A stretch of 64,000 nt of DNA from an uncultured Flavobacteriaceae bacterium (GTDB taxonomy: Bacteria > Bacteroidota > Bacteroidia > Flavobacteriales > Flavobacteriaceae). The notes beneath the pieces are model-generated. The model saw nothing but the letters and a program-made list of their open reading frames with translations, had not been told where the DNA came from and made no database searches. The position numbers and the translations under genes were made by a program. The DNA is taken from assembly GCA_947500525.1 (NCBI GenBank), contig CANMSH010000005.1, positions 1 to 64,000 on the forward strand. Direction: 5' to 3'. Position 1 is the first letter of the stretch. Each line of letters opens with the position of its first letter. Below are positions 1 through 64,000 of the stretch, piece by piece.

Positions 1-143
1 CTACTATCATCTAAGATGGTCATAGATACGGTTCCGTCTGGTGCTTGTGTTACATACTTCAACAACTTTGGTGCTGCTTGTGTTTGTGCAAACGTTGCTA
101 CTACTATTAAACTAAATACTAAGGTTAAAACTACTTTCTTCAT
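1..143 (-). CDS. Secreted protein, N-terminal fragment (cut by window edge)
   Basis: The first 47 codons of a gene that runs leftwards off the window. The start is ATG at 143 to 141. The peptide begins MKKVVLTLVFSLIVVATFAQ and continues with TQAAPKLLKYVTQAPDGTV. This is a classic flavobacterial Sec signal peptide, with a short basic N-terminus, a hydrophobic core and cleavage just before 'Q'. The mature part is too short to assign a family. A 7-bp inverted repeat lies 35 bases upstream (178 to 193). Export is well supported; function is unknown. Confidence 0.7.
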   Translation of the reverse strand, partial: MKKVVLTLVFSLIVVATFAQTQAAPKLLKYVTQAPDGTVSMTILDDS

Positions 144-733
144 GATATAAAATTTTAAGTGTTATTAATTTTAATGTGATTCTTAAAAGAATCGTTTTTA
201 GGGAAGAAGTGATTTTTAAGTTCGATTTTGATAATAATTTCCTCGTAAAATATTGATTATCAATACTTTATTATCATTTTTCGAATTTCAATTAAGATGT
301 AGGTTTCCTATGTTATTTTTTTACTAGAAAATAACATCTTAATAAGGGATCAAAGCGTTTCAAAAAAGCTATAGGATTTCTTGATCAGCTTTACGATAAA
401 TTAAAAATGAGTGTAATCATTTATAATACCATAGGCATACAATTTTTAATTAAACAATAATTTTAAAATAATAATGATGTTGAGGAGGATAATACAACGC
501 ACGAAGGAAATCAGGTGTGCATTATATTCAAAGAATAACATCCGAAATACAAGTCTAAAGTATATATAAAGAGTATATAAGTCAATAGAGAAAGTGGGTG
601 TTTTTAAAATTCATGGAAAACCACTAAAAATCAAAGTTTTCATCTAATAAATATAAAGTGCTGATAATTAAATACTTAAAATAGACTTATCTCCTATTGA
701 ACAAATATTCAATATAATGAGTCATAATCAAGG
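144..733. other. 590-bp non-coding gap
   Basis: A very A+T-rich stretch between the start of the leftmost gene and the stop of the DUF1704 gene. It should hold the promoter of the leftward gene. I see no convincing open frame, tRNA or strong terminator. The only structure that stands out is GATTCTT-AA-AAGAATC at 178 to 193, which lies in the likely 5' leader or operator region of the leftward gene. Confidence 0.5.
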
Positions 734-1915
734 TCATTTTAGACTATTCAAAATAAAGTCAATCGTACTATTCTTATTTGAGTTTACCGAGAAAGCCGTA
801 GTTCTATGTTTTGCCTTAATAGCATATCCCTTTTCTATCATGTCCTTAATAGTGTCTATATATTCTAAAGAGACTTTCCCTGTCAATAATAAATTTAGAT
901 CATTTCCTTCTTTATAATAGTCATACACTTTCTTCAGGCCAGTTAAGTATAAGTAATCTTTTGTAAAACCACCTCCACGATGTACACGCACTGTAATATA
1001 AAATGCTGTTTCCCGATCAAGGTCATAGGTATTATGCAACAGTCTAAAGGTTTTAGAAAAAGAATAGCCTTTTGCCAAACTATCTACCGCTAATACGCGA
1101 TAGGCCAATTCTTTCAATCGTTTCACAGTTAAACTACCAGACATAAATTCACTAAACACTGCTAGACCTTCTTGAGATTCCACATTATTTGGAAAGCCAT
1201 GTGCAAAAATCTTTAAAGGATGTAATAAGCCATTCATGGTTGTCACCATATGCACTCCTATCTCATGATTGGTCAATACAGCAAGTTCATTTTCTGAAAA
1301 AGTATGGTTTTCATTAAGAACTAAGGTTTTTAGGTTATTTAACACCATTGCAATAGCACCCATTGTATTCGAAAACTCTATCTTATATGAGAAATCGTAT
1401 TGTTTTGAAAAGTTTCGGAACTGTGTTTCAGAATCTTTTGCTGAATATTTTGGTGCAAAAATTGGGTCGCCTTTATTTTCTTCTTCAAAGTGTAGAATAA
1501 ATTTTGCATTTTCTACATCTTGTTCTGTTGGAGTTCCAAAAGAATGTAAACTGTTGTAATAGAATTTTTTGCCCTCTCCAACCGTCTCAATACATCTCAC
1601 CAAACCAGAATAGAAATAGACGATTTCTTCATAAAGATTCTTCAACTCTTCGTCTTCGATCAATTCGATAGCTTGTGTAAAAAACTCTCGATGCAATTTG
1701 AACTTATCAAAATCTAATTTTGGATATACAAATATGGGATCCGAAAGATACTTTGAAGCAAAAAAACGTGTTTTCTCCTCTTCTATATTTGTAGGGTTTA
1801 CATAACTTAATAATTCAATTCGTTTTACTAAGTTATCTATATACGTATCTATCTGAAAAAGTGCCTTTGACGCCACATTGCTATCATTCATTCTATCTAA
1901 GCTTGTGTTGGGCAA
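734..1915 (-). CDS. DUF1704 / QEGLA-motif zinc metallopeptidase-like protein
   Basis: A 393-residue protein of the family often named 'flavohemoglobin expression-modulating QEGLA motif protein' (DUF1704). The zincin site is visible: HEIGVH at residues 217 to 222 supplies two His ligands and the catalytic Glu, and the QEGLA Glu at 249 is the probable third ligand. The eukaryotic members of this family include the tubulin tyrosine carboxypeptidase MATCAP, so trimming of a C-terminal residue is a reasonable model. The bacterial substrate is not known. No signal peptide is seen, so it is probably cytoplasmic. It is the last gene of a six-gene minus-strand operon, 2 bases after the amidohydrolase stop, which suggests that it acts on the product of the ATP-grasp ligase or on a related peptide. 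Confidence 0.85.
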   Translation of the reverse strand: MPNTSLDRMNDSNVASKALFQIDTYIDNLVKRIELLSYVNPTNIEEEKTRFFASKYLSDPIFVYPKLDFDKFKLHREFFTQAIELIEDEELKNLYEEIVYFYSGLVRCIETVGEGKKFYYNSLHSFGTPTEQDVENAKFILHFEEENKGDPIFAPKYSAKDSETQFRNFSKQYDFSYKIEFSNTMGAIAMVLNNLKTLVLNENHTFSENELAVLTNHEIGVHMVTTMNGLLHPLKIFAHGFPNNVESQEGLAVFSEFMSGSLTVKRLKELAYRVLAVDSLAKGYSFSKTFRLLHNTYDLDRETAFYITVRVHRGGGFTKDYLYLTGLKKVYDYYKEGNDLNLLLTGKVSLEYIDTIKDMIEKGYAIKAKHRTTAFSVNSNKNSTIDFILNSLK

Positions 1916-1917
1916 AT

Positions 1918-2748
1918 TTACACTTTATGAACGTTATAAAAAGCTACAGCATGATTTTTTAAGTCAGTTCTCAACGCCTTCTCTATACAAGCAACTACTT
2001 CTGGATAGTATATTTGATTCAATTCATCGCAGTACACTTTTTTTGCTTCGGTAGCTAAAACTAAGGTATTTTTAAAGTGTTCGGTTATAAATTTTAAAAA
2101 ATAGCCGTTACCTTGAAAAGTATCATTAATCTTGGAAGTAGATACAATATCATTGGGCAGCTTTATTTTTTCTAGAATTTGCCTCCATGACTCTATTTCA
2201 TTTCTAAAACGATCGTTATCTACGTTGGCTGTTCCGAGATTCCATGTAGGTACCTCTCGTGTCCAGCGTCTCCAATTATAACTATGCATATCATAAACGA
2301 TACATACACCAAACTTTTCCTCTAGCTTTTGAATCAAAGCAAACACGACTTTGTAAAAGTTTTCATGCTTTTGCAAACTTTTACTTTTCATTTCATCAGA
2401 TAAAGGATTCTTCCATAATTCTTTTCCCCAAGCATCGGTATAAATAGCATTATTTGGAGCTCTATTTAAATCGTATTCAAAACGAGAGTCCATACCAGCA
2501 ATCACAATAGGATGTGATTTTACCATTTCTTTCGTTTCTGGATCTTCTTCAAACCAGCGGTCATATTCAGTATGCAAACAGTTTTCCCAAAGTTCTCTTC
2601 TAAATTGATGTCCGTCGTGAACAGCACCGCATGCATAATGTACATAGGCATCAATTTTTAATGTAAATGAGTAATCCTCAGCGACTGCTTCAAAAGTTTC
2701 TTCGTTTTTAATTTTTTGTATAATGTCTTGAATAGATAATCGAATCAT
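1918..2748 (-). CDS. N-formylglutamate amidohydrolase family protein
   Basis: A 276-residue protein of the N-formylglutamate amidohydrolase (HutG/FGase) fold. Visible family landmarks are VHYACGAVHDG near the N-terminus, a GMDSRFEYDLNR segment around residues 85 to 100 and the metal-site motif VYDMHSYNWRR in the middle. Classical members release formate from N-formyl-L-glutamate in histidine breakdown. No hut gene is nearby. Instead it sits between a sulfurtransferase (6-base gap) and a DUF1704 peptidase (2-base gap), downstream of a glutathione-synthetase-like ligase. This argues for an amidohydrolase working on a glutamate-containing peptide or an N-acyl amino acid. The family call is firm; the substrate is inferred. 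Confidence 0.85.
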   Translation of the reverse strand: MIRLSIQDIIQKIKNEETFEAVAEDYSFTLKIDAYVHYACGAVHDGHQFRRELWENCLHTEYDRWFEEDPETKEMVKSHPIVIAGMDSRFEYDLNRAPNNAIYTDAWGKELWKNPLSDEMKSKSLQKHENFYKVVFALIQKLEEKFGVCIVYDMHSYNWRRWTREVPTWNLGTANVDNDRFRNEIESWRQILEKIKLPNDIVSTSKINDTFQGNGYFLKFITEHFKNTLVLATEAKKVYCDELNQIYYPEVVACIEKALRTDLKNHAVAFYNVHKV

Positions 2749-2754
2749 GTCAAA

Positions 2755-3597
2755 TCATTTTTCAATTGGTAAATTGTGATTTCCTCCCCAGTCTGTCCAT
2801 GAACCGTCATAAACGACCAAGTTTCTAACCTCAGAAATATCGGCAGCTAACGCTAAAATACAGGCTGTTATACCCGACCCACAAGAAAAAATTACTTCTT
2901 CCTTGTCTTTTGTTAGCTTTTCGAAAATCGGCTTTAACTCTTCCTTTTTCAGCATGATTCCATCTTTTTGGAGAGTAGAAAACGGTATATTAACAGAGGA
3001 AGGGATATGCCCGTTTCTTAGATCGTGACGAGGTTCTTTTTCGGTAGCATCAAACCTTCCTTTAGATCGGGCGTCGAATATTCCTGTACTCTTATCATCG
3101 ATCACCTTTAATACTTTATCAGCATCGCAAAACATACTTTCATTGTAACTTGCCTTAAAGTTTCCTTTTTCAATTTCTATATTAAAAGGGCTTTCTGTAG
3201 GGAAATTAAACCGCTTCCATGCTGGTAAGCCACCATCTAAAACGGCTATGTTTGTATGTCCCATACTTTTAAACATCCACCATACTCTTGGGGCACTATA
3301 TATTCCTAGGTCATCATAAACAACAATAGCTGAATCTTTATTTATTCCGAGTGCTTGTGCTTTCTTTTCAAAGTCATTCTCTGTTAGCATTGTGTTTGGC
3401 AATGCTGATTTTTGATCACTAAACACATATTTTATATCAAAAAAACGTGCATTCTTTATACGCTTCTCCTCAAGAATTTCTTTATTAGAACCAGTAATTT
3501 TTTTCATGGTGGCATTTAGAATAACCAAATTAGAGGCATTTAAATGTTTCATGAGATATTCTGGAGAAACCAATGGATTGTCAAGTATTAACTTCAT
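2755..3597 (-). CDS. Sulfurtransferase, 3-mercaptopyruvate type (tandem rhodanese)
   Basis: A 280-residue protein with two rhodanese domains. The N-terminal, catalytically inactive half carries VVYDDLGIYSAPRVWWMFKSMG. The C-terminal active half carries IFDARSKGRFDA and the active-site loop CGSGITA with the persulfide Cys at residue 239. CGSG(I/V)T is typical of 3-mercaptopyruvate sulfurtransferases, whereas thiosulfate sulfurtransferases usually have CRxGxT. Length fits the SseA/TST family. It would move sulfur from mercaptopyruvate to a thiol or cyanide acceptor. In this operon it follows the ATP-grasp ligase by 18 bases and precedes the amidohydrolase by 6, so a role in thiol metabolism linked to the ligase product is plausible. 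Confidence 0.88.
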   Translation of the reverse strand: MKLILDNPLVSPEYLMKHLNASNLVILNATMKKITGSNKEILEEKRIKNARFFDIKYVFSDQKSALPNTMLTENDFEKKAQALGINKDSAIVVYDDLGIYSAPRVWWMFKSMGHTNIAVLDGGLPAWKRFNFPTESPFNIEIEKGNFKASYNESMFCDADKVLKVIDDKSTGIFDARSKGRFDATEKEPRHDLRNGHIPSSVNIPFSTLQKDGIMLKKEELKPIFEKLTKDKEEVIFSCGSGITACILALAADISEVRNLVVYDGSWTDWGGNHNLPIEK

Positions 3598-3615
3598 AGG
3601 ATAAAACTTTATAAA

Positions 3616-4650
3616 CTAGGCCTCTTCGACTTGGCGTCTTAAATTGGTTTTACGTCTAAAAGCGGCACTTTTTTCTAGTACTTTACTTTCAATAAAATCG
3701 ATTACTTTCTCTTGTAACTTCACTTTGTATACTTTATTTATATACGTAATACCTCCAGGGCTCATTACATTTACTTCTACCAACTTTCCTCCTATTACAT
3801 CAATACCTACGAAAAACAAACCATCACGTACCAACCTTGGTCCTATTTTCTTGCATAATAGTTTTTCTTGAGCTGTTAATTTATGTTTTGCTATCGTTCC
3901 TCCTGCTGATACATTCGACCGATGATCTTTATCTCCTGGTATACGTCTCATTGCTCCAATTGGCAAACCATTTAGCAGTAAAATACGAACATCTCCTTTA
4001 TCTGCTCCTTCTATATACTCTTGAAGGATTACATAATCTGATGAGCCATCACTCTTATTGATATAGAAGTCTAATAAAGAATTAATATTTCCCATAGCGG
4101 CCTTTTCAATTAAGATAACACCAGAACCACCAAAACCATTCAGTGGTTTTAATATCATTTTATCAGATGCCGATTCTTCGATCATGCGTATCAAATAGTT
4201 TTTGTTCTTTGAAACGTGTGTAACTGGGATAATTTCGTTCTCAGGATCTTCAAAAACAGCGGTGTATAATTTATTATTCGCCTCTCGCATTCCTTGTAAT
4301 GAATTACAGATGAAAACATCGTCTTTTACAGAATCTAGAAAGTTAAGCATCAGAGGATCTAAAGGAGGTTCGGCTCTAAAAAAAATGGCATCAAAACCTG
4401 CAAGCGGAAGCATTTCTTCTCTCGTTTTAGTGTTTTTATAAAACGATTTAATAGAATTTGAAACTTTATCAGCGCGGTTTAAGACTGTACAAAATGCATT
4501 AGTTACACTATTTCTAATTGTTAAATTCGCTGGTGTGCAAATCGCAACACCATGACCTCTTTTTACACATTCATGTATGAGTGCTAATGAAGTATCGTTT
4601 TCGGGAGATTTAATGTCCTCCCATGGATACATTAAAAAACAGATATTCAT
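3616..4650 (-). CDS. Glutathione-synthetase-like ATP-grasp ligase
   Basis: A 344-residue ATP-grasp enzyme close to prokaryotic glutathione synthetase (GshB, about 316 residues). The N-terminal substrate domain starts MNICFLMYPWEDI. The glycine-rich ATP loop KPLNGFGGSGV lies near residue 170. The downstream acceptor and metal region follows GshB closely: DVRILLLNG, RRIPGDKDHRSNVSAGG, GLFFVGIDVIGG and EVNVMSPGG. GshB has 'NVTSPT' where this has NVMSPGG, so the acceptor pocket may differ. No glutamate-cysteine ligase (gshA) is in the window, so true glutathione synthesis is not shown. Its operon partners suggest formation of a glutathione-like or other glutamyl-type peptide. Confidence 0.85.
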   Translation of the reverse strand: MNICFLMYPWEDIKSPENDTSLALIHECVKRGHGVAICTPANLTIRNSVTNAFCTVLNRADKVSNSIKSFYKNTKTREEMLPLAGFDAIFFRAEPPLDPLMLNFLDSVKDDVFICNSLQGMREANNKLYTAVFEDPENEIIPVTHVSKNKNYLIRMIEESASDKMILKPLNGFGGSGVILIEKAAMGNINSLLDFYINKSDGSSDYVILQEYIEGADKGDVRILLLNGLPIGAMRRIPGDKDHRSNVSAGGTIAKHKLTAQEKLLCKKIGPRLVRDGLFFVGIDVIGGKLVEVNVMSPGGITYINKVYKVKLQEKVIDFIESKVLEKSAAFRRKTNLRRQVEEA

Positions 4651-4661
4651 AATAATATTAT

Positions 4662-5111
4662 TTAGTTAATTGATAAATATGTCTTTACTTCTGCATGCTC
4701 AGGATGCATCGTATTCGGGTTATATACGTCAAAATCGGCGCTATATTTTCTATCAAATTTTAAGTTCCAGATCGTTTCCCACGTACTTACTACACAGTCT
4801 GGTAATTTACCCTCAGAAACAAATTCCTTATACTTATTTTCAAGAATTTCTATTCCTATTAATCCATTCGGAACACTCGCCAACGTCGTCACCTGAAAAC
4901 CTAATATTGTAGTGTAGTAACCATTTTCATTAGATTCATACTCCGTATATATATTGTATAAATCTTCAGAAACAATATTCGGAATTCTTGTCGCAATATT
5001 CTCATTGTACCATTTATCCCACAAGCTATTAATATCGATTTGAGCTTGATTGTCGGCATTCTTGGTTCTTACCGAAATACCTATAATTTTAAAAGATGGT
5101 ATTGTTATCAT
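4662..5111 (-). CDS. GyrI-like / AraC effector-binding domain protein
   Basis: A 149-residue stand-alone effector-binding domain, the fold used by GyrI/SbmC and by the C-terminal part of some AraC and MerR regulators to bind small molecules. Support comes from the opening beta-strand IIGISVRTKN, a helical segment with IDINSLWDKWYN, and the C-terminal PDCVVSTWETIWN followed by ADFDVYNPN, typical of the family's second half. There is no DNA-binding domain and no signal peptide. The gene overlaps the symporter gene by 4 bases (ATGA type), so the two are translationally coupled. It could be a ligand sensor or a binding protein for the compound handled by this operon. Family assignment is by pattern only. 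Confidence 0.65.
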   Translation of the reverse strand: MITIPSFKIIGISVRTKNADNQAQIDINSLWDKWYNENIATRIPNIVSEDLYNIYTEYESNENGYYTTILGFQVTTLASVPNGLIGIEILENKYKEFVSEGKLPDCVVSTWETIWNLKFDRKYSADFDVYNPNTMHPEHAEVKTYLSIN

Positions 5112-6433
5112 TTTACTTCTTCATAATGATCATCCCAATCTTTAGGCCTTGGCTTTCCTAACTTCCCTACAGATTTAGCTACCAACATTGATACCGTAGC
5201 GTCACCGGTTACATTAATAACAGTTCTGCACATATCTAAAGGTCTATCTACGGCAAAAATTAATGCCAATCCTATAGCCAATTTATCCGCTGGAAAACCA
5301 ACCGACTCTAAAACAATTACTAACATAACCATACCAGCACCTGGAACCGCTGCGCTCCCAATTGATGCTAACAATGCCGTTAAAATTATAGTGAGTTGAT
5401 CAACAAACGTTAGATCAAAACCTAATGCTTGTGCAATGAAAACCGCCGCTACTGCTTGATACAAGCTAGTTCCGTCCATATTAATAGTGGCACCAACTGG
5501 TAAAACGAAACTTGAAACTTCTTTATCTACACCGATATGCTCTTCAACTCTCTCCATAGTAACAGGTAATGTGGCGGCACTACTACTAGTTGAGAAAGCC
5601 AATAATTGCGCTGGACTTATTTGTTTCAAAAACCAAAATGGATTCTTTTTAGTAATTGTAGCCACTAACAAACTATAAAAAACAATCATCAAAAATAAAC
5701 CAAAAACGACAACCCCAGCATATTTTAAAAGTGCATACAATAAATCTGGATCACCCGAAGAAACCACAACATTTGCCAATAATGCAAAAACGGCAAACGG
5801 TGCAGAAAGCATTATCAAATCGACCATTTTTAATACGACATCGTTTAAAGAATCGAAAAAATCCTTCAATGGCTTGGCCTTTTTCTCTCCAATGAGCAAC
5901 ATCGAAATGCCTAAAAATATTGCAAAAAATATAACCTGTAACATTAACTTATTGTTACTTAATGCTGAAACAGCATTATCAGGCACCATATCTATTATAA
6001 AATCCATAGGACCACTTTCTTTTTGTCTAGAAGCCTCTGATATTTTATCTTGAACTCCACTATCTCCGGCATAAGTTTCCGTCAATTTGGCAATCGTTTC
6101 ATCCGAAACTCCGTCACCAGGTTGCATAACGTTCACCAACACTAATCCTATAGAAATTGCAATAACCGTGGTTAAAATATAGATTCCTATCGTTCTTAGA
6201 CCGATGTTAGCAAATTTCGAAATATCTTTAAGATCAGATATCCCTTTAATCAGAGATGCTAAAATTAGAGGGATAGCTATCAACTTTAGTAATTTTACAA
6301 AAACTGTACCCAGCCACTTTATCCACTTACCAACAAATTCTGATCCTCCATCAATCTGAAGCATTAAGAATCCGAAAACTAAACCAAATAACATTCCGAT
6401 AAGGATTTGCCAATGCAGTGCTAATTTTTTCAT
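5108..6433 (-). CDS. Dicarboxylate/amino acid:cation symporter (DAACS, GltP-like)
   Basis: A 441-residue inner-membrane symporter of the glutamate/aspartate/dicarboxylate family. The serine-rich hairpin motif STSSSAATLP, the cation-site motif NMDGTSLYQ and the substrate-binding segment of TM8 (FAVDRPLDMCRTVINVTGDA) are all present. DMCRT is a pattern found in acidic-substrate transporters: the Asp holds the amino group and the Arg the side-chain carboxylate. Expected role is Na+ or H+ driven uptake of glutamate, aspartate or C4-dicarboxylates. It is the first gene of the six-gene operon and overlaps the next gene by 4 bases, which suggests it feeds an acidic amino acid to the downstream ligase pathway. 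Confidence 0.93.
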   Translation of the reverse strand: MKKLALHWQILIGMLFGLVFGFLMLQIDGGSEFVGKWIKWLGTVFVKLLKLIAIPLILASLIKGISDLKDISKFANIGLRTIGIYILTTVIAISIGLVLVNVMQPGDGVSDETIAKLTETYAGDSGVQDKISEASRQKESGPMDFIIDMVPDNAVSALSNNKLMLQVIFFAIFLGISMLLIGEKKAKPLKDFFDSLNDVVLKMVDLIMLSAPFAVFALLANVVVSSGDPDLLYALLKYAGVVVFGLFLMIVFYSLLVATITKKNPFWFLKQISPAQLLAFSTSSSAATLPVTMERVEEHIGVDKEVSSFVLPVGATINMDGTSLYQAVAAVFIAQALGFDLTFVDQLTIILTALLASIGSAAVPGAGMVMLVIVLESVGFPADKLAIGLALIFAVDRPLDMCRTVINVTGDATVSMLVAKSVGKLGKPRPKDWDDHYEEVK

Positions 6434-6596
6434 CTATATAATTTAAATTGTGTTGAAAGGTAAAAAATTAAAGCTAAATAAAAGGTAAACTATTTCTGAA
6501 TTTTAACCGAAAGAATACAACGAAATTAATATTTTTTGTTTTTCATATAGATATTGTACCTTGTGACCAATATAAAACCAATAAAACAAACAAAAA

Positions 6597-7250
6597 ATGG
6601 CAAGTATTTTAGATTTATTAAATAGTGATATAGGCAAAACTTTAATTAGTGGTGCTAGTCAACAGTTAGGGCAAGACAAAGCAAAAACCACATCAGCGAT
6701 GAGTGCTGCTTTACCCTTAATTTTAGGTGCTATGAAAAACAATGCAAAAACACCAGAAGGTGCTGCAGGATTGCTAAAGGCATTAGGTAACGATAAACAT
6801 GGAGGTGGAATTTTAGATAATTTAGGAAACATCCTTGGTGGTGGTGGTATTGATGACAATGTGATGAAAGACGGTGCTGGCATCTTAGGACATGTTTTTG
6901 GTGGCAAAGAGCAAAACGTTGCAAACGCTGTTAGTAAATCTAGTGGTGTTGATATGGGCTCAGCAATGAATATTTTAAAAGTAGCGGCTCCTGTATTAAT
7001 GGGCTTTTTAGGTAAACAATCACGTCAACAAGGTGTTTCTGATCAAAGCGGAATTGGAAGTTTACTTGGCGGAATGCTTGGCGGTGGCGGTGGCCAAAAA
7101 GAACAAAGTATGGTAGAGCGTTTATTAGATTCTGATGGAGACGGAAGTATTATTGATGATGTCGCAGGTATGCTTCTTGGCGGAGGCGGTGGATCTCAAA
7201 AGAAAAGTGGACTTGGTGGATTACTAGGTGGGCTTTTCGGTAAAAAATAA
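6597..7250 (+). CDS. DUF937 domain protein, glycine-rich
   Basis: A 217-residue protein of the DUF937 family. The N-terminal helical bundle (MASILDLLNSDIGKTLISGA, then LPLILGAMKNNAKTPEGAAGLLKAL) is followed by Gly-rich linkers and a second helical part with SKSSGVDMGSAMNILKVAAPVLMGFLG. The C-terminus is a run of glycine-rich LLGG repeats ending GLLGGLFGKK. No signal peptide is apparent. Function of the family is unknown. It is a single-gene unit, divergent from the symporter operon and convergent with the giant repeat protein, and it ends at a strong hairpin terminator. Confidence 0.8.
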   Translation: MASILDLLNSDIGKTLISGASQQLGQDKAKTTSAMSAALPLILGAMKNNAKTPEGAAGLLKALGNDKHGGGILDNLGNILGGGGIDDNVMKDGAGILGHVFGGKEQNVANAVSKSSGVDMGSAMNILKVAAPVLMGFLGKQSRQQGVSDQSGIGSLLGGMLGGGGGQKEQSMVERLLDSDGDGSIIDDVAGMLLGGGGGSQKKSGLGGLLGGLFGKK

Positions 7251-7270
7251 GACGAATACAATTAACATAA

Positions 7271-7305
7271 AAAATAGCCCTCAACATAATGTTGAGGGCT
7301 ATTTT
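7271..7305. terminator. Bidirectional hairpin terminator
   Basis: A perfect 17-bp inverted repeat (arms 7271 to 7287 and 7289 to 7305) with core GCCCTCAACAT/ATGTTGAGGGC and A-rich and T-rich flanks on either side. It sits between two convergent genes, so it can terminate both as a rho-independent terminator. Confidence 0.9.
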
Positions 7306-7327
7306 CATTTTAGAAACATAACTATAA

Positions 7328-10300
7328 TTATCTTAACACTACTTTCTTAGTGAACGATTTTCCATTACCATCATTTACCTTCATTAGGTAGATACCTCGC
7401 GGTAATGAATGCAAACTAAATACTATTTCATCGTCAGTATTTGTTCGTTGCATTCGATGTGTAATATTACTACCTGAAAAGTCAAATAAAGAAATGTTCA
7501 TTTTTTTACTGTCCATTTTACTCATTGCAACCTTTATGACATTCGTAGCTGGATTAGGATATACCGTTAACTTACCATTCATTGTATCGTCATCCTCACG
7601 AGTTACTTTAATAGGGTTCGATAAATCGAAACATCCTTCTAGATCATTAGCATTCTTGCCTTTCTCTGCACCTATTAAACCATCTTCATAACGTAAATAC
7701 CATATAAAACAAGTACCTGGCCCTGCCTCATCGAAATCTACACTTTCTACTGCTGCTAATGTTGGTGGCAAGCCAAGAATAGTACCATCTTCATCTGTTA
7801 TCACCCATGTACTATTACTTCCAACCCCATTACCATCCAAACTAATCTCACTTACATAATCTGCTTCACCATCTACAAAGAATCTAAAAGGTCCTCCAGT
7901 AATCTCACCTGCTTCTGGTTGATTTCTGTACACATGTATATTATTTGAAAAATCATAGGTTCCAAATAAATCTGTTAATGCATTGTTACCAACTTCAAGC
8001 CCTACCAATCCATCATCATAACTCAAGTGCCATATTAAACAAACGCCAGCACCTGCACCATCAAAATCAACAGCTTCTGGAGTTGGCGGTAAGCCTAAAA
8101 TTTTTCCAGTGTCATCTGTAATTACCCATTGTGAATTAGCTCCACTATCCCAAGTCAGTTCTATTCCTGAAACATTATCAGCAATTCCGTCACCAACACA
8201 AAATTCAAAAGGTCCTCCGGTAATCTCGCCTCCATTAACGTGAATTTTTCTAACTACTGTTAACGGATTCGATAAATCAAAACAGCCTTCTAAATCATTT
8301 GCATTCTTGCCTACGGCTGCTCCTTCTAATCCATCTTCATAACGTAAATACCAGATCAAACATGTACCTGCGCCTGCGCCATCAAAGTCTACACCTTCCA
8401 CTGCTTCTAATGTTGGTGGTAAACCTAAAATGTTCCCTTGATCATCAGTAATAATCCAAGTACTATTGCTTCCTACACCTGTACCATCTAAAGTAATACC
8501 TGATACATTATCAACCTCGCCATCTACAAAGAACTCAAAGGGCCCTCCACTGATCTCTCCTGCTTCTGGTTGACTACGTACAACCGTTAAAGGATTCGAT
8601 AAATCAAAATATCCTTGTAAGTCATTTGCATTCTTGCCTACGGCTGCTCCTTCTAATCCATCTTCATAACGTAAATACCAGATCAAACATGTACCTGCTC
8701 CTGCGCCATCAAAGTCTACACCTTCTACTGCTTCTAATGTTGGCGGTAAACCTAAGATGTTCCCTTTATCATCAGTAATAACCCAAGTACTATTGCTTCC
8801 TACACCGGTACCATCTAAAGTAATACCTGATACATTGTCAACCTCGCCATCTACACAGAAGTTAAAAGGTCCTCCTGCAATCTCTCCTGCATTTGGCGCT
8901 GCTTTTCTAACAACTGTTAACGCATTCGATAAATCAAAACATCCTTCTAAATCATTTGCATTCTTGCCTACAGCTGCTCCTTCTAATCCGTCTTCATAAC
9001 GTAAATACCAGATCAAACATGTACCTGCTCCTGCGCCATCAAAGTCTACGCCTTCTACTGCTGCTAATGTTGGTGGTAAACCTAAGATGTTCCCTTGATC
9101 ATCAGTAATAACCCAAGTACTATTGCTTCCTACACCTGTACCATCTAAAGTAATACCTGATACATTATCAACCTCGCCATCTACAAAGAACTCAAAGGGT
9201 CCTCCACTGATCTCTCCTGCTTCTGGTTGACTACGTACAACTGTTAAAGGATTTGATAAATCAAAATATCCTTGTAAATCATTTGCATTCTTGCCTACGG
9301 CTGCTCCTTCTAATCCATCTTCATAACGTAAATACCAAATCAAACATGTACCTGCTCCTGCGCCATCAAAATCTACGCCTTCTACTGCTTCTAATGTTGG
9401 AGGTAAGCCTAAAATATTGCCTTGATCATCAGTAATAACCCAAGTACTATTGCTTCCTACACCAGTACCATCTAAAGTAATACCTGATACATTGTCAACC
9501 TCACCATCTACACACAAGTTAAACGGACCTCCCGCAATTTCTCCCGCGTTTGGCGCTGCTTTTCTAACAACTGTTAACGGATTCGATAAATCAAAACAGC
9601 CTTCTAAATCATTTGCATTCTTACCTACGGCTGCTCCTTCTAATCCGTCTTCATAACGTAAATACCAGATCAAACATGTACCTGCGCCTGCGCCATCAAA
9701 GTCTACGCCTTCCACTGCTTCTAATGTTGGTGGTAAACCTAAAATGTTCCCTTGATCATCAGTAATAACCCAAGTACTATTGCTTCCTACACCTGTACCA
9801 TCTAAAGTAATACCTGATACATTATCAACCTCACCATCTACAAAGAACTCAAAAGGTCCTCCACTGATCTCTCCTGCTTCTGGTTGACTACGTACAACTG
9901 TTAAAGGATTCGATAAATCAAAATATCCTTGTAAATCATTTGCATTCTTGCCTACGGCTGCTCCTTCTAATCCATCTTCATAACGTAAATACCAAATCAA
10001 ACATGTGCCTGCTCCTGCACCATCAAAATCTACGCCTTCTACTGCTTCCAATGTTGGTGGTAAACCTAAAATATTGCCTTTGTCATCAGTAATAACCCAA
10101 GTACTATTGCTTCCTACACCGGTACCATCTAAAGTAATACCTGATACATTGTCAACCTCACCATCTACACAGAAGTTAAACGGGCCTCCCGCAATCTCTC
10201 CTGCATTTGGCGCTGCTTTTCTAACAACTGTTAACGCATTCGATAAATCAAAACAGCCTTCTAGATCATTTGCATTCTTACCTACGGCTGCTCCTTCTAA

Positions 10301-11671
10301 TCCGTCTTCATAACGTAAATACCAGATCAAACATGTACCTGCGCCTGCGCCATCAAAATCTACGCCTTCCACTGCTTCTAATGTTGGCGGTAAGCCTAAA
10401 ATATTACCTTGATCATCAGTAATAACCCAAGTACTATTGCTTCCTACACCTGTACCATCTAAAGTAATACCTGATACATTATCAACCTCGCCATCTACAA
10501 AGAACTCGAAAGGTCCTCCGCTAATCTCTCCTGCTTCTGGTTGATTTCTATATACATGTATATTATTCGAAAAATCATATCTACCTTTCAAGTCTGTCAA
10601 AGCATTATTTCCTTCTACAAGTCCTGTAAGACCATCGGCATAACTCAAGTGCCATATCAAACATGTGCCCGCGCCTGCACCATCAAAATTTACCGCTTCT
10701 GGTGAAGGTGGTAAGCCTAGTATTTTTCCTTTATCATCGGTAATGACCCATTGTGAGTTCGTGCCACTATCCCAAGTTAGTTCTATACCCGAAACATTAT
10801 CTGCCACACCATCACCAACACAAAAAGTGAAAGGACCTCCTGTAATCTCTCCACCATTTATCTTTTCTTTTCTTACAACTTTAACCGGATCAGAAAAATC
10901 ATAACACCCTTCTAAATCAGTAGTTGCATTGTTACCAACTGTTAGACCTGTAAGTCCATTTGAATAGCTCAAATACCAAATGAGACAAGTTCCTTCTCCT
11001 GCCCCTTCAAAATTTACTACTTCTGGGTCAGAAGGTAATCCTAAAATTACCCCCGCTTCATCCGTAATAACCCATTGCGCGTTCGCACCACTTGCTCCAT
11101 TGATTCCAACCCAAACAAAGTCATCTTCCCCATCTCCGACGATAAACTCAAAAGGTCCCCCTTCTATAACACCGCCTTCAGGTTGATTTCTATACACACT
11201 TATACTATTTGAAAAGCTATAAGTTCCATGCAAATCGCTGTTTACATTATTTCCAGCGACTAAACCAGTGAGTCCATCAGAGTAACTTAAGTGCCATATT
11301 AAACATAAACCAGCACCTGCGCCATCAAAATCAACCGCTTCAGGTGCCCCTGGTAAGCCAAGTATTTTACCTGTACTATCAGTAATAACCCATTGAGAAT
11401 TTTGACCATCGTTACCTGTAAGTTCTATACCAGAAACATTATCAGCTTTACCATCTCCGACACAAAATTCGAAAGGACCACCCGTAATTTGACCACCATC
11501 GCAACCAAAATTAGAATTCACCTCTACTTCTGGGAAATTGTGTTTTGTAGTATCGTTAGCGAATACTTGCGTATTGAATGCTATACTTAAAAGAGCAAAA
11601 ACGGCGAATTGCCATTTGTTAAAAAAAGATGTTTTCAGGAAACATCCATAAAAAAGTAATTTTGTTTTCAT
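7328..11671 (-). CDS. Giant repetitive T9SS-secreted surface protein
   Basis: A 1447-residue exported protein. Residues 1 to about 38 form a long signal peptide ending in TQVFA. From about residue 59 to 1360 there are 12 tandem repeats of about 110 residues with landmarks GGPFEF, VSGI, WVITD, ILGLPP, DGAGAGTCLIW and an N-A-x-DL-x-G-x-x-D(F/L)SN close. The last 82 residues are a type A T9SS sorting domain, starting GKLTVYPNPATN and ending GIYLMKVNDGNG and FTKKVVLR. The architecture fits a cell-surface adhesin or matrix protein attached or released through the Por system. Odd and even repeats differ in a fixed cysteine pattern, and repeats 4 to 10 are nearly identical. The binding partner is unknown. 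A two-component system is transcribed divergently upstream. Confidence 0.9.
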   Translation of the reverse strand: MKTKLLFYGCFLKTSFFNKWQFAVFALLSIAFNTQVFANDTTKHNFPEVEVNSNFGCDGGQITGGPFEFCVGDGKADNVSGIELTGNDGQNSQWVITDSTGKILGLPGAPEAVDFDGAGAGLCLIWHLSYSDGLTGLVAGNNVNSDLHGTYSFSNSISVYRNQPEGGVIEGGPFEFIVGDGEDDFVWVGINGASGANAQWVITDEAGVILGLPSDPEVVNFEGAGEGTCLIWYLSYSNGLTGLTVGNNATTDLEGCYDFSDPVKVVRKEKINGGEITGGPFTFCVGDGVADNVSGIELTWDSGTNSQWVITDDKGKILGLPPSPEAVNFDGAGAGTCLIWHLSYADGLTGLVEGNNALTDLKGRYDFSNNIHVYRNQPEAGEISGGPFEFFVDGEVDNVSGITLDGTGVGSNSTWVITDDQGNILGLPPTLEAVEGVDFDGAGAGTCLIWYLRYEDGLEGAAVGKNANDLEGCFDLSNALTVVRKAAPNAGEIAGGPFNFCVDGEVDNVSGITLDGTGVGSNSTWVITDDKGNILGLPPTLEAVEGVDFDGAGAGTCLIWYLRYEDGLEGAAVGKNANDLQGYFDLSNPLTVVRSQPEAGEISGGPFEFFVDGEVDNVSGITLDGTGVGSNSTWVITDDQGNILGLPPTLEAVEGVDFDGAGAGTCLIWYLRYEDGLEGAAVGKNANDLEGCFDLSNPLTVVRKAAPNAGEIAGGPFNLCVDGEVDNVSGITLDGTGVGSNSTWVITDDQGNILGLPPTLEAVEGVDFDGAGAGTCLIWYLRYEDGLEGAAVGKNANDLQGYFDLSNPLTVVRSQPEAGEISGGPFEFFVDGEVDNVSGITLDGTGVGSNSTWVITDDQGNILGLPPTLAAVEGVDFDGAGAGTCLIWYLRYEDGLEGAAVGKNANDLEGCFDLSNALTVVRKAAPNAGEIAGGPFNFCVDGEVDNVSGITLDGTGVGSNSTWVITDDKGNILGLPPTLEAVEGVDFDGAGAGTCLIWYLRYEDGLEGAAVGKNANDLQGYFDLSNPLTVVRSQPEAGEISGGPFEFFVDGEVDNVSGITLDGTGVGSNSTWIITDDQGNILGLPPTLEAVEGVDFDGAGAGTCLIWYLRYEDGLEGAAVGKNANDLEGCFDLSNPLTVVRKIHVNGGEITGGPFEFCVGDGIADNVSGIELTWDSGANSQWVITDDTGKILGLPPTPEAVDFDGAGAGVCLIWHLSYDDGLVGLEVGNNALTDLFGTYDFSNNIHVYRNQPEAGEITGGPFRFFVDGEADYVSEISLDGNGVGSNSTWVITDEDGTILGLPPTLAAVESVDFDEAGPGTCFIWYLRYEDGLIGAEKGKNANDLEGCFDLSNPIKVTREDDDTMNGKLTVYPNPATNVIKVAMSKMDSKKMNISLFDFSGSNITHRMQRTNTDDEIVFSLHSLPRGIYLMKVNDGNGKSFTKKVVLR
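7590..11497 (-). repeat. Twelve tandem repeats (about 328 bp each, paired as 657-bp units)
   Basis: Twelve coding repeats lie inside the surface-protein gene. The best conserved block (about 8245 to 10545) repeats with an exact 657-base period: the string TCTCTCCTGCTTCTGG begins at 8554, 9211, 9868 and 10525. The true unit is thus a pair of 109 to 110-residue repeats. Pairs near the ends (repeats 1 to 3, 11 and 12) are more diverged and are slightly different in length. This is the pattern expected when an array grows by unequal exchange in its middle. Confidence 0.92.
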
Positions 11672-11817
11672 TGCTTCAATTTTGAAATAGGTTAGTAAAA
11701 GTTTGTTTATCTTCAGCTTAAAAAAATGCTAGTGACATATAGCGCTGCATTCTTTATATTTGCTATGTATACAAAATAACACTCATGAAGTAACATGAAA
11801 GTCACAAGACCTTAAAC

Positions 11818-11844
11818 TTTTGAGAACATTCTGTGATAATTTTG
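11818..11844 (+). promoter_or_regulatory. Candidate promoter for the two-component operon
   Basis: TAATTTTG at 11837 to 11844 matches the Bacteroidota -7 box TAnnTTTG. A TTTG at 11818 to 11821 lies 15 bases upstream, slightly closer than usual for the -33 box. The start codon follows after 37 bases. Confidence 0.4.
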
Positions 11845-11881
11845 TGATACTTTTTAACTTCTTTCGTAACCTGTAGTACTT

Positions 11882-12580
11882 ATGAAAAAAATTCTTGTCA
11901 TAGAAGATGATCCAGAGATCATAAAATTGTTAGAAATTCATCTCACAAATACTATTTATAGTACAGATAGTAGTATGGATGGTCAGGCAGGTTTGGAACT
12001 TGCTCTTAAAAATGATTATGATCTTATTCTATTGGATTTGACCTTACCAAGTTTGGATGGTATTGAAGTTTGTAAAAAATTACGCGAGACGAAGAATACT
12101 CCCATAATTATGCTTACCGCTAAATCTGAGGAAATAGATCGCGTACTTGGTTTGGAGATTGGCGCTGACGATTATATGACAAAACCGTTTAGCATTAGAG
12201 AGCTATTAGCAAGAATAAAGGCTGTTATTCGTAGAACCAGTGTTACAAATCACAAAGAAAATACCATTTCATCATTATCATATGGCTCTTTGTTTATAGA
12301 TATTTTGAAACGTAAAGTTCTTTTAAATGAAGAAAAAATTGAACTTTCGCCAAAAGAATTCGAACTACTGGTCTTAATGGCATCAAATCCTGGTAGAAAT
12401 TATTCACGATCAGAGTTATTAAATATTATTTGGGGGTATAATTTTGAAGGATACGAACATACCGTAAATTCACATATAAATCGTTTACGAGCCAAGATTG
12501 AGTCAGATATGGCACATCCGAACTACATTCTCACAACGTGGGGAGTAGGTTATAAATTTAATGAAGATATTTCACTATGA
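11882..12580 (+). CDS. OmpR-family response regulator
   Basis: A 232-residue two-domain response regulator. The receiver domain has the acidic pocket E8, D9, D10, the phospho-acceptor D52 in LILLDLTLPSLDG, and the conserved Lys in DDYMTKPFS near residue 100. The C-terminal half is an OmpR/PhoB winged helix with FELLVLMASNPGRNYSR and a typical VNSHINRLRAKIE recognition-helix region, ending in TTWGVGYKF. It should bind DNA as a dimer when phosphorylated by the histidine kinase encoded next, whose start codon overlaps its stop by 4 bases. Targets cannot be read from the sequence. The divergent neighbour is the giant T9SS surface protein. Confidence 0.95.
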   Translation: MKKILVIEDDPEIIKLLEIHLTNTIYSTDSSMDGQAGLELALKNDYDLILLDLTLPSLDGIEVCKKLRETKNTPIIMLTAKSEEIDRVLGLEIGADDYMTKPFSIRELLARIKAVIRRTSVTNHKENTISSLSYGSLFIDILKRKVLLNEEKIELSPKEFELLVLMASNPGRNYSRSELLNIIWGYNFEGYEHTVNSHINRLRAKIESDMAHPNYILTTWGVGYKFNEDISL

Positions 12581-14067
12581 GTACTTCCGAAAAAACATTG
12601 ACGCCAAAATTGGTAAAAAAGTTATGGTTAGCATTTATTTCCATTATTTTTCTAATGGGAGCTTCATATGTATTGATAACTGGGTATTTCGCAAACAAAT
12701 ATAATCAAGCAACGGCCCAAAGGGTGAATGCAAATATTGCCAATCATATCATAGAAGAAAAATTTCAAAATGCTTCTCCTTTTTTAGACGATGGTAGTGT
12801 AAACAAACCGTTGTTCGGGGACTTAATGCATGACATGATGGCCGTTAATAGAAGCATTGAAGTATATCTATTAGATGATAAGGGTGAAATACTATATTCT
12901 GTTGTTTTAGATCATAGTGATAATGCTCCGGCGAAAAAAGTTTCACTTGAGCCAATTTTGTCATTCATAGAAAATGAGGGGACGAACTATATTTTAGGTG
13001 ATAACCCGAGAAATAATAAGGCGAAAACGATATTTTCGGCTGCACCATTTAATCAAAATGGGCGTAAAGGTTATATGTATATTATATTGGCCGGAAAAGA
13101 ATTTCAACTAGTCAGTGATAATTTACTCGGACAATATTTCATCAAATTAGGTATAGGAACTACCCTTTTAACAATGCTTTTCGCGCTTTTGGTAGGATTG
13201 TCAAGTATTTGGTTTTTAACAAAAAATCTTCGTTTAATAACTGGAATAGTTCGACGATTTCAGGAAGGTGATTTAAATGCTAGAATTAAAAATCCTGAAA
13301 AATCGGATATTGAAGTCTTCGCTCATTCTTTTAATAATATGGCTGATACCATCGTTAGTAATATTGATCAAATGAAGTCAGTTGATACCTTACGAAGAGA
13401 ATTAATAGCAAATGTTTCTCATGATTTACGCACACCATTGGCTGTATTAAAGGGGTATGTTGAAACTTTGCAAATGAAAAAAGACTCTTTGTCGGAAAAA
13501 GAAAAAGAAGAGTATTTAGACATTACCCATTCTAATATTGATAAATTATCAAAATTGATCAACCAGTTGTTCGAGTATTCGAAATTGGAAGCTGAACAAG
13601 TAACTCCTGTCAAAGAACCTTTCTCTATCACCGAATTATCGTATGATTTAATCGCAAAGTTTAAGGTAATCGCCGAACAAAAGAATATTGATTTGACGTT
13701 AGACAAAGGTGAAGAAAATAGTATGGTCTTTGCTGATGTATCTTTAGTAGAAAGAGCCTTGCAAAATTTAATAGAGAACGCTATTAAATATACACAACCT
13801 GATGGCGCCGTTACCTTATCTATTCATAGAAAAGGAAAGAATATTGAAATAAATATTACAGATACTGGTTCTGGAATACCTCAAAACGAACAACCATTTA
13901 TTTTCGATCGGTATAAACAAGTGAACAAGAATTCAAAAAAACAGGGTTCTGGTTTAGGTTTGGCCATTGTAAAGAAAATAATGGATCTACACGGCACTAC
14001 AATTACAGTTCTTAGTAAACCAAAAGAGGGCAGTTCTTTTGTCTTTAATTTACCAGTAGCTCTTTAG
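12577..14067 (+). CDS. Membrane sensor histidine kinase
   Basis: A 496-residue kinase with a first membrane segment at about 15 to 37, a periplasmic sensor domain of about 150 residues, a second membrane segment at about 187 to 213, then HAMP (FQEGDLNARIKNPEKSDIEV). The HisKA motif SHDLRTPLAVLKG carries phospho-acceptor H282. The ATP-binding domain has the N box (LQNLIENAIKY), G1 (DTGSGIP), F box (IFDRYKQ) and G2 (GSGLGLAIVKKI). It phosphorylates the response regulator with which it overlaps by 4 bases. The sensor domain matches no signature I recognise, so the signal is unknown; its layout suggests an envelope stimulus. Confidence 0.95.
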   Translation: MSTSEKTLTPKLVKKLWLAFISIIFLMGASYVLITGYFANKYNQATAQRVNANIANHIIEEKFQNASPFLDDGSVNKPLFGDLMHDMMAVNRSIEVYLLDDKGEILYSVVLDHSDNAPAKKVSLEPILSFIENEGTNYILGDNPRNNKAKTIFSAAPFNQNGRKGYMYIILAGKEFQLVSDNLLGQYFIKLGIGTTLLTMLFALLVGLSSIWFLTKNLRLITGIVRRFQEGDLNARIKNPEKSDIEVFAHSFNNMADTIVSNIDQMKSVDTLRRELIANVSHDLRTPLAVLKGYVETLQMKKDSLSEKEKEEYLDITHSNIDKLSKLINQLFEYSKLEAEQVTPVKEPFSITELSYDLIAKFKVIAEQKNIDLTLDKGEENSMVFADVSLVERALQNLIENAIKYTQPDGAVTLSIHRKGKNIEINITDTGSGIPQNEQPFIFDRYKQVNKNSKKQGSGLGLAIVKKIMDLHGTTITVLSKPKEGSSFVFNLPVAL

Positions 14068-14111
14068 TGGTAGAAATACTATTTTCTGTTTTTTATTCCA
14101 AGTATTAGATT

Positions 14112-14119
14112 TATTTTTG
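14112..14119 (+). promoter_or_regulatory. -7 box before the DUF6787-like gene
   Basis: TATTTTTG fits TAnnTTTG and is only 12 bases before the ATG at 14132. No clear -33 TTG is seen at normal spacing. It supports the ATG start and a very short leader. Confidence 0.45.
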
Positions 14120-14131
14120 CATTCTGATACT

Positions 14132-14440
14132 ATGGAAAAATTAAAAGAGCGCTGGGGTATAGAAAGTAATTGGGCAATTATTGCCATATTACTCGTTTTT
14201 GCAATTAACGGATCATTTTCGGCATGGGTGGCAAAACCAGTAACAGAATTTATGGGTATTACGCGAGACACCATACATCCTTCATGGTTATATATGCCAA
14301 TACGCCTGTTGCTCATATTTCCAATTTACCAAATAACCTTACCCGTAGTAGGTTGGTTATTTGGGCAATTTAAATTTTTCTGGAATTTTGAAAAAAAATT
14401 TCTTAGTCGTTTAGGACTTGGATTTTTATTCAAAAAATAG
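14132..14440 (+). CDS. Small membrane protein, DUF6787-like
   Basis: A 102-residue protein starting MEKLKERWGIESNWAII. I chose the ATG at 14132; an upstream TTG in frame would overlap the -7 box. There are two to three hydrophobic segments (about 15 to 35 and 60 to 83), with the conserved-looking NGSFSAWVAKPVTEF between them, and a basic C-terminus. It resembles short flavobacterial proteins listed as DUF6787, sometimes mislabelled as diacylglyceryl transferase; it has no Lgt catalytic motif and is far too short. Function is unknown. It lies just downstream of the histidine kinase but has its own -7 box. Confidence 0.7.
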   Translation: MEKLKERWGIESNWAIIAILLVFAINGSFSAWVAKPVTEFMGITRDTIHPSWLYMPIRLLLIFPIYQITLPVVGWLFGQFKFFWNFEKKFLSRLGLGFLFKK

Positions 14441-14445
14441 ATTTG

Positions 14446-14757
14446 TTATTTTCCCTTTTTGATTACGTATTTATAAATCCATGTAAGCGTAAATGTTGGT
14501 ATAAAATCTAGTCCAGGTATTAGCTCTTCAAAGAAAGATACCATTCCTCCTATTCTACCCTCTGCTCCTTTATACATTTTATAGATTAAAATAGCTGAAA
14601 TTGGAGCCCAAATAACATCTCCAAATTCACCAATAACGGGAATTGCAAAAGATAACATCCCTATTGCATCAAATAAAATGCTCAAACCAAGCATTTTGTA
14701 TTTTTTTATATCAGTTTCTTGGGTTGTTGTGTAAATTTCTGGTTGTGCTGTATTCAT
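14446..14757 (-). CDS. Small integral membrane protein, unknown function
   Basis: A 103-residue protein with a polar N-terminus (MNTAQPEIYTTTQETDIKKY), a hydrophobic segment at about 23 to 43, another at about 47 to 64, an acidic connector with MVSFFEELIPGLDFIPTFT and a short basic tail KKGK. It resembles conserved flavobacterial membrane proteins with no assigned role. It is a single gene, convergent with the DUF6787-like gene (5 bases between stops, no obvious hairpin). I cannot give a function. Confidence 0.65.
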   Translation of the reverse strand: MNTAQPEIYTTTQETDIKKYKMLGLSILFDAIGMLSFAIPVIGEFGDVIWAPISAILIYKMYKGAEGRIGGMVSFFEELIPGLDFIPTFTLTWIYKYVIKKGK

Positions 14758-14839
14758 TTATGTAATTTTAATTCACACAGTATAAGGCAATAAGCATGCC
14801 AATTTTCATACCGAGATAATTACCCTAAATCATACACTA

Positions 14840-15436
14840 TTAAGACAAACTAGAACTAATCAACTTTAAGAATTCAGTGCGTGTTTCTATGTTTTCAAAA
14901 GCACCTCTAAATCCAGATGTAGTTGTGACAGAATTTTGTTTTTGAACACCTCGCATCATCATGCACATATGTGAAGCTTCTATAACTACTGCAACCCCTT
15001 CAGGTCGTAGTACTTTATCAAGTGTACTTACAATTTGATCTGTTAAGCGTTCTTGCACCTGCAATCTTCTCGCAAAAATATCTACAACTCGAGGTATTTT
15101 ACTCAAACCAACAATTTTACCATTGGGGATATAAGCAACATGGGCCTTTCCGAAAAATGGCAATATGTGATGTTCACATAAAGAATACAATTCTATATCT
15201 TTAATAATAACCATTTCAGAATAACTTTCTTCGAATAAGGCAGATTTGAGTACCTCTTCAGCATCCATCTGATATCCAGAGGTTAAGTATTGAATGGCTT
15301 TCGAAGCTCGTTCGGGAGTTTTTATTAGACCATCTCTTTCTACATCCTCTCCAACACTTTCTATAATTCCTTGATACCTTTCTTTTATATCATCGGTAAC
15401 TTCAATATTATATTCTTCAAATTTTCTATATGGCAT
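14840..15436 (-). CDS. folE: GTP cyclohydrolase I
   Basis: A 198-residue FolE, converting GTP to 7,8-dihydroneopterin triphosphate, the first step to folates and pterin cofactors. The zinc ligands are seen in [19 protein letters not shown] (Cys and His) and [11 protein letters not shown] (second Cys). [19 protein letters not shown] and QERLTDQI are standard FolE blocks, and the C-terminus has SGFRGAFE. Length is normal for the bacterial type I enzyme. It is a stand-alone minus-strand gene. The pterin could also serve aromatic amino-acid hydroxylation, which would fit the tyrosine catabolic genes elsewhere in the window, but no hydroxylase is present here. Confidence 0.97.
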
Positions 15437-15532
15437 TTCCTATTATTTAAACCTGAAATATACGCATAAAAAAGAAGATTTGCCGAAAAAGAATTCTCGA
15501 CAAATCTTCAAACCAAAAATCAACCAAAATTT

Positions 15533-16066
15533 TTAATTCTTTTTAAGTTTACTTTGATATTTCTCTGTAAACTTCTTTATTTTCGGGTTAATTACCATCT
15601 GACAATACCCTTGTGTTTTATTATTATTATAATAATCTTGATGGTAATTTTCTGCTACATAATAATTACTTATCGCTGTTATTTCTGTAACAATTTTGTT
15701 TTCAAATACTTTTTCCTTTTCTAAATCGGCTACCATCTTTTCTGCTTCAGCTTTTTGCTCATCATCATGATAGAAAATAGCCGACCTGTATTGTGTGCCT
15801 ACATCAGCACCTTGTCTATTTAACGTGGTTGGATCATGTGTACTAAAAAATACGTCCAACAACATCCTATAACTTATTATTTCAGGATTAAACGTTATTC
15901 TAATCACTTCTGCATGTCCGGTTTTACCTGTACAAACTTGCTTATATGTCGGATTTTCAACTTGACCTCCTGCATATCCTGATTCTACTTTATTCACTCC
16001 TTCAAGTTGATCAAATATTGCTTCAGTACACCAAAAACATCCATTACCAAAGGTTGTAACTTTCAT
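15533..16066 (-). CDS. msrA: Peptide-methionine (S)-S-oxide reductase MsrA
   Basis: A 177-residue MsrA that repairs methionine S-sulfoxide in oxidised proteins. The catalytic motif GCFWCTEAIF is at residues 9 to 18. Other hallmarks are GYAGG, HAEVIRITFNP, FFSTHDPTTLNRQGADVGTQYRS and NYHQDYY. A further Cys in GYCQMVINPK near the C-terminus is a probable resolving cysteine, so recycling by thioredoxin is expected. No signal peptide, so cytoplasmic. Single gene with a good promoter 48 bases upstream; no msrB is fused or adjacent. Confidence 0.97.
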   Translation of the reverse strand: MKVTTFGNGCFWCTEAIFDQLEGVNKVESGYAGGQVENPTYKQVCTGKTGHAEVIRITFNPEIISYRMLLDVFFSTHDPTTLNRQGADVGTQYRSAIFYHDDEQKAEAEKMVADLEKEKVFENKIVTEITAISNYYVAENYHQDYYNNNKTQGYCQMVINPKIKKFTEKYQSKLKKN

Positions 16067-16114
16067 ATTTACTCTAGATTTTGTGTTTACAAATACTTAC
16101 TTAAATCTTCCTTG

Positions 16115-16145
16115 CAAAATTATATTATTCTAAAACAAATATCAA
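16115..16145 (-). promoter_or_regulatory. Promoter of msrA
   Basis: Read on the minus strand, TTG (16145 to 16143) is followed after 20 bases by TAATTTTG (16122 to 16115), a full match to the Bacteroidota -33/-7 pattern. The msrA start codon is 48 bases downstream. Confidence 0.55.
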
Positions 16146-16325
16146 CGGTTCTAAGATAACATTTTCCTTTTCTATTAAGACGACAAATTATCAATTTAAT
16201 TACAGCCTTAAGAAAACTTTAACACTAAAACTTTACGTTAACATATTTTTAATATTATTCAGCAAAAAAGACCTTATGCTACTTCAATATGTTACAACTT
16301 ATATGACTTATATGAACCTACAGAT

Positions 16326-17672
16326 TTAATTTCTTGGGATTAACTTTCTAGGAAATTGAATAAGGCTTTCAGATCCGTTTTTACCAACTGCTGCTACGCC
16401 AAATAAATAGTTGTCAATAACAATATTTTTGAGTGTATAATCTGTCACTTTTCCTACGTACCTACTATATTGCCACTGCGGTGAAGTAGTATCTCGCCAA
16501 TAAACTTTATAACCCATCAAATTATCATCTGTCACTGCGTCCCACTTTAATCTTGTAGATGGTTGCACCGCACCACCTATCATAACATTTTTAGGCGCGT
16601 CAGGTGCTGAAGCTAAGGCAGCTAAGGTTAGAGCATTTACCGCTGTTAATTTTGCTGCATACTCAAAATTTACAGACTCAATCACATCGCCATATTTAAT
16701 TCCGTTTTCGGTTCTTAAATCTTGATGTTGTTCATTATAGTTTTCATGAGTTTCCATTATTCTAACACCCGTAAATCCTTGATCATTAAAAGGGCGATGG
16801 TGTCCACCTCTACCAAACCTATCCAGTCTGTAAATCATAATCGCATCTAGATTCGTCATATAATCATCTGTCAACTTATCAATATATCGTGCTAATTGAC
16901 GCGATGGCCCATCAATTTCACCTCCATAAAAGCGCATTGATCGACGTTGACGATCTGTAGTTTCCATTGAAATAGCTTCAGAAAAAACTCGAAAAGTACT
17001 ATTATCTATAACACCATCTATTCCTTTAATATTACCAATCATATCGTTGTTTATAATTCCAATAATATCCCAACCTTCTTCTTTTGCAACTTTTGCCATA
17101 TGTTGGCCTCCGTAAAGCCCTTGTTCTTCACCTGAAAGGCCTGTATAAATAATTGACACCGGAAATTTATATTTACTTAAAACTCTCGCCGCTTCAATAG
17201 TACCCGCCATCCCAGAAGCATTATCATTAGCACCAGGAGAATCAGAAGTAAAATTATTCGGATCTGATACTCGTGAATCTATATCTCCAGACATTATAAT
17301 ATATCTATTTGGAAACTTTGTACCACGTTGAATCGCTAAAACATTTACCACCCAAGTATCCTTTACAATACGTCGATTGTTCTTAGGAACCAGATTACGT
17401 TGATACTCTACTTCTAAACAATTATTACAGGCTTTGGATATAGTAGTAAATTCTGACTTAATCCAGCGTCTAGCCGCACCAATACCTCTTGTCTTTGAGA
17501 TTGTATCAGACAAGGTATGTCTTGTACCAAAACTGACTAATTTTCGAATATCTTTTTCGATATTTTCAGAAGATGGAGCGATTGCAATTTCAGATAGCAT
17601 TTTTGACACCTCACTTTGAGCAAAAATAATGCTACTCGTAAACAACAGTAATACGGCGAATTTAGTTTTCAT
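16326..17672 (-). CDS. Secreted M28-family zinc peptidase with C-terminal fibronectin-III domain
   Basis: A 448-residue secreted protein with signal peptide MKTKFAVLLLFTSSIIFAQ. The M28 aminopeptidase core shows zinc-site segments SGDIDSR (in place of the more common GHxD, with Asp but no His), SPGANDNASGMAG (bridging Asp), SGEEQGLYGG (catalytic Glu-Glu) and IINNDMIGN. A His-rich GRGGHHRPF and MRIMETHENYNEQHQ segment follow. From about residue 355 a fibronectin-III-like domain begins (APKNVMIGG...RLKWDAVTDDNLMGYKVYWRD). No T9SS sorting domain. It probably releases N-terminal amino acids in the periplasm or outside. The SGDIDSR variation at the first ligand is worth checking. Confidence 0.9.
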   Translation of the reverse strand: MKTKFAVLLLFTSSIIFAQSEVSKMLSEIAIAPSSENIEKDIRKLVSFGTRHTLSDTISKTRGIGAARRWIKSEFTTISKACNNCLEVEYQRNLVPKNNRRIVKDTWVVNVLAIQRGTKFPNRYIIMSGDIDSRVSDPNNFTSDSPGANDNASGMAGTIEAARVLSKYKFPVSIIYTGLSGEEQGLYGGQHMAKVAKEEGWDIIGIINNDMIGNIKGIDGVIDNSTFRVFSEAISMETTDRQRRSMRFYGGEIDGPSRQLARYIDKLTDDYMTNLDAIMIYRLDRFGRGGHHRPFNDQGFTGVRIMETHENYNEQHQDLRTENGIKYGDVIESVNFEYAAKLTAVNALTLAALASAPDAPKNVMIGGAVQPSTRLKWDAVTDDNLMGYKVYWRDTTSPQWQYSRYVGKVTDYTLKNIVIDNYLFGVAAVGKNGSESLIQFPRKLIPRN

Positions 17673-17743
17673 GTTTTATTAAGTTTTAGACCGTGAAAAA
17701 TTACAAAGAATTTACTACATTGGCATAACAAAAATCAAAAGAC

Positions 17744-18262
17744 ATGAGAAAAGTTGTAGTTATAATCTGCGTACTAACATTTTTTAGCGGTTTTGCTCAA
17801 AATGATGATGATACTGATATTGTACAGCAACTTCCCGCACCCACTTTTTGGGATAATGTCCGTTTCGGAGGTGGATTAGGTTTTGCTTTTGGTAATAACA
17901 ATACCACTATAAATGTATCTCCGAGTGCAATCTATGATTTTCAAAATGGTTTTGCTCTAGGTCTCGGCGTTGGTTATTTATACTCAAAACTTGATGCCAT
18001 CAATTCTAATGTCATAAGTCCTGGTGCAATTGCACTTTATAATCCAGCTCAAGAAATTCAATTATCAGCAGAATTTGAGCAATTATTTATAAGTCAAAAA
18101 TTTGGATCGAATAGTTTTAAATACAATTATCCTGCATTTTATTTAGGATTAGCTTACCGTACGGGTTGGGCGGCATTTGGGGTTCGATATGATGTACTAT
18201 ATGATGAAAGAGATAGTATCTTTAGCTCTCCTTTTACACCCATTATTCGATTCTATTTTTAA
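17744..18262 (+). CDS. Small outer-membrane beta-barrel protein
   Basis: A 172-residue exported protein with signal peptide MRKVVVIICVLTFFSGFAQ. The mature part alternates glycine-rich and aromatic strands (VRFGGGLGFAFG, GFALGLGVGYLYSKL, YPAFYLGLAYRTGWAAFGVRYDVLYD) and ends in IIRFYF, with a terminal Phe typical of outer-membrane barrels. Homologues are often mislabelled 'alpha-ketoglutarate decarboxylase'; nothing here supports an enzyme. It is divergent from the M28 peptidase (71-bp gap) and its stop overlaps the convergent threonine aldolase gene by 4 bases. Confidence 0.8.
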   Translation: MRKVVVIICVLTFFSGFAQNDDDTDIVQQLPAPTFWDNVRFGGGLGFAFGNNNTTINVSPSAIYDFQNGFALGLGVGYLYSKLDAINSNVISPGAIALYNPAQEIQLSAEFEQLFISQKFGSNSFKYNYPAFYLGLAYRTGWAAFGVRYDVLYDERDSIFSSPFTPIIRFYF

Positions 18263-19281
18263 TATAGTTTCACTAATTCTGACAGAAGTACATCGAGCAT
18301 AGCATCGGTAAAATCATGATGCGTTACAATTCTCAATTTACCCTGCCCCATACCTACAATAAGAATGTTACGCTCAGCTAATTTTTGAACAAATTCAGTT
18401 TCATCAATATGATCGGCTACATAGAAAATGATAATATTCGTCTCAACAGGTTCTATTTTTTTTATAAACGCACATTTTTCTAATACAGAAACTATTTTTT
18501 TAGCTCTTTGATGATCTTCTTCTAGTCGATCAATATGATTATCTAAAGCGTACATCCCTGCGGCGGCTAAGTAGCCAACTTGACGCATACCTCCTCCAAG
18601 TAGTTTTCGAATTCTCAAGGCCTTCTCCATCTGCTCATTTGAACCAACTAGCAGCGAGCCTACAGGGCATCCAAGACCTTTTGACAAACATATTGATATG
18701 GTATCGAACAATTCACCATATTGTTTAGGTTTTTGCCCCGTTGCAACGAGCGCATTGAATAAACGTGCCCCGTCTAGATGAAAGGCCAATTCATTTGCTG
18801 AACATACTTCTTTAATTTGTTGTAGGTCGTTTAAGTTCCAACACGCTCCACCTCCTTTATTTGTACTATTTTCAACGGTTACTAATGAAGTAATCGCCTG
18901 GTGAATATCGGCTCTATTACTTATGCTATCTCGCACTTGTTGCGCTGTAAACATTCCTTTTTGGCCATCTAGGAGACGACAAGACACCCCTGAATTAAAT
19001 GATGCTCCTCCTCCTTCATAGTTGTATACATGCGCCCATTTATCACAAATTAACTGCTCACCCGGTTGCGTGTGCAATTTGATTGCCACTTGATTTGCTT
19101 GTGTACCTGAAGGAAAAAACAACGCAGCTTCTTTTCCAAACAAATCTGCCACTTTTTTTTGTAACGCATTGACCGAGGGATCAGCACCAAACACATCGTC
19201 ACCAACTTCGGCACTAAACATTGCATCTAGCATACCCTTTGTAGGTTTTGTTACCGTATCACTTAATAGGTTTATAGTCAT
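18259..19281 (-). CDS. ltaE: Low-specificity L-threonine aldolase
   Basis: A 340-residue fold-type I PLP enzyme that splits threonine or allo-threonine into glycine and acetaldehyde. It has the aldolase opening NLLSDTVTKPTKGMLDAMF, GDDVFGADPSVN, the FFPSGTQANQVA segment, HLDGARLFNA (Asp for the pyridine nitrogen) and the PLP lysine in ICLSKGLGCPVGS. Length is typical of LtaE. It overlaps the upstream kinase gene by 4 bases and ends in a 4-base convergent overlap with the barrel-protein gene. It is probably the third gene of a metalloprotease, kinase, ltaE operon. Confidence 0.94.
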   Translation of the reverse strand: MTINLLSDTVTKPTKGMLDAMFSAEVGDDVFGADPSVNALQKKVADLFGKEAALFFPSGTQANQVAIKLHTQPGEQLICDKWAHVYNYEGGGASFNSGVSCRLLDGQKGMFTAQQVRDSISNRADIHQAITSLVTVENSTNKGGGACWNLNDLQQIKEVCSANELAFHLDGARLFNALVATGQKPKQYGELFDTISICLSKGLGCPVGSLLVGSNEQMEKALRIRKLLGGGMRQVGYLAAAGMYALDNHIDRLEEDHQRAKKIVSVLEKCAFIKKIEPVETNIIIFYVADHIDETEFVQKLAERNILIVGMGQGKLRIVTHHDFTDAMLDVLLSELVKLY

Positions 19282-19802
19282 AACACATTGTATAATTTTC
19301 GTTCTTCCTTAAGATTCGTTAAGATAATCCATTTTTTATGGGCAAAAATACCATTACTCCAACTTTCTAATCGTTGTTTACGTTTCCAATACGTTTTTAA
19401 AATCCACAAGAACATATTCTCTTTAAACAGCATCCTATGCAAGGATTCATAATTCTCACCACAGCATTTTTCTTTGTAACATATTCGTCTAAAAGTTCGA
19501 ATAAAACAACGAGGTAGAATGAGATGCAAAGGGTAATCTAACCAAACTATCACCGATGCCTTTTGCCAAAGGGTATCTTTTAAAACAGTTTGATAACTAC
19601 CCGTTACTATCCAATCATTCAGTTTATCTACTGCCTCGTTTACTTCTCTAATAAATTGCTCATTTTCTTTTTCTACCCAATTTGGCAAAAAATGTAAGTC
19701 ATCTAAATCTATTTGAGTTACCGAAAGTTCATTGGAAAGCTTCTTTCCTAATGTTGTTTTACCTGTACAAGATGTTCCAGTAATAATAATTTTTCGTTCC
19801 AT
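19278..19802 (-). CDS. P-loop nucleoside/nucleotide kinase-like protein
   Basis: A 174-residue P-loop protein of the adenylate-kinase-like group that includes proteins called 'topology modulation protein' (FlaR). The Walker A is GTSCTGKTTLGKKLS at residues 8 to 22. An IDLDDLHFLPNW segment follows, as in that group, and WIVTGSYQTVL and VIVWLDYPLHLILPR supply the second acidic site. Phosphoryl transfer to a small molecule is likely; the substrate is not known. It starts directly after the metalloprotease stop (no gap) and overlaps ltaE by 4 bases, so it is co-translated with both. Confidence 0.75.
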   Translation of the reverse strand: MERKIIITGTSCTGKTTLGKKLSNELSVTQIDLDDLHFLPNWVEKENEQFIREVNEAVDKLNDWIVTGSYQTVLKDTLWQKASVIVWLDYPLHLILPRCFIRTFRRICYKEKCCGENYESLHRMLFKENMFLWILKTYWKRKQRLESWSNGIFAHKKWIILTNLKEERKLYNVL

Positions 19803-22202
19803 TTAGAATTTATCACTTCCTATTGGAGAGCCATCAGGAATTTTAGGCACTTGCATTTTACTAAATTTAGAAGGATTCTTTTTAAAATTCGAAATACTTT
19901 TTAAAAGTATATCATTATACATTTTTTGTGTACCGTTCGATTTACGCGAACGTAAAATACTGGCAATTTCGTTCAATTTATAGTCAACAATAGCTCTTAT
20001 TTGCTGATAACTATTTTCATGAGCTCCTAAAGAAAATAGATGATCCAATACTTGTTTGTTTACCACATTTTGCAATTCATTATGGTACGTATCTTTGTAC
20101 GTTTTCTTAAACGAACTAGTTATTAAAGCATCTATTAATTCATCCAGCCCTAATTGGGTATTATCAAAACTTTTATGCTGTATCAATCGAGAAGCTCTTT
20201 CATGGTGAAGTAAAAATTCTAATGTCATATTAGATGCAGTTTCCACACCTCCAAAAGCATCAAAACCGACGCCGTTTTTACTCTTAAAAGATTCTCTAGT
20301 TCTTCCATATCCTATCGCTCTGGGCGGAAACATTTCTACTATTTTTCTAGGAATAGCAATTTCTTTCACATCCAAAGTTTTTAAGAGTGCTTTTAAGGCT
20401 TTTCGTTCAGTGGCACCATCCACTATCTTCACAATAGTTTGGCCGTCGTTCTTTGTGGCATAGTTATACTCTAAACCTCCTATTAACTTAGAAACGGCCT
20501 CTGTTTGATAACGATGAAAAAAATACAAAGGCACAAACACATCTTCTAAAACAGAATAGGGTTGCCTAGATTTTATATTGGCTGCCGAAAAATTATCGAT
20601 TGCTTTTCGTCTCACCGTTAATACAGCATTTAGCTCCTCTGAAATATCACTCCCGTTATCCCATAAATGGCCTGCAGCGTGTGCACTTCCTTTTGGTCTT
20701 GCATCTTGATCAGAAATATAACGCAAACCTTGGGCATAGGCCTTATTTAAAATTTCCTGCAATTGTTGCGTTTCATTTTCTGTAAAATCTTGATATGAGT
20801 ACGCTACTGTCACTTTATCCCACGCTCCTATTCCAGTAGCGTATGCATCTGAAAAGTCCACTTCATTGTTTTTAATTCGTATTTGAGGGTGCGGGTAATC
20901 CATTACAGAAGCTCGATTATTGGTACTTGCGGCAAAATTATGGGCAAAACCAATGGTATGCCCAACTTCATGCGCAGATAATTGACGTATTCTCGCAAGA
21001 GCCATCTCTAGCGCAAACTGATCATCCGTATCATTAGTCCCATAAGGAGCTTTTAAAGCTTGAGCAATCATAAAGTCTTGACGAATACGAAGCGAGCCTA
21101 AACTTACGTGTCCTTTAATTATTTCCCCCGTTCTGGGGTCGGTAACACTCGAGCCATAACTCCACCCTCTCGTAGAACGATGCACCCATTGAATTACATT
21201 ATACCTCACATCTAACGGATCTACGTCTTTGGGGAGCATTTTTACCTGAAAAGCATCAATATAACCAGCAGCTTCAAATGCTTCATTCCACCAACGTGCT
21301 CCATCCAACAAAGCTGAACGCACGGGTTCTGGAGTCCCCGTATCTAAGTAATAAATAATGGGTTCTTTAGCTTCGCTCTTTGGTGCAGTTGGATCTTTCT
21401 TTTCTAAGCGATGTCTTGTTACAAAGCGTTTTGTGATCGATTCATTTACAGGAGTAGCATAATCTAAATATGTCATTGGATAAGACCCAGAGCGAGGATC
21501 ATAAATTCTTGGTTTATATTGATTGTCAGGCAACGCTACGAAAGAATGATGCTGACTAACAGTGACCGATGTAGCATCTGGAGTAACACTCCGAATATTA
21601 TATCCTTTTGGTGTTCCTTTAAACGTTAAAAGAACATCAAATTCAACATTTTTAGGAAAAGCCTTTGTACGTTCTAAATTAAAAGCACTTCTACTTTTAT
21701 CTAAACTATAATTTCCTTGATTATTTTGAGCAAGTCGGTTGGATACCCCATGAGCATCTCTCATAAAAAAACTAGTTGCATCTACTAAGAACTTCCCTTT
21801 TTCTTCTTTTTCAATCACAAAACCATGCAACACTGATTTGGCAAAAGCTTGCTCTATAGATTTCCGTTCTTCATCATTATCAGTCAAAGCCCTGTATGTT
21901 TGGTTTGGTTGAATTAATAAAATTTTATTACCTGCTCTTCTAAATTTAACAACCGCTTCATTACCGAGCTGACCTCTATCTAAACCAATATCATTCGAAC
22001 CCAACCCTTCTGACAAGGATCGAACATATAAAAACTCTTGCCCAATCTTTTCAATTTCTAAGTATATTTTATCTGTATCTTGATCATAATAAAAATTAAT
22101 ATACCCCTTATATTTAGTCACATTTTTATGTTCTTTTAAAAATTGAGCATTAGAGAATAAAAAGGATAATAATAATGTGAAGGTTAGTAGTTTGTATCTC
22201 AT
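19803..22202 (-). CDS. Large secreted zinc-dependent metalloprotease (metzincin type, DUF5117/DUF5118 group)
   Basis: A 799-residue exported metalloprotease. Signal peptide MRYKLLTFTLLLSFLFSNAQ. The extended zinc motif HEVGHTIGFAHNFAAS (HExxHxxGxxH) lies about residue 415 and is followed by a Met-turn SVMDYPHP, so it belongs to the metzincins. The region before it (YYLDTGTPEPVRSALLDGARWWNEAFEAAG, given here only in outline) matches the family whose members carry DUF5117, DUF5118 and DUF4953 domains. Function is presumably periplasmic or extracellular protein degradation. No T9SS sorting domain is seen. First gene of the metalloprotease, kinase, ltaE operon. Confidence 0.9.
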   Translation of the reverse strand: MRYKLLTFTLLLSFLFSNAQFLKEHKNVTKYKGYINFYYDQDTDKIYLEIEKIGQEFLYVRSLSEGLGSNDIGLDRGQLGNEAVVKFRRAGNKILLIQPNQTYRALTDNDEERKSIEQAFAKSVLHGFVIEKEEKGKFLVDATSFFMRDAHGVSNRLAQNNQGNYSLDKSRSAFNLERTKAFPKNVEFDVLLTFKGTPKGYNIRSVTPDATSVTVSQHHSFVALPDNQYKPRIYDPRSGSYPMTYLDYATPVNESITKRFVTRHRLEKKDPTAPKSEAKEPIIYYLDTGTPEPVRSALLDGARWWNEAFEAAGYIDAFQVKMLPKDVDPLDVRYNVIQWVHRSTRGWSYGSSVTDPRTGEIIKGHVSLGSLRIRQDFMIAQALKAPYGTNDTDDQFALEMALARIRQLSAHEVGHTIGFAHNFAASTNNRASVMDYPHPQIRIKNNEVDFSDAYATGIGAWDKVTVAYSYQDFTENETQQLQEILNKAYAQGLRYISDQDARPKGSAHAAGHLWDNGSDISEELNAVLTVRRKAIDNFSAANIKSRQPYSVLEDVFVPLYFFHRYQTEAVSKLIGGLEYNYATKNDGQTIVKIVDGATERKALKALLKTLDVKEIAIPRKIVEMFPPRAIGYGRTRESFKSKNGVGFDAFGGVETASNMTLEFLLHHERASRLIQHKSFDNTQLGLDELIDALITSSFKKTYKDTYHNELQNVVNKQVLDHLFSLGAHENSYQQIRAIVDYKLNEIASILRSRKSNGTQKMYNDILLKSISNFKKNPSKFSKMQVPKIPDGSPIGSDKF

Positions 22203-22345
22203 GGAAAAAAATTTCTTTAAAACTATAAAATTTATATCATTTTAACTGTGAAATTTACAATTTGATGTGCCGAAAATAATTTTTATTGAATTGTTTGTTA
22301 GAAAACAATTTCACATAAAAATTGTTAGAAGTAGTAATTACCCTT

Positions 22346-22373
22346 TTGATTGTCCTTTTTTAGCTTATTTTTG
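22346..22373 (+). promoter_or_regulatory. Promoter of prfB
   Basis: TTG at 22346 to 22348, a 17-base spacer, then TATTTTTG at 22366 to 22373 match the Bacteroidota promoter pattern. Only 7 bases separate the -7 box from the ATG at 22381, so transcription should begin at or within a few bases of the start codon. Confidence 0.6.
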
Positions 22374-22380
22374 TTCACTC

Positions 22381-23478
22381 ATGATTACACAAGAACATAT
22401 TAAAGATTTCATTGGAAGGGTAGAAAAACTCAAAAACTATCTGCATATAGATAAAAAGCTTATCGAAATTAGTAATGAAGAAGAAAAAACTGCCAACCCC
22501 GATTTTTGGAATGATCCAAAAAAGGCTGAAGTTTTGATGAAATCGTTACGATTTAAGAAAAAATGGGTCGAAGATTACAATACAGCAAAAACCGATAGCG
22601 AAGAAATTCAAATTTTATATGATTTCTATAAAGAAGGAGAAGCTACCGAAGAAGAAATTATGAAAACATATAATCGGGCTCTTGATGCTTTAGAGAGTTT
22701 AGAGTTTAAAAATATGCTTTCAGAAGAAGGTGATGACCTTAGCGCTGTTATTCAAATTACCGCAGGAGCGGGAGGTACAGAAAGTTGTGATTGGGCTTCT
22801 ATGCTGATGCGTATGTACTTGATGTGGGGTGAAAAGAATGGCATGAAAATAAAAGAACTGAACTATCAAGAAGGAGATGTGGCTGGTATTAAAACAGTCA
22901 CATTACAATTTGATGGTGATTATGCTTTTGGATGGTTAAAAGGTGAAAATGGAGTACATCGTTTGGTACGTATTTCTCCTTTTGACAGTAATGCAAAAAG
23001 ACATACTTCATTTGCTTCGGTTTATGTGTATCCGTTGGCCGATGATACAATAGAAATCGAAGTAAATCCTGCCGATATAGAAATTGTTACTGCTCGTTCT
23101 AGTGGTGCCGGAGGGCAAAATGTAAACAAAGTTGAAACAAAAGTGCAACTAACGCACAAACCTACGGGTATTCAGATTTCTTGTTCTAACTCTCGATCTC
23201 AGCATGATAATAGAGCCACTGCAATGCAAATGCTCAAATCGCAATTGTACCAAATAGAACTAGAAAAACAACAAGAAGCGAGACAAGATATTGAAGCTAA
23301 TAAAATGAAAAACGAATGGGGTAGCCAAATAAGAAATTATGTGATGCATCCTTATAAATTAGTGAAAGATGTTCGTACGGCCCATGAAACTGGAAATGTA
23401 GATGCCGTTATGGACGGAAACATAGATGCATTTTTAAAAGCATATTTGATGGCTGCAGGGCAAAAAGAGACGATTTAA
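22381..23478 (+). CDS. prfB: Peptide chain release factor 2
   Basis: A 365-residue RF2 that ends translation at UGA and UAA. I start it at the ATG of 22381 ([17 protein letters not shown]), because the open frame upstream has no RF2 similarity and runs across the promoter. Landmarks are [13 protein letters not shown], the codon-recognition loop with SPF in [19 protein letters not shown], and the catalytic GGQ in [17 protein letters not shown]. The gene reads straight through the point (around codon 21 to 24) where many bacteria have an in-frame UGA and a programmed +1 frameshift; here the codons are CTG CAT ATA. Followed after 31 bases by the HAD hydrolase gene. Confidence 0.96.
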
Positions 23479-23509
23479 CAACTATATATCCAAAGTAAAA
23501 CAAATCATC

Positions 23510-24127
23510 ATGAGTAAAGTAGATACTATTATTTTCGATTTAGGAGGTGTTCTTATTGATTGGAATCCGAAGTACGTATATCGTGAAGTTTTCAACGGAG
23601 ATGAAGAAAAAGTAGACTGGTTTTTGGATACTATCTGCACGATGGACTGGAACGTAGCGCAAGATGCGGGACGCACCTTTAGTGACGCTACAGAGGCACT
23701 CATAAAAGAATATCCACAGTATGAAGAATGGATACGAATTTATTACGATCGATGGGAAGATATGCTTGGCGGACCTATTCAGGACAGTGTTGTCTTACTA
23801 AATAAACTCAAAGAAATAAATACTCACAAGCTTTATGCTTTAACGAATTGGAGTGCCGAATCGTTTCCTGTAGCGCTTAAGAGATATTCTTTTTTACAGC
23901 ATTTTGAAGGCATACTAGTTTCGGGAGAAGAAAACATGAGAAAACCGTTTACTGAAATCTATGAATTAATGTTAAGTCGCTACCAACTTAGTGCTAATTC
24001 AACCGTATTTATTGATGATAATTTAGAAAACGTAATGGCCGCACGAGCAATTGGAATGAAAGCGATTCAGTATAAAAACAGCCAGCAATTAATCAATGAA
24101 TTGAATTATTTGAGAATTCAGTTTTAA
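23510..24127 (+). CDS. HAD-superfamily (subclass IA) hydrolase
   Basis: A 205-residue haloacid-dehalogenase-like phosphatase. Motif I is IIFDLGGVLIDWNP (nucleophile Asp), motif II is ALTNWS, motif III is the Lys in ENMRKPFTEIYE, and motif IV is VFIDDNLENV. The small helical cap between motifs I and II marks subclass IA, as in phosphoglycolate or YihX/GS1-like phosphatases. The substrate is not predictable. Follows prfB by 31 bases. Its last 35 bases overlap the convergent 3D-domain lipoprotein gene. Confidence 0.9.
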   Translation: MSKVDTIIFDLGGVLIDWNPKYVYREVFNGDEEKVDWFLDTICTMDWNVAQDAGRTFSDATEALIKEYPQYEEWIRIYYDRWEDMLGGPIQDSVVLLNKLKEINTHKLYALTNWSAESFPVALKRYSFLQHFEGILVSGEENMRKPFTEIYELMLSRYQLSANSTVFIDDNLENVMAARAIGMKAIQYKNSQQLINELNYLRIQF

Positions 24128-24512
24128 GAACTCCGTAATATATTTTTAATCGTTTTACTCCCCAAGCCTTGGCTTTTTTAACATCTACCCCCATATAGAT
24201 GTCAATTTGATTTTTTTTACGTCTATGCATCTTATCTTTGACTAGATAAATACTGTCTAATCCTTCAATTTTTACTGGCGTATTATAGGTGAGACCAAGT
24301 TCAATTAAATCTCTAGATACCGCTATACACTTCATTCCAGGTTTCAAGCTATCACCCCAAGCTGCAATAGAAGGGTTCGAAGAAGTTTGATACTTCAAGG
24401 AGTTATAGGCGGTAACCTTCACCTCCAACTCCTTCCAAACGTACGGGTCTTCAATCTTTTTTTTACAAGAGACAATGACCATAAACAACAAAAAGAATTT
24501 CAAGTATCTCAT
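24093..24512 (-). CDS. Lipoprotein with 3D (double-psi beta-barrel) domain
   Basis: A 139-residue lipoprotein. The signal MRYLKFFLLFMVIVSC ends in a lipobox-like Cys followed by KKK. The mature part resembles the 3D domain found in MltA-type lytic transglycosylases and in YuiC/YabE-type wall proteins: VTAYNS at the start, IAVSRDLIELGLTYNTPVKI in the middle, and IDIYMGVDVKKAKAWG with Asp near the end. A wall-related or sugar-binding role is possible. Last gene of the seven-gene pxp operon (4-base overlap with the GNAT gene), and its 3' end overlaps the convergent HAD gene by 35 bases. Confidence 0.72.
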   Translation of the reverse strand: MRYLKFFLLFMVIVSCKKKIEDPYVWKELEVKVTAYNSLKYQTSSNPSIAAWGDSLKPGMKCIAVSRDLIELGLTYNTPVKIEGLDSIYLVKDKMHRRKKNQIDIYMGVDVKKAKAWGVKRLKIYYGVLKTEFSNNSIH

Positions 24513-25057
24513 ATGTCTTCATTCACGAGTCCATAATATACTAAATCTATGATTTCACCATCTGAAGTACGATAATCTTTTTTTATAACTCCTTCTTTCT
24601 CAAAACCATTTTTCTCGGCAACACGCTGACTTGCCAAATTGCTTTTGGCCGTTCGTAAAAATAATTTCTTCATATTAAGTTCATAAAAACTAAAATCAAT
24701 TACCTTTTTAAGGGCATTACTGGCCACTCCTTTCCCTTTATAATCTCTATCTATAAAATAACCTATTTCAGTTTTCGGTATCTCCCAATTAATATTCTTT
24801 AAATCTATAAAACCCACAATACTATTCGCTGAAGTATCTTTAATCAAAAAAGGAAAATATATTTTTTTCATACAATCGCTCAACGCGATTCTTATAAAGG
24901 TTTCTGTCTCTTCTAAAGTTTGTGTTTTGGCAACAGTACCAGCAAAAGTATTTTTAAGTGCCTCAAAGTTTCGGTGTATCAAATCATAAAACCCCTTAGC
25001 ATCTACTAAGGTGATTAGTTGCAGTTTAAATGCACCAAAAGTCATATCACCACTCAT
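24509..25057 (-). CDS. GNAT N-acetyltransferase (RimJ/RimL type)
   Basis: A 182-residue GNAT protein. The acetyl-CoA loop is in DRDYKGKGVASNALKKVIDF, followed by the characteristic KKLFLRTAKSNLASQRVAEKNGF (RimJ/RimL and SpeG-like motif: neighbours and N-x-x-S-x-x-V-x-E-K-x-GF) and a C-terminal EIIDLVYYGL. It would acetylate an amine, on a protein N-terminus or a small molecule. It overlaps pxpC upstream and the 3D lipoprotein downstream by 4 bases each, so it is translated with the oxoprolinase operon. A link to amino-acid or peptide metabolism is an inference from this. Confidence 0.88.
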   Translation of the reverse strand: MSGDMTFGAFKLQLITLVDAKGFYDLIHRNFEALKNTFAGTVAKTQTLEETETFIRIALSDCMKKIYFPFLIKDTSANSIVGFIDLKNINWEIPKTEIGYFIDRDYKGKGVASNALKKVIDFSFYELNMKKLFLRTAKSNLASQRVAEKNGFEKEGVIKKDYRTSDGEIIDLVYYGLVNEDI

Positions 25058-25902
25058 GGCACTAGTTTAAAATTAAAAGAATCGCCTGTCGTTTTTTGTG
25101 CCATTTTATTAATAGCATTGTCAGTTAGTTGTAACACCCTTGGATATCCACCAGTGACTTGACAATCGCGCATTAGCACAATCATTGTGCCTGATGGTGT
25201 TAATTGCACAGTGCCGGGCATTACGGCAGAAGTAACAATCTCTTCCAAGTCATTCACTATAACTTCATCAAGCCTATATCCCATTCTATTATTTTCTTTT
25301 GATATAGTAAATGTTGTATGCTGCAATGCCTTTTTTTGATCACTTGTCAAATTAGTGTATTCTGGACCTTCATTAACTTCAATTTTCGTTTCAGAAAAGT
25401 GCTCTTTATTAATTTTTATATGTGCAAATTGAGAGAAATTAAATGTTTTGACTTCAGAATATAGAATTTCATCGTTCTTTTTGAGTACATACTTTTTAGT
25501 GATTTCTTTAAAAAAGCTGCGACTTCCTAATACATTCTTATTCAAAAAACCTCCCTTTACACCGATGTACGCTCGAACCCCAAATATGGGGTTAGTAAAT
25601 TTTAAAACACTGTTTTTTTTCACGCTTATCGGATGATTCAATTGCACGGAATGATCATTCAAAGCTGCATTCAAGTCTCCACCGGCAATGCAAATCACAG
25701 TATCTTTTAAAAATTCAAAACTAGTCCCTCCCAATGCCACTTCAATAACGGCGTCATTTTCATTATTTTTAAGAATCAAATTCGCCAATTTTGCAGCATA
25801 CTGATCCATTGCTCCCGAAACAGGCACACCTGTGCTCATATATCCAAATCGGCCAAGGTCCTGAACTGTACTGTATACTCCTGATTGTAGTACCTTAAGC
25901 AT
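25054..25902 (-). CDS. pxpC: 5-oxoprolinase subunit C (biotin-dependent carboxyltransferase-like)
   Basis: A 282-residue PxpC (KipA/YbgK type). It opens with VLQSGVYSTVQDLGRFGYMSTGVPVSGAMDQYA (family signature around residues 3 to 35) and has CIAGGDLNAALN and a C-terminal TPSGTMIVLMRDCQVTGGYPRVLQL block. With PxpA and PxpB it forms the ATP-dependent 5-oxoprolinase that turns 5-oxoproline (pyroglutamate) into glutamate. Overlaps pxpB by 8 bases and the GNAT gene by 4. Confidence 0.94.
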   Translation of the reverse strand: MLKVLQSGVYSTVQDLGRFGYMSTGVPVSGAMDQYAAKLANLILKNNENDAVIEVALGGTSFEFLKDTVICIAGGDLNAALNDHSVQLNHPISVKKNSVLKFTNPIFGVRAYIGVKGGFLNKNVLGSRSFFKEITKKYVLKKNDEILYSEVKTFNFSQFAHIKINKEHFSETKIEVNEGPEYTNLTSDQKKALQHTTFTISKENNRMGYRLDEVIVNDLEEIVTSAVMPGTVQLTPSGTMIVLMRDCQVTGGYPRVLQLTDNAINKMAQKTTGDSFNFKLVP

Positions 25903-26629
25903 TTAGCACCTCACTTTCTATCGCATAGCGTTTATAGGCTACCAAATTTAAAATTTCGGTATGCTCATTTCTATCAATTGGTACAAATTGAACTTTGTCA
26001 CCAGGTTTTGCAAAACAGGGTTCTTCCCTTTTTCTGTCAAAAAATAGTATCGGTGAATTACCAATAATGTTCCAACCTCCGGCACTTTCTTGTGGATAAA
26101 TTCCTGTTTGAGAACTGCCAATCCCAACTGCCCCTCTATCAACTCTCAATCTTGGTATGCTTTTTCTAGGAAAATGCAAGGTTTCATTCAGTCCTCCTAA
26201 GTATAAAAAACCAGGTAAAAAACCTATAAAAAAAATGGTATAAACAGGCTTAGAATGTATTTCAATTATCTCGCTAATTGTGAGTTTTTTTTTCACACTC
26301 AACTCTTCCAAATCAAGACCAAAATAAGGATCATAACATACTGGAATTTTCCATAATTTATTTTTTTGTACATTTGATAAATCACTTTCTTCATAAATTG
26401 ATTTTAAGGCAATAATCTCATTATAAATATTTTCTATAGTGAACTGATAAAATATTGTAATCGAGTTATATGTAGAGATTATATCAAGTATTACTTTATG
26501 TTTATTTTTTAAAATTAAGTTTTTAAAACTTAGTATTTCTTGGAGTACATTTTCATCAATAATTGCGTTCCATTCTATTAAAATAGCTCGCTTCCCAAAT
26601 GATTTATATGTAATATTGTAGCTACTCAT
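25895..26629 (-). CDS. pxpB: 5-oxoprolinase subunit B
   Basis: A 244-residue PxpB (KipI/YbgJ type). Diagnostic motifs are IPVCYDPYFGLDLEEL, TIFFIGFLPGFLYLGGL, PRLRVDRGAVGIGSSQTGIYP, and SAGGWNIIGNSPILFFD, with a C-terminal GDKVQF. Works with PxpA and PxpC as a cytoplasmic ATP-dependent 5-oxoprolinase. The gene overlaps pxpA by 4 bases and pxpC by 8. Confidence 0.95.
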   Translation of the reverse strand: MSSYNITYKSFGKRAILIEWNAIIDENVLQEILSFKNLILKNKHKVILDIISTYNSITIFYQFTIENIYNEIIALKSIYEESDLSNVQKNKLWKIPVCYDPYFGLDLEELSVKKKLTISEIIEIHSKPVYTIFFIGFLPGFLYLGGLNETLHFPRKSIPRLRVDRGAVGIGSSQTGIYPQESAGGWNIIGNSPILFFDRKREEPCFAKPGDKVQFVPIDRNEHTEILNLVAYKRYAIESEVLNA

Positions 26630-27366
26630 TTGTTCAATTTAAAGCCTTCTTTAAAGAGTTCTTTAACAAGATGTTTTACCACCTCTTTAGCATTTGGATT
26701 ATCACCATGAATGCAAAAAGTTTCTGCCTCTATATGCACTCCCACCCCATCGATAGATAGCACTTCTTTTTTCTTAATCATTTGCAATAGATGTCTTACC
26801 ACTTTTTCTTTGTCTTTCAGTACTGCACCCTCAAGCTTTCTAGAAACTAAAGTAGCATTGGTATTGTAATTTCTATCACCAAAAGCTTCTTTAACAACTT
26901 TCACTCCTTTTTGCCTGGCTAAATCAATCAATAAAGAGTTACATGGCGCGTATAAAGAAGTATTAATTGTTGTATTGGCAACCGCTTTTACAAGAACCTT
27001 CGCCGTTTGTTTATCTATTGCAGCTAGGTTATATAGAGCACCATGAGCCTTTACATGATGCAATTTTGCTCCTAAAGCGTCAATATGTCTGCTCAATCTT
27101 AAAATTTGATCTTCGATACAAGTTTGAAGTTCAACGGGGTTCATATTCATTATTTTCCTACCAAAATTATGGGGATCAGGAAAAGAAGGGTGCGCCCCAA
27201 TTTTAACCTTATGCTTTATTGCTAATTTTATAGTGTTAATCATTGTTTCATCATTCCCAGCATGACCACCACAAGCAATATTACACGACGAGATATACGG
27301 CATTAGTTCAGTCTCATTGTTAAGACCTTCACCTACATCACAATTAATGTCTATACTTTTGAACAT
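26626..27366 (-). CDS. pxpA: 5-oxoprolinase subunit A (LamB/YcsF family)
   Basis: A 246-residue PxpA. Family motifs INCDVGEGLNNETELMPYI, SCNIACGGHAGND, KIGAHPSFPD...FGR and KAHGALYN are complete, and EAFGDRNYN and CIHGDNPNA follow. It is the TIM-barrel-like subunit that cleaves the activated oxoproline ring. It overlaps the transporter gene upstream by one base and pxpB by 4 bases. The set pxpA, pxpB, pxpC in this order with an NRAMP-like gene recalls the Bacillus ycsF-ycsG-kipI-kipA arrangement. Confidence 0.96.
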   Translation of the reverse strand: MFKSIDINCDVGEGLNNETELMPYISSCNIACGGHAGNDETMINTIKLAIKHKVKIGAHPSFPDPHNFGRKIMNMNPVELQTCIEDQILRLSRHIDALGAKLHHVKAHGALYNLAAIDKQTAKVLVKAVANTTINTSLYAPCNSLLIDLARQKGVKVVKEAFGDRNYNTNATLVSRKLEGAVLKDKEKVVRHLLQMIKKKEVLSIDGVGVHIEAETFCIHGDNPNAKEVVKHLVKELFKEGFKLNK

Positions 27367-28589
27367 TAGAACAGGTTAAACACCTTAAAGATACTTTTTA
27401 ATCCTAAGAATACAGTAAACATTACAATAATGACTCCAACAATATTTTGAAGTTTGGTATTCTTAAATTCACCTAAAAGTGATTTTTTATTCATAATCCA
27501 AAGTAAAAAACCTGCAATTACTGGCAAGAGTATACCATTTGTTACCTGAGCAAATTTTATAATCTCAATTGGACTAATCCCTAAAGAGGAAAACATTACT
27601 CCTAAAATCAAAATTATCATCCAAACTGCTCTAAATTTAACCGATTTTAAACTACCATCCCATCCCAAACAGCCCTTCGCCACATATGCAGCGGCTAATG
27701 GCGCTGTAATCGCAGATGTAATACCGGCAGCAAACAAACCAATTGCAATAAAATAAGTTGAGAAGTCACCAAATAAAGGTGCTAAACTTTTGGCCAAATC
27801 AGCCGCATTCGTTACTTCACTTGACTGTATTGCTGTTGCAGAAATAATAATCGCCATAGAAACAATACCTCCCAATATAATAGAAATGATAGTATCTTTC
27901 TTTGCTCTTTGCAAATCGTCATGCGATCGCCATTTCTCTTTTACCAAAGAGGCATGTAAAAACAAATTATAAGGCACTACAGTTGTACCTACAAGTCCGA
28001 TAACGGTCAATAAGCTGCCTTCGGGAAATTTTGGTGCAATCGCCCCTTTTAAAATTAAATACACATCGGGTTTTGTAAGTACAGCCGTCACCAGAAACGA
28101 AATACTCATCAATAAAACCAAACCGACTAGGGTCCTTTCTAAGAACTTGTAGTTACCAATATATAATAGCACAAAAGCAATAAAACCAATTAAAACTGGT
28201 AACAAATTAATTGAAGAATCTCCAACAGCTAACTTGAAATTCGTAAAGACTGTTTCAAGCCCCAATACACCTCCGCTAATATTACCAGCCTCATAGGCGG
28301 CATTACCAATTACAATAGCCGAAAGAATCAAAACAACAACAAATTTTCTTAATGTAGGATGCTTAATCTCGGTTCTTATAACCTCAGACAATCCTTTTTG
28401 AGAAATAATTCCAAGACGAGCGGCCATTTCTTGAAGTACTATGGTTGCTAGGATAGACAAGACCATGGCCCATAACAGTGCAAACCCAAAATTAACTCCG
28501 GCAATTGTACAGATGGTTACTGTACCAGGTCCAATAAAGGCAGCCGCCACCAACGTACCTGGACCAATATTCTTAAAAAACTTAAACAT
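27366..28589 (-). CDS. NRAMP-fold transporter (YcsG-like), metal ligands replaced
   Basis: A 407-residue, about 11-TM protein of the NRAMP family. In true Mn/Fe NRAMPs the metal is held by Asp and Asn of the TM1 motif DPGN and by Met of the TM6 motif xxxMPH. Here TM1 reads AFIGPGTV (Gly20 for Asp, Thr23 for Asn) and TM6 reads GTTVVPYNLFLH (Val205 for Met). The metal site is therefore absent. The gene overlaps pxpA by one base, which points to an uptake system for 5-oxoproline or a related compound rather than a divalent metal. The family is sure from the overall pattern; substrate is inferred from context and from the lost residues. Confidence 0.88.
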   Translation of the reverse strand: MFKFFKNIGPGTLVAAAFIGPGTVTICTIAGVNFGFALLWAMVLSILATIVLQEMAARLGIISQKGLSEVIRTEIKHPTLRKFVVVLILSAIVIGNAAYEAGNISGGVLGLETVFTNFKLAVGDSSINLLPVLIGFIAFVLLYIGNYKFLERTLVGLVLLMSISFLVTAVLTKPDVYLILKGAIAPKFPEGSLLTVIGLVGTTVVPYNLFLHASLVKEKWRSHDDLQRAKKDTIISIILGGIVSMAIIISATAIQSSEVTNAADLAKSLAPLFGDFSTYFIAIGLFAAGITSAITAPLAAAYVAKGCLGWDGSLKSVKFRAVWMIILILGVMFSSLGISPIEIIKFAQVTNGILLPVIAGFLLWIMNKKSLLGEFKNTKLQNIVGVIIVMFTVFLGLKSIFKVFNLF

Positions 28590-28592
28590 AAA

Positions 28593-29453
28593 TTACTCCT
28601 CTATACCCACGATCTTGTATGCAGTAATCTCTGGTTTTTCAAAGCTATGTTTTTTAGATGATTTTGATAATTCAACAATCTCTGGAATATGAATAAAATA
28701 TTGCGACAATTTATCTAAAATAGGATGCTGGTCATTCGTACTTACTTCTATTAATTCTCCATTCACCAATTCTACCATATAATTATACCGAGGATTATCA
28801 ACAGGTTTGGTATTTTGATTCCATTTTTCTTTAATCGAAGCTATATAGCTCCTGTTAAGCAATTTATGAAGACTTATCATTTGTTTCTTATCTAACTTTC
28901 CATGAAAATTTCCAGTGAATTCCTTTGTATAAATTCTACCTTGATAAAATAAAGTACCGTCTCTGTTAATTTCCAATGAAAACGAAGGGCACGTGCCAAA
29001 ACAAGTCGAAGCAATAAAGGTTACTTTCTTAAAATTAACTGGTTCAATGACATTTTCTCTATTAAATAAAATAAACTCCTTTTTTGAGAAAAAAGGTTCA
29101 TACATCAATTTTCGCATTCCCTCTTGATCTAGATCAATTTTAGAATCTAACGGGTGAAATACTAACTTATTTTTATCTAATTTTTTGATTTTAAATCGAA
29201 TAGATTCTTCTTTCATTCCCGCTCCTCCATTATAAAATCGTTCTTTCATTGTCAAAGTACGCTTACCAAGATCAAAATATAAATCATGTCTTTTATCTGA
29301 AATACTATACGTAAGCGTATCCGAATCAAAACGAATATAATCAAGGTTTTTATTGATCCATTCCGTCTTTACCAGAAGTAATGAATCAGATTTTATTTGG
29401 GCAAAAGTAAAGATACTACAAAATAGGAGGATTAAATTTAGGAGGATTTTCAT
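28593..29453 (-). CDS. Secreted DUF6438-domain protein
   Basis: A 286-residue exported protein with signal peptide MKILLNLILLFCSIFTFAQ. The C-terminal half has the DUF6438 signature: ASTCFGTCPSFSLEINRDGTLFYQG near residue 150 with two Cys, then the GKLDKKQM segment and a final VELVNGELIEVSTNDQHP region. The N-terminal half has no match I recognise. It is probably periplasmic, with a possible disulfide between the two Cys of CFGTC. Three bases upstream of the NRAMP-like transporter and so the first gene of the pxp operon, which makes it a candidate accessory envelope protein. Function unknown. Confidence 0.75.
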   Translation of the reverse strand: MKILLNLILLFCSIFTFAQIKSDSLLLVKTEWINKNLDYIRFDSDTLTYSISDKRHDLYFDLGKRTLTMKERFYNGGAGMKEESIRFKIKKLDKNKLVFHPLDSKIDLDQEGMRKLMYEPFFSKKEFILFNRENVIEPVNFKKVTFIASTCFGTCPSFSLEINRDGTLFYQGRIYTKEFTGNFHGKLDKKQMISLHKLLNRSYIASIKEKWNQNTKPVDNPRYNYMVELVNGELIEVSTNDQHPILDKLSQYFIHIPEIVELSKSSKKHSFEKPEITAYKIVGIEE

Positions 29454-29534
29454 AAAGTGGGTATATTAATAGGGGCGTCTAATTTAGTAAAATTTAATAT
29501 TTATACATAAAGATTGATTCATTTAATTCAAGTA

Positions 29535-31073
29535 TTACCTCAACCAACCTTCTCTATCATGACTTCTATATTGAATTGCTTCTGAAATATGATCAAATGA
29601 AATGTTTTCCGAGGCATCTAAATCTGCTATTGTTCGGGCGACTTTTAAAATTCTATCATAAGCCCTCGCAGAAAGATTCAGTCTCTCCATCGCTAACTTC
29701 AGATGCTCCTTAGACATAATATCTAACTCACAATATATCCGTATTTGCTTTACGGTCATTTGAGCATTATAATGCACCTTTTTATATTTCTCAAAGCGTT
29801 CTGTTTGTAGTTTTCTAGCTGCAATTACTCTTTTTCTTATCGTATTACTCGATGCTCCCGTTTTCTTTTCAGACAATCTCTCAAATGGCACTGGTTGCAC
29901 TTCTATATGAATATCTATTCGATCCAAAAGCGGTCCAGATACCTTACTCAAATACCGTTGCATCTCTTGCGGACTCGATGTCACATGCCCTTCAGTGCCA
30001 TTAAAATAGCCACTGGGACTTGGGTTCATACTTGCAACTAACATAAAACTACTTGGGTAAGTCACGGTGAACCTTGCTCTTGAGATCGTTACTTCTCTAT
30101 CCTCTAACGGCTGTCGCATTACTTCGAGTACCGTTCTTTTAAACTCTGGTAATTCATCTAAAAAAAGAACCCCATTATGTGATAAAGAAATTTCGCCAGG
30201 CTGCGGATATCCGCCACCTCCTACAAGTGCAACATCACTTATTGTATGGTGCGGGGCTCTAAATGGGCGTTGTCCCATCAAACCAGCGTTTGCTTTAATT
30301 CTACCTACTACGCTATGAATTTTCGTTGTCTCTAAGGCTTCGTGTAATGTCATTGGAGGTAAAATACTAGGTAATCTCTTCGCCAACATAGTTTTACCAG
30401 AACCTGGAGGACCAATTAAAATAATGTTATGTCCTCCAGCTGCAGCTATCTCCATACAACGTTTTATAGATTCTTGCCCTTTCACCTCTGAAAAATCAAA
30501 TTCAGGGTGTTCAATATTTTTTTGAAATTCCTTTCGAGTATCTACTATAGTTGGTTGTAATGTTAAATTACCTTCAAAAAAATCAATGACCTGTTTGATA
30601 GTTTCTACTCCATAGACTTCCAAATCACCTACAATAGCCGCTTCTTTTTCGTTTTGTTTCGGTAAGATAAAACCTTTAAAACCTTCATTTCTTGCTTGAA
30701 TAGCAATGGGCAATGCCCCCTTAATTGGCTGCAGACCTCCGTCAAGAGAAAGTTCTCCCATAATAAGATAATCAGAAAGCGTATCTGCCTTGATTTGTGA
30801 AGATGCCTTTAAAATTCCCATGGCCAATGTTAAATCATATGCTGAGCCCTCTTTACGAAGATCTGCAGGCGCCATATTAATCGTGATTTTTTTACCAGGT
30901 ATTTTGTAACCATTATTTTGAAGAGCAGCTGCAATTCGGTAGTTACTCTCCTTAACCGCATTGTCGGGTAAACCAACCAAATGATATCCAATACCTTTAT
31001 CTATATTTACTTCTACTGTAATCGTCGTGGCATCCACACCAAAAACAGCACTGCCATAAACTTTTACGAGCAT
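29535..31073 (-). CDS. YifB/ComM-family Mg-chelatase-like AAA ATPase
   Basis: A 512-residue protein. An N-terminal Lon-like (ChlI) domain opens MLVKVYGSAVFGVDATTI and has VNIDKGIGYHLVGLPDNAVKES. The AAA part has Walker A GPPGSGKTMLAKRLPS, Walker B GVLFLDELPEF, MNPSPSGYF and an arginine segment with DRIDIHIEV. The C-terminal helical domain ends SEAIQYRSHDREGWLR. This is the family of ComM, a hexameric helicase that drives branch migration in natural transformation. Not in an obvious operon. Together with ComF elsewhere in the window it is compatible with, but does not prove, competence. Confidence 0.95.
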   Translation of the reverse strand: MLVKVYGSAVFGVDATTITVEVNIDKGIGYHLVGLPDNAVKESNYRIAAALQNNGYKIPGKKITINMAPADLRKEGSAYDLTLAMGILKASSQIKADTLSDYLIMGELSLDGGLQPIKGALPIAIQARNEGFKGFILPKQNEKEAAIVGDLEVYGVETIKQVIDFFEGNLTLQPTIVDTRKEFQKNIEHPEFDFSEVKGQESIKRCMEIAAAGGHNIILIGPPGSGKTMLAKRLPSILPPMTLHEALETTKIHSVVGRIKANAGLMGQRPFRAPHHTISDVALVGGGGYPQPGEISLSHNGVLFLDELPEFKRTVLEVMRQPLEDREVTISRARFTVTYPSSFMLVASMNPSPSGYFNGTEGHVTSSPQEMQRYLSKVSGPLLDRIDIHIEVQPVPFERLSEKKTGASSNTIRKRVIAARKLQTERFEKYKKVHYNAQMTVKQIRIYCELDIMSKEHLKLAMERLNLSARAYDRILKVARTIADLDASENISFDHISEAIQYRSHDREGWLR

Positions 31074-31150
31074 TCCTTTTATTTACAATACGTAAAATTA
31101 AAATCGGCAATCGACATAATTTGGCAGTACCTCAAAAAAGACAGAAAGAA

Positions 31151-32293
31151 TTAGTTTTTTAATCTAAATCCTAACAAAAATGACAAAAACACAAAACCTA
31201 ATAAACAAAAGAAACTCAATTTAAGGCTTGAAATATCTGCTAAAAAACCCAATAAAACCGGACCTACCAGAAATCCGAAAAAACCAACTCCGGATATAAA
31301 AGAAATCCCTTGCGATGATTCTACTCCTTTCGTTTTTCCACCCAATCTAAATAATTCGGGAATTATTACCGACAGACCAACTCCTACAAGTCCAAATCCG
31401 ACAATGGCAATAATCGGTGTAACAAACAATATACATATAAAGCCTAGAGACCCCACAAAAGCGCCTCCAATAATTAATTTTTTTGAACCAAATCTTCTAC
31501 TAATATCATCTCCTAAAAATCGAGCTATGGACATGGCAATAGAAAACACGGTATACCCCAAACCAATCCTTGAAAGTTTTGCAAATGACACTTTTTCTAA
31601 ATATAAAGCACTCCAATCTACAATCGCTCCTTCACTTGCCATTACAAAAAAAGCAATAGTAGCTAATACCAATAACGGTTTGAAGTTTTTAAGATTAAAA
31701 CTTTGATCATCTTGATCTATAGAAGTTACCTTTATATAATGTTTCATTAACACTAAATTTGAAATAAAGAGTATACCAATAACCACAAACAAATGATGTA
31801 ACGGAACTAATTGCATCGGAAGAAAAAAACTTCCGATTCCCGCACCTATAAAGCCTCCAAGACTAAAAAAGCCATGATTCGCAGACATGATATGCACTTT
31901 ATCTTGTTTCTCTATTTCTGTAACCAACGTATTCATGGCAACGTCAGTAAATCCCGAAAAAGCACCAACTATGTACATTCCAACACACAATAAAAAATAG
32001 CTGTTTGCCGCAAATGGTATACTAAAAGAAACTAAAAATAGAAAAACACCATAGGCCGTTACATTACCCACACCGAATCGATTAATTATTTTTGGTGCAA
32101 AAAGAATCATGGTCAATGTACCGAGCGCCATACAAAATAGCGCCAAACCTAATTCTCCCTCATCTATGCCTAACTTCGCTTTTATTGAAGGAATATAAAT
32201 TGCCCAGGTTCCAATAACAACATTGAGTGTGGCGAATACAAACGCTGGAGCAAAATATCTTGAATTCGAAAATATTAACTGTAATGACTTCAT
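31151..32293 (-). CDS. MFS transporter
   Basis: A 380-residue, 12-TM major facilitator protein. TM1 runs ...PAFVFATLNVVIGTWAIYIPSI, followed by KAKLGIDEGELGLALFCMALGTL and the loop 2-3 motif FGVGNVTAYG, as in the 'FucP/YbjJ-like' MFS group. Substrate is not predictable. It is transcribed divergently from the kynurenine operon, 96 bases away, so an aromatic or peptide substrate would fit but is not shown. Confidence 0.85.
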   Translation of the reverse strand: MKSLQLIFSNSRYFAPAFVFATLNVVIGTWAIYIPSIKAKLGIDEGELGLALFCMALGTLTMILFAPKIINRFGVGNVTAYGVFLFLVSFSIPFAANSYFLLCVGMYIVGAFSGFTDVAMNTLVTEIEKQDKVHIMSANHGFFSLGGFIGAGIGSFFLPMQLVPLHHLFVVIGILFISNLVLMKHYIKVTSIDQDDQSFNLKNFKPLLVLATIAFFVMASEGAIVDWSALYLEKVSFAKLSRIGLGYTVFSIAMSIARFLGDDISRRFGSKKLIIGGAFVGSLGFICILFVTPIIAIVGFGLVGVGLSVIIPELFRLGGKTKGVESSQGISFISGVGFFGFLVGPVLLGFLADISSLKLSFFCLLGFVFLSFLLGFRLKN

Positions 32294-32358
32294 TTTAATT
32301 AAATGAACATCGAAAATAGTGTTTTATTTTTTATCTTAAGAATATGTTTTTAAATCCT

Positions 32359-32366
32359 TATTTTTG
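32359..32366 (+). promoter_or_regulatory. -7 box of the kynurenine operon
   Basis: TATTTTTG matches TAnnTTTG, 23 bases before the GTG start of kynU. A -33 TTG at normal distance is not clear. Confidence 0.45.
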
Positions 32367-32389
32367 TGTGAAACACCAAATTAAATATA

Positions 32390-33661
32390 GTGTCAAATTT
32401 CAAGCCTGATCGCTCATTCGCAATAGAATTAGACCGTAATGACCCACTCGCGAAATATCGAAATGAGTTTCATATTCCCAAAGATGCGAAGGGGAATGAT
32501 CTTATTTATCTATGTGGGAATTCTCTAGGATTACAACCTAAAATTACAAAAGACGCTATTGCGCAAGAGCTAAATGATTGGGCAAATTTAGGTGTTGAAG
32601 GTCACCTAGAAGCTAAAAATCCCTGGTTACCATATCATGAATTCTTGACCGAAGGTATGGCTAAAATAGTCGGTGCCAAACCAATTGAAGTCGTGGTAAT
32701 GAATACACTAACGGCAAACCTTCATTTTATGATGGTTAGTTTTTATCGGCCAACAAAGAAGAGATACAAAATACTCATTGAGAGTGATGCTTTTCCTTCA
32801 GATAAATTTGCTGTTGAATCGCAATTACGCCATCACGGATTTAATCAACATGAGGGCATAATTCTATGGAAACCTAGAGAAGACGAAGAATTACTTCGTT
32901 ATGAAGATTTAGAAGATATTATGAAAGAGCACGGTGATGAAATAGCCTTAATAATGATTGGCGGTGTTAACTACTACACTGGTCAATACTTCGATCTTGA
33001 ACGCATTACCAAACTTGGCCATAATTATGGAGCAGTCGTTGGATTTGACTGTGCCCATGGCGCTGGTAATGTACCGCTAAATCTGCATAAGACGGGAGCA
33101 GATTTTGCTGTTTGGTGTACCTATAAATATATGAATTCTGGTCCAGGTAGTTTAAGTGGATGTTTTGTACATGAACGACACGCATATTCTAAAAATTTAA
33201 ATAGATTTACCGGGTGGTGGAGCCATAATAAAGAAACTCGTTTTAATATGCGCGACGAGTTCGATCAATTACCAGGAGCCGAGGGGTGGCAATTATCAAA
33301 TCCTCCTATTTTATCAATGGCAGCGATAAAGGCTTCAATTGATGTTTTTATGGAGGCTGGTGTCGAAAGACTTTTCAAAAAATCTATAATCCTTACAGAA
33401 TATTTTGAATACTTGCTGCATAATTTAGATCATAAGAAAATATCCATTATTACTCCTCAAAATCCTAGTGAACGAGGTTGCCAACTTTCAATTCAGGTAA
33501 AGAATGCTGATAAGAATTTACATGATAAATTAACCAAATCTGGTGTAATTAGTGATTGGAGAGAACCAGATGTGATCAGATGTGCTCCAGTGCCTCTGTA
33601 TAATTCTTTTCAGGATGTCTATCATATGGTAGAAAAATTAAAAATGATTTTACATGCCTAA
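32390..33661 (+). CDS. kynU: Kynureninase
   Basis: A 423-residue PLP enzyme that splits kynurenine or 3-hydroxykynurenine to anthranilate or 3-hydroxyanthranilate plus alanine. Start is GTG at 32390 (MSNFKPDRSFAIELDR). Landmarks: YLCGNSLGLQPK, the GVEGH and NPWLPYHE segments, FDCAHGAGNVPL and the PLP lysine K246 in CTYKYMNSGPGS. Length is typical. First gene of the plus-strand operon; it overlaps kmo by 8 bases. Confidence 0.97.
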   Translation: MSNFKPDRSFAIELDRNDPLAKYRNEFHIPKDAKGNDLIYLCGNSLGLQPKITKDAIAQELNDWANLGVEGHLEAKNPWLPYHEFLTEGMAKIVGAKPIEVVVMNTLTANLHFMMVSFYRPTKKRYKILIESDAFPSDKFAVESQLRHHGFNQHEGIILWKPREDEELLRYEDLEDIMKEHGDEIALIMIGGVNYYTGQYFDLERITKLGHNYGAVVGFDCAHGAGNVPLNLHKTGADFAVWCTYKYMNSGPGSLSGCFVHERHAYSKNLNRFTGWWSHNKETRFNMRDEFDQLPGAEGWQLSNPPILSMAAIKASIDVFMEAGVERLFKKSIILTEYFEYLLHNLDHKKISIITPQNPSERGCQLSIQVKNADKNLHDKLTKSGVISDWREPDVIRCAPVPLYNSFQDVYHMVEKLKMILHA

Positions 33662-35051
33662 AAAAGAACGCATATTAATTATTGGAGCGGGTCTTTGTGG
33701 GTCGTTATTGGGATTACGTTTAGCACAACGAGGATATAAAGTGTCAATATATGAAAGTCGATCTGATCTTCGAACCACAGATATTTCGGCTGGGCGTTCT
33801 ATAAATCTTGCCTTGTCGGATAGAGGATTTAGAGCATTACGCTTGGCCAATGTAGAAGAAAAAGCACGAAAAATTTGTATTCCTATGCATGGTCGTTTGA
33901 TACATGACATAAATGGCAATACATTCCCATCTAGCTATTCAGGAAGAGAAGGAGAATATATCAATTCTATATCAAGAGGTGACCTTAATAAATTATTACT
34001 AGCGGAAGCTGATTTATTTGATAATCTCACTATTTTATTTAACAAAGAATGCAAAGGTGTAAATTTAGATACTAATGTTGCAAGTTTCTATGACCATATA
34101 TTAAAAGAAGATTCTGAAGTAAAAGCAGATATTATTTTTGGCACCGATGGTGCTGGCTCTGCTTTAAGAAAGAGTTATTATTTAGAACGGAAGTTTCTAT
34201 TTAGTTACTCGCAAAATTTCTTGACACATGGATATAAAGAATTAGAAATTCCGGCCTCTAAAGAAGGAACACACATTATTAGCAAAGATCACTTACATAT
34301 ATGGCCTAGAGGAGAATATATGCTCATTGCATTGGCTAATCTTGACGGAAGTTTCACGGTGACTTTATTCTTAAGTTATGATGATGGAATCTATAATTTT
34401 AACAATCTAACATCGCCAGAAAAAGTCAAGTCCTTTTTTAAAGAACAATTTCCTGATGCGCTTAAGTTGATTCCTACTATTGCCGATGAATTTTTCAACA
34501 ATCCAACAGGTCCTTTAGGCACCATAAAATGCTCCCCATGGCATTATAAAAATAAGACATTGATAATGGGAGATGCTGCGCATGCAATAGTACCATTTTA
34601 CGGACAGGGTATGAATGCTTCTTTTGAAGATGTTACGATTTTTGATGCTATCCTAGAAAAATATGAAGGTGATTGGGATTTAATATTTGAGACCTTTGAA
34701 AAAGAACGAAAAAAAGATACGGATGCCATTGCCGATTTAGCAATTGACAATTATTACGAAATGAGAGATCATGTTGCTAATCCAATATTCAAGCAAAAGC
34801 GTATGTTAGAGATGGCTTTTGAGAAAAATTTTCCAAATGACTATTCTTCTAAATATTCGTTAGTTACCTTTAACGAAGATATCCCTTATTACCAAGCTAT
34901 GTTAAGAGGACGGGCTCAAGATAAAGCGATATTAAATATGATTTCTAATAACGAAATTGATATGAACAATAATTTGAATGAAATTCTAAGAAGAGTAAAG
35001 AAAGAGACCCATGAACTATTAGAAGAAGATCAAATTGCAAGACTAAAATGA
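33654..35051 (+). CDS. kmo: Kynurenine 3-monooxygenase
   Basis: A 465-residue FAD monooxygenase that hydroxylates kynurenine at C3. FAD-binding GAGLCGSLLGLRLAQRG is at the N-terminus, DISAGRSINLALSDRG follows, GTDGAGSALR is the second motif, and GDAAHAIVPFYGQGMNASFED is the FAD ribityl site. Family-specific NPTGPLGTIKCSPW is present. A hydrophobic C-terminal membrane anchor, as in the mammalian enzyme, is not seen; the tail is acidic. It overlaps kynU by 8 bases and is followed by the RidA-like gene after 6. Confidence 0.97.
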   Translation: MPKKERILIIGAGLCGSLLGLRLAQRGYKVSIYESRSDLRTTDISAGRSINLALSDRGFRALRLANVEEKARKICIPMHGRLIHDINGNTFPSSYSGREGEYINSISRGDLNKLLLAEADLFDNLTILFNKECKGVNLDTNVASFYDHILKEDSEVKADIIFGTDGAGSALRKSYYLERKFLFSYSQNFLTHGYKELEIPASKEGTHIISKDHLHIWPRGEYMLIALANLDGSFTVTLFLSYDDGIYNFNNLTSPEKVKSFFKEQFPDALKLIPTIADEFFNNPTGPLGTIKCSPWHYKNKTLIMGDAAHAIVPFYGQGMNASFEDVTIFDAILEKYEGDWDLIFETFEKERKKDTDAIADLAIDNYYEMRDHVANPIFKQKRMLEMAFEKNFPNDYSSKYSLVTFNEDIPYYQAMLRGRAQDKAILNMISNNEIDMNNNLNEILRRVKKETHELLEEDQIARLK

Positions 35052-35057
35052 CAAACT

Positions 35058-35459
35058 ATGAGTGATAAAGTAACGCCAAGAGGTGCTTATCCACATACTA
35101 AAAGGGTGGGCGATTTTATATTTGTTTCGGGCACGAGCTCAAGAAGAGCTGATAATACTATTGCAGGCGTAGACATTATTGATGAAATGGGTACGAAGCA
35201 TTTAAATATCGAAGTGCAGACGAGAGAAGTACTAATGAACATAGAAAAAAATCTAGCAAATGAAGGAGCCACTTTGAAAGACATAGTTGATGTTACATCA
35301 TTCTTGGTAAATATGAATGATTTTGCAGGATATAATAAGGCCTATGCCGAATTTTTTAACGTTGAGTCAGGACCAACAAGAACAACGGTAGCGGTGCATC
35401 AATTACCACATCCTGATTTGGTGGTGGAAATTAAAGTTATGGCTTATAAAAAATTGTAA
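35058..35459 (+). CDS. RidA-family protein, probable 2-aminomuconate deaminase
   Basis: A 133-residue YjgF/RidA protein. [18 protein letters not shown] near the N-terminus and [28 protein letters not shown] at the end give the trimer interface and the conserved Arg in GPTRT. General RidA proteins hydrolyse reactive enamines. In this operon, directly before 2-aminomuconic semialdehyde dehydrogenase, the most likely job is deamination of 2-aminomuconate to 4-oxalocrotonate, the role of the RidA-like AmnD enzymes. Context decides this; the sequence alone says only RidA. Confidence 0.82.
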
Positions 35460-35460
35460 T

Positions 35461-36903
35461 TTGATTATAATTCAAAACTACATAAACGGTCAATTTCAGA
35501 ATCCATTAAATGATGAGTGGTTAGATAACTACAATCCGTCTAACGGAGAAGTATATGGACGAATTCCGAACTCAACGGGAGAAGATGTAGACGTGGCCTT
35601 TAAGGCCGCCAGAACAGCGTTCCCCAATTGGTCGGAAAAAAATATCGAAGAACGTAGTAGAATTTTAATTAAAATTTCAGAATTACTAGAAGCTAAGGTA
35701 GCACATTTCGCAGAAGCTGAGAGTAAAGACAATGGAAAACCGATAAACTTAGCGAAAGCAGTTGATATTCCGAGAGCTGCCAGTAATTTTCGATTTTTTG
35801 GCAACGCCATTACCCAATTTGCCAGCGAAAGTCATGAAAATGTAGGTCAACAAGCTCTTAATTATACCTTGCGCCAACCTATTGGTGTAGTTGGATGTAT
35901 TTCTCCATGGAACCTTCCGCTTTATTTATTCACTTGGAAAATCGCACCCGCGCTTGCCGCAGGAAATTGTGTTGTGGCAAAACCAAGTGAAATTACTCCC
36001 TTAACTGCTTATTTACTAGGAGAAATATGTAATGAAGCTGGCCTACCTAAAGGAGTCCTAAATATTGTACATGGTTTAGGCACAATCACAGGGCAGGCAA
36101 TTGTTGAACACCCAAACATTAAGGCGATTTCTTTTACTGGAGGTACTGCAACCGGTGCCCATATTGCTCGAACTGCGGCTCCATTGTTTAAAAAATTATC
36201 CTTAGAATTGGGAGGTAAGAATCCTAATATCATTTTTGCAGATTGTGACTATGAAGATATGTTGACTACAACTGTACGTTCGTCTTTCGCGAATCAAGGT
36301 CAAATATGCCTTTGCGGAAGTCGTATTTTTGTTGAAAACTCCATTTATGAAAAATTTAAAAGAGATTTTGTGGCAAAGGTGCAGCAACTCATTGTTGGGC
36401 ACCCGTCAAATACATCAACAAATATTGGGGCATTAGTTTCGAAATCGCATCTCGAAAAAGTGGTAGGTTATATTGATCAGGCCAAAGTAGAGAATCATAC
36501 TATTTTATGTGGTGGAAAAAAAGTGACTGTCAAAAATTATGAAAATGGTTATTATTTGGAGCCCACAGTCATTGAGGTGAAATCAAATGAATGTAGCTTG
36601 AATCAAGAAGAAATATTTGGACCAGTTGTAACCATCATGCCCTTTCATTCGGAAAAGGAAGTGTTAGAAATGGCCAATAGTGTAAAATATGGTTTATCAG
36701 CTACCTTGTGGACGAATAACCTAAAGCGAACGATGCGGATTTGCAATCAACTCCAAACTGGTATTGTTTGGGTAAATACCTGGATGCTTCGTGATTTAAG
36801 AACCCCTTTTGGTGGCATGAAAGATTCTGGTGTTGGACGTGAAGGTGGATTTGAAGCCTTACGTTTTTTTACAGAATCGAAAAACATTTGTATAAAATAT
36901 TAA
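35461..36903 (+). CDS. 2-aminomuconic semialdehyde dehydrogenase (ALDH family)
   Basis: A 480-residue aldehyde dehydrogenase. It starts with TTG at 35461 (IIIQNYINGQFQNPLNDEW), 2 bases after the RidA stop. SPWNLPLYLFTWKIAPALAAGN is the Asn region, FTGGTATGAHIA the NAD loop, LELGGKNPN the general-base Glu and NQGQICLCGSR the catalytic Cys. PFGGMKDSGVGREGG is near the end. Best read as ALDH8/AmnC type oxidising 2-aminomuconate semialdehyde, given its place after ACMS-forming enzymes in the same operon. Confidence 0.93.
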   Translation: MIIIQNYINGQFQNPLNDEWLDNYNPSNGEVYGRIPNSTGEDVDVAFKAARTAFPNWSEKNIEERSRILIKISELLEAKVAHFAEAESKDNGKPINLAKAVDIPRAASNFRFFGNAITQFASESHENVGQQALNYTLRQPIGVVGCISPWNLPLYLFTWKIAPALAAGNCVVAKPSEITPLTAYLLGEICNEAGLPKGVLNIVHGLGTITGQAIVEHPNIKAISFTGGTATGAHIARTAAPLFKKLSLELGGKNPNIIFADCDYEDMLTTTVRSSFANQGQICLCGSRIFVENSIYEKFKRDFVAKVQQLIVGHPSNTSTNIGALVSKSHLEKVVGYIDQAKVENHTILCGGKKVTVKNYENGYYLEPTVIEVKSNECSLNQEEIFGPVVTIMPFHSEKEVLEMANSVKYGLSATLWTNNLKRTMRICNQLQTGIVWVNTWMLRDLRTPFGGMKDSGVGREGGFEALRFFTESKNICIKY

Positions 36904-36916
36904 TTTAAAAAGAAGT

Positions 36917-37423
36917 ATGAAAAAAATTGTTTTACTATTGGTTTTATCATTTATCGCAATCGAGGTTAAGAGCCAAGAATTTAAAGTATTTAAGGCTACA
37001 GAGTTCTCTATTAATCATCCAGAAGATTGGACACCTGATACTTCTGGACAAATGAATACAAGTCTCCTGCTTTTCTCTAAACCAGAACAAAACGATACGT
37101 TTAGAGAAAATGTGAATGTAATGATTCAAGATTTGACTGGTATGAATCTCAATTTAAAGAAATACACCGAATTATCTTTAGAGCAAATTAAATCAATTAA
37201 AGACAGTAAAATATTTGAAAGTACCGAACTTAAAAGAGATGGAGAAACCTATCACCAACTTGTATGGAAAGGTTTTGTTTCGGGAAAGAAACTAAAATTT
37301 AAACAGTTGTATTTCATAAAAAATAACAAAGCCTTTTTGGTAACCTTAACTTGTGAAGAAAAGGCATATGACGACTATGTCAAAACCGGAACATTAATTT
37401 TAAACAGTTTTATATTGAATTAG
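36917..37423 (+). CDS. Secreted PsbP/DcrB-like protein
   Basis: A 168-residue exported protein with signal MKKIVLLLVLSFIAIEVKSQ. The mature part begins FKVFKATEFSINHPEDWTPD, then VNVMIQDL and LKFKQLYFIKNNKAFLVTLT, a pattern shared by the PsbP/DcrB-like fold (DUF1795). Probably periplasmic. Function unknown. It sits inside the kynurenine operon, 13 bases after the ALDH and one base before the SDR gene, yet no role in tryptophan breakdown is known for it. Confidence 0.7.
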   Translation: MKKIVLLLVLSFIAIEVKSQEFKVFKATEFSINHPEDWTPDTSGQMNTSLLLFSKPEQNDTFRENVNVMIQDLTGMNLNLKKYTELSLEQIKSIKDSKIFESTELKRDGETYHQLVWKGFVSGKKLKFKQLYFIKNNKAFLVTLTCEEKAYDDYVKTGTLILNSFILN

Positions 37424-37424
37424 T

Positions 37425-38210
37425 ATGAATTTAGATTTAACTAAAAAAAATGCCTTAGTATGCGGCAGTACTCAAGGAATTGGCAAAGCTTCTGCCATTG
37501 CCTTAGCCGAACTTGGAGCTAATGTCACACTCGTAGCACGAAATGAAGATAAGTTGAAGGAAGTTGTCACCGAATTACCTAACAAATATCAAAATCACAG
37601 CTATATAGTTGCTGATTTTAGCGACCCTGAAGAATTGGGAAAAAAAGTGGCTAATCATCTTCAAACAGTTGGCACCTATCATATCTTGGTTAATAATACA
37701 GGAGGTCCAGCGGGAGGTGCCGTTTATTCAGCCGATTTGCTTGATTTTGAAAAAGCCTTTACACAGCATTTAAAATGTAATCACACACTTGTTCAAACGA
37801 TTGTTCCTGCAATGAAGCAAGCAGATTTTGGACGTATTATAAATATTATATCGACCTCTGTAAAGCAACCATTGGATGGTCTTGGGGTCTCAAATACAAT
37901 TCGAGGTGCCGTTGCAAATTGGAGTAAAACATTGGCTAATGAATTGGCAGAATTTGGTATTACAGTAAATAATGTTTTACCAGGAGCAACTTCTACTGAA
38001 AGACTTACAGAAATAATTAAAGACAAAGCAGCAAAAAGTGGTAAAACTGCCGAGGATATTTCTCGAGCCATGAAAAACAGTATTCCTGCAAAACGTTTTG
38101 CTCAACCAGGCGAAATTGCAAATGCAGTAGCGTTTTTGGCCAGTGAAGCAGCTGCATATATTAACGGAATAAACGTACCTGTTGACGGAGGCCGAACAAA
38201 AAGTTTGTAA
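37425..38210 (+). CDS. SDR-family oxidoreductase with atypical active site
   Basis: A 261-residue short-chain dehydrogenase-like protein. The NAD(P) loop GSTQGIGKASAIALAELGA and the NNTGGP segment are present, with a C-terminal INGINVPVDGG. The catalytic Ser is present in IISTSV, but where Tyr-x-x-x-Lys should stand the sequence is SNTIR (Ser156, Arg160). This matches a FabG-like subgroup known for lacking the canonical tetrad. It may bind cofactor without normal SDR chemistry or use other residues. Third non-obvious member of the kynurenine operon; substrate unknown. Confidence 0.85.
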   Translation: MNLDLTKKNALVCGSTQGIGKASAIALAELGANVTLVARNEDKLKEVVTELPNKYQNHSYIVADFSDPEELGKKVANHLQTVGTYHILVNNTGGPAGGAVYSADLLDFEKAFTQHLKCNHTLVQTIVPAMKQADFGRIINIISTSVKQPLDGLGVSNTIRGAVANWSKTLANELAEFGITVNNVLPGATSTERLTEIIKDKAAKSGKTAEDISRAMKNSIPAKRFAQPGEIANAVAFLASEAAAYINGINVPVDGGRTKSL

Positions 38211-38300
38211 CTTTAAGGCAAAACAATCTCGATTATTTTGTGATCGGTTATTGATTAAATCGATTAAAACCTACTAATTAAATTAAGATAACAGAAAAAC

Positions 38301-38834
38301 ATGAGTAAATTAGTTTCTCCCTTAAATTTTAAGGCATGGATTGAAGAAAATAGACATTTGTTAAAACCTCCAGTTGGTAATAAATGTGTTTGGAAAGATG
38401 GTGACTTTATTGTTATGGTCGTTGGAGGTCCTAATAGTAGAAAGGATTATCATTATAATGAAACACCTGAGTTTTTCTATCAAATAGAAGGTGATATTGT
38501 ATTAAAAATTATTGATAAAGGCACCCCTAAAGATGTTCACATTAAAGAAGGGGATATTTATTTGCTACCACCAAAGGTGCCGCATTCACCGCAACGAGGT
38601 GCAAATACGGTTGGGTTGGTTATAGAATATAAACGCCCGAAAGGCATGAGAGACGCATTGCTTTGGTTTTGTGAGAATTGTGTGACAAAATTGTACGAAG
38701 AAGATTTTACGATAAAGAATATAGAAACCGATATGCCTAAGATCTTTGATAATTATTATAGCGATCAGCAGAAACGTACCTGCCCGAATTGCGATGCAAT
38801 AATGCAACCACCCCAAAAAGTAAAAATAGATTAA
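38301..38834 (+). CDS. nbaC: 3-hydroxyanthranilate 3,4-dioxygenase
   Basis: A 177-residue cupin dioxygenase that opens 3-hydroxyanthranilate to 2-amino-3-carboxymuconate semialdehyde. Iron ligands are in DYHYNETPEFFYQIEGD (His, Glu) and PPKVPHSPQRG (His). The C-terminal second metal site of bacterial enzymes is complete: WFCENC and TCPNC. 90 bases separate it from the SDR, and it directly abuts the ACMS decarboxylase gene. Confidence 0.97.
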   Translation: MSKLVSPLNFKAWIEENRHLLKPPVGNKCVWKDGDFIVMVVGGPNSRKDYHYNETPEFFYQIEGDIVLKIIDKGTPKDVHIKEGDIYLLPPKVPHSPQRGANTVGLVIEYKRPKGMRDALLWFCENCVTKLYEEDFTIKNIETDMPKIFDNYYSDQQKRTCPNCDAIMQPPQKVKID

Positions 38835-39917
38835 ATGAAACGTAAACTTCGTATTAACGGTCACTCCCATTTACTGCCTTATCCTGAAGAAATTCCTCAA
38901 TTTATGAAGGATAAAGGTATATTTTGGGTAGACAGCGATCGAAAGTTTATGTTACAAAAAGACTGGAGAAGACCAGTTACAGATTCAAGTTTCTTTCTAG
39001 ATGAAAAATTAGAATGGATGGAAAGATTCAAGATTGATCATGCTGTAGTCTTAAATCTTTCCCAATTATATGGGAATGGCTTACGGGTAGAAGAAATGAA
39101 ACAAGCCCTTCGATTTCAAAATGACTTTAATGCAAAAGTACAACACGATAATCCAAGTAAATTCTCATGCGGTTTCGTAGTGCATCCAGGATTTGTTAAA
39201 GGAGCTTGTTGGGAAATTGAAAGATGTGTCGAGCAGCTAAACATGAGATTGCTCTGTTTACCAACGCATTATATGGATACTATTGGCACGTGGCGCTGTA
39301 TTTTTGATGAAGAAAATGAACCTATTTTTCAATTGGCTAATAAATATAACCTAGCGGTTGAAATTCACCCATACGATGGAGAAAAATTCATTAAGCTAGA
39401 AAATACCTCTTGGCGATTTCATTTAATTTGGATGCTGGCTCAATGCGCTGATGCGTATCACTTTTTAACGTTAAATGGTTATGCCGATAAGTACCCGAAT
39501 ATGCGAACTTGTTTTGCACATGGTGGACAATTGGCCCAGATGAATTTAGGAAGACGTATCCAAGGCTTTGATGGTAGACCCGATCTTTTTGAAGGTAAAA
39601 CACACCCTCGTAAAGCCGTTGGTCATAAAAATATATTTTTTGATACATTAGTACATGATACTGGTTCGTTAAAATTGTTGGTAGAAAACCAAGGGGTCAA
39701 TCAGGTATTAGTAGGATTAGATGATCCATATCCATTAGGAGAAATGGAGAGCGAAAAACAATCTTCGTACCCAGGAAAAATATTAGATTTAGCTATGGAA
39801 CGTGAGATTATTAATCAAGAACAATGTGACGCTATGTGGCAAGACAATGTATTGCAGTGGTTATATGGTGAAGATAAACTCGGTAAGCAAACCTTGATAG
39901 ATAAAATCACAAAGTAA
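38835..39917 (+). CDS. 2-amino-3-carboxymuconate-6-semialdehyde decarboxylase (ACMSD)
   Basis: A 360-residue amidohydrolase-fold decarboxylase. Zinc ligands: HSH in NGHSHLLPYPEEI, HPGF and EIHPYDGE, the FAHGGQLAQM His, and the Asp of VLVGLDDPYPLGEME. It decarboxylates the product of the dioxygenase encoded just before it, which keeps carbon away from quinolinate and on the path to 2-aminomuconate. Somewhat longer than the usual ~335 residues. Last gene of the operon; convergent with a lipoprotein gene. Confidence 0.94.
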   Translation: MKRKLRINGHSHLLPYPEEIPQFMKDKGIFWVDSDRKFMLQKDWRRPVTDSSFFLDEKLEWMERFKIDHAVVLNLSQLYGNGLRVEEMKQALRFQNDFNAKVQHDNPSKFSCGFVVHPGFVKGACWEIERCVEQLNMRLLCLPTHYMDTIGTWRCIFDEENEPIFQLANKYNLAVEIHPYDGEKFIKLENTSWRFHLIWMLAQCADAYHFLTLNGYADKYPNMRTCFAHGGQLAQMNLGRRIQGFDGRPDLFEGKTHPRKAVGHKNIFFDTLVHDTGSLKLLVENQGVNQVLVGLDDPYPLGEMESEKQSSYPGKILDLAMEREIINQEQCDAMWQDNVLQWLYGEDKLGKQTLIDKITK

Positions 39918-39943
39918 TCAATAAGGTTTACTGCACTTTATAC

Positions 39944-40525
39944 TTATTCTACGGTAAACCTGTAGATACCTTCCTCGTTAGAGTTCGCTATGCTCGTCGT
40001 CATAATTAAAGTCCCCAAACTACTTTGTGTATCAAAAGAAATTATGTGAACACCATTCTTAGTTATTGCCGTTTTTAGAGCATAATTTCCAACCTCGGTA
40101 AGTTTTATACCTATTTTACTTGAAAAATTAGCATTCACAGGGTTATATGGTGATATCACATTGAAAAATGAAACTTGGTCTTGGATCAATAGTGTCCCTT
40201 CAACTTCCTGGCCATCAGTGATAAAATACGGCATTTCCTCTCCATTAGACCCTATTTTACTAATTTCTAATTCGTATATCAGATCAGACTGATCGTTAAA
40301 CATATAATCCCTTAAATTAATTGTTTGTCCTCCTTTAGTGATTTGTTGATTTGAAATAGTTGTAGTAATGAACATATAGTCTCCTTGAGAAAATGAAGTT
40401 TCACTATTTTCAATTTCTATTAAATTTAAGTTTTCAACAACCTCATCAGGTGTATACTCTTCATCACATTGAAAAGCAGACAACAAACAAACTAAACCGA
40501 AATAAAAGACTATTTTTTTTCTCAT
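39944..40525 (-). CDS. Lipoprotein of unknown function
   Basis: A 193-residue protein started at the ATG of 40525 (MRKKIVFYFGLVCLLSAFQC), which gives a lipoprotein signal with Cys20 followed by DEE. An open frame upstream of this start lacks any signal and is less likely. The mature part is rich in Asn, Ser and Thr, with alternating beta-like segments (GDYMFITTTISN, GNYALKTAITKN) and an 'EGIYRFTVE' end. No family recognised. It lies downstream of hpd on the same strand (83-bp gap) but need not be functionally linked. Confidence 0.65.
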   Translation of the reverse strand: MRKKIVFYFGLVCLLSAFQCDEEYTPDEVVENLNLIEIENSETSFSQGDYMFITTTISNQQITKGGQTINLRDYMFNDQSDLIYELEISKIGSNGEEMPYFITDGQEVEGTLLIQDQVSFFNVISPYNPVNANFSSKIGIKLTEVGNYALKTAITKNGVHIISFDTQSSLGTLIMTTSIANSNEEGIYRFTVE

Positions 40526-40608
40526 GTATAAGAGATGTGAAATTAGTATAAGGTTGCGTTGAAAGCAACGCAAACCTTATGCTATCTTCCCTACTTTCTT
40601 TATAATAC

Positions 40609-41769
40609 TTATAAAGTTCCTCGGTTTGCCTGTTCTCTTTCAATGGCCTCAAACAACGCCTTGAAATTACCAACTCCAAATGACTGTGCTCCTTTTCGTT
40701 GTATCACTTCAAAAAACATGGTTGGTCGATCTACAATGGTTTTTGTAAATATTTGTAATAGATACCCTTCTTCATCTCTATCGATCAAAATACCATGTTT
40801 CTTAAGTACCTCAACATCTTCATCAATTGCACCAACACGATCTAATAGATCATCATAATATTCTCCTGGAACATATAAAAACTCTACACCACGTTCTCTC
40901 ATTGCAGACACTGTTGCAACAATATCATCGGTAGCAACCGCAATATGTTGTACGCCCGGTCCATTATAAAAGTCGAGATATTCTTCTATTTGAGATTTTT
41001 TCTTTCCTTCCGCGGGTTCATTGATTGGAAATTTAATTCTACCATTTCCATTCGACATAACTTTACTCATCAAGGCCGTAAAATCGGTAGAAATATCATC
41101 ATCAGTAAAAGAAATAATTTGAGCGAACCCCATAACTCTTGCATAGAATTCACACCATTCTTTCATTTCTCCCCATCCAACGTTTCCAACCATATGATCT
41201 ATAAACTTTAGTCCTACTGGTGCTGGATTGTAATGTGATTCCCATTTTTTATAGCCCGGTAAAAATAAACCTCTATAGTTTTTTCGTTCCACGAAGATAT
41301 GAACCGTCTCACCATACGTATAAATACCTGAACGAATTACAAAACCATTGTCATCTTCTTCTTTTACAGGTTCTAAATAAGGTTTTGCTCCTCTTTTGGT
41401 AGTTTCTTCAAAAGCTTTCGTTGCATCTTCTACCCATAGAGCAACAACTTTTACGCCATCCCCATGTTCAACTATATGCTCATTGATAGCACCATCATTG
41501 GTCAATGGTGTAGTCAAAACCAATCGTATTTTATCTTGCTTTAATACATATGAAACTCTGTCTTTAATGCCTGTTTCAAGACCAGCATATGCTTCAGACT
41601 GAAATCCAAAAGCCGTTTTATAAAAATGCGCTGATTGTTTTGCATTCCCTACATATAATTCTACATAATCTGTTCCTAACAGTGGTAAAAAATCCTCGGC
41701 ATCATCAAATATTTTTTTTAACCCGTATTCTGTATTTTGTAAATCTTTTAAATTTTTAATTCCTGCCAT
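40609..41769 (-). CDS. hpd: 4-hydroxyphenylpyruvate dioxygenase
   Basis: A 386-residue two-domain glyoxalase-fold enzyme that turns 4-hydroxyphenylpyruvate into homogentisate. Start chosen at MAGIKNLKDLQNTEYGL, 11 bases after the hmgA stop; a longer in-frame start would overlap hmgA. Fe(II) ligands: His in KFIDHMVGNV, His in GVQHIAVATDD, Glu in TMFFEVIQRKG. Product is the substrate of the hmgA product encoded directly upstream. Confidence 0.97.
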   Translation of the reverse strand: MAGIKNLKDLQNTEYGLKKIFDDAEDFLPLLGTDYVELYVGNAKQSAHFYKTAFGFQSEAYAGLETGIKDRVSYVLKQDKIRLVLTTPLTNDGAINEHIVEHGDGVKVVALWVEDATKAFEETTKRGAKPYLEPVKEEDDNGFVIRSGIYTYGETVHIFVERKNYRGLFLPGYKKWESHYNPAPVGLKFIDHMVGNVGWGEMKEWCEFYARVMGFAQIISFTDDDISTDFTALMSKVMSNGNGRIKFPINEPAEGKKKSQIEEYLDFYNGPGVQHIAVATDDIVATVSAMRERGVEFLYVPGEYYDDLLDRVGAIDEDVEVLKKHGILIDRDEEGYLLQIFTKTIVDRPTMFFEVIQRKGAQSFGVGNFKALFEAIEREQANRGTL

Positions 41770-41780
41770 AATCTTTCCTT

Positions 41781-42947
41781 TTAATGATTTTCTTCTAGCC
41801 AAGAGGTGTGATAATCTCCAGTATCAATTTTTAATGCTTCTTCGGTAACCTGCAGTGGTTTGAATGTGTCGACCATTACCGCCAGTTCTGCCGTCTCTGT
41901 TTGTCCAATGCTTCTTTCCATTGCTCCTGGATGTGGCCCATGAGGAATACCTGCTGGGTGCAAGGTCACTTGACCCAAACCGATATTATTTCTACTCATA
42001 AAATCACCATCAACATAGTACAATACTTCGTCTGAATCAATATTACTATGATTATAAGGTGCGGGTATTGACTGAGGGTGATAATCATATAACCTAGGCA
42101 CAAACGAACATATTACAAATGCACTTGTCTCAAATGTTTGATGCACTGGAGGTGGTTGATGTACCCTTCCTGTTATAGGCTCAAAATCATGAATTGAAAA
42201 TTTATAGGGATAATTATACCCATCCCAACCTACAACACTAAAAGGATGATAAGCATAAACATATTCGTGAATCATGTCTTGCTTTTTAACTTTGAGTATA
42301 AAATCACCTTTATCGGTAAAAGTTTCCAATTCGCTTGGCGGATGCATATCGCGTTCGCAATATGGCGAATGTTCTAAATGTTGTCCGAACCAGTTACGGT
42401 AGCGTTTAGGTGTATATACGGGGTGTTTAGATTCTACAATAAACAAACGATTATCTTCAGTGTCAAAATCTATTTGATAAATCATTCCTCTTGGAATCAC
42501 TAAGTAATCACCATACTCAAAATCGATGTTTCCTAAAAATGTTCGAAGTTTTCCGGTTCCTTTATGAATAAAAATAACCTCATCAGAGTCGGTATTTTTA
42601 TAAAAATATGTTCGTAATGATTCTTTTGGCGCAGCTAGTGCTATATAACAATCATTATTTGCTAATATTATTTTTCTACTCTCTAAAAAGTCGCTTGTCG
42701 CTGGTACATCAAAACCTCTAAGACTCAAGGCTTTCATATTCTTCGCAACTGCAATTTTAGGAGATACATCATAAGATTTCAGCACTTCCTTCACTTGCGT
42801 GGGGCGATGTGTATGGTATAATAAGGAAGACATTCCATCAAAACCAATGGTTCCAAACAGCTCTTCATAATAAAATTGACCTTCTGGGCTTTTAAAAATA
42901 GTATGTCTTTTGGGTGGTATATTACCTAATTTATGATATCTAGGCAT
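41781..42947 (-). CDS. hmgA: Homogentisate 1,2-dioxygenase
   Basis: A 388-residue enzyme opening homogentisate to maleylacetoacetate in tyrosine and phenylalanine breakdown. Family blocks: GTGKLRTFLGNIDFEYGDYLVIPRGM (around residue 150), FGQHLEHSPYCERD, and the iron-site segment NHSNIDSDEVLYYVDGDF with HPAGIPHGPHPGAMERS. It is the first gene of the hmgA-hpd pair. No maleylacetoacetate isomerase or fumarylacetoacetase is in the window, so the rest of the path is elsewhere. Confidence 0.97.
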   Translation of the reverse strand: MPRYHKLGNIPPKRHTIFKSPEGQFYYEELFGTIGFDGMSSLLYHTHRPTQVKEVLKSYDVSPKIAVAKNMKALSLRGFDVPATSDFLESRKIILANNDCYIALAAPKESLRTYFYKNTDSDEVIFIHKGTGKLRTFLGNIDFEYGDYLVIPRGMIYQIDFDTEDNRLFIVESKHPVYTPKRYRNWFGQHLEHSPYCERDMHPPSELETFTDKGDFILKVKKQDMIHEYVYAYHPFSVVGWDGYNYPYKFSIHDFEPITGRVHQPPPVHQTFETSAFVICSFVPRLYDYHPQSIPAPYNHSNIDSDEVLYYVDGDFMSRNNIGLGQVTLHPAGIPHGPHPGAMERSIGQTETAELAVMVDTFKPLQVTEEALKIDTGDYHTSWLEENH

Positions 42948-43146
42948 AATTTAATGTATTAATGATTTTAATAAATAACGCAACAATGGTACAAAGACGA
43001 TTGATACATTCTAACATTTCTCAATTGATACATTAATCAATTCATTCAGGATTTCTTTTCATCAAGAATTTTAGGAATAGTAATAAGTCTTTAAATAAAG
43101 TATCCATTGTTTTTGAAGCTGTGCTCAACCCAAAGATACTCATTTT

Positions 43147-43476
43147 TTAAGATTCAGGAGCCAATTTAATTTCTAAGCCCTCTAGCTCAGGAGTAATAGG
43201 TATTTGACAGCCTAAACGACTATTATCTTCTACATAAAATGCTTCGGCAAGCATCATGTCTTCATCAACACCCATTTCTGGGAGTTCATGGTCTGATAAT
43301 ACATAACATTGACATGAGGCACACATTGCCATACCACCACAAACACCAATTGTACCTTCTGGAGCTAGTTCGTATGAACGTACAATTTCCATCATATTCA
43401 TGGCCATATCTGTTGGAGCAACAATTTCGTGTGTTACGCCTTCTCTATCGGTTATTTTTATGTTTATGTCACTCAT
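43147..43476 (-). CDS. [2Fe-2S] ferredoxin, adrenodoxin-like
   Basis: A 109-residue ferredoxin. The cluster motif CGGMAMCASCQC, with the fourth Cys in RLGCQIP, is typical of adrenodoxin/putidaredoxin types. N-terminal IKITDREGVTHEI. It begins directly after the FNR gene stop with no gap, so it is very likely the redox partner of that enzyme. May serve Fe-S assembly given the next genes upstream. Confidence 0.94.
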   Translation of the reverse strand: MSDINIKITDREGVTHEIVAPTDMAMNMMEIVRSYELAPEGTIGVCGGMAMCASCQCYVLSDHELPEMGVDEDMMLAEAFYVEDNSRLGCQIPITPELEGLEIKLAPES

Positions 43477-44532
43477 TTATTTTATTGCTTTTACTACAGC
43501 TTTCGGTGCTTCTTTTTTCGATCCATCAAAGCCTTCAACACCACCCACAGTAGTATATTTCATTACATATTTTTTATCCGGAAAAATACGTTTGTATGCG
43601 CTCTGACACATCAACGTAGCCTCGTGAAAGCCGCACAAAATTAATTTTAGTTTTCCTGGATAGGTATTCACATCTCCAATGGCATAAATACCTGGTATAT
43701 TTGTCTGATAATCCAATGCGTTATTCACTTTGATTGCATTTTTCTCAATGTCAAGTCCCCAATTGGCTATCGGTCCTAATTTTGGTGATAATCCGAACAA
43801 GGGAATAAAATGATCTGTTTCTAGCGTATAAGGTTCTTTATCTTTCTCATTCACCTGCACACCAGTTACATTTGTATTACCAATAATTTCGGTAACCTCA
43901 GCTGGAGTAATTAATCTAATTTTTCCTTTGTTTTTTAACTCTTGAACTTTTTCTACAGAATCTAATGCCCCTCTAAATTCATTGCGTCTATGAATAAGAG
44001 TTACATCCGACGCTACATTCGTCAAAAATATCGCCCAATCTAATGCTGAATCTCCACCTCCCGCGATAATCACCTTCTTATTTCTGTAGATCTCAGGTTC
44101 TCGAATCATATATTCAACCCCATTATCTTCGAATTGAGTAATGGTCGGTATAGGTGGTTTTCTTGGCTCAAAACTTCCAAGTCCACCTGCAATAGCGACT
44201 ATTGGCGCGTGGTGTTTCGTTCCTTTATTTGTGGTCACAATAAATGTTTCGTCTTCTAATTTCTCAATAGTTTCTGCACGCTCACCTAAGGTAAATCCTG
44301 GTTCAAAAGGTTTTATTTGTTCCATCAAATTGTCCACTAAATCGCCAGCCAAAATTTCTGGAAATGCAGGGATATCATAAATTGGTTTTTTGGGATAAAT
44401 TTCAGAACATTGTCCTCCTGCCTGAGGCAATGCATCAATTAAATGGCACTTTAATTTTAATAAACCCGCTTCAAACACGGTAAAAAGTCCTGTAGGTCCA
44501 GCACCTATAATGAGTATATCTGTTTCAATCAT
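43477..44532 (-). CDS. Ferredoxin-NADP+ reductase, thioredoxin-reductase type
   Basis: A 351-residue FAD/NADPH flavoprotein. FAD motif IIGAGPTGLFTVFEAGL at residue 6, then LPQAGGQCSEIYPKKPIYDIPAFPEI, NADPH motif IIAGGGDSALDW, and AIGDVNTYPGKLKLIL near the end. It lacks the CxxC of thioredoxin reductases, which marks the FNR type. Passes electrons between NADPH and the ferredoxin encoded directly after it. A -7 box lies 19 bases before its start. Confidence 0.94.
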   Translation of the reverse strand: MIETDILIIGAGPTGLFTVFEAGLLKLKCHLIDALPQAGGQCSEIYPKKPIYDIPAFPEILAGDLVDNLMEQIKPFEPGFTLGERAETIEKLEDETFIVTTNKGTKHHAPIVAIAGGLGSFEPRKPPIPTITQFEDNGVEYMIREPEIYRNKKVIIAGGGDSALDWAIFLTNVASDVTLIHRRNEFRGALDSVEKVQELKNKGKIRLITPAEVTEIIGNTNVTGVQVNEKDKEPYTLETDHFIPLFGLSPKLGPIANWGLDIEKNAIKVNNALDYQTNIPGIYAIGDVNTYPGKLKLILCGFHEATLMCQSAYKRIFPDKKYVMKYTTVGGVEGFDGSKKEAPKAVVKAIK

Positions 44533-44551
44533 TTAGTAAAAAATACGACTA

Positions 44552-44559
44552 CAAATGTA
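44552..44559 (-). promoter_or_regulatory. -7 box of the FNR-ferredoxin pair
   Basis: On the minus strand this reads TACATTTG, matching TAnnTTTG, 19 bases before the ATG at 44532. No -33 TTG at standard spacing. Confidence 0.4.
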
Positions 44560-44595
44560 ATCTACATATCTTATTTAAAATAGTAGTCAATTAAA

Positions 44596-44835
44596 TTACT
44601 CTACATTAATAACTTCTTGAATTTGAGGAGCATACTTTTTAATCGTTGCTTCCACACCGTTTTTTAATGTCATTTGATTTACAGAACAGCTAATACAAGC
44701 TCCTTCTAATTGAACTTTAACCACATCATTATCAATCGAAACTAGCGAAATATTTCCGCCATCTGCTTCTAAAAAAGGTCTAATCTCTGTTAAAGCCTTT
44801 TCTACATTTGATTTTAACTCTTTTACGCTCATCAT
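44596..44835 (-). CDS. NifU C-terminal-domain Fe-S scaffold protein
   Basis: A 79-residue single-domain Nfu. IRPFLEADGGNISLVSIDNDVVKVQLEGAC is the family core and the cluster motif is CISC (C-x-x-C). It would carry or hand over an Fe-S cluster as a dimer. It starts right after the Mrp-like gene stop, so the two form an operon. The start may be the first or second Met (44835 or 44832). Confidence 0.93.
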   Translation of the reverse strand: MMSVKELKSNVEKALTEIRPFLEADGGNISLVSIDNDVVKVQLEGACISCSVNQMTLKNGVEATIKKYAPQIQEVINVE

Positions 44836-45975
44836 TTAATTTTTTACAGCACTACAACCCGCCATTGTAGTTATTTTAACAACCTCTGTAGGAGGTAAAT
44901 CTTTATTACGTTTCACCAATTCAGAAACCATATTTTTGGTAATCTCAGTAAAGGCATCTTCTAAAGGAGTATTCGTTTGCAATGCTACCGGATGTCCATA
45001 ATCTCCGCTTTCGCGAATACTTTGTACTAAAGGTATTTCTCCTAGAAAAGCCGTCTTAATATCGGTACTTAAATTCTTAGCTCCATCTTTTCCAAAGATA
45101 TAGTATTTATTTTCGGGCAGCTCTTCTGGTGTAAAATAACTCATATTTTCTATTAAGCCTAATACCGGAACTTGAATATTCTTTTGTTCAAACATAGCGA
45201 CTCCTTTTTTCGCATCTGCTAGTGCTATCGTTTGAGGAGTACTCACAATTACTGCGCCAGTTATTGGTACCGCCTGAACTATTGATAAATGAATATCTCC
45301 AGTACCTGGAGGCAAATCAATTAATAAAAAATCGAGCTCTCCCCAATCAGCATCAAAAATCATTTGATTCAGCGCTTTAGAGGCCATTGCCCCTCTCCAA
45401 ATAACTGCTTGATTAGGTTGTGTAAAAAAGCCGAGTGATAGCAATTTCACCCCGTAACTTTCAATAGGTTTCATTTTAGAACGACCATCTATAGTAACTG
45501 CTGTAGGCTTCGCTTCAGCCACATCAAACATTATGGGCATTGACGGACCATAAACATCTGCATCTAATATCCCTACTTTAAAACCCATCTTAGCTAAAGT
45601 AATTGCCAAATTGGCCGTAATAGTCGACTTACCAACTCCTCCCTTACCAGATGCGACGGCGATAATATTTTGAATACCCTCAATTTTTTGCCCCTTTATT
45701 GGAGCCTGTTCTGTTTTCTTAGGCGCTGCCGTGACAACAACATTCACTTTTACCTGAGCTTTTTGATTTACATGGGTATGAATAGCTTTCATTATTTCAA
45801 CTTCAACCTTCTTCTTAGCCTGTAAGGTAGGGTTCGAAATTGTAACATCTACAATAACTTCTTCTCCGAAAGTAACAATGTTCTTCACTGATCCACTCTC
45901 AATTAGACTTTTCCCTTCTCCAGGAGCGGTAATTGTATCTAAACACTTATATATTTCTTGCTTATCTAACTTCAT
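44836..45975 (-). CDS. mrp: Mrp/NBP35-family P-loop ATPase, without the CxxC motif
   Basis: A 379-residue protein. An N-terminal MIP18/DUF59 domain (residues 1 to about 90) precedes the ATPase, which has the deviant Walker A VASGKGGVGKSTITANLAITLAK, DADVYGPSMP and DWGELDFLLIDLPPGTGD. Family members carry Fe-S clusters between two CxxC motifs. Here the corresponding stretch is ENMSYFTPEELPENKYYIFG with no Cys; only Cys11 and one near the C-terminus (MAGCSAVKN) remain. It may work with the Nfu protein encoded next. A -7 box is 22 bases upstream. Confidence 0.94.
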   Translation of the reverse strand: MKLDKQEIYKCLDTITAPGEGKSLIESGSVKNIVTFGEEVIVDVTISNPTLQAKKKVEVEIMKAIHTHVNQKAQVKVNVVVTAAPKKTEQAPIKGQKIEGIQNIIAVASGKGGVGKSTITANLAITLAKMGFKVGILDADVYGPSMPIMFDVAEAKPTAVTIDGRSKMKPIESYGVKLLSLGFFTQPNQAVIWRGAMASKALNQMIFDADWGELDFLLIDLPPGTGDIHLSIVQAVPITGAVIVSTPQTIALADAKKGVAMFEQKNIQVPVLGLIENMSYFTPEELPENKYYIFGKDGAKNLSTDIKTAFLGEIPLVQSIRESGDYGHPVALQTNTPLEDAFTEITKNMVSELVKRNKDLPPTEVVKITTMAGCSAVKN

Positions 45976-45997
45976 TCTTTATATTCATTCTAAATTA

Positions 45998-46005
45998 CAA
46001 AGATA
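45998..46005 (-). promoter_or_regulatory. -7 box of the mrp-nfu operon
   Basis: Minus strand TATCTTTG, a match to TAnnTTTG, 22 bases before the mrp ATG. A TTG at 46032 to 46030 lies 24 bases upstream, slightly far for the -33 box. Confidence 0.5.
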
Positions 46006-46068
46006 GGTGTTCTAGTTTAGATAGGAAAGCAAATCAATAGGGATGATTGATACTTGAATAATATATAT

Positions 46069-47670
46069 CTATCCCTTGAGAATAAAAACCTCTTTCGGAT
46101 CCCAATTAGCTCTAATTTCGATCTCTTTTGGATAGTATATGACCTTTTCTGGTTGCAATTTTAGAAGATAATTCCCAGTATCCCATTTACCATTATTATT
46201 AGCATCAAAAATAACTCTCATTTTATACTTAGCCGGAACCAAATTTAAAAAGGGCAACTCCTTTTCTTCATTGAGGTATTTACGCTCAATAATGTTATAT
46301 TTCTCATCCATTAAGTCAACAATTATAGGATAACTCTTCACATTTTTAATCGTAAAATATACATTTCCATAATCTGCAGGTTTTTTAGTTCCTAAACCAA
46401 AATTCAACGTATCATTGCTATTACCCAAAAAATCTTTAATCGCTTCTGGTAAAATTTGAATTCTGTATTGTTCTTTGTATTTTTTCTCAAAATCGAATAG
46501 AATTCTATCATAATTATCAGCTATTTTGGCAGTATACCTAACATTCAAGGAATCTCTACTCATAAAACTAATTTTAGAAGTATCTAAGCTAACTAAGGGT
46601 ATATTGCTGCTCAAGCTGTATTGATCTCGCAAATCTAATATACCTCTTGTAGAAGCCGAAATCGTTAACGAATCAGTTACTTTAGATATTAATCGTACCG
46701 AAACTGTATCAATTCGTTTTCTATTCTCTACTAAAAAATCAAGTGAGTCTTTTTCTATTCCTGTATACCAATAGTTCAATGAGTCTTTATCCTTCTCAAA
46801 AAATGAAACTGATTTCAACGTAGGTTCATCATTAAGTGGCTTTATACGAATACTATCACCAATTCCTTCATAACCAAAAATTATATGAGCCTTCGAAGCT
46901 ACAGCTGGTCTTACTAATTTATACGGTAGGATCTCTTCAAATAAAGTTAACTCATAAGTGGAGTCTGTTGGGATTTCAATTTCTTGATGATGAAATCCTA
47001 TTTTATCTTGTGCTGGATTAAAAATATAATCCTTGTTTGCATCATTCATCGCCACTAACAAATACTTCCCTGCCTTTATATTGGTTATTTCCCAAGCTAC
47101 GGTATCTAGAGAATTCGCTACATAAAATGGTTTTTCTTTATAGATAATAGAATCATTCGGTTCACCATTCATTTCATACATCATAATCGAAACATTCTTA
47201 TCAGTCTCTTCATTAAAAGCATCTTTGATGGTTCCAGAAATGGCTAACGAATCAATAACATCACCAGTAGACAATACATATTTAAAATTATTTAAAATAT
47301 TCTCCTCAGTATTATCCACAATACTTTGTCCAAAATTAAAGGTATAAGTAGTGTTCTCCTTCAACGTATCTAGTATCTTAATTTTAATATTCTTACTTGG
47401 TGTCCCTAAAGGACTTATGATGGGTCTATATTTTAATGGAGGCGAAACGATTAACTGTGTATTGACATCCTTTAGCTTTATATATTCATCAAACTGAATT
47501 TTAATCTCCTTAGCAGAAAAGTTCGTGGTCAAATTTGTCGGTGAAGATTTCAACATCACCGGAGGCTCCTTGTCTTCTGGACCTCCAGTTGGTCTACCGG
47601 TTTTAGCGCAACCGAAGAGAGCGACCAAAAGAAATAGTTGCACACAGAATACAACAAAATTATTCTTCAT
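46069..47670 (-). CDS. Lipoprotein with N-terminal Ig-like domain
   Basis: A 533-residue lipoprotein, started at MKNNFVVFCVQLFLLVALFG, lipid Cys next, so the longer open frame upstream is not used. The mature start AKTGRPTGGPEDKEPPVM is a well-known flavobacterial form followed by an Ig-like (SbsA/Big_5) domain (LTTNFSAKEIKIQFDEYI...). The C-terminus ends in DANNNGKWDTGNYL...VIYYPKEIEIRANWDP, a conserved end block. Outer-membrane surface or periplasmic; function unknown. It lies 49 bases after comF on the same strand. Confidence 0.85.
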   Translation of the reverse strand: MKNNFVVFCVQLFLLVALFGCAKTGRPTGGPEDKEPPVMLKSSPTNLTTNFSAKEIKIQFDEYIKLKDVNTQLIVSPPLKYRPIISPLGTPSKNIKIKILDTLKENTTYTFNFGQSIVDNTEENILNNFKYVLSTGDVIDSLAISGTIKDAFNEETDKNVSIMMYEMNGEPNDSIIYKEKPFYVANSLDTVAWEITNIKAGKYLLVAMNDANKDYIFNPAQDKIGFHHQEIEIPTDSTYELTLFEEILPYKLVRPAVASKAHIIFGYEGIGDSIRIKPLNDEPTLKSVSFFEKDKDSLNYWYTGIEKDSLDFLVENRKRIDTVSVRLISKVTDSLTISASTRGILDLRDQYSLSSNIPLVSLDTSKISFMSRDSLNVRYTAKIADNYDRILFDFEKKYKEQYRIQILPEAIKDFLGNSNDTLNFGLGTKKPADYGNVYFTIKNVKSYPIIVDLMDEKYNIIERKYLNEEKELPFLNLVPAKYKMRVIFDANNNGKWDTGNYLLKLQPEKVIYYPKEIEIRANWDPKEVFILKG

Positions 47671-47719
47671 TTCTTTAAAATTTAAGCGCAAATTAACAAT
47701 ATTTTTTGCTTGAATTATA

Positions 47720-48406
47720 CTATTCGGTAAAAGCAATTGTTGCCAAGCTCACTTTTATCCCTGGAATTTCTAATAATTTAAGAACACAAGCCTCTGCTGT
47801 TGCACCTGTGGTCACTATATCATCAACTAACAAAATATGTTTATTTTTAAACGATGACTGATTCTCAATATAAAAGGTATCCTTTAAATTTTTAAATCTG
47901 TCAATACGCAGTTTTGAAGTTTGCGAAAGCGTATCTAATTTTCGTTTCAATACAGTATTATCAAAAGGAATTTCCAAGGTCTCTCCTATCTTCTCACCAA
48001 ACTTAGTCACCTGATTATAACCTCTAATTCTCATTTTTTTAGGATGTAAAGGAACCGGAATAACGAAATCAAATTTTGGGCAACGGTCGCTATTTTTTAG
48101 TTCAGAGGCTAACCAGTTCCCAAAAAAAACACCAAGCTCCTCTTTTCCTTTATATTTCAACTGATGAATTAAATCTTGGCAAATACCTTTTCTGTGGTAT
48201 CTCAATAAAGAAGTAGCGAAACTTATCGGTATCCTACCATGAAAGGCTCTTTCTAGATCATTCTCGTTATGATTTGAAAAATTTGCCAGCGGTAATTCAA
48301 ACGTACATTGAAGACATATCTGTTTTTCATTTGCGCCTAATTGTGTTTCACAATGTAAACATAGTTTAGGAAAAAACAATTCAAAAGTGTCGTTAAAAAG
48401 TTTCAT
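47720..48406 (-). CDS. ComF-family phosphoribosyltransferase-like protein
   Basis: A 228-residue protein with an N-terminal four-Cys zinc site (LCLHCETQL, ICLQCTF) and a C-terminal PRTase domain with the PRPP loop ILLVDDIVTTGATAEAC. The middle KKMRIRGYNQ is typical. In transforming bacteria ComF helps take up single-stranded DNA; in others the role is not known. No nearby com genes except the YifB/ComM-like gene 17 kb away. Confidence 0.93.
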   Translation of the reverse strand: MKLFNDTFELFFPKLCLHCETQLGANEKQICLQCTFELPLANFSNHNENDLERAFHGRIPISFATSLLRYHRKGICQDLIHQLKYKGKEELGVFFGNWLASELKNSDRCPKFDFVIPVPLHPKKMRIRGYNQVTKFGEKIGETLEIPFDNTVLKRKLDTLSQTSKLRIDRFKNLKDTFYIENQSSFKNKHILLVDDIVTTGATAEACVLKLLEIPGIKVSLATIAFTE

Positions 48407-48573
48407 TTAATAGAATTTAAATAATCATATTAAAAGATTAAAAAAATAAGTATCAAGTAAATCTTTAGAATCTCTTTAGAATTCATCTATAAGTTCGCAC
48501 CGTAATACAAATTAAGCCAGATACTATGTTATTAACTAATAACAAATACTGAAAAGAATATACAATTTTTTTC

Positions 48574-48581
48574 TAATTTTG
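48574..48581 (+). promoter_or_regulatory. -7 box of the coiled-coil membrane protein gene
   Basis: TAATTTTG matches TAnnTTTG, 41 bases before the ATG at 48623. No clear -33 TTG. Confidence 0.4.
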
Positions 48582-48622
48582 CGTTAACATAGTATTAAAA
48601 CTCTAAATTAAAAAAATAAACC

Positions 48623-49528
48623 ATGGAAGAACAAAAAAAATCTTCGAACAACAAAATTATCCTAGGAATTCTAATAGCATTGTTAGTAGGTCTAGGCGTG
48701 TATACTTTTAAAAGTAGTGCAGATCACAAAGAAGCTGAGGCGTTTTTGAAAGAAGAAAAAGTGCAGATTCTTGGCAATTTGACTACAATGGAAGAAAAGT
48801 ATGACAATGCAATAGCGTCAAACACATCTATGTCTGAAGAGTTGAAAATTGAAAGAGACAATATTATTGCTTTCAAAGATTCTGTTAAGAATTTGAAAAA
48901 CTCTAATTGGAGACTTATAAGAAGATACCGAGGTAAAATCGCTTTGTTAGAAAAGACAAACGAAAAATTATTGATGGCGAACGATTCTTTACAATTGGTA
49001 AACAATATGTTGGTAATTGAAAAAGATAGCATTACCGGTAAGCTAATTGAACAAACTAGTTTTAACGATACATTAATCGCTCAGAACTTAGATTTAGCTA
49101 AGAAAGTAGAAATTGGTGGTGTATTAAAAGTGAATGGTGTTACAGCTACAGCAATGCGCGAGAGAAGCAATGGTAAATATGCTGAAACAAATAAAGCTCA
49201 GAAAACAGATGCGGTAAGAGTTGGTTTCAAAATTCAAAAAAATGAAATTGCTGTTCCTGGTGAAAAGCAAGCTCATATCGTAATTAATACTCCAGCTGGA
49301 AAGATATTAACACAAAAGGGAACATTTGCTTTGACTAACGGTCAAGAGATCGGATATACAGATTTATCTTCTGTAAACTATGAAAATGCTGATTTAGACG
49401 TTGTAATGTTTGTAGATAACATCAACCAAAAATTAGTAAAAGGTATTTACACAGTGAAAGTATATGTGGATGGCTTACTAGTTGGTGCATCTAACTTAGA
49501 ATTAAAAGATGCGTTTTTAGGTCTATAA
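48623..49528 (+). CDS. Single-pass membrane protein with long coiled coil
   Basis: A 301-residue protein: polar N-terminus, one TM helix (IILGILIALLVGLGVYTF, residues 12 to 30), a coiled-coil region of heptads rich in Glu, Lys and Asn from about 34 to 165, and a compact C-terminal beta domain (about 185 to 301: VRVGFKIQKNEIAVPGEKQAH...GKILTQKGTFAL). Flavobacterial relatives are often labelled 'chromosome partitioning protein ParA', which is wrong: there is no P-loop. The C-terminal domain would be periplasmic. Function unknown, possibly structural. A strong terminator follows at once. Confidence 0.8.
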   Translation: MEEQKKSSNNKIILGILIALLVGLGVYTFKSSADHKEAEAFLKEEKVQILGNLTTMEEKYDNAIASNTSMSEELKIERDNIIAFKDSVKNLKNSNWRLIRRYRGKIALLEKTNEKLLMANDSLQLVNNMLVIEKDSITGKLIEQTSFNDTLIAQNLDLAKKVEIGGVLKVNGVTATAMRERSNGKYAETNKAQKTDAVRVGFKIQKNEIAVPGEKQAHIVINTPAGKILTQKGTFALTNGQEIGYTDLSSVNYENADLDVVMFVDNINQKLVKGIYTVKVYVDGLLVGASNLELKDAFLGL

Positions 49529-49547
49529 AAACCAAAAATAATTAATG

Positions 49548-49580
49548 AAAAAAGGGATGCAAATTTTGCATCCCTTTTTT
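49548..49580 (+). terminator. Rho-independent terminator
   Basis: A perfect 16-bp inverted repeat (49548 to 49563 and 49565 to 49580) with core GGGATGCAAA/TTTGCATCCC and a T tract, directly after the coiled-coil protein gene and before glyS. Confidence 0.9.
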
Positions 49581-49604
49581 ATTTTATACTCTTGTGAATT
49601 TATC

Positions 49605-49612
49605 TATTTTTG
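49605..49612 (+). promoter_or_regulatory. -7 box of glyS, at the start codon
   Basis: TATTTTTG matches TAnnTTTG and only 6 bases separate it from the ATG at 49619, so the mRNA should be leaderless or nearly so. A -33 TTG at normal spacing is not seen. Confidence 0.45.
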
Positions 49613-49618
49613 CGTTCT

Positions 49619-51160
49619 ATGGCAAAACAAGAAGATAAATTTAAAAAGGTAATTTCTCATGCAAAAGAATACGGTTATGTATTTCAAAGTAGTGAGATTT
49701 ATGATGGTTTAAGTGCGGTATATGATTATGCCCAAAACGGCGCTGAACTAAAAAAGAATATTAGAGATTATTGGTGGAAAGCAATGGTACAAATGCATGA
49801 AAACATTGTTGGTATTGATGCGGCCATTTTTATGCATCCCACAACCTGGAAAGCTTCTGGGCATGTAGACGCTTTCAATGATCCATTGATCGACAATAAA
49901 GATTCTAAAAAGCGCTATCGTGCGGATGTTCTTATAGAAGATTATTGTGCGAAAATTGAATCAAAAATAGATAAAGAAGTTACAAAAGCTTCGAAACGTT
50001 TTGGTGATGCCTTCAATAAAGAAGAGTTTGTGACTACAAATAGTCGTGTGATTGGTTACCAAGAGAAAATAAAAAATACACTTTCTCGCATGGCTAAATC
50101 ACTCGAGAATGAGGATTTAGCCGATGTTAAACAATTAATTGAAGAACTTGAGATTGCAGATCCTTTGACAGGGAGTAAAAATTGGACCGATGTCAAACAA
50201 TTTAATTTGATGTTTGGGACCAAGTTGGGTGCTTCGGCGGAACACGCTATGGATTTATATTTGCGCCCAGAAACAGCACAAGGTATTTTTGTAAACTTTC
50301 TCAATGTTCAAAAAACCGGAAGAATGAAAATTCCATTTGGAATAGCTCAAACTGGTAAGGCTTTTCGTAACGAAATTGTTGCACGTCAGTTTATATTTAG
50401 AATGCGAGAATTTGAGCAAATGGAAATGCAATTTTTCATTAAACCAGGGACACAAGGAAAGTGGTATGATCATTGGAAACAAACGAGAATGAAATGGCAT
50501 TTATCTCTAGGTATGGGCGAGGAAAATTATCGTTTTCACGACCATGAAAAATTAGCACATTATGCCGATGCCGCAGCTGATATTGAATTTAAATTTCCGT
50601 TCGGATTTAAAGAATTAGAAGGAATTCATTCTCGTACTGATTTTGATTTAAAAGCGCATGAAGAATATTCAGGTAAAAAACTACAATACTTTGATCATGA
50701 AGAAAACAAGAGTTATACTCCCTATGTTTTAGAAACTTCTATTGGTTTAGACAGAATGTTTTTAGCCGTATTTTCAAACGCATTGCAAGAAGAAGAACTA
50801 GAAAATGGCACATTGAGAACTGTATTAAAATTACCTGCAGTCTTAGCTCCAACCAAAGCGGCAATTTTACCATTGGTAAAGAAAGATGGTTTACCAGAAG
50901 TAGCTAGAGAAATTGTGGAAGACCTAAAGTGGGATTTCAATGTGTTTTATGATGAAAAAGATGCTGTAGGTAAGCGCTATAGAAGGCAAGATGCAAATGG
51001 TACTCCGTTTTGTATTACTGTTGATCATGACACCTTAGAAGATAATACTGTGACTATTCGTCATCGTGATACAATGGAGCAAAAACGAGTACTTATTTCT
51101 GAACTGCGTGATATCATTAAACAAGAAGTAGACGTTCGTACTTGGTTAATGAAAATGTAA
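49619..51160 (+). CDS. glyQS: Glycyl-tRNA synthetase (class II, dimeric eukaryote-like type)
   Basis: A 513-residue enzyme. The start is the ATG at 49619 (MAKQEDKFKKVISHAKEYGYVFQSSEIY); a TTG three codons earlier lies within the -7 box. Class II motif 2 is in FRNEIVARQFIFRMREFEQMEMQFF, and motif 3 is GLDRMFLAVFSNAL. GxxAVYDY and RPETAQGIFVNF are specific for the alpha-2 type glycine enzymes. The C-terminal anticodon-binding domain ends in LIKQ-type helices (ELRDIIKQEVDVRTWLM). It charges tRNA-Gly with glycine. Confidence 0.97.
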   Translation: MAKQEDKFKKVISHAKEYGYVFQSSEIYDGLSAVYDYAQNGAELKKNIRDYWWKAMVQMHENIVGIDAAIFMHPTTWKASGHVDAFNDPLIDNKDSKKRYRADVLIEDYCAKIESKIDKEVTKASKRFGDAFNKEEFVTTNSRVIGYQEKIKNTLSRMAKSLENEDLADVKQLIEELEIADPLTGSKNWTDVKQFNLMFGTKLGASAEHAMDLYLRPETAQGIFVNFLNVQKTGRMKIPFGIAQTGKAFRNEIVARQFIFRMREFEQMEMQFFIKPGTQGKWYDHWKQTRMKWHLSLGMGEENYRFHDHEKLAHYADAAADIEFKFPFGFKELEGIHSRTDFDLKAHEEYSGKKLQYFDHEENKSYTPYVLETSIGLDRMFLAVFSNALQEEELENGTLRTVLKLPAVLAPTKAAILPLVKKDGLPEVAREIVEDLKWDFNVFYDEKDAVGKRYRRQDANGTPFCITVDHDTLEDNTVTIRHRDTMEQKRVLISELRDIIKQEVDVRTWLMKM

Positions 51161-51227
51161 CACATCTAATTTATATGGCTTTTTAGAGCTATTGTATTAA
51201 AAAAAATAGGTAACATATCTCAAAATA

Positions 51228-51257
51228 AAAAACCCTGAGCACATGCTTAGGGTTTTT
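51228..51257. terminator. Bidirectional hairpin terminator
   Basis: Arms AAAAACCCTGAGCA and TGCTTAGGGTTTTT (51228 to 51241 and 51244 to 51257), 14 bp with one G:T pair, between the convergent glyS and the DUF3575-like gene. A-rich and T-rich flanks allow use from both sides. Confidence 0.88.
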
Positions 51258-51273
51258 CTATTAATATAATTCT

Positions 51274-51822
51274 TTAGAATCGTATTCCGATCGATATTGC
51301 AGCCTTACCCACAATTTCGTAATCATCAAATTCATTATTATTAAATAAGTTACGTCCAACACCAAAGTTAACTTCTGCAAACATACCTCTACTTGTAACC
51401 CATTTTCCTCCTACGCCTATACCTAGCGCAAAGTCTGTTACATTTTTTTCATTTGTTGAAATAATATCAAAATCTGAATTGAAAGCTACTGTATTATTGT
51501 TATAAGAATTTAACATACCAAAACCTTCAACGAAAAAACCCGTGGCATATTTCTTGCCAAAATAAAATCTATAATATGGCGATATATAATAATTAATATC
51601 ACCGTTTATTTCATCATCAAAAGGAATAAAAACTGAAACACCAACACCAGACTCCTCATTCAATAAGCGTTCATAGGTTACATCAATAGCTCCCAACACC
51701 AAGTACAGAGCGTTGATTTTGAATTCATTTCGATCTTGAACATCTTGTACCGGTTCGGTTTCTTGAGCATTTACACCAAGAATTGACAAGGATAAAAAAG
51801 CTGCTAAAATAATTTTCTTCAT
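51274..51822 (-). CDS. Outer-membrane beta-barrel protein (DUF3575-like)
   Basis: A 182-residue exported protein with signal MKKIILAAFLSLSILGVNAQ. Mature strands such as FKINALYLVLGAIDVTYERL, YYISPYYRFYFGKKYATGFF, FALGIGVGGKW and a final AISIGIRF with terminal Phe fit a small outer-membrane barrel of the DUF3575 type. Function unknown. Single gene, convergent with glyS through a shared terminator. Confidence 0.8.
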   Translation of the reverse strand: MKKIILAAFLSLSILGVNAQETEPVQDVQDRNEFKINALYLVLGAIDVTYERLLNEESGVGVSVFIPFDDEINGDINYYISPYYRFYFGKKYATGFFVEGFGMLNSYNNNTVAFNSDFDIISTNEKNVTDFALGIGVGGKWVTSRGMFAEVNFGVGRNLFNNNEFDDYEIVGKAAISIGIRF

Positions 51823-51956
51823 AAGTTAATTTTAAGGGTTATTTCGGATTATGTATCAACAATGATACCACAAAAAGATGCGTAGAATCTATTTTAGTTG
51901 CTTACATAAACACTGTTTTAAGAAAAGAAATAGATGATTATCTAACTTTCAAATAA

Positions 51957-52313
51957 TTACGAAAAAGAATAGGCCCAATAAATGAGCACAAACTGTAATG
52001 GTAATCTTATAAAACTTACTATCACATTTTTCTTTTTAAACAAAGCCTTTTGGAAGTGATAAACATTTGCTGGAAAAACAACAATTAATAAGATAATTAT
52101 ACTCCACGCAGCAAAAGATTGTGTCTTACTAAACAAAAGCAATAGGCCAAGTATAATCTCAATACTTCCAATAATTAAATTTAAAGATTTGGGGAAAGGC
52201 ACCCATTTTGGAGTAATACTCATGAAAAAGTTAGGTTTACTAAAATGACTAACACCTGCAAATATGTAAAACAAGGCCATAATGATAAGGGATGCTAAGT
52301 TGAATGTTGACAT
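51957..52313 (-). CDS. DoxX-like membrane protein
   Basis: A 118-residue, four-TM protein. MALFYIFAGVSHFSKPNFFMSI carries the DoxX-type FxxxGxxHF pattern, with PFPKSLNLIIGSIEIILGLLLLF in TM2. Family members are small quinol- or redox-linked membrane proteins of unknown precise function. It follows the large outer-membrane protein gene by 27 bases on the same strand and may be co-transcribed with it. Confidence 0.82.
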   Translation of the reverse strand: MSTFNLASLIIMALFYIFAGVSHFSKPNFFMSITPKWVPFPKSLNLIIGSIEIILGLLLLFSKTQSFAAWSIIILLIVVFPANVYHFQKALFKKKNVIVSFIRLPLQFVLIYWAYSFS

Positions 52314-52340
52314 TATTTTATTTTTAAATAAAATTACAGA

Positions 52341-55300
52341 TTAAAAACTTGCCCGTAACTGTATAGTGCCTGTATGTATCGCTTTAGATGTTTCAGATTT
52401 TCTACCCAAATAATTTAGATTAATATCTAAATACGAAGTAATCTTTCGCTGTACATTTAAACTCCATGTATAATTTGTGCCTGGTCGCAAGCCTTCTAAC
52501 ATTTGAAATGCTACCGCCGAATTTTCGTTGCCCTCAAAGTCATTATAAAACAAATTTACACTCGCATTGAGAGAAGAACGCTCCTTATTCGAAAATATAA
52601 GATTCGCTCCTACATTATGCACTGTTAATTTCTCTAAACTGTTTATTCTATTTCCCTTGTTTTTTAGTTGATAAAAGGCCTCTAATCGTGCATTTCTACC
52701 ATAAATGTATGACAATTGAGGGTTGATAGTGCTATTTTCTAAAAAATAATTTCTTGTTGGAAAATTCTCAGAAGCATTTTCGTTTTCAGACACAATTGTA
52801 GTAATATCAAATAACCAATATTTACCAATCTTATGAATAAACTCTAATTGATGAGAACGTATATTGCTTTCTTGATTGCCCGTAGCGAAAGCTGTGTTGT
52901 TTCTTGAGTCTAGATATGTATATGTCGTTGAATATCGCTGTTTTCCCCTATTAAAAAATAAACTGTTTTTGACGTTTAAATTCAACCCCAAAACCTTACT
53001 ATTAAGATCGAATGGGTTTAAATTAAAGCTTGTCCCAAAGCGCTCTCGCTTACTATCAATAACTACAAAAGATTGATTGATAAAATGAGATAAAAATTTC
53101 CTAAAACCTTTTTTTGATTTCCATCTGTTCGCATTCAATGTTAACGATTGACTAAACTTGTTTTGATGTGTTTTAATAAAATCTGTACTGGGTAATAACA
53201 ATCTCACATAAATAGCTTGATCTGGAAACTGCGCAACCTCAAACTCATCTAATTCTTGAATACCATTAGTATTATAATCTATCCAAGTATAAAAACCTTG
53301 TCCAGGTTCTACTTCCAAATAACTAAATTCTTGGCGTGGTAAGGTCCCTGAGTTTGTTTCATACACGGTCGTTGAGGAAATACTATTATTGAATAATTGT
53401 TGTCTATAGATTGCTCTCGAATTGAAAGCTTCATCGTTATTTTTAAATCTATTATTTATTCTCCGATAGTTCGCATAAATGCTCAAATTTGCATTTTTTT
53501 CCTGTATCAAGTTTGATCGTACGTAATACGTATTCGTACTATTAACATTCTCCAACATATTTACACGTACACTATCTGTAGCCCTGTAATTATATCCTAC
53601 TTCAACAAATACCTTTGCAGTATCCCCTATTCCGACATAAGCCTCGTAGGCTACAAACTTATGACTTAAGCGAGAAGAACTATTCGTATTCAAATCTTTC
53701 CTATCGTTATGCTCAGCATTTAACTTTGCACCTATCCAACCTTTCTTAAAATTTCTTTGACCATTTGAATACCCCCTAAAAAATGAAGTTTTATTTAATT
53801 GTGTTTCATTATTCAAAAAACTTCCGTTCATCCTAAGACGCGTATTCTTTGTTGAAAATTTTGAGTTAAGATTATGTTTTATTCCACTAAAATTTTCACT
53901 GAAATTCAAGGATTCAAAAGAGTAACTCAATGAATTCGCGCTATCCTTTTCAACATTTAAATTTGCTTGCAAAAGACGTTGATTGCCTAATGGGTTCACT
54001 ATATCCCAATCTCTGTTAAATTCAACATCACGAAAACGTTCTATTGTTTTAAAATTAGAATCTACAAATTCAACATTTATACCACTTGCTACTTTCCATT
54101 TTTTATCAATCAATACTTGACTCCAATTCACTTTCCCCGCATATCCATTGTTATCACCATCATCTAAAGAAGAAAACAAATTCTTGTCATTTATACTATA
54201 AGCAAACTCTGTACTAATTTTGGTTTTTTCGGAAGGCTCATAGGTACTGTGTATTGTTGCTATTTGCACTTTATTCGGTGCCGTTAACTGTACAACAGGT
54301 TCATAATTTCCTTGTAAAATTCCATTTATTGGAGCTACATATGTAAAAATTCTACCCGTGGCGACCGTATTTTCTATGATATAGTTACCCTGATTCACCC
54401 CTACAAAACTAAAACGAACGTTAAAAAGATCGTCGTTTTCGTCATTAGAAAACACAAATCTTTCAACACCATTTTCAATCTCCTTTCTATATAAGATTGC
54501 ATTTTCGCTAAAGGTTTCGGCTCTAGCTGAAGGCACCACCATTAAGGCCTCATTATCTCCTGCATTCGATAGTATTTGCCTTTGAGCATCTGTTAAGTCT
54601 TGCTGGACAGTCTGATTTTTAGCATCATTTTCATTGTAGAAGGTGACTCCAATTTTTAACTTATCTGTTGTGTAATTTGCACCATTATAGGTAACAAAAC
54701 GCGTAAAATTACGTTCCGCAAATTGATATTCAACCACAATACGCATATTTGCTGTAACGGGATAGGTTGGTGTAAATGTAATTTCGGCAGTATTGTAATC
54801 TATGGTATAATCATAATTCTCTCCTCTTTGCAGGGGAAGTCCATTCACATAAACAGTTTCACTCCCCGATATTATTAATAACAGTTGTTCAACATTATTG
54901 CCAGTGATTCTATATGGACCTTGATTTGCTTCTTGCCCCAAGAAACTATTACGAGCGAACTGACCTCTCACAATAGCACCAGAGGCGAAAGCATCTGTTT
55001 TACTATCGTCATGTTGTAGCGTAGTGTTTACCGCAACACCGGCAACTTTCTTATTAAATCGCATAAATGCACTACTTTCATTTATTAAATTGACATCACC
55101 CGCTTTTAAACTCCATTTATCACTAAACAATTCAATAAAAACTCTATCGAATTCTTCCAATCTCTGCGTATATCCACCTTCTTGTAATGGTATGTTTGTA
55201 TCTGTAATAGAGGCCCTCAACTGGACTTTATCAGATAAGTTTCCCGAAATTTGCAAATCTAAATCAGAGTTCAATACAGCATCTTGATTATTCCCAACAG

Positions 55301-55733
55301 TAAAACCTCTCGAAATACTTCCGTTAGTGGTCAATCCGTCAAAAGGTTTAAAACCTTTGTTTTTGCGTGCTGATTTTAAACTGTATAACTTCGAAATATT
55401 CGTTTTTTTAGGTACAATTAACGCCTTATCAAAAACACGATACTTCTTTGTAAGAAATTCTGGCAATACATAATATTCTATTGTAATAGTTGGGTATTTC
55501 ACCGGGTCTATGATGAGAAGAGATTTGGCAAAATCTACACTATAGTTCGTTGATTTTACTAATTTTTTAGCGCTATCAAAAACTTTGAAATTGTGAGGGT
55601 TGATACTTATAGAATCGATTTGAAGAGAATCTTTAGATACAAGTATCTTTTTTGACCTAAAGTTTTTGGAAGTTGATTGTCCTTGCGAAAAAAATCCGCA
55701 CAGAAAAATCAATATAACAACAACTCTCTTCAT
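52341..55733 (-). CDS. Large outer-membrane beta-barrel protein, unknown function
   Basis: A 1130-residue exported protein started at MKRVVVILIFLCGFFSQGQ. From about residue 150 there is LNSDLDLQISGNLSDKVQLRASITD, then a segment like those in gliding protein SprA (SETVYVNGLPLQRGENYDY... IDYNTAEITFTP) around residue 295 to 335, and more than 700 residues of alternating, aromatic-rich strands. It ends IQLRASF, an outer-membrane C-terminal signature. It is not SprA, which is about twice as long. A large pore or assembly platform is plausible. The DoxX gene follows after 27 bases. Confidence 0.75.
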   Translation of the reverse strand: MKRVVVILIFLCGFFSQGQSTSKNFRSKKILVSKDSLQIDSISINPHNFKVFDSAKKLVKSTNYSVDFAKSLLIIDPVKYPTITIEYYVLPEFLTKKYRVFDKALIVPKKTNISKLYSLKSARKNKGFKPFDGLTTNGSISRGFTVGNNQDAVLNSDLDLQISGNLSDKVQLRASITDTNIPLQEGGYTQRLEEFDRVFIELFSDKWSLKAGDVNLINESSAFMRFNKKVAGVAVNTTLQHDDSKTDAFASGAIVRGQFARNSFLGQEANQGPYRITGNNVEQLLLIISGSETVYVNGLPLQRGENYDYTIDYNTAEITFTPTYPVTANMRIVVEYQFAERNFTRFVTYNGANYTTDKLKIGVTFYNENDAKNQTVQQDLTDAQRQILSNAGDNEALMVVPSARAETFSENAILYRKEIENGVERFVFSNDENDDLFNVRFSFVGVNQGNYIIENTVATGRIFTYVAPINGILQGNYEPVVQLTAPNKVQIATIHSTYEPSEKTKISTEFAYSINDKNLFSSLDDGDNNGYAGKVNWSQVLIDKKWKVASGINVEFVDSNFKTIERFRDVEFNRDWDIVNPLGNQRLLQANLNVEKDSANSLSYSFESLNFSENFSGIKHNLNSKFSTKNTRLRMNGSFLNNETQLNKTSFFRGYSNGQRNFKKGWIGAKLNAEHNDRKDLNTNSSSRLSHKFVAYEAYVGIGDTAKVFVEVGYNYRATDSVRVNMLENVNSTNTYYVRSNLIQEKNANLSIYANYRRINNRFKNNDEAFNSRAIYRQQLFNNSISSTTVYETNSGTLPRQEFSYLEVEPGQGFYTWIDYNTNGIQELDEFEVAQFPDQAIYVRLLLPSTDFIKTHQNKFSQSLTLNANRWKSKKGFRKFLSHFINQSFVVIDSKRERFGTSFNLNPFDLNSKVLGLNLNVKNSLFFNRGKQRYSTTYTYLDSRNNTAFATGNQESNIRSHQLEFIHKIGKYWLFDITTIVSENENASENFPTRNYFLENSTINPQLSYIYGRNARLEAFYQLKNKGNRINSLEKLTVHNVGANLIFSNKERSSLNASVNLFYNDFEGNENSAVAFQMLEGLRPGTNYTWSLNVQRKITSYLDINLNYLGRKSETSKAIHTGTIQLRASF

Positions 55734-55804
55734 TAACGCAATCAATGTTAGAAGTAAAATTAGACTAGAATGTAAAAAGTAATTTTTAAACCAAAGAATA
55801 GCTT

Positions 55805-56293
55805 TTAAAATAAAGATTGTTGGGTTGGAGGGTTTTCATGCTCTAAAAGCCAACGTTTCCGCCACAAACCACCTGCATAGCCAGTTAAAGACCCATCACT
55901 ACCAACGATACGATGGCAAGGAATTACAATCCATATAGGGTTTTTACCATTGGCCGATGCTACTGCTCTAATGGCTTTTTCATCTCCAATTCTCTTTGCT
56001 TGTTCTAAATATGACCGTGTACTTGCATACGGAACCTGACTCAAATGATTCCATACATTCTTTTGAAAATCAGTTCCCTGTGGATTTAATTTCAAATTAA
56101 AACTGGTTCTCTTTTTATCAAAATACTCTTCTAGTTGAGTTACGCAATCTCTTAAACATTCAGGAATTTTTTTAGAACTTTCTTGCTCACCATCAATAAC
56201 TGTTATTGATGAAATACCATCTTCATCACCAACAATTCTTGCTGTACCTATTGGAGTCTTGTAATATGCTACTTTATCAAATTCTAAAAACAT
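55805..56293 (-). CDS. ogt: Methylated-DNA--protein-cysteine methyltransferase
   Basis: A 162-residue DNA repair protein that takes methyl from O6-methylguanine onto its own Cys. Active site IPCHRIVGSDGSLTGYAGGLWRK is complete, with the preceding TDFQKNVWNHLSQVPYASTRSYLEQA helix-turn-helix. It lacks an Ada domain, so Ogt type. Overlaps tatD by 17 bases and would be translated with it. Confidence 0.96.
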   Translation of the reverse strand: MFLEFDKVAYYKTPIGTARIVGDEDGISSITVIDGEQESSKKIPECLRDCVTQLEEYFDKKRTSFNLKLNPQGTDFQKNVWNHLSQVPYASTRSYLEQAKRIGDEKAIRAVASANGKNPIWIVIPCHRIVGSDGSLTGYAGGLWRKRWLLEHENPPTQQSLF

Positions 56294-57044
56294 CTTTTGA
56301 ATTTTGTGTTGTAATCTCTGCTATTCTTTCTGGCGTTAGGTTGTAAATATCTACTAATTTATCCAAAATATTGATAATATACCCACTTTCGTTTCTTTTG
56401 CCTCTATATGGTGTTGGAGAAAGATACGGTGCATCAGTTTCTAAAACAATATGTTTTAAATCTATTTCACTCAAAAATTTATCAATTCCACCATTTTTAA
56501 AGGTCACTACACCTCCAATGCCTAACTTCATATTATAAGACAATGCTCTGTGAGCCTGTTCTAACAACCCTGTAAAGCAATGAAAAATACCGTGTAATTG
56601 ATCATCTTTAACGTCATCTAGAACTTCAAAAATTTCATCAAAAGCATCTCTACAATGAATTACAATCGGTAAATTCTTTTCTTTTGCCCATTCAATTTGT
56701 AATTTAAAAGCATCTTGCTGTTCTTTCAAACGTGTTTTATCCCAATAGAGATCAATTCCAATTTCTCCAACAGCAAAAAATTTCCTTTTCTCCAACCAAT
56801 CTTTTACTAAATTTAGTTCTTCTTTATAATTCTCTTTTACACTAGTCGGGTGCAATCCCATCATTAAAAAAACATTTGACGGAAAATCTTTTTCTAATTG
56901 CAACATCGCACTGGTATAAGACGAATCAATCGCTGGAATAAAAAAACGAGAAACTCCTGCATTGATAGCCTTTTCTATGACCAAAGATCTATCGTTGTCG
57001 AACTGTTCAGAATATAAATGGGTATGCGTATCTGTAATAATCAT
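56277..57044 (-). CDS. TatD-family metal-dependent hydrolase
   Basis: A 255-residue TIM-barrel hydrolase; start at MIITDTHTHLYSEQF (57044), which places a -7 box 18 bases upstream. Metal ligands: DTHTH, GEIGIDLYWDKT (Glu), VIHCRDAF (His), GIFHCFTG (His) and LETDAPYLSP (Asp). Family members are 3'-5' exonucleases or related esterases. Overlaps ogt by 17 bases. Confidence 0.94.
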   Translation of the reverse strand: MIITDTHTHLYSEQFDNDRSLVIEKAINAGVSRFFIPAIDSSYTSAMLQLEKDFPSNVFLMMGLHPTSVKENYKEELNLVKDWLEKRKFFAVGEIGIDLYWDKTRLKEQQDAFKLQIEWAKEKNLPIVIHCRDAFDEIFEVLDDVKDDQLHGIFHCFTGLLEQAHRALSYNMKLGIGGVVTFKNGGIDKFLSEIDLKHIVLETDAPYLSPTPYRGKRNESGYIINILDKLVDIYNLTPERIAEITTQNSKDVFRI

Positions 57045-57062
57045 TCTCGAATTTTGGGTAAA

Positions 57063-57070
57063 CAAAGATA
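57063..57070 (-). promoter_or_regulatory. -7 box of tatD-ogt
   Basis: Minus strand TATCTTTG, a match to TAnnTTTG, 18 bases before the tatD start. It faces away from the arsC-like promoter 36 bases off. Confidence 0.45.
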
Positions 57071-57105
57071 GCGTAATCTATACTTTTAAATAGAAATACC
57101 TTGAC

Positions 57106-57113
57106 TATATTTG
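57106..57113 (+). promoter_or_regulatory. -7 box of the ArsC/Spx-like gene
   Basis: TATATTTG matches TAnnTTTG, 20 bases before the ATG at 57134. No -33 TTG at normal distance. Confidence 0.45.
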
Positions 57114-57133
57114 CTTTTTAAATAAAATAACAT

Positions 57134-57472
57134 ATGAAAATTTATCATAATAATCGTTGTCGTAAAAGTAGAGAAGGACTTAGTATATTAGAAAAGTCAG
57201 GGGAAGATTTCGAAATAGTGAGTTATTTAGAGACGCCGCCTACGGTTAAAGAACTAAAAGAACTTCTAAAAATGTTAGACATGAGTCCCATTGAATTGGT
57301 TCGTAAAAATGAATCTATTTGGAAAGAACAATTTAAAGGAAAAGAACTTTCTGATACTGACATAATTCAGGCCATGTCAATGAATCCAAAATTAATTGAG
57401 CGTCCGATAATTGTAAAGAATAACAAGGCCGTAATTGGTCGTCCTGCAGAAAATATTTATAAAATCATATAA
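57134..57472 (+). CDS. ArsC/Spx-family thioredoxin-fold protein
   Basis: A 112-residue protein of the ArsC/Spx/YffB group. MKIYHNNRCRKSREGLSIL has the N-terminal Cys9 in N-x-x-C-x-x-S-R, where glutaredoxin-type arsenate reductases read CGTSR; here it is CRKSR. The C-terminal block LIERPIIVKNNKAVIGRPAENI is standard. Arsenate reduction is possible but not certain, as no other ars gene is near and the family includes other roles. Divergent from tatD. Confidence 0.83.
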   Translation: MKIYHNNRCRKSREGLSILEKSGEDFEIVSYLETPPTVKELKELLKMLDMSPIELVRKNESIWKEQFKGKELSDTDIIQAMSMNPKLIERPIIVKNNKAVIGRPAENIYKII

Positions 57473-57564
57473 AAAAATCGTCTGTAGCGCAACAAAAATA
57501 CCCATAAACCACTATATAATATCTAAACATTAAACAGTAATTTCGCAAACCAAAATTTATTTTT

Positions 57565-59946
57565 TTGAAACGAATTATACTATTTATATCTTTTTTTACT
57601 TGTGTGCTATCCGGTAGTGCGCAAATAATATCGTTAGATAATACTATAGTAGTTTCAGGGAAAGTAATCGATGCTCAAACCAACCAACCTCTAGAGTATG
57701 CCACAATAGCATTAACGCGCTCTGGTCAAGACAAAACTATTGGAACAACTACAGATAAGAACGGTTTTTTTAAATTAGATATAGACGCCGGTTTATATAT
57801 TATTAAAATTGATTTTTTGTCTTTCAAAACTTACAAAATTCAATCAAAATTGCTCACTTCAAATACGGACTTGGGCACTATTAGTTTAATGTCTGACAAT
57901 GTCTTAGACGAAGTTGACGTAAACGCAACGAAGGATTTAGTTGAATTTGAGATTAATAAAAAAATATATAACGCTTCCGCAGATATCGCCAATATTGGCG
58001 GTACAGCTATGGATGTGCTATCAAATACCCCTTTGGTAAGAGTTGATGCGAACGGTCTAATTACTATTCGAGGAGGCACTCCAACAATTTTAATTGATGG
58101 GAAGCCTCAATTCGGTGTTGATAATAATTTCGATTTTTTAAAAGCATTCCCATCTGTTAGTATTGATAAAGTTGAAATAATAACGCGTTCTGCAAAGCAT
58201 AGTAGTGGTGGCGGTGGAGCCATCTTAAACATAGTTACCAAAAAGGACAAGAATCAGGCATATAGCGGTTCCCTTGAAGCGCATACCGGTCTTCCTGATA
58301 ATCATGGAGGTTCTATTTTTTTAAGTAAAAAAACAGAAAAAGTGAATCTGTTTTCAACAATTAGTTTCAACAATACGCGAAGAGAAAAAACCATTGATAT
58401 AGAACAACCTTTATTAAATCTTTTTGAGGAAAGTATACAAGATAGACTTCGAAATAACTTCTTGTTTAATATTGGGAGTGATTTTCATTTAAATACAAAG
58501 AGTAAGTTAAGTGCATCCTTTTTATTTAATAATAGTAATAAGAATTATACCTACGAAATTGATGCGAGAGAGTTTAATCGAACCACGATAGAATCTGATG
58601 ACTATTCGAAAATTCAGGTCCAACTTGGTTATTCTTTAGAACTAGATAGTAAAGGTCAAAAGATTCAGCTAAATTTAGGATATGAAAATACAAATTCAGA
58701 TAATGAATCAGGAATAACCGAGAATCCAATTCCTTTCTCATCTTCTATCCTTCAAGATTATAGGAAAGATCAGAAACTTCAAAACGTATTGGCGCAAGCT
58801 GATTATATCTTGCCGCTAGACAAAAACAAAAGTTTGGAGTTTGGCTACAAAGGAACTTTTAGAAGTTTTACGAACGATTATGAAGTTTTAGAATTTAATA
58901 GTGGCACCAATACTAACGTTGTTCTTGGTGACTTAGAAGATATCTATTTTTACGACGAAAATATACATGGGTTTTATGCCCAGTACAATGTTGTATTCGA
59001 TAAATTTTCTTACGCATTGGGCGTACGCACGGAAATAAGCGATATTTCAACCAAAGAGCAAAATAATGGAACTAACCTTGATAAAAATTTTACAGATGTG
59101 TTTCCTTCGGTAAGCTTTGGTTATGAAATTAATGATAACAGCTATATTTCTGCAAATTACAATCGATCTGTTGAGCGACCATTAATACCACAACTTAATC
59201 CTTTTAACTCTTTTGTGTATCAACGATTTCAATCTATCGGAAATCCTGATTTAAACCCTTTTTATGGTGACTATTTTGAGCTATTATATGATACTAAAAT
59301 TAAAAAAGTAACAGTTGCTTCTGCACTATTTGTAAATAATCAACAAGATCAATCATTATCTATTTTAGAAAACACTGGTTTACTCACGAATAATGGTGAC
59401 GAAATATTCACGCGAAAGTTTATTAACAGTGGAAATAAAAATATAGTTGGTTTGGATTTAGACATTACCGTGAAACCGTTTAAAGGTTTACGTTTAAATG
59501 GTTATATCAGTCCGTATCAATTAGAAATAAAAAATGCGTTAGATAATGCATACAATTTTAAAAATACTGTTTGGTATGCTGAAGGGTCTGCTTTGGTATC
59601 ATTAAATAACGGATTAAAATTTAGCGTGTCTCATAAATATCAATCTCCAATTTCAAATGGCTTGAGTGAGTTAAGAACCATAAATTTTACCAATTTTACA
59701 GTAAGCAAAAGTCTTTTTAAGAAAAATGCTACCCTTACTTTTAGAGCCGTAGATATTTTTAAAACAAAGCGATTTAATTATATTTCGAGAGAAGCAAACA
59801 CATTGACTAGACATAATGTATTTTACGAAAATCAATTTAATTTAACATTCTCCTATCTATTCAACCAAAAAAGAAAAAGTGCTAAAAATCGTAGTAAAGA
59901 ATTGAATAAAGATGATCTGGAAGATAAACAAGATAAAAAGTTATAA
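57565..59946 (+). CDS. TonB-dependent receptor-like outer-membrane protein (paralogue 1)
   Basis: A 793-residue exported protein starting with TTG (MKRIILFISFFTCVLSGSAQ). Residues about 28 to 115 form a carboxypeptidase-regulatory-like domain (VVSGKVIDAQTNQPLEYATIAL), then a plug (GTAMDVLSNTPLVRVDANGLITIRGG...), then a barrel of about 550 residues with the tail rich in Lys. In the plug, paralogue 2 has SARYDAEGTAGILNII; here SAKHSSGGGGAILNIV. The ligand is unknown. No SusD-like partner or transporter gene is beside it. Confidence 0.87.
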   Translation: MKRIILFISFFTCVLSGSAQIISLDNTIVVSGKVIDAQTNQPLEYATIALTRSGQDKTIGTTTDKNGFFKLDIDAGLYIIKIDFLSFKTYKIQSKLLTSNTDLGTISLMSDNVLDEVDVNATKDLVEFEINKKIYNASADIANIGGTAMDVLSNTPLVRVDANGLITIRGGTPTILIDGKPQFGVDNNFDFLKAFPSVSIDKVEIITRSAKHSSGGGGAILNIVTKKDKNQAYSGSLEAHTGLPDNHGGSIFLSKKTEKVNLFSTISFNNTRREKTIDIEQPLLNLFEESIQDRLRNNFLFNIGSDFHLNTKSKLSASFLFNNSNKNYTYEIDAREFNRTTIESDDYSKIQVQLGYSLELDSKGQKIQLNLGYENTNSDNESGITENPIPFSSSILQDYRKDQKLQNVLAQADYILPLDKNKSLEFGYKGTFRSFTNDYEVLEFNSGTNTNVVLGDLEDIYFYDENIHGFYAQYNVVFDKFSYALGVRTEISDISTKEQNNGTNLDKNFTDVFPSVSFGYEINDNSYISANYNRSVERPLIPQLNPFNSFVYQRFQSIGNPDLNPFYGDYFELLYDTKIKKVTVASALFVNNQQDQSLSILENTGLLTNNGDEIFTRKFINSGNKNIVGLDLDITVKPFKGLRLNGYISPYQLEIKNALDNAYNFKNTVWYAEGSALVSLNNGLKFSVSHKYQSPISNGLSELRTINFTNFTVSKSLFKKNATLTFRAVDIFKTKRFNYISREANTLTRHNVFYENQFNLTFSYLFNQKRKSAKNRSKELNKDDLEDKQDKKL

Positions 59947-59989
59947 AACATAAAAAAAGGATGACTTAGTCATCCTTTTTTTATGTTTT
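59945..59989. terminator. Strong hairpin terminator between receptor and small membrane protein
   Basis: A perfect 22-bp inverted repeat (59945 to 59966 and 59968 to 59989) with core AGGATGACT/AGTCATCCT flanked by A and T tracts. It begins at the stop of the first receptor gene and lies just 3' of the convergent 54-residue gene, so both can use it. Confidence 0.92.
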
Positions 59990-60002
59990 ATATAGTACTA
60001 TG

Positions 60003-60167
60003 TTACTTTTTATTCTTTTTTGCGGCTCTTTTCAATTTCCATTCTTCAAACGCTGATCCCAATACCCAATAAGGAATAACAAAAGTTAACAAAAAAATCA
60101 TCAACCAAAAGCCCATTGTAAGAACTGATAAGAAAATTAAAAAGCCAAAGAATTGTTCGATTTCCAT
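60003..60167 (-). CDS. 54-residue membrane protein
   Basis: A short gene reading MEIEQFFGFLIFLSVLTMG..., with two hydrophobic stretches (residues 6 to 25 and 26 to 38) and the basic tail KLKRAAKKNKK. ATG at 60167, TAA at 60005 to 60003. Support: a -7 box 22 bases upstream, a membrane-protein composition, the bidirectional terminator at its 3' end and the aromatic/hydrophobic patterning FVIPYWVLGSAFEEW. It is below the length usually reported. It lies between two TonB-receptor paralogues on the opposite strand. Function unknown. Confidence 0.75.
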   Translation of the reverse strand: MEIEQFFGFLIFLSVLTMGFWLMIFLLTFVIPYWVLGSAFEEWKLKRAAKKNKK

Positions 60168-60189
60168 ATTTTTTGTTATTAAATTTTTA

Positions 60190-60197
60190 CAAAAATA
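60190..60197 (-). promoter_or_regulatory. -7 box of the 54-residue membrane protein gene
   Basis: Minus strand TATTTTTG, a match to TAnnTTTG, 22 bases before the ATG. No -33 TTG at normal distance. Confidence 0.45.
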
Positions 60198-60414
60198 AAC
60201 ATATTTTTTTGATTATAAAATGAAGTTAAGTTATTTTTTTTCGATTGGATTTGAACAATAAAATTGTTTTTAATCAAACTCAATAAATAGAACTTTCGAA
60301 CTTAAAAATCACCTTTGATTTCATCCTTTATTTTAACACATATTTAACTAAAACTAAATTAAACCAAAGTACTTTTCGCTGGTCTAAAGAACTTATATTT
60401 TAAACAGCTAAACT

Positions 60415-62856
60415 TTGAAAAAAAACTACTTTTATTTAGTTCTATTACTTGTGTTTTCATTTTGTCAATTTGTTTCAGCTCAAAGAGTAAAACAAACAAA
60501 CAACTCAGAGAATAAAGTAAAAATCACTGGTAAGGTAATCGAGAATGATACGAAGCAACCTCTAGAATACGCCACAATAGTGCTTACAGCATTAAAAAGT
60601 AAAAAGATTACCGGAGGTCTCACCGATAAAAATGGTAATTTTAACATAGATGTTATTCCTGGTGATTATACTATTTCAATTGAGTTTATCTCTTTTAAAA
60701 CGTATAAACTGAGCGCTAAGACAATTTCATCTAATACCAACCTCGGTATTATAAACCTTGCTCCTGATAGCGAAAGCCTAGATGAGGTAGAAATTATTGC
60801 GGAAAAAACCACGGTAGAGATTCGTCTCGATAAAAAAATATATAATGTTGGTAAAGATTTAACCGTACGAGGTGGAACAGTAAGTGATGTTTTAGATAAT
60901 GTCCCGTCGGTTTCTGTTGATGTTGAAGGCAACGTGGCCCTGCGTGGAAATGATAATGTTCGAATACTTATAAACGGTAAACCCTCTGGTCTTGTAGGTT
61001 TAAATTCAACTGATGCACTTCGCCAATTACCAGCAGATGCTATTGAAAAAGTAGAAGTTATCACATCACCTTCAGCTCGATATGATGCCGAAGGTACAGC
61101 CGGTATTCTTAATATCATCTTGCGTAGAAGCAAAATTCAAGGTTTAAATGGTGCTATTACGACGAACATTGGCTATCCGAAATCTGGTGGTATTTCGGGT
61201 AACTTAAATTATAGAACAGGGGATGTAAATATTTTCACAACCTCTGGATATAATTACAGAGAAGTCCCAGGTAATTCATTTACTTCATCAGAATTTATAA
61301 ATACAGATCCTAGTACTTTTCTAGAAGAAACAAGAGACTTTGATAGAATTCGTAAAGGTTTAAGTGTCAATACGGGCATTGAATGGTATGTAAATGAGTC
61401 TTCATCAATTACGGCTTCAGTAGTTTTTAGAGAAAGTGACAATGAAAGTAATACAACGAATCAAATTCTTCAACGAGATGCGCTCGGAATTGAAACAAGA
61501 AGTTTGCGTTTAGATCCCGAATTAGAAGATGATAAAACAGTTCAGTTTTCGTTAAATTTTGATAAAAATTTTAAAACTAATGGTCATAAATTGACCTTCG
61601 ATTTCCAGTATGAAGATAGTACCGAAGATGAAAACTCTTTAATTAACCAAGATGGATTTGATGTTGAAAAAGTGGGCACTATTGAAAATCAAGAACGTAT
61701 TTTGGTCCAGACTGATTATGTCTTACCTATTGGAGAAAAAACACAGTTCGAATTAGGTTATCGCGGTAATTTTAATACACTTGATACTGATTATAAAGTA
61801 GAAACGAATGAAAACGGTATTTTCTCATTAAATACTGACTTGAGTAACAACCTTATCTATCGTGAATATATAAATGCTTTGTATTCGCAGTATGGGAGCA
61901 AGCGCAAAAAATTCTCTTATTTAATCGGTTTACGGCTGGAAACCACTCGAATTACAATCAATCAAATTACAACCTTTGATCGTCAAGTGAAAAGTTATGC
62001 AAATCTATTTCCGACGGTAAACTTAGGTTACGAGATAAACGATAGAGAAAGTTTTACTTTAGGTTATAATAGACGTATTCGACGCCCAAGGTCTAGATTT
62101 ATTAACCCTTTCCCTTCGAGGTCAAGTGCAACGAATTTATTTCAAGGAAATCCAGATATTGACCCGAGCATATCTGATGGTTTTGATCTTGGTTATCTGA
62201 ATAGATTTGGAAAATTGACCTTAAACACATCTATTTATTTCCAACATGCTCAGGATGCTTTTAACTTTATTAGTCAAGATACAGGAGAAACAGTAGACCT
62301 CAATGGGCAAGAGGTACCAGTAATAAGAAGAACTCCAATAAATTTAGCAACGAATGATCGATACGGTTTTGAATTCACCCTTACCTACAATCCGAGTAAA
62401 AAATGGCGGATAAACGGTAATTTCAATCTATTCAAATCTATAACGAAAGGAGATTTTCAAGGTGAAAATTTTGATGCTGATAATACGAGTTGGTTTATTC
62501 GACTAAATAATAAAATTACATTACCTGGAAAAATAGATTGGCAAACTCGTTTATCGTATCGAGGTCCTAGTGAAAACGCTCAAAACAAAAGAGAAGGTAT
62601 TTTCTCTACAAATATGGCCTTTAGCAAAGACTTATTTAAAGAAAAAGCCTCGTTAGCATTTAACATTAGTGACCTTTTTAACACAAGGAAAAGAAGGTCA
62701 GATACATTCACCCCAACTTTTATCGGCACTAGTGAATTTCAATGGAGAGAACGAAGTTTCAATTTATCATTTACCTATCGATTTAATCAAAAGAAAAAAA
62801 GACAACAAAGACAACGTAATTTTGATGGTGGTGAAGGTGAAGAATTTGGAAGCTAA
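60415..62856 (+). CDS. TonB-dependent receptor-like outer-membrane protein (paralogue 2)
   Basis: An 813-residue exported protein starting with TTG (MKKNYFYLVLLLVFSFCQFV, cleaved before AQ). N-terminal carboxypeptidase-regulatory-like domain (ITGKVIENDTKQPLEYATIVL), plug with LDNVPSVSVDVEGNVALRGN and the canonical SARYDAEGTAGILNIILRR, then a barrel ending in FTYRFNQKKKRQQRQRNFDGG. It belongs to the 'outer membrane beta-barrel family' group of TonB receptors. Substrate unknown. It resembles paralogue 1 through its whole length, which suggests a local duplication. Confidence 0.9.
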   Translation: MKKNYFYLVLLLVFSFCQFVSAQRVKQTNNSENKVKITGKVIENDTKQPLEYATIVLTALKSKKITGGLTDKNGNFNIDVIPGDYTISIEFISFKTYKLSAKTISSNTNLGIINLAPDSESLDEVEIIAEKTTVEIRLDKKIYNVGKDLTVRGGTVSDVLDNVPSVSVDVEGNVALRGNDNVRILINGKPSGLVGLNSTDALRQLPADAIEKVEVITSPSARYDAEGTAGILNIILRRSKIQGLNGAITTNIGYPKSGGISGNLNYRTGDVNIFTTSGYNYREVPGNSFTSSEFINTDPSTFLEETRDFDRIRKGLSVNTGIEWYVNESSSITASVVFRESDNESNTTNQILQRDALGIETRSLRLDPELEDDKTVQFSLNFDKNFKTNGHKLTFDFQYEDSTEDENSLINQDGFDVEKVGTIENQERILVQTDYVLPIGEKTQFELGYRGNFNTLDTDYKVETNENGIFSLNTDLSNNLIYREYINALYSQYGSKRKKFSYLIGLRLETTRITINQITTFDRQVKSYANLFPTVNLGYEINDRESFTLGYNRRIRRPRSRFINPFPSRSSATNLFQGNPDIDPSISDGFDLGYLNRFGKLTLNTSIYFQHAQDAFNFISQDTGETVDLNGQEVPVIRRTPINLATNDRYGFEFTLTYNPSKKWRINGNFNLFKSITKGDFQGENFDADNTSWFIRLNNKITLPGKIDWQTRLSYRGPSENAQNKREGIFSTNMAFSKDLFKEKASLAFNISDLFNTRKRRSDTFTPTFIGTSEFQWRERSFNLSFTYRFNQKKKRQQRQRNFDGGEGEEFGS

Positions 62857-62887
62857 AAACAGCAAATAAATTAATTTAAAAATACAC

Positions 62888-62918
62888 TTGTTCCAACTTA
62901 TAATAGTTAGTATTTTTG
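62888..62918 (+). promoter_or_regulatory. Promoter of the VTT-like gene
   Basis: TTG at 62888 to 62890, 20-base spacer, TATTTTTG at 62911 to 62918: a full match. The ATG is 20 bases on, at 62939. Confidence 0.6.
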
Positions 62919-62938
62919 CAAACTCAATGGGGCTATAA

Positions 62939-63565
62939 ATGGGAAAAAAAGAAAAAGGAAAAGTTAGAAAAAAATCAAGATTTAGACTTTTACATCAGTA
63001 CTATTCTTATACTGGGTTTTATTCTTTTGTAGGAAAGAGTTTAAAAAAGTCAATACTTCCTATTGTGCTTGTTATTGTAGCTCTCTTCTTGCTCAATAAA
63101 TACGTTTTTAATATCAATGATGGTTTAAAACTAATTACTGAAACTTTTTCTACAACTGGTATTTTCTTGGTATTCTTCTTGTCGGAATCATTTCTAGGTT
63201 TAATTCCTCCAGAAATTTTTATTGCTTGGTCTAAGAAAACCTCTGAACCGATTTTATATTTGAGTGCTTTAGCTTGCTTATCATATATAGGTGGTATTAT
63301 ATCATTTTTTATAGGCAAATCAATTGCTCAAATTAAATCAGTAAAGAACTATTTTGAAAATAAGATGGCGAAACAACTCAAAAACACCCGCAAATGGGGT
63401 GGTTTCTTAATCGTTGCTGGTGCCTTATTGCCGATACCTTTTTCAATTACTTGTATTGCCGCGGGTATGATACAATACCCTTTCAAAAGTTTGCTTTTAT
63501 TCGGGTCATTGCGTTTTGTCCGTTTTGCCGTATATGCAATCGCAATTTTTCAAATTGTTAGTTAA
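62939..63565 (+). CDS. DedA/VTT-like inner-membrane protein
   Basis: A 208-residue membrane protein. A basic N-terminus (KKEKGKVRKKSRFRL) precedes one TM (SILPIVLVIVALFLL). Then FLSESFLGLIPPEIFIAW is a VTT/DedA-like helix hairpin with Glu and Pro, and WGGFLIVAGALLPIPFSITCIAAGMIQYPF is the second family hairpin (G-x-x-P-[IL]-P-F) found in YqaA/DedA proteins. Such proteins help to move lipids across the membrane or keep proton motive force. Single gene before fumC. Confidence 0.8.
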   Translation: MGKKEKGKVRKKSRFRLLHQYYSYTGFYSFVGKSLKKSILPIVLVIVALFLLNKYVFNINDGLKLITETFSTTGIFLVFFLSESFLGLIPPEIFIAWSKKTSEPILYLSALACLSYIGGIISFFIGKSIAQIKSVKNYFENKMAKQLKNTRKWGGFLIVAGALLPIPFSITCIAAGMIQYPFKSLLLFGSLRFVRFAVYAIAIFQIVS

Positions 63566-63571
63566 AAACAC

Positions 63572-63600
63572 TTGAGCTCCATAGCTATTTTGTAACTTTG
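63572..63600 (+). promoter_or_regulatory. Promoter of fumC
   Basis: TTG at 63572 to 63574, 18-base spacer, TAACTTTG at 63593 to 63600: a full match. The ATG at 63623 is 22 bases on. Confidence 0.6.
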
Positions 63601-63622
63601 TTTACTCTTAAATTATACCTTC

Positions 63623-64000
63623 ATGAAATATAGAATTGAAAAAGATACAATGGGTAAAGTTGAAGTCCCTGCCGATAAATATTGGGGCGCACAAACTCAA
63701 CGTTCTCGAAATAATTTTAAAATTGGAGCTCCAGCTTCAATGCCTTTAGAAATCGTTTACGGTTTTGCATATCTAAAAAAGGCTGCGGCTTATACTAATT
63801 GTGAATTAGGTGTATTGTCTGAAGACAAACGAGACTTCATCGGATCTGTATGTGATGAAATCCTTGAAGGTAAACATGATGATCAATTCCCTTTGGTGAT
63901 TTGGCAAACAGGTTCAGGAACTCAAAGTAATATGAACGTTAACGAAGTCATTGCCAATCGTGCACATGAACTGGCGGGTAATGTTATTGGTGAGGGAGAA
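63623..64000 (+). CDS. fumC: Class II fumarate hydratase, N-terminal part (cut by window edge)
   Basis: The first 126 codons of fumC, running off the right edge. [20 protein letters not shown] is followed by WGAQTQRS, the fumarase N-terminal signature, and [22 protein letters not shown], the [10 protein letters not shown] segment of the active site. Oxygen-stable, iron-free fumarase of the TCA cycle, which also takes up fumarate made in tyrosine catabolism (hmgA and hpd in this window). Confidence 0.96.

Follow-up and report, generated by a model that had tools for sequence, protein, structure and literature searches.

The question raised by this locus is what a glutathione synthetase-like ligase, a protein of the N-formylglutamate amidohydrolase family (FGase) and a relative of the human tubulin carboxypeptidases (MATCAP/DUF1704) might do together in one operon. 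In the window (the whole 64,000-nucleotide stretch of Flavobacteriaceae DNA that was analysed), six minus-strand open reading frames were verified at positions 734 to 6433. From the highest coordinates downwards, these encode an SDF symporter (5108-6433; PF00375, 429 bits), a GyrI-like protein (4662-5111; PF14526, 76 bits; PF06445, 46 bits) whose gene overlaps that of the symporter by 4 bases, the GshB-like ATP-grasp ligase (3616-4650) after a gap of 11 bases, a mercaptopyruvate-type sulfurtransferase (2755-3597; PF00581) after 18, the FGase (1918-2748) after 6 and the MATCAP, or QEGLA, protein (734-1915). The last gap is 2 bases if the MATCAP gene starts at the TTG at 1915, but the ATG at 1891 is the likelier start and gives a gap of 26, the corresponding gap being 27 in two relatives of the same genus (L076 and L077). 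The close packing described in the sequence-only reading therefore stands for all six genes, with gaps and overlaps of at most 26 bases rather than the 18 that it gave as the maximum. The ligase, FGase and MATCAP genes all run in the same direction across 734-4650, with the sulfurtransferase gene inserted among them. Scans for promoters and terminators gave results at chance level.

The ligase was assigned to the PRK12458 subfamily (type A), scoring 452 bits against the NF009110 cut-off of 408. Its best match by sequence in the PDB was the glutathione synthetase 1gsa (129 bits), compared with 43 bits for RimK. At residue 294 it carries NVMSPGG, the GshB counterpart being NVTSPT, so that the SPT acceptor motif, whose Thr we take to have the acceptor role, is not present. 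This departure had been remarked on from the window protein and proved to be common to the family, [ST]PG[GA] replacing SPT in 22 of 22 aligned members.

Making glutathione is very unlikely for this module, since two gshA families were not found and BshC of bacillithiol synthesis is encoded in the source genome. Ordinary glutathione synthesis with the ligase acting as GshB would draw on the "glutathione synthase" model NF003573, which the ligase narrowly passed (275.4 bits against a cut-off of 272). However, the ligase fell well below the GshB equivalog TIGR01380 (229.4 against 299.05 bits), PF04107 was not found in the source genome (90.5% complete), PF04262 was not found in any of 149 genomes, the source genome included, and the SPT motif is replaced in the aligned relatives; we accordingly rejected this reading and give it next to no chance of being right. 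The earlier remark that the window holds no gshA thus extends, for these two families, to the rest of the genome as far as it is complete. A pathway to a low-molecular-weight thiol, which had been suggested from the sulfurtransferase standing beside a GshB-like ligase, is highly improbable in our judgement and was likewise rejected as the main reading. The sulfurtransferase is a two-domain rhodanese of the 3-mercaptopyruvate type with a CGSGIT loop (NF008557, 223 bits, under the cut-off of 250), and the operon does combine it with the ligase, but only 14 of the 37 window-type loci that were read contained its gene, and the 80 loci of the wide scan described below had none. It is therefore not part of the core, and the BshC gene also speaks against a thiol, so the sulfurtransferase lost its value as evidence for one.

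The FGase (276 amino acids) passed PF05013 with 47.5 bits against a cut-off of 28.9 and is the only FGase match in the source genome. Residues H44, D93LNR96, D153xH155 and E234 were conserved across 42 sequences, and the protein is presumed to be a Zn enzyme. A search of the PDB sequences with the FGase profile returned zero matches. An AlphaFold2 model (pLDDT 94.7) matched the 2q7s and 2odf structures with E values from 1e-10 to 6e-7 (1.3e-10 for 2q7s), which identifies the FGase fold. No hut genes were found among the six operon proteins, and a HutG context is thus lacking there.

The MATCAP protein has 393 residues from TTG 1915 and 385 from ATG 1891. It matched PF08014 with 317 bits (cut-off 27) and fell below the QEGLA protein model TIGR02421 (306.4 against 338.65 bits). 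The active-site motifs named in the sequence-only reading were located, HEIGVH at residue 217 and QEGLA at residue 248 in TTG numbering, in keeping with the HExxH and EGLA motifs of the family. The window protein matched human MATCAP (7z5g) by sequence with an E value of 7e-6 and is a predicted zincin-type metallocarboxypeptidase. A common long form of the protein contains a degenerate FGase-like domain and matched human MATCAP by structure (E value of 2e-9). The targets of the human MATCAP relatives are reported to be acidic tubulin tails, with deglutamylation included (PMC10499314).

To see how far these genes stay together, we compared 149 genomes from the genus, family and order to which the window belongs. 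Among the matches listed, a MATCAP gene lay within 6 kb of 52 of the 52 full-length ligases counted (matches of at least 336 bits, excluding ligase fragments in G013 and G031), and MATCAP was also present in all 46 ligase-bearing genomes. Because every counted ligase lay this close to a MATCAP gene, the linkage is not due to chance. Sixty of the 64 MATCAP matches were used, the other four being fragments (two of G001:C36, one of G012 and one of G005). Eight MATCAP genes were not near any counted ligase, and five of these (G001, G013, G015, G031 and G082) lay on short contigs or next to either a contig end or a ligase fragment. No such cause applied in G023, G046 and G072, where the symporter is still accompanied by MATCAP although neither ligase nor FGase is there; the G023 and G046 genomes have a ligase of a second type (type B) elsewhere.

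A wide scan over GTDB species met at least 553 relatives of the ligase, and the best 80 loci were examined using codon-trained gene calling, six-frame clustering of the neighbours having yielded mostly shadow ORFs. MATCAP adjoined the ligase in 74 of these 80 loci, and the trio was complete in 68, across nine or ten phyla going by the record titles. Overlaps of 4 bases were observed in 35 of 61 FGase-MATCAP pairs and 30 of 70 MATCAP-ligase pairs (adjacent same-strand pairs as called). The trio of Sinorhizobium meliloti 1021 sits on pSymB. Three Poribacteria loci had the ligase alone despite full flanks, two loci with full flanks (L140 and L157) had no FGase match, and one Vibrio plasmid retained an FGase-MATCAP fusion with the rest of the trio gone. 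The operon core is thus ligase, FGase and MATCAP, and the recurrence of this neighbourhood, which had been suggested in the sequence-only reading, was borne out by both searches; in what was searched, the close relatives did not carry the genes scattered. A literature search, with most subscription papers outside its reach, found no study of this module. A 2009 survey of ATP-grasp amidoligases may mention such operons.

Variants of the core were also observed. The FGase and MATCAP genes were fused in five loci of the window's order and in one of its class (L103), and further fusions were found in Photobacterium and Vibrio plasmids. Of the 14 type B loci, 10 had an aspartoacylase-like gene following the ligase gene, and 3 (L037, L038 and L040) had neither this gene nor an FGase gene alongside. 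Since profile comparison gave no sequence relation between the aspartoacylase-like proteins and FGase, their equivalence is based on position. Tandem ligases were present in 6 of the 80 wide-scan loci, and in a ligase tree of 84 sequences (the L124 ligase, split over two frames, was omitted) the extra copies from five of the six formed one clade with a support of 1.0. The tandem arrangement suggests that the ligases of some lineages can add more than a single residue. The sequence-only reading had missed the FGase-MATCAP fusions, the second, degenerate FGase domain and the replacement by an aspartoacylase-like gene, and likewise the tandem ligases and the ion and osmotic neighbours described below.

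The sulfurtransferase, symporter and GyrI-like genes are lineage additions to the core. The symporter bears the motifs NMDGT and DMxRTxxNVTGD, which we take as those of a Glu/Asp-type SDF symporter, and scored 262 bits with the GltP model, under its cut-off of 638. Of 37 window-type loci, 23 had its gene directly upstream of the ligase gene and 30 had it no more than three genes away on that side, but in the wide scan it was found in only 3 of 80 loci, one of these a weak 71-bit match. Its earlier inclusion in the unit consequently holds as a neighbour in the window's family, and it was rejected as core outside that family. A chorismate synthase gene was tested for, and found, upstream of the symporter in one locus (L053), and by gene length and place it often seems to lie there elsewhere, so that the symporter linkage may partly be an old chromosomal neighbourhood. 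The GyrI/Cass2-like protein (149 amino acids) had no DNA-binding domain among its domain matches. Of the 37 window-type loci, 2, which belong to the same genus, contained its gene; it was absent from all 80 wide-scan loci. A small-molecule binding protein of this kind is a possible ligand sensor.

Next, we considered the genes flanking the core in the wide scan. MscS genes were present in the flanks of 11 of the 80 loci and CorA genes in 6, where 0.75 and 0.26 were expected from densities in 34 genomes chosen to include the MscS-bearing loci other than L132 and L179. All 11 MscS matches overlapped a PF00924 place, and in L118 and L119 the MscS gene overlapped the ligase gene as called. These neighbours were noticed after the fact, and several of the loci are from Planctomycetota and hence not independent. 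No MscS or CorA neighbour was observed for the window operon. According to an expression study, the Photobacterium damselae genes A0J47_RS17020 ("GshB") and A0J47_RS17025 ("QEGLA") were up 38.4-fold and 27.5-fold, respectively, in 1% versus 3% NaCl (PMC10308900). From their consecutive tags and annotation, and from how the genes are ordered in two further Photobacterium species, this pair probably represents the module. Induction at low rather than high salinity counts against an osmotic reading. The module is possibly linked to osmotic or ionic adaptation.

We tentatively propose, at a little under an even chance, that the core is a three-enzyme module making and remodelling an acidic peptide-like amide compound other than glutathione, with an osmotic or ionic tie. 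A glutamyl or aspartyl compound would probably supply the carboxylate, which the ligase would activate as an acyl-phosphate and couple to a non-glycine amine. MATCAP would remove a C-terminal residue from the acidic product, and FGase, or the aspartoacylase-like enzyme in some relatives, would cleave an N-acyl group or side-chain amide. In the window, import of an acidic amino acid would fall to the SDF symporter and, possibly, sensing of the product to the GyrI-like protein. The module itself would be old and partly mobile. The data establish the operon with its conservation and the fusions, the fold, the conserved active sites and the lack of the two gshA families sought, whereas the substrates, the reaction order and the osmotic role are inferred. 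Against this three-enzyme proposal, the joint presence of a ligase and two hydrolases in an operon would mean a futile cycle unless regulated, and only a minority of loci have MscS or CorA neighbours. A bolder and doubtful form would be an as yet undescribed, phylum-spanning osmotic or ionic system. In it, ligase and MATCAP would act in an add-and-trim cycle whose substrate is a protein tail or an acidic peptide-like compound, with mechanosensitive channels as occasional partners and the degenerate FGase domain as a scaffold; it would be a bacterial parallel of the tubulin detyrosinases and perhaps the setting in which that family arose.

RimK glutamylates a protein, and the SPG motif is common to RimK and the ligase. 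It is thus conceivable, though unlikely, that the target is an acidic protein or a ribosomal peptide: the ligase would add a residue to one of its carboxylates, C-terminal or side-chain, MATCAP would remove that residue and FGase would cut the branch amide, as a bacterial counterpart of tubulin tyrosination and glutamylation. The structural match of the long MATCAP form to human MATCAP and the reported trimming of tubulin tails by its relatives (PMC10499314) are consistent with such a cycle. However, the ligase is nearer to GshB than to RimK, and no extra protein or peptide gene was seen travelling with the module, although small genes would escape the gene calling used. A catabolic role, in which MATCAP and FGase break down imported acidic peptides, N-acylated or amide-linked, for glutamate while the ligase serves a salvage or storage step, appears less probable again and is improbable overall: the two hydrolases and the Glu/Asp-type symporter upstream in the window's family would fit it, but the symporter is rare in the wide scan and the most constant partner of MATCAP is an ATP-consuming ligase.

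If the proposal of an acidic amide compound is correct, many genomes (at least 553 ligase relatives were met, the best 80 being examined) carry a ligase mislabelled as glutathione synthetase, and in many the carboxypeptidase of the module is mislabelled as a flavohemoglobin modulator. The P. damselae study probably already took the ligase of this module for GshB (PMC10308900). A new bacterial metabolite or tail modification would follow, and the bacterial relatives of the tubulin detyrosinases would gain a biological context. The hypothesis is directly testable in a genetically tractable host, S. meliloti 1021.

Each of the three enzymes resembles a known protein in a different setting. The ligase shares with GshB (1gsa, TIGR01380) the ATP-grasp family, both Pfam GSH-S domains and the closest solved structure by sequence; the differences are its own subfamily, SPGG in place of SPT, the failed TIGR01380 model, the two gshA families not found and the MATCAP gene near every counted relative. 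The FGase has the family and fold of HutG (PF05013; 2q7s, 2odf), whereas it is 12 to 15% identical to these structures, has no hut genes among the operon proteins and is coupled to ligase and MATCAP. The NAGGN osmoprotectant system comprises a GNAT-ATP-grasp ligase (TIGR03103), an asparagine synthase-like amidotransferase and a peptidase. Our proposal shares its idea that an ATP-grasp ligase, accompanied by a peptidase, makes a peptide-like solute with an osmotic role, whereas the six window proteins had no GNAT or asparagine synthase domain matches and the ligase no TIGR03103 match. Plasmid-borne MATCAP genes of the module are annotated "Flavohemoglobin expression-modulating QEGLA motif protein" (TIGR02421), a model under whose cut-off the window protein falls and a name that is silent on ligase and FGase. 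With the human MATCAP/TMCP tubulin carboxypeptidases (PF08014, 7z5g) the window protein shares the family and the HExxH and EGLA motifs, and the long form shares the structure; the difference is that the bacterial MATCAP is fused to, or encoded beside, an FGase and an ATP-grasp ligase.

All six minus-strand ORFs of the operon proposed in the sequence-only reading were found at 734-6433, and Pfam and NCBIfam name their products as an SDF symporter, a GyrI/Cass2-like protein, a GSH-S ligase, a two-domain rhodanese, an N-formylglutamate amidohydrolase (FGase), and a MATCAP metallocarboxypeptidase. The proposed spacing, gaps of at most 18 bases or 4-base overlaps, held except at the last gene: MATCAP probably starts at ATG 1891 rather than TTG 1915, giving a gap of 26 bases before it. 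Contig C5, whose first 64 kb make up the window, belongs to a genome of 3.59 Mb that is 90.5% complete. This contig ends within the apparent first copy (3-143) of a tandem array of almost identical proteins that look secreted; in the genus, such an array (about 131-145 aa per protein) lies downstream of the operon (loci L076, 4702-6071, and L077, 4159-6020). A DUF937 gene (6597-7250) diverges from the operon, and the same-genus locus L054 encodes a similar protein (11994-12641). The protein encoded at 7328-11671 (1,447 aa) contains numerous internal repeats resembling one another and has a Por secretion tail (PF18962).

Of 149 genomes from the window's genus, family, and order, 41 had a ligase-family match above the cut-off, and 51 neighbourhoods were read, 37 with the window-type ligase (type A) and 14 with a second type (type B, ~30% identical) accompanied by a long MATCAP protein of 607 to 628 aa. 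FGase and MATCAP were present in all 37 type A loci, the sulfurtransferase in 14, and a GyrI-like gene in two loci from the window's genus; the symporter directly preceded the ligase in 23 and stood no more than three genes upstream in 30. Among the matches listed for the 149 genomes, MATCAP lay within 6 kb of 52/52 full-length ligases and a ligase lay near 52/60 MATCAP genes; both were encoded in 46 genomes, MATCAP alone in 6, ligase alone in none, and neither in 97. The genes are thus linked in relatives rather than scattered. The module is nevertheless patchy, as MATCAP occurred in only 19 of 395 genomes drawn evenly from the phylum.

The recurrence suggested in the sequence-only reading extends well beyond this order. 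GTDB species were scanned with a 22-sequence ligase alignment, and the best 80 of at least 553 relatives were picked regardless of neighbours; by profile search, 74 of these loci had MATCAP with the ligase and 68 had all three genes. Of the six with MATCAP but no FGase match, four were near contig ends and two had full flanks (L140, L157). In six loci the ligase stood by itself: L120, L167, and L185 start close to a contig end, whereas three Poribacteria loci (L125, L126, L174) are true exceptions. By record title, many of them metagenome bins with labels as given, the trio spans nine or ten phyla: Planctomycetota, Poribacteria, Pseudomonadota, Bacteroidota, Calditrichota, Actinomycetota, Acidobacteriota, Gemmatimonadota, Verrucomicrobia/Kiritimatiellae, and Deltaproteobacteria. 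The commonest order was FGase, MATCAP, ligase, with exact 4-base overlaps in 35/61 FGase-MATCAP and 30/70 MATCAP-ligase adjacent same-strand pairs called. The trio also occurs on Sinorhizobium meliloti 1021 pSymB, on a plasmid labelled Roseateles (marked unverified), and on rhizobial plasmids, annotated as N-formylglutamate amidohydrolase, QEGLA protein, and glutathione synthetase. In Planctomycetes bacterium Pan216 (L124, 7001-8044) the ligase is split over two frames.

Some loci run counter to this linkage. Three loci retain MATCAP next to the symporter but lack ligase and FGase: one in G072, a single-contig genome lacking any full-length ligase, and two in G023 and G046, which have a type B ligase elsewhere. 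A Vibrio plasmid carries an FGase-MATCAP fusion with no ligase within 8 kb, and short MATCAP genes without a nearby ligase occur in Pseudoalteromonas and L099. Short MATCAP genes with neither ligase nor FGase nearby (L098, L099) form a more distant group (127 to 154 bits, MATCAP profile); the Pseudoalteromonas gene adjoins a redoxin gene, and that of L099 had the top Pfam score in the 395-genome draw. Species of the window's genus differ in this respect, some having an intact module and others a decayed one or none, indicating that it is dispensable. In same-genus and related genomes (L089, L090, L092, L054, L075) the operon looks decayed or cut, with MATCAP in pieces or ligase or FGase missing, some cases being contig ends or N runs; G012 retains only the symporter, sulfurtransferase, and a MATCAP remnant.

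Fusions of FGase and MATCAP into a single protein were seen at five loci within the window's order, at L103 from the window's class, on two Photobacterium plasmids, and on one Vibrio plasmid. The N-terminal domain of long MATCAP matched FGase by profile comparison (probability 84%, E 8e-6), rising to 96% and E 3e-9 with wider alignments. Since His44, Asp153, and His155 are invariant in 42/42 aligned FGases and no column of this domain has His in at least 80% of 37 sequences (the best two, 25 and 27), it looks catalytically dead by alignment. Ten of the 14 type B loci carry an aspartoacylase/AstE-like gene (PF24827) after the ligase; of the other four, L041 has a true FGase and three have neither gene alongside. 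Composite operons occurred in 2 of 16 neighbourhoods fetched from the phylum draw (L104, L105), in the order symporter, type A ligase, (sulfurtransferase,) FGase, long MATCAP, type B ligase. Tandem ligases were found in 6/80 wide-scan loci; in the ligase tree, the extra copies from five of them cluster in one clade (support 1.0) and type A ligases in another (0.996). The planctomycete loci L151 and L153 have two long MATCAP genes and three ligases in a row.

A possible osmotic role is suggested by flanking genes and by published expression data. MscS-type channel genes, confirmed as PF00924, flanked 11 of the 80 loci (0.75 expected at the density of 34 genomes; P 5e-10), overlapping the ligase gene as called in L118 and L119, and CorA flanked 6 (0.26 expected; P 3e-7). 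These P values overstate the case because the families were picked out from the very data that gave the counts, the loci are related by phylogeny, and no MscS/CorA-type neighbour was seen beside the window operon. Bare counts without a control were 5 for CNNM and 7 for amino-acid/cation-chloride-type permeases. A Photobacterium damselae RNA-seq study (PMC10308900) reports two consecutive tags, A0J47_RS17020 (glutathione synthase GshB) and A0J47_RS17025 (QEGLA protein), up 38.4-fold and 27.5-fold at 1% versus 3% NaCl; its authors place the former among the top genes and take it as glutathione synthetase. By analogy, the pair is probably this module, because the two Photobacterium plasmids have a type A ligase followed directly by the FGase-MATCAP fusion.

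A glutathione pathway for the operon is very unlikely. Against NCBIfam models, the window ligase scores 452 bits for subfamily PRK12458, above the cut-off of 408, falls short of TIGR01380 (229.4 versus 299.05), and barely clears NF003573 (275.4 versus 272). Its departure from the GshB motif was upheld: SPT, whose Thr we take to contact glycine, is replaced by [ST]PG[GA] in 22/22 aligned relatives. A gshA elsewhere in the genome, named in the sequence-only reading as counting against it, was not found in a search of two gshA families: PF04107 had no match in the window's genome (90.5% complete), and PF04262 none in the 149 genomes, the window's own included. This genome encodes BshC of bacillithiol synthesis, and the sole further ligase match in it is a RimK-family gene.

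Acidic amino acids bearing an N-acyl group are substrates for cleavage by FGase and aspartoacylase enzymes; ligases of the GSH-S/ATP-grasp family form amides. Human MATCAP relatives remove C-terminal residues from tubulin tails, the family including a deglutamylation activity, according to PMC10499314. Given these activities, we favour a reading in which the module would run a cycle of addition and trimming on a peptide-like acidic compound, with its substrate, direction, and physiological role all inferred. AlphaFold2 models of the window FGase and long MATCAP were confident (pLDDT 94.7 and 92.1). Far below its match to human MATCAP, the long form also hit a wide range of metallohydrolase and phosphorylase folds, including poly-gamma-glutamate hydrolase (E 3e-3) and FGase (E 0.03), which may belong to its N-terminal domain. 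Among known systems, the ligase differs from GshB in profile fit and motif, the window FGase model matches the FGase structures 2q7s and 2odf in fold, and the long bacterial form resembles human MATCAP in predicted structure (E 2e-9).
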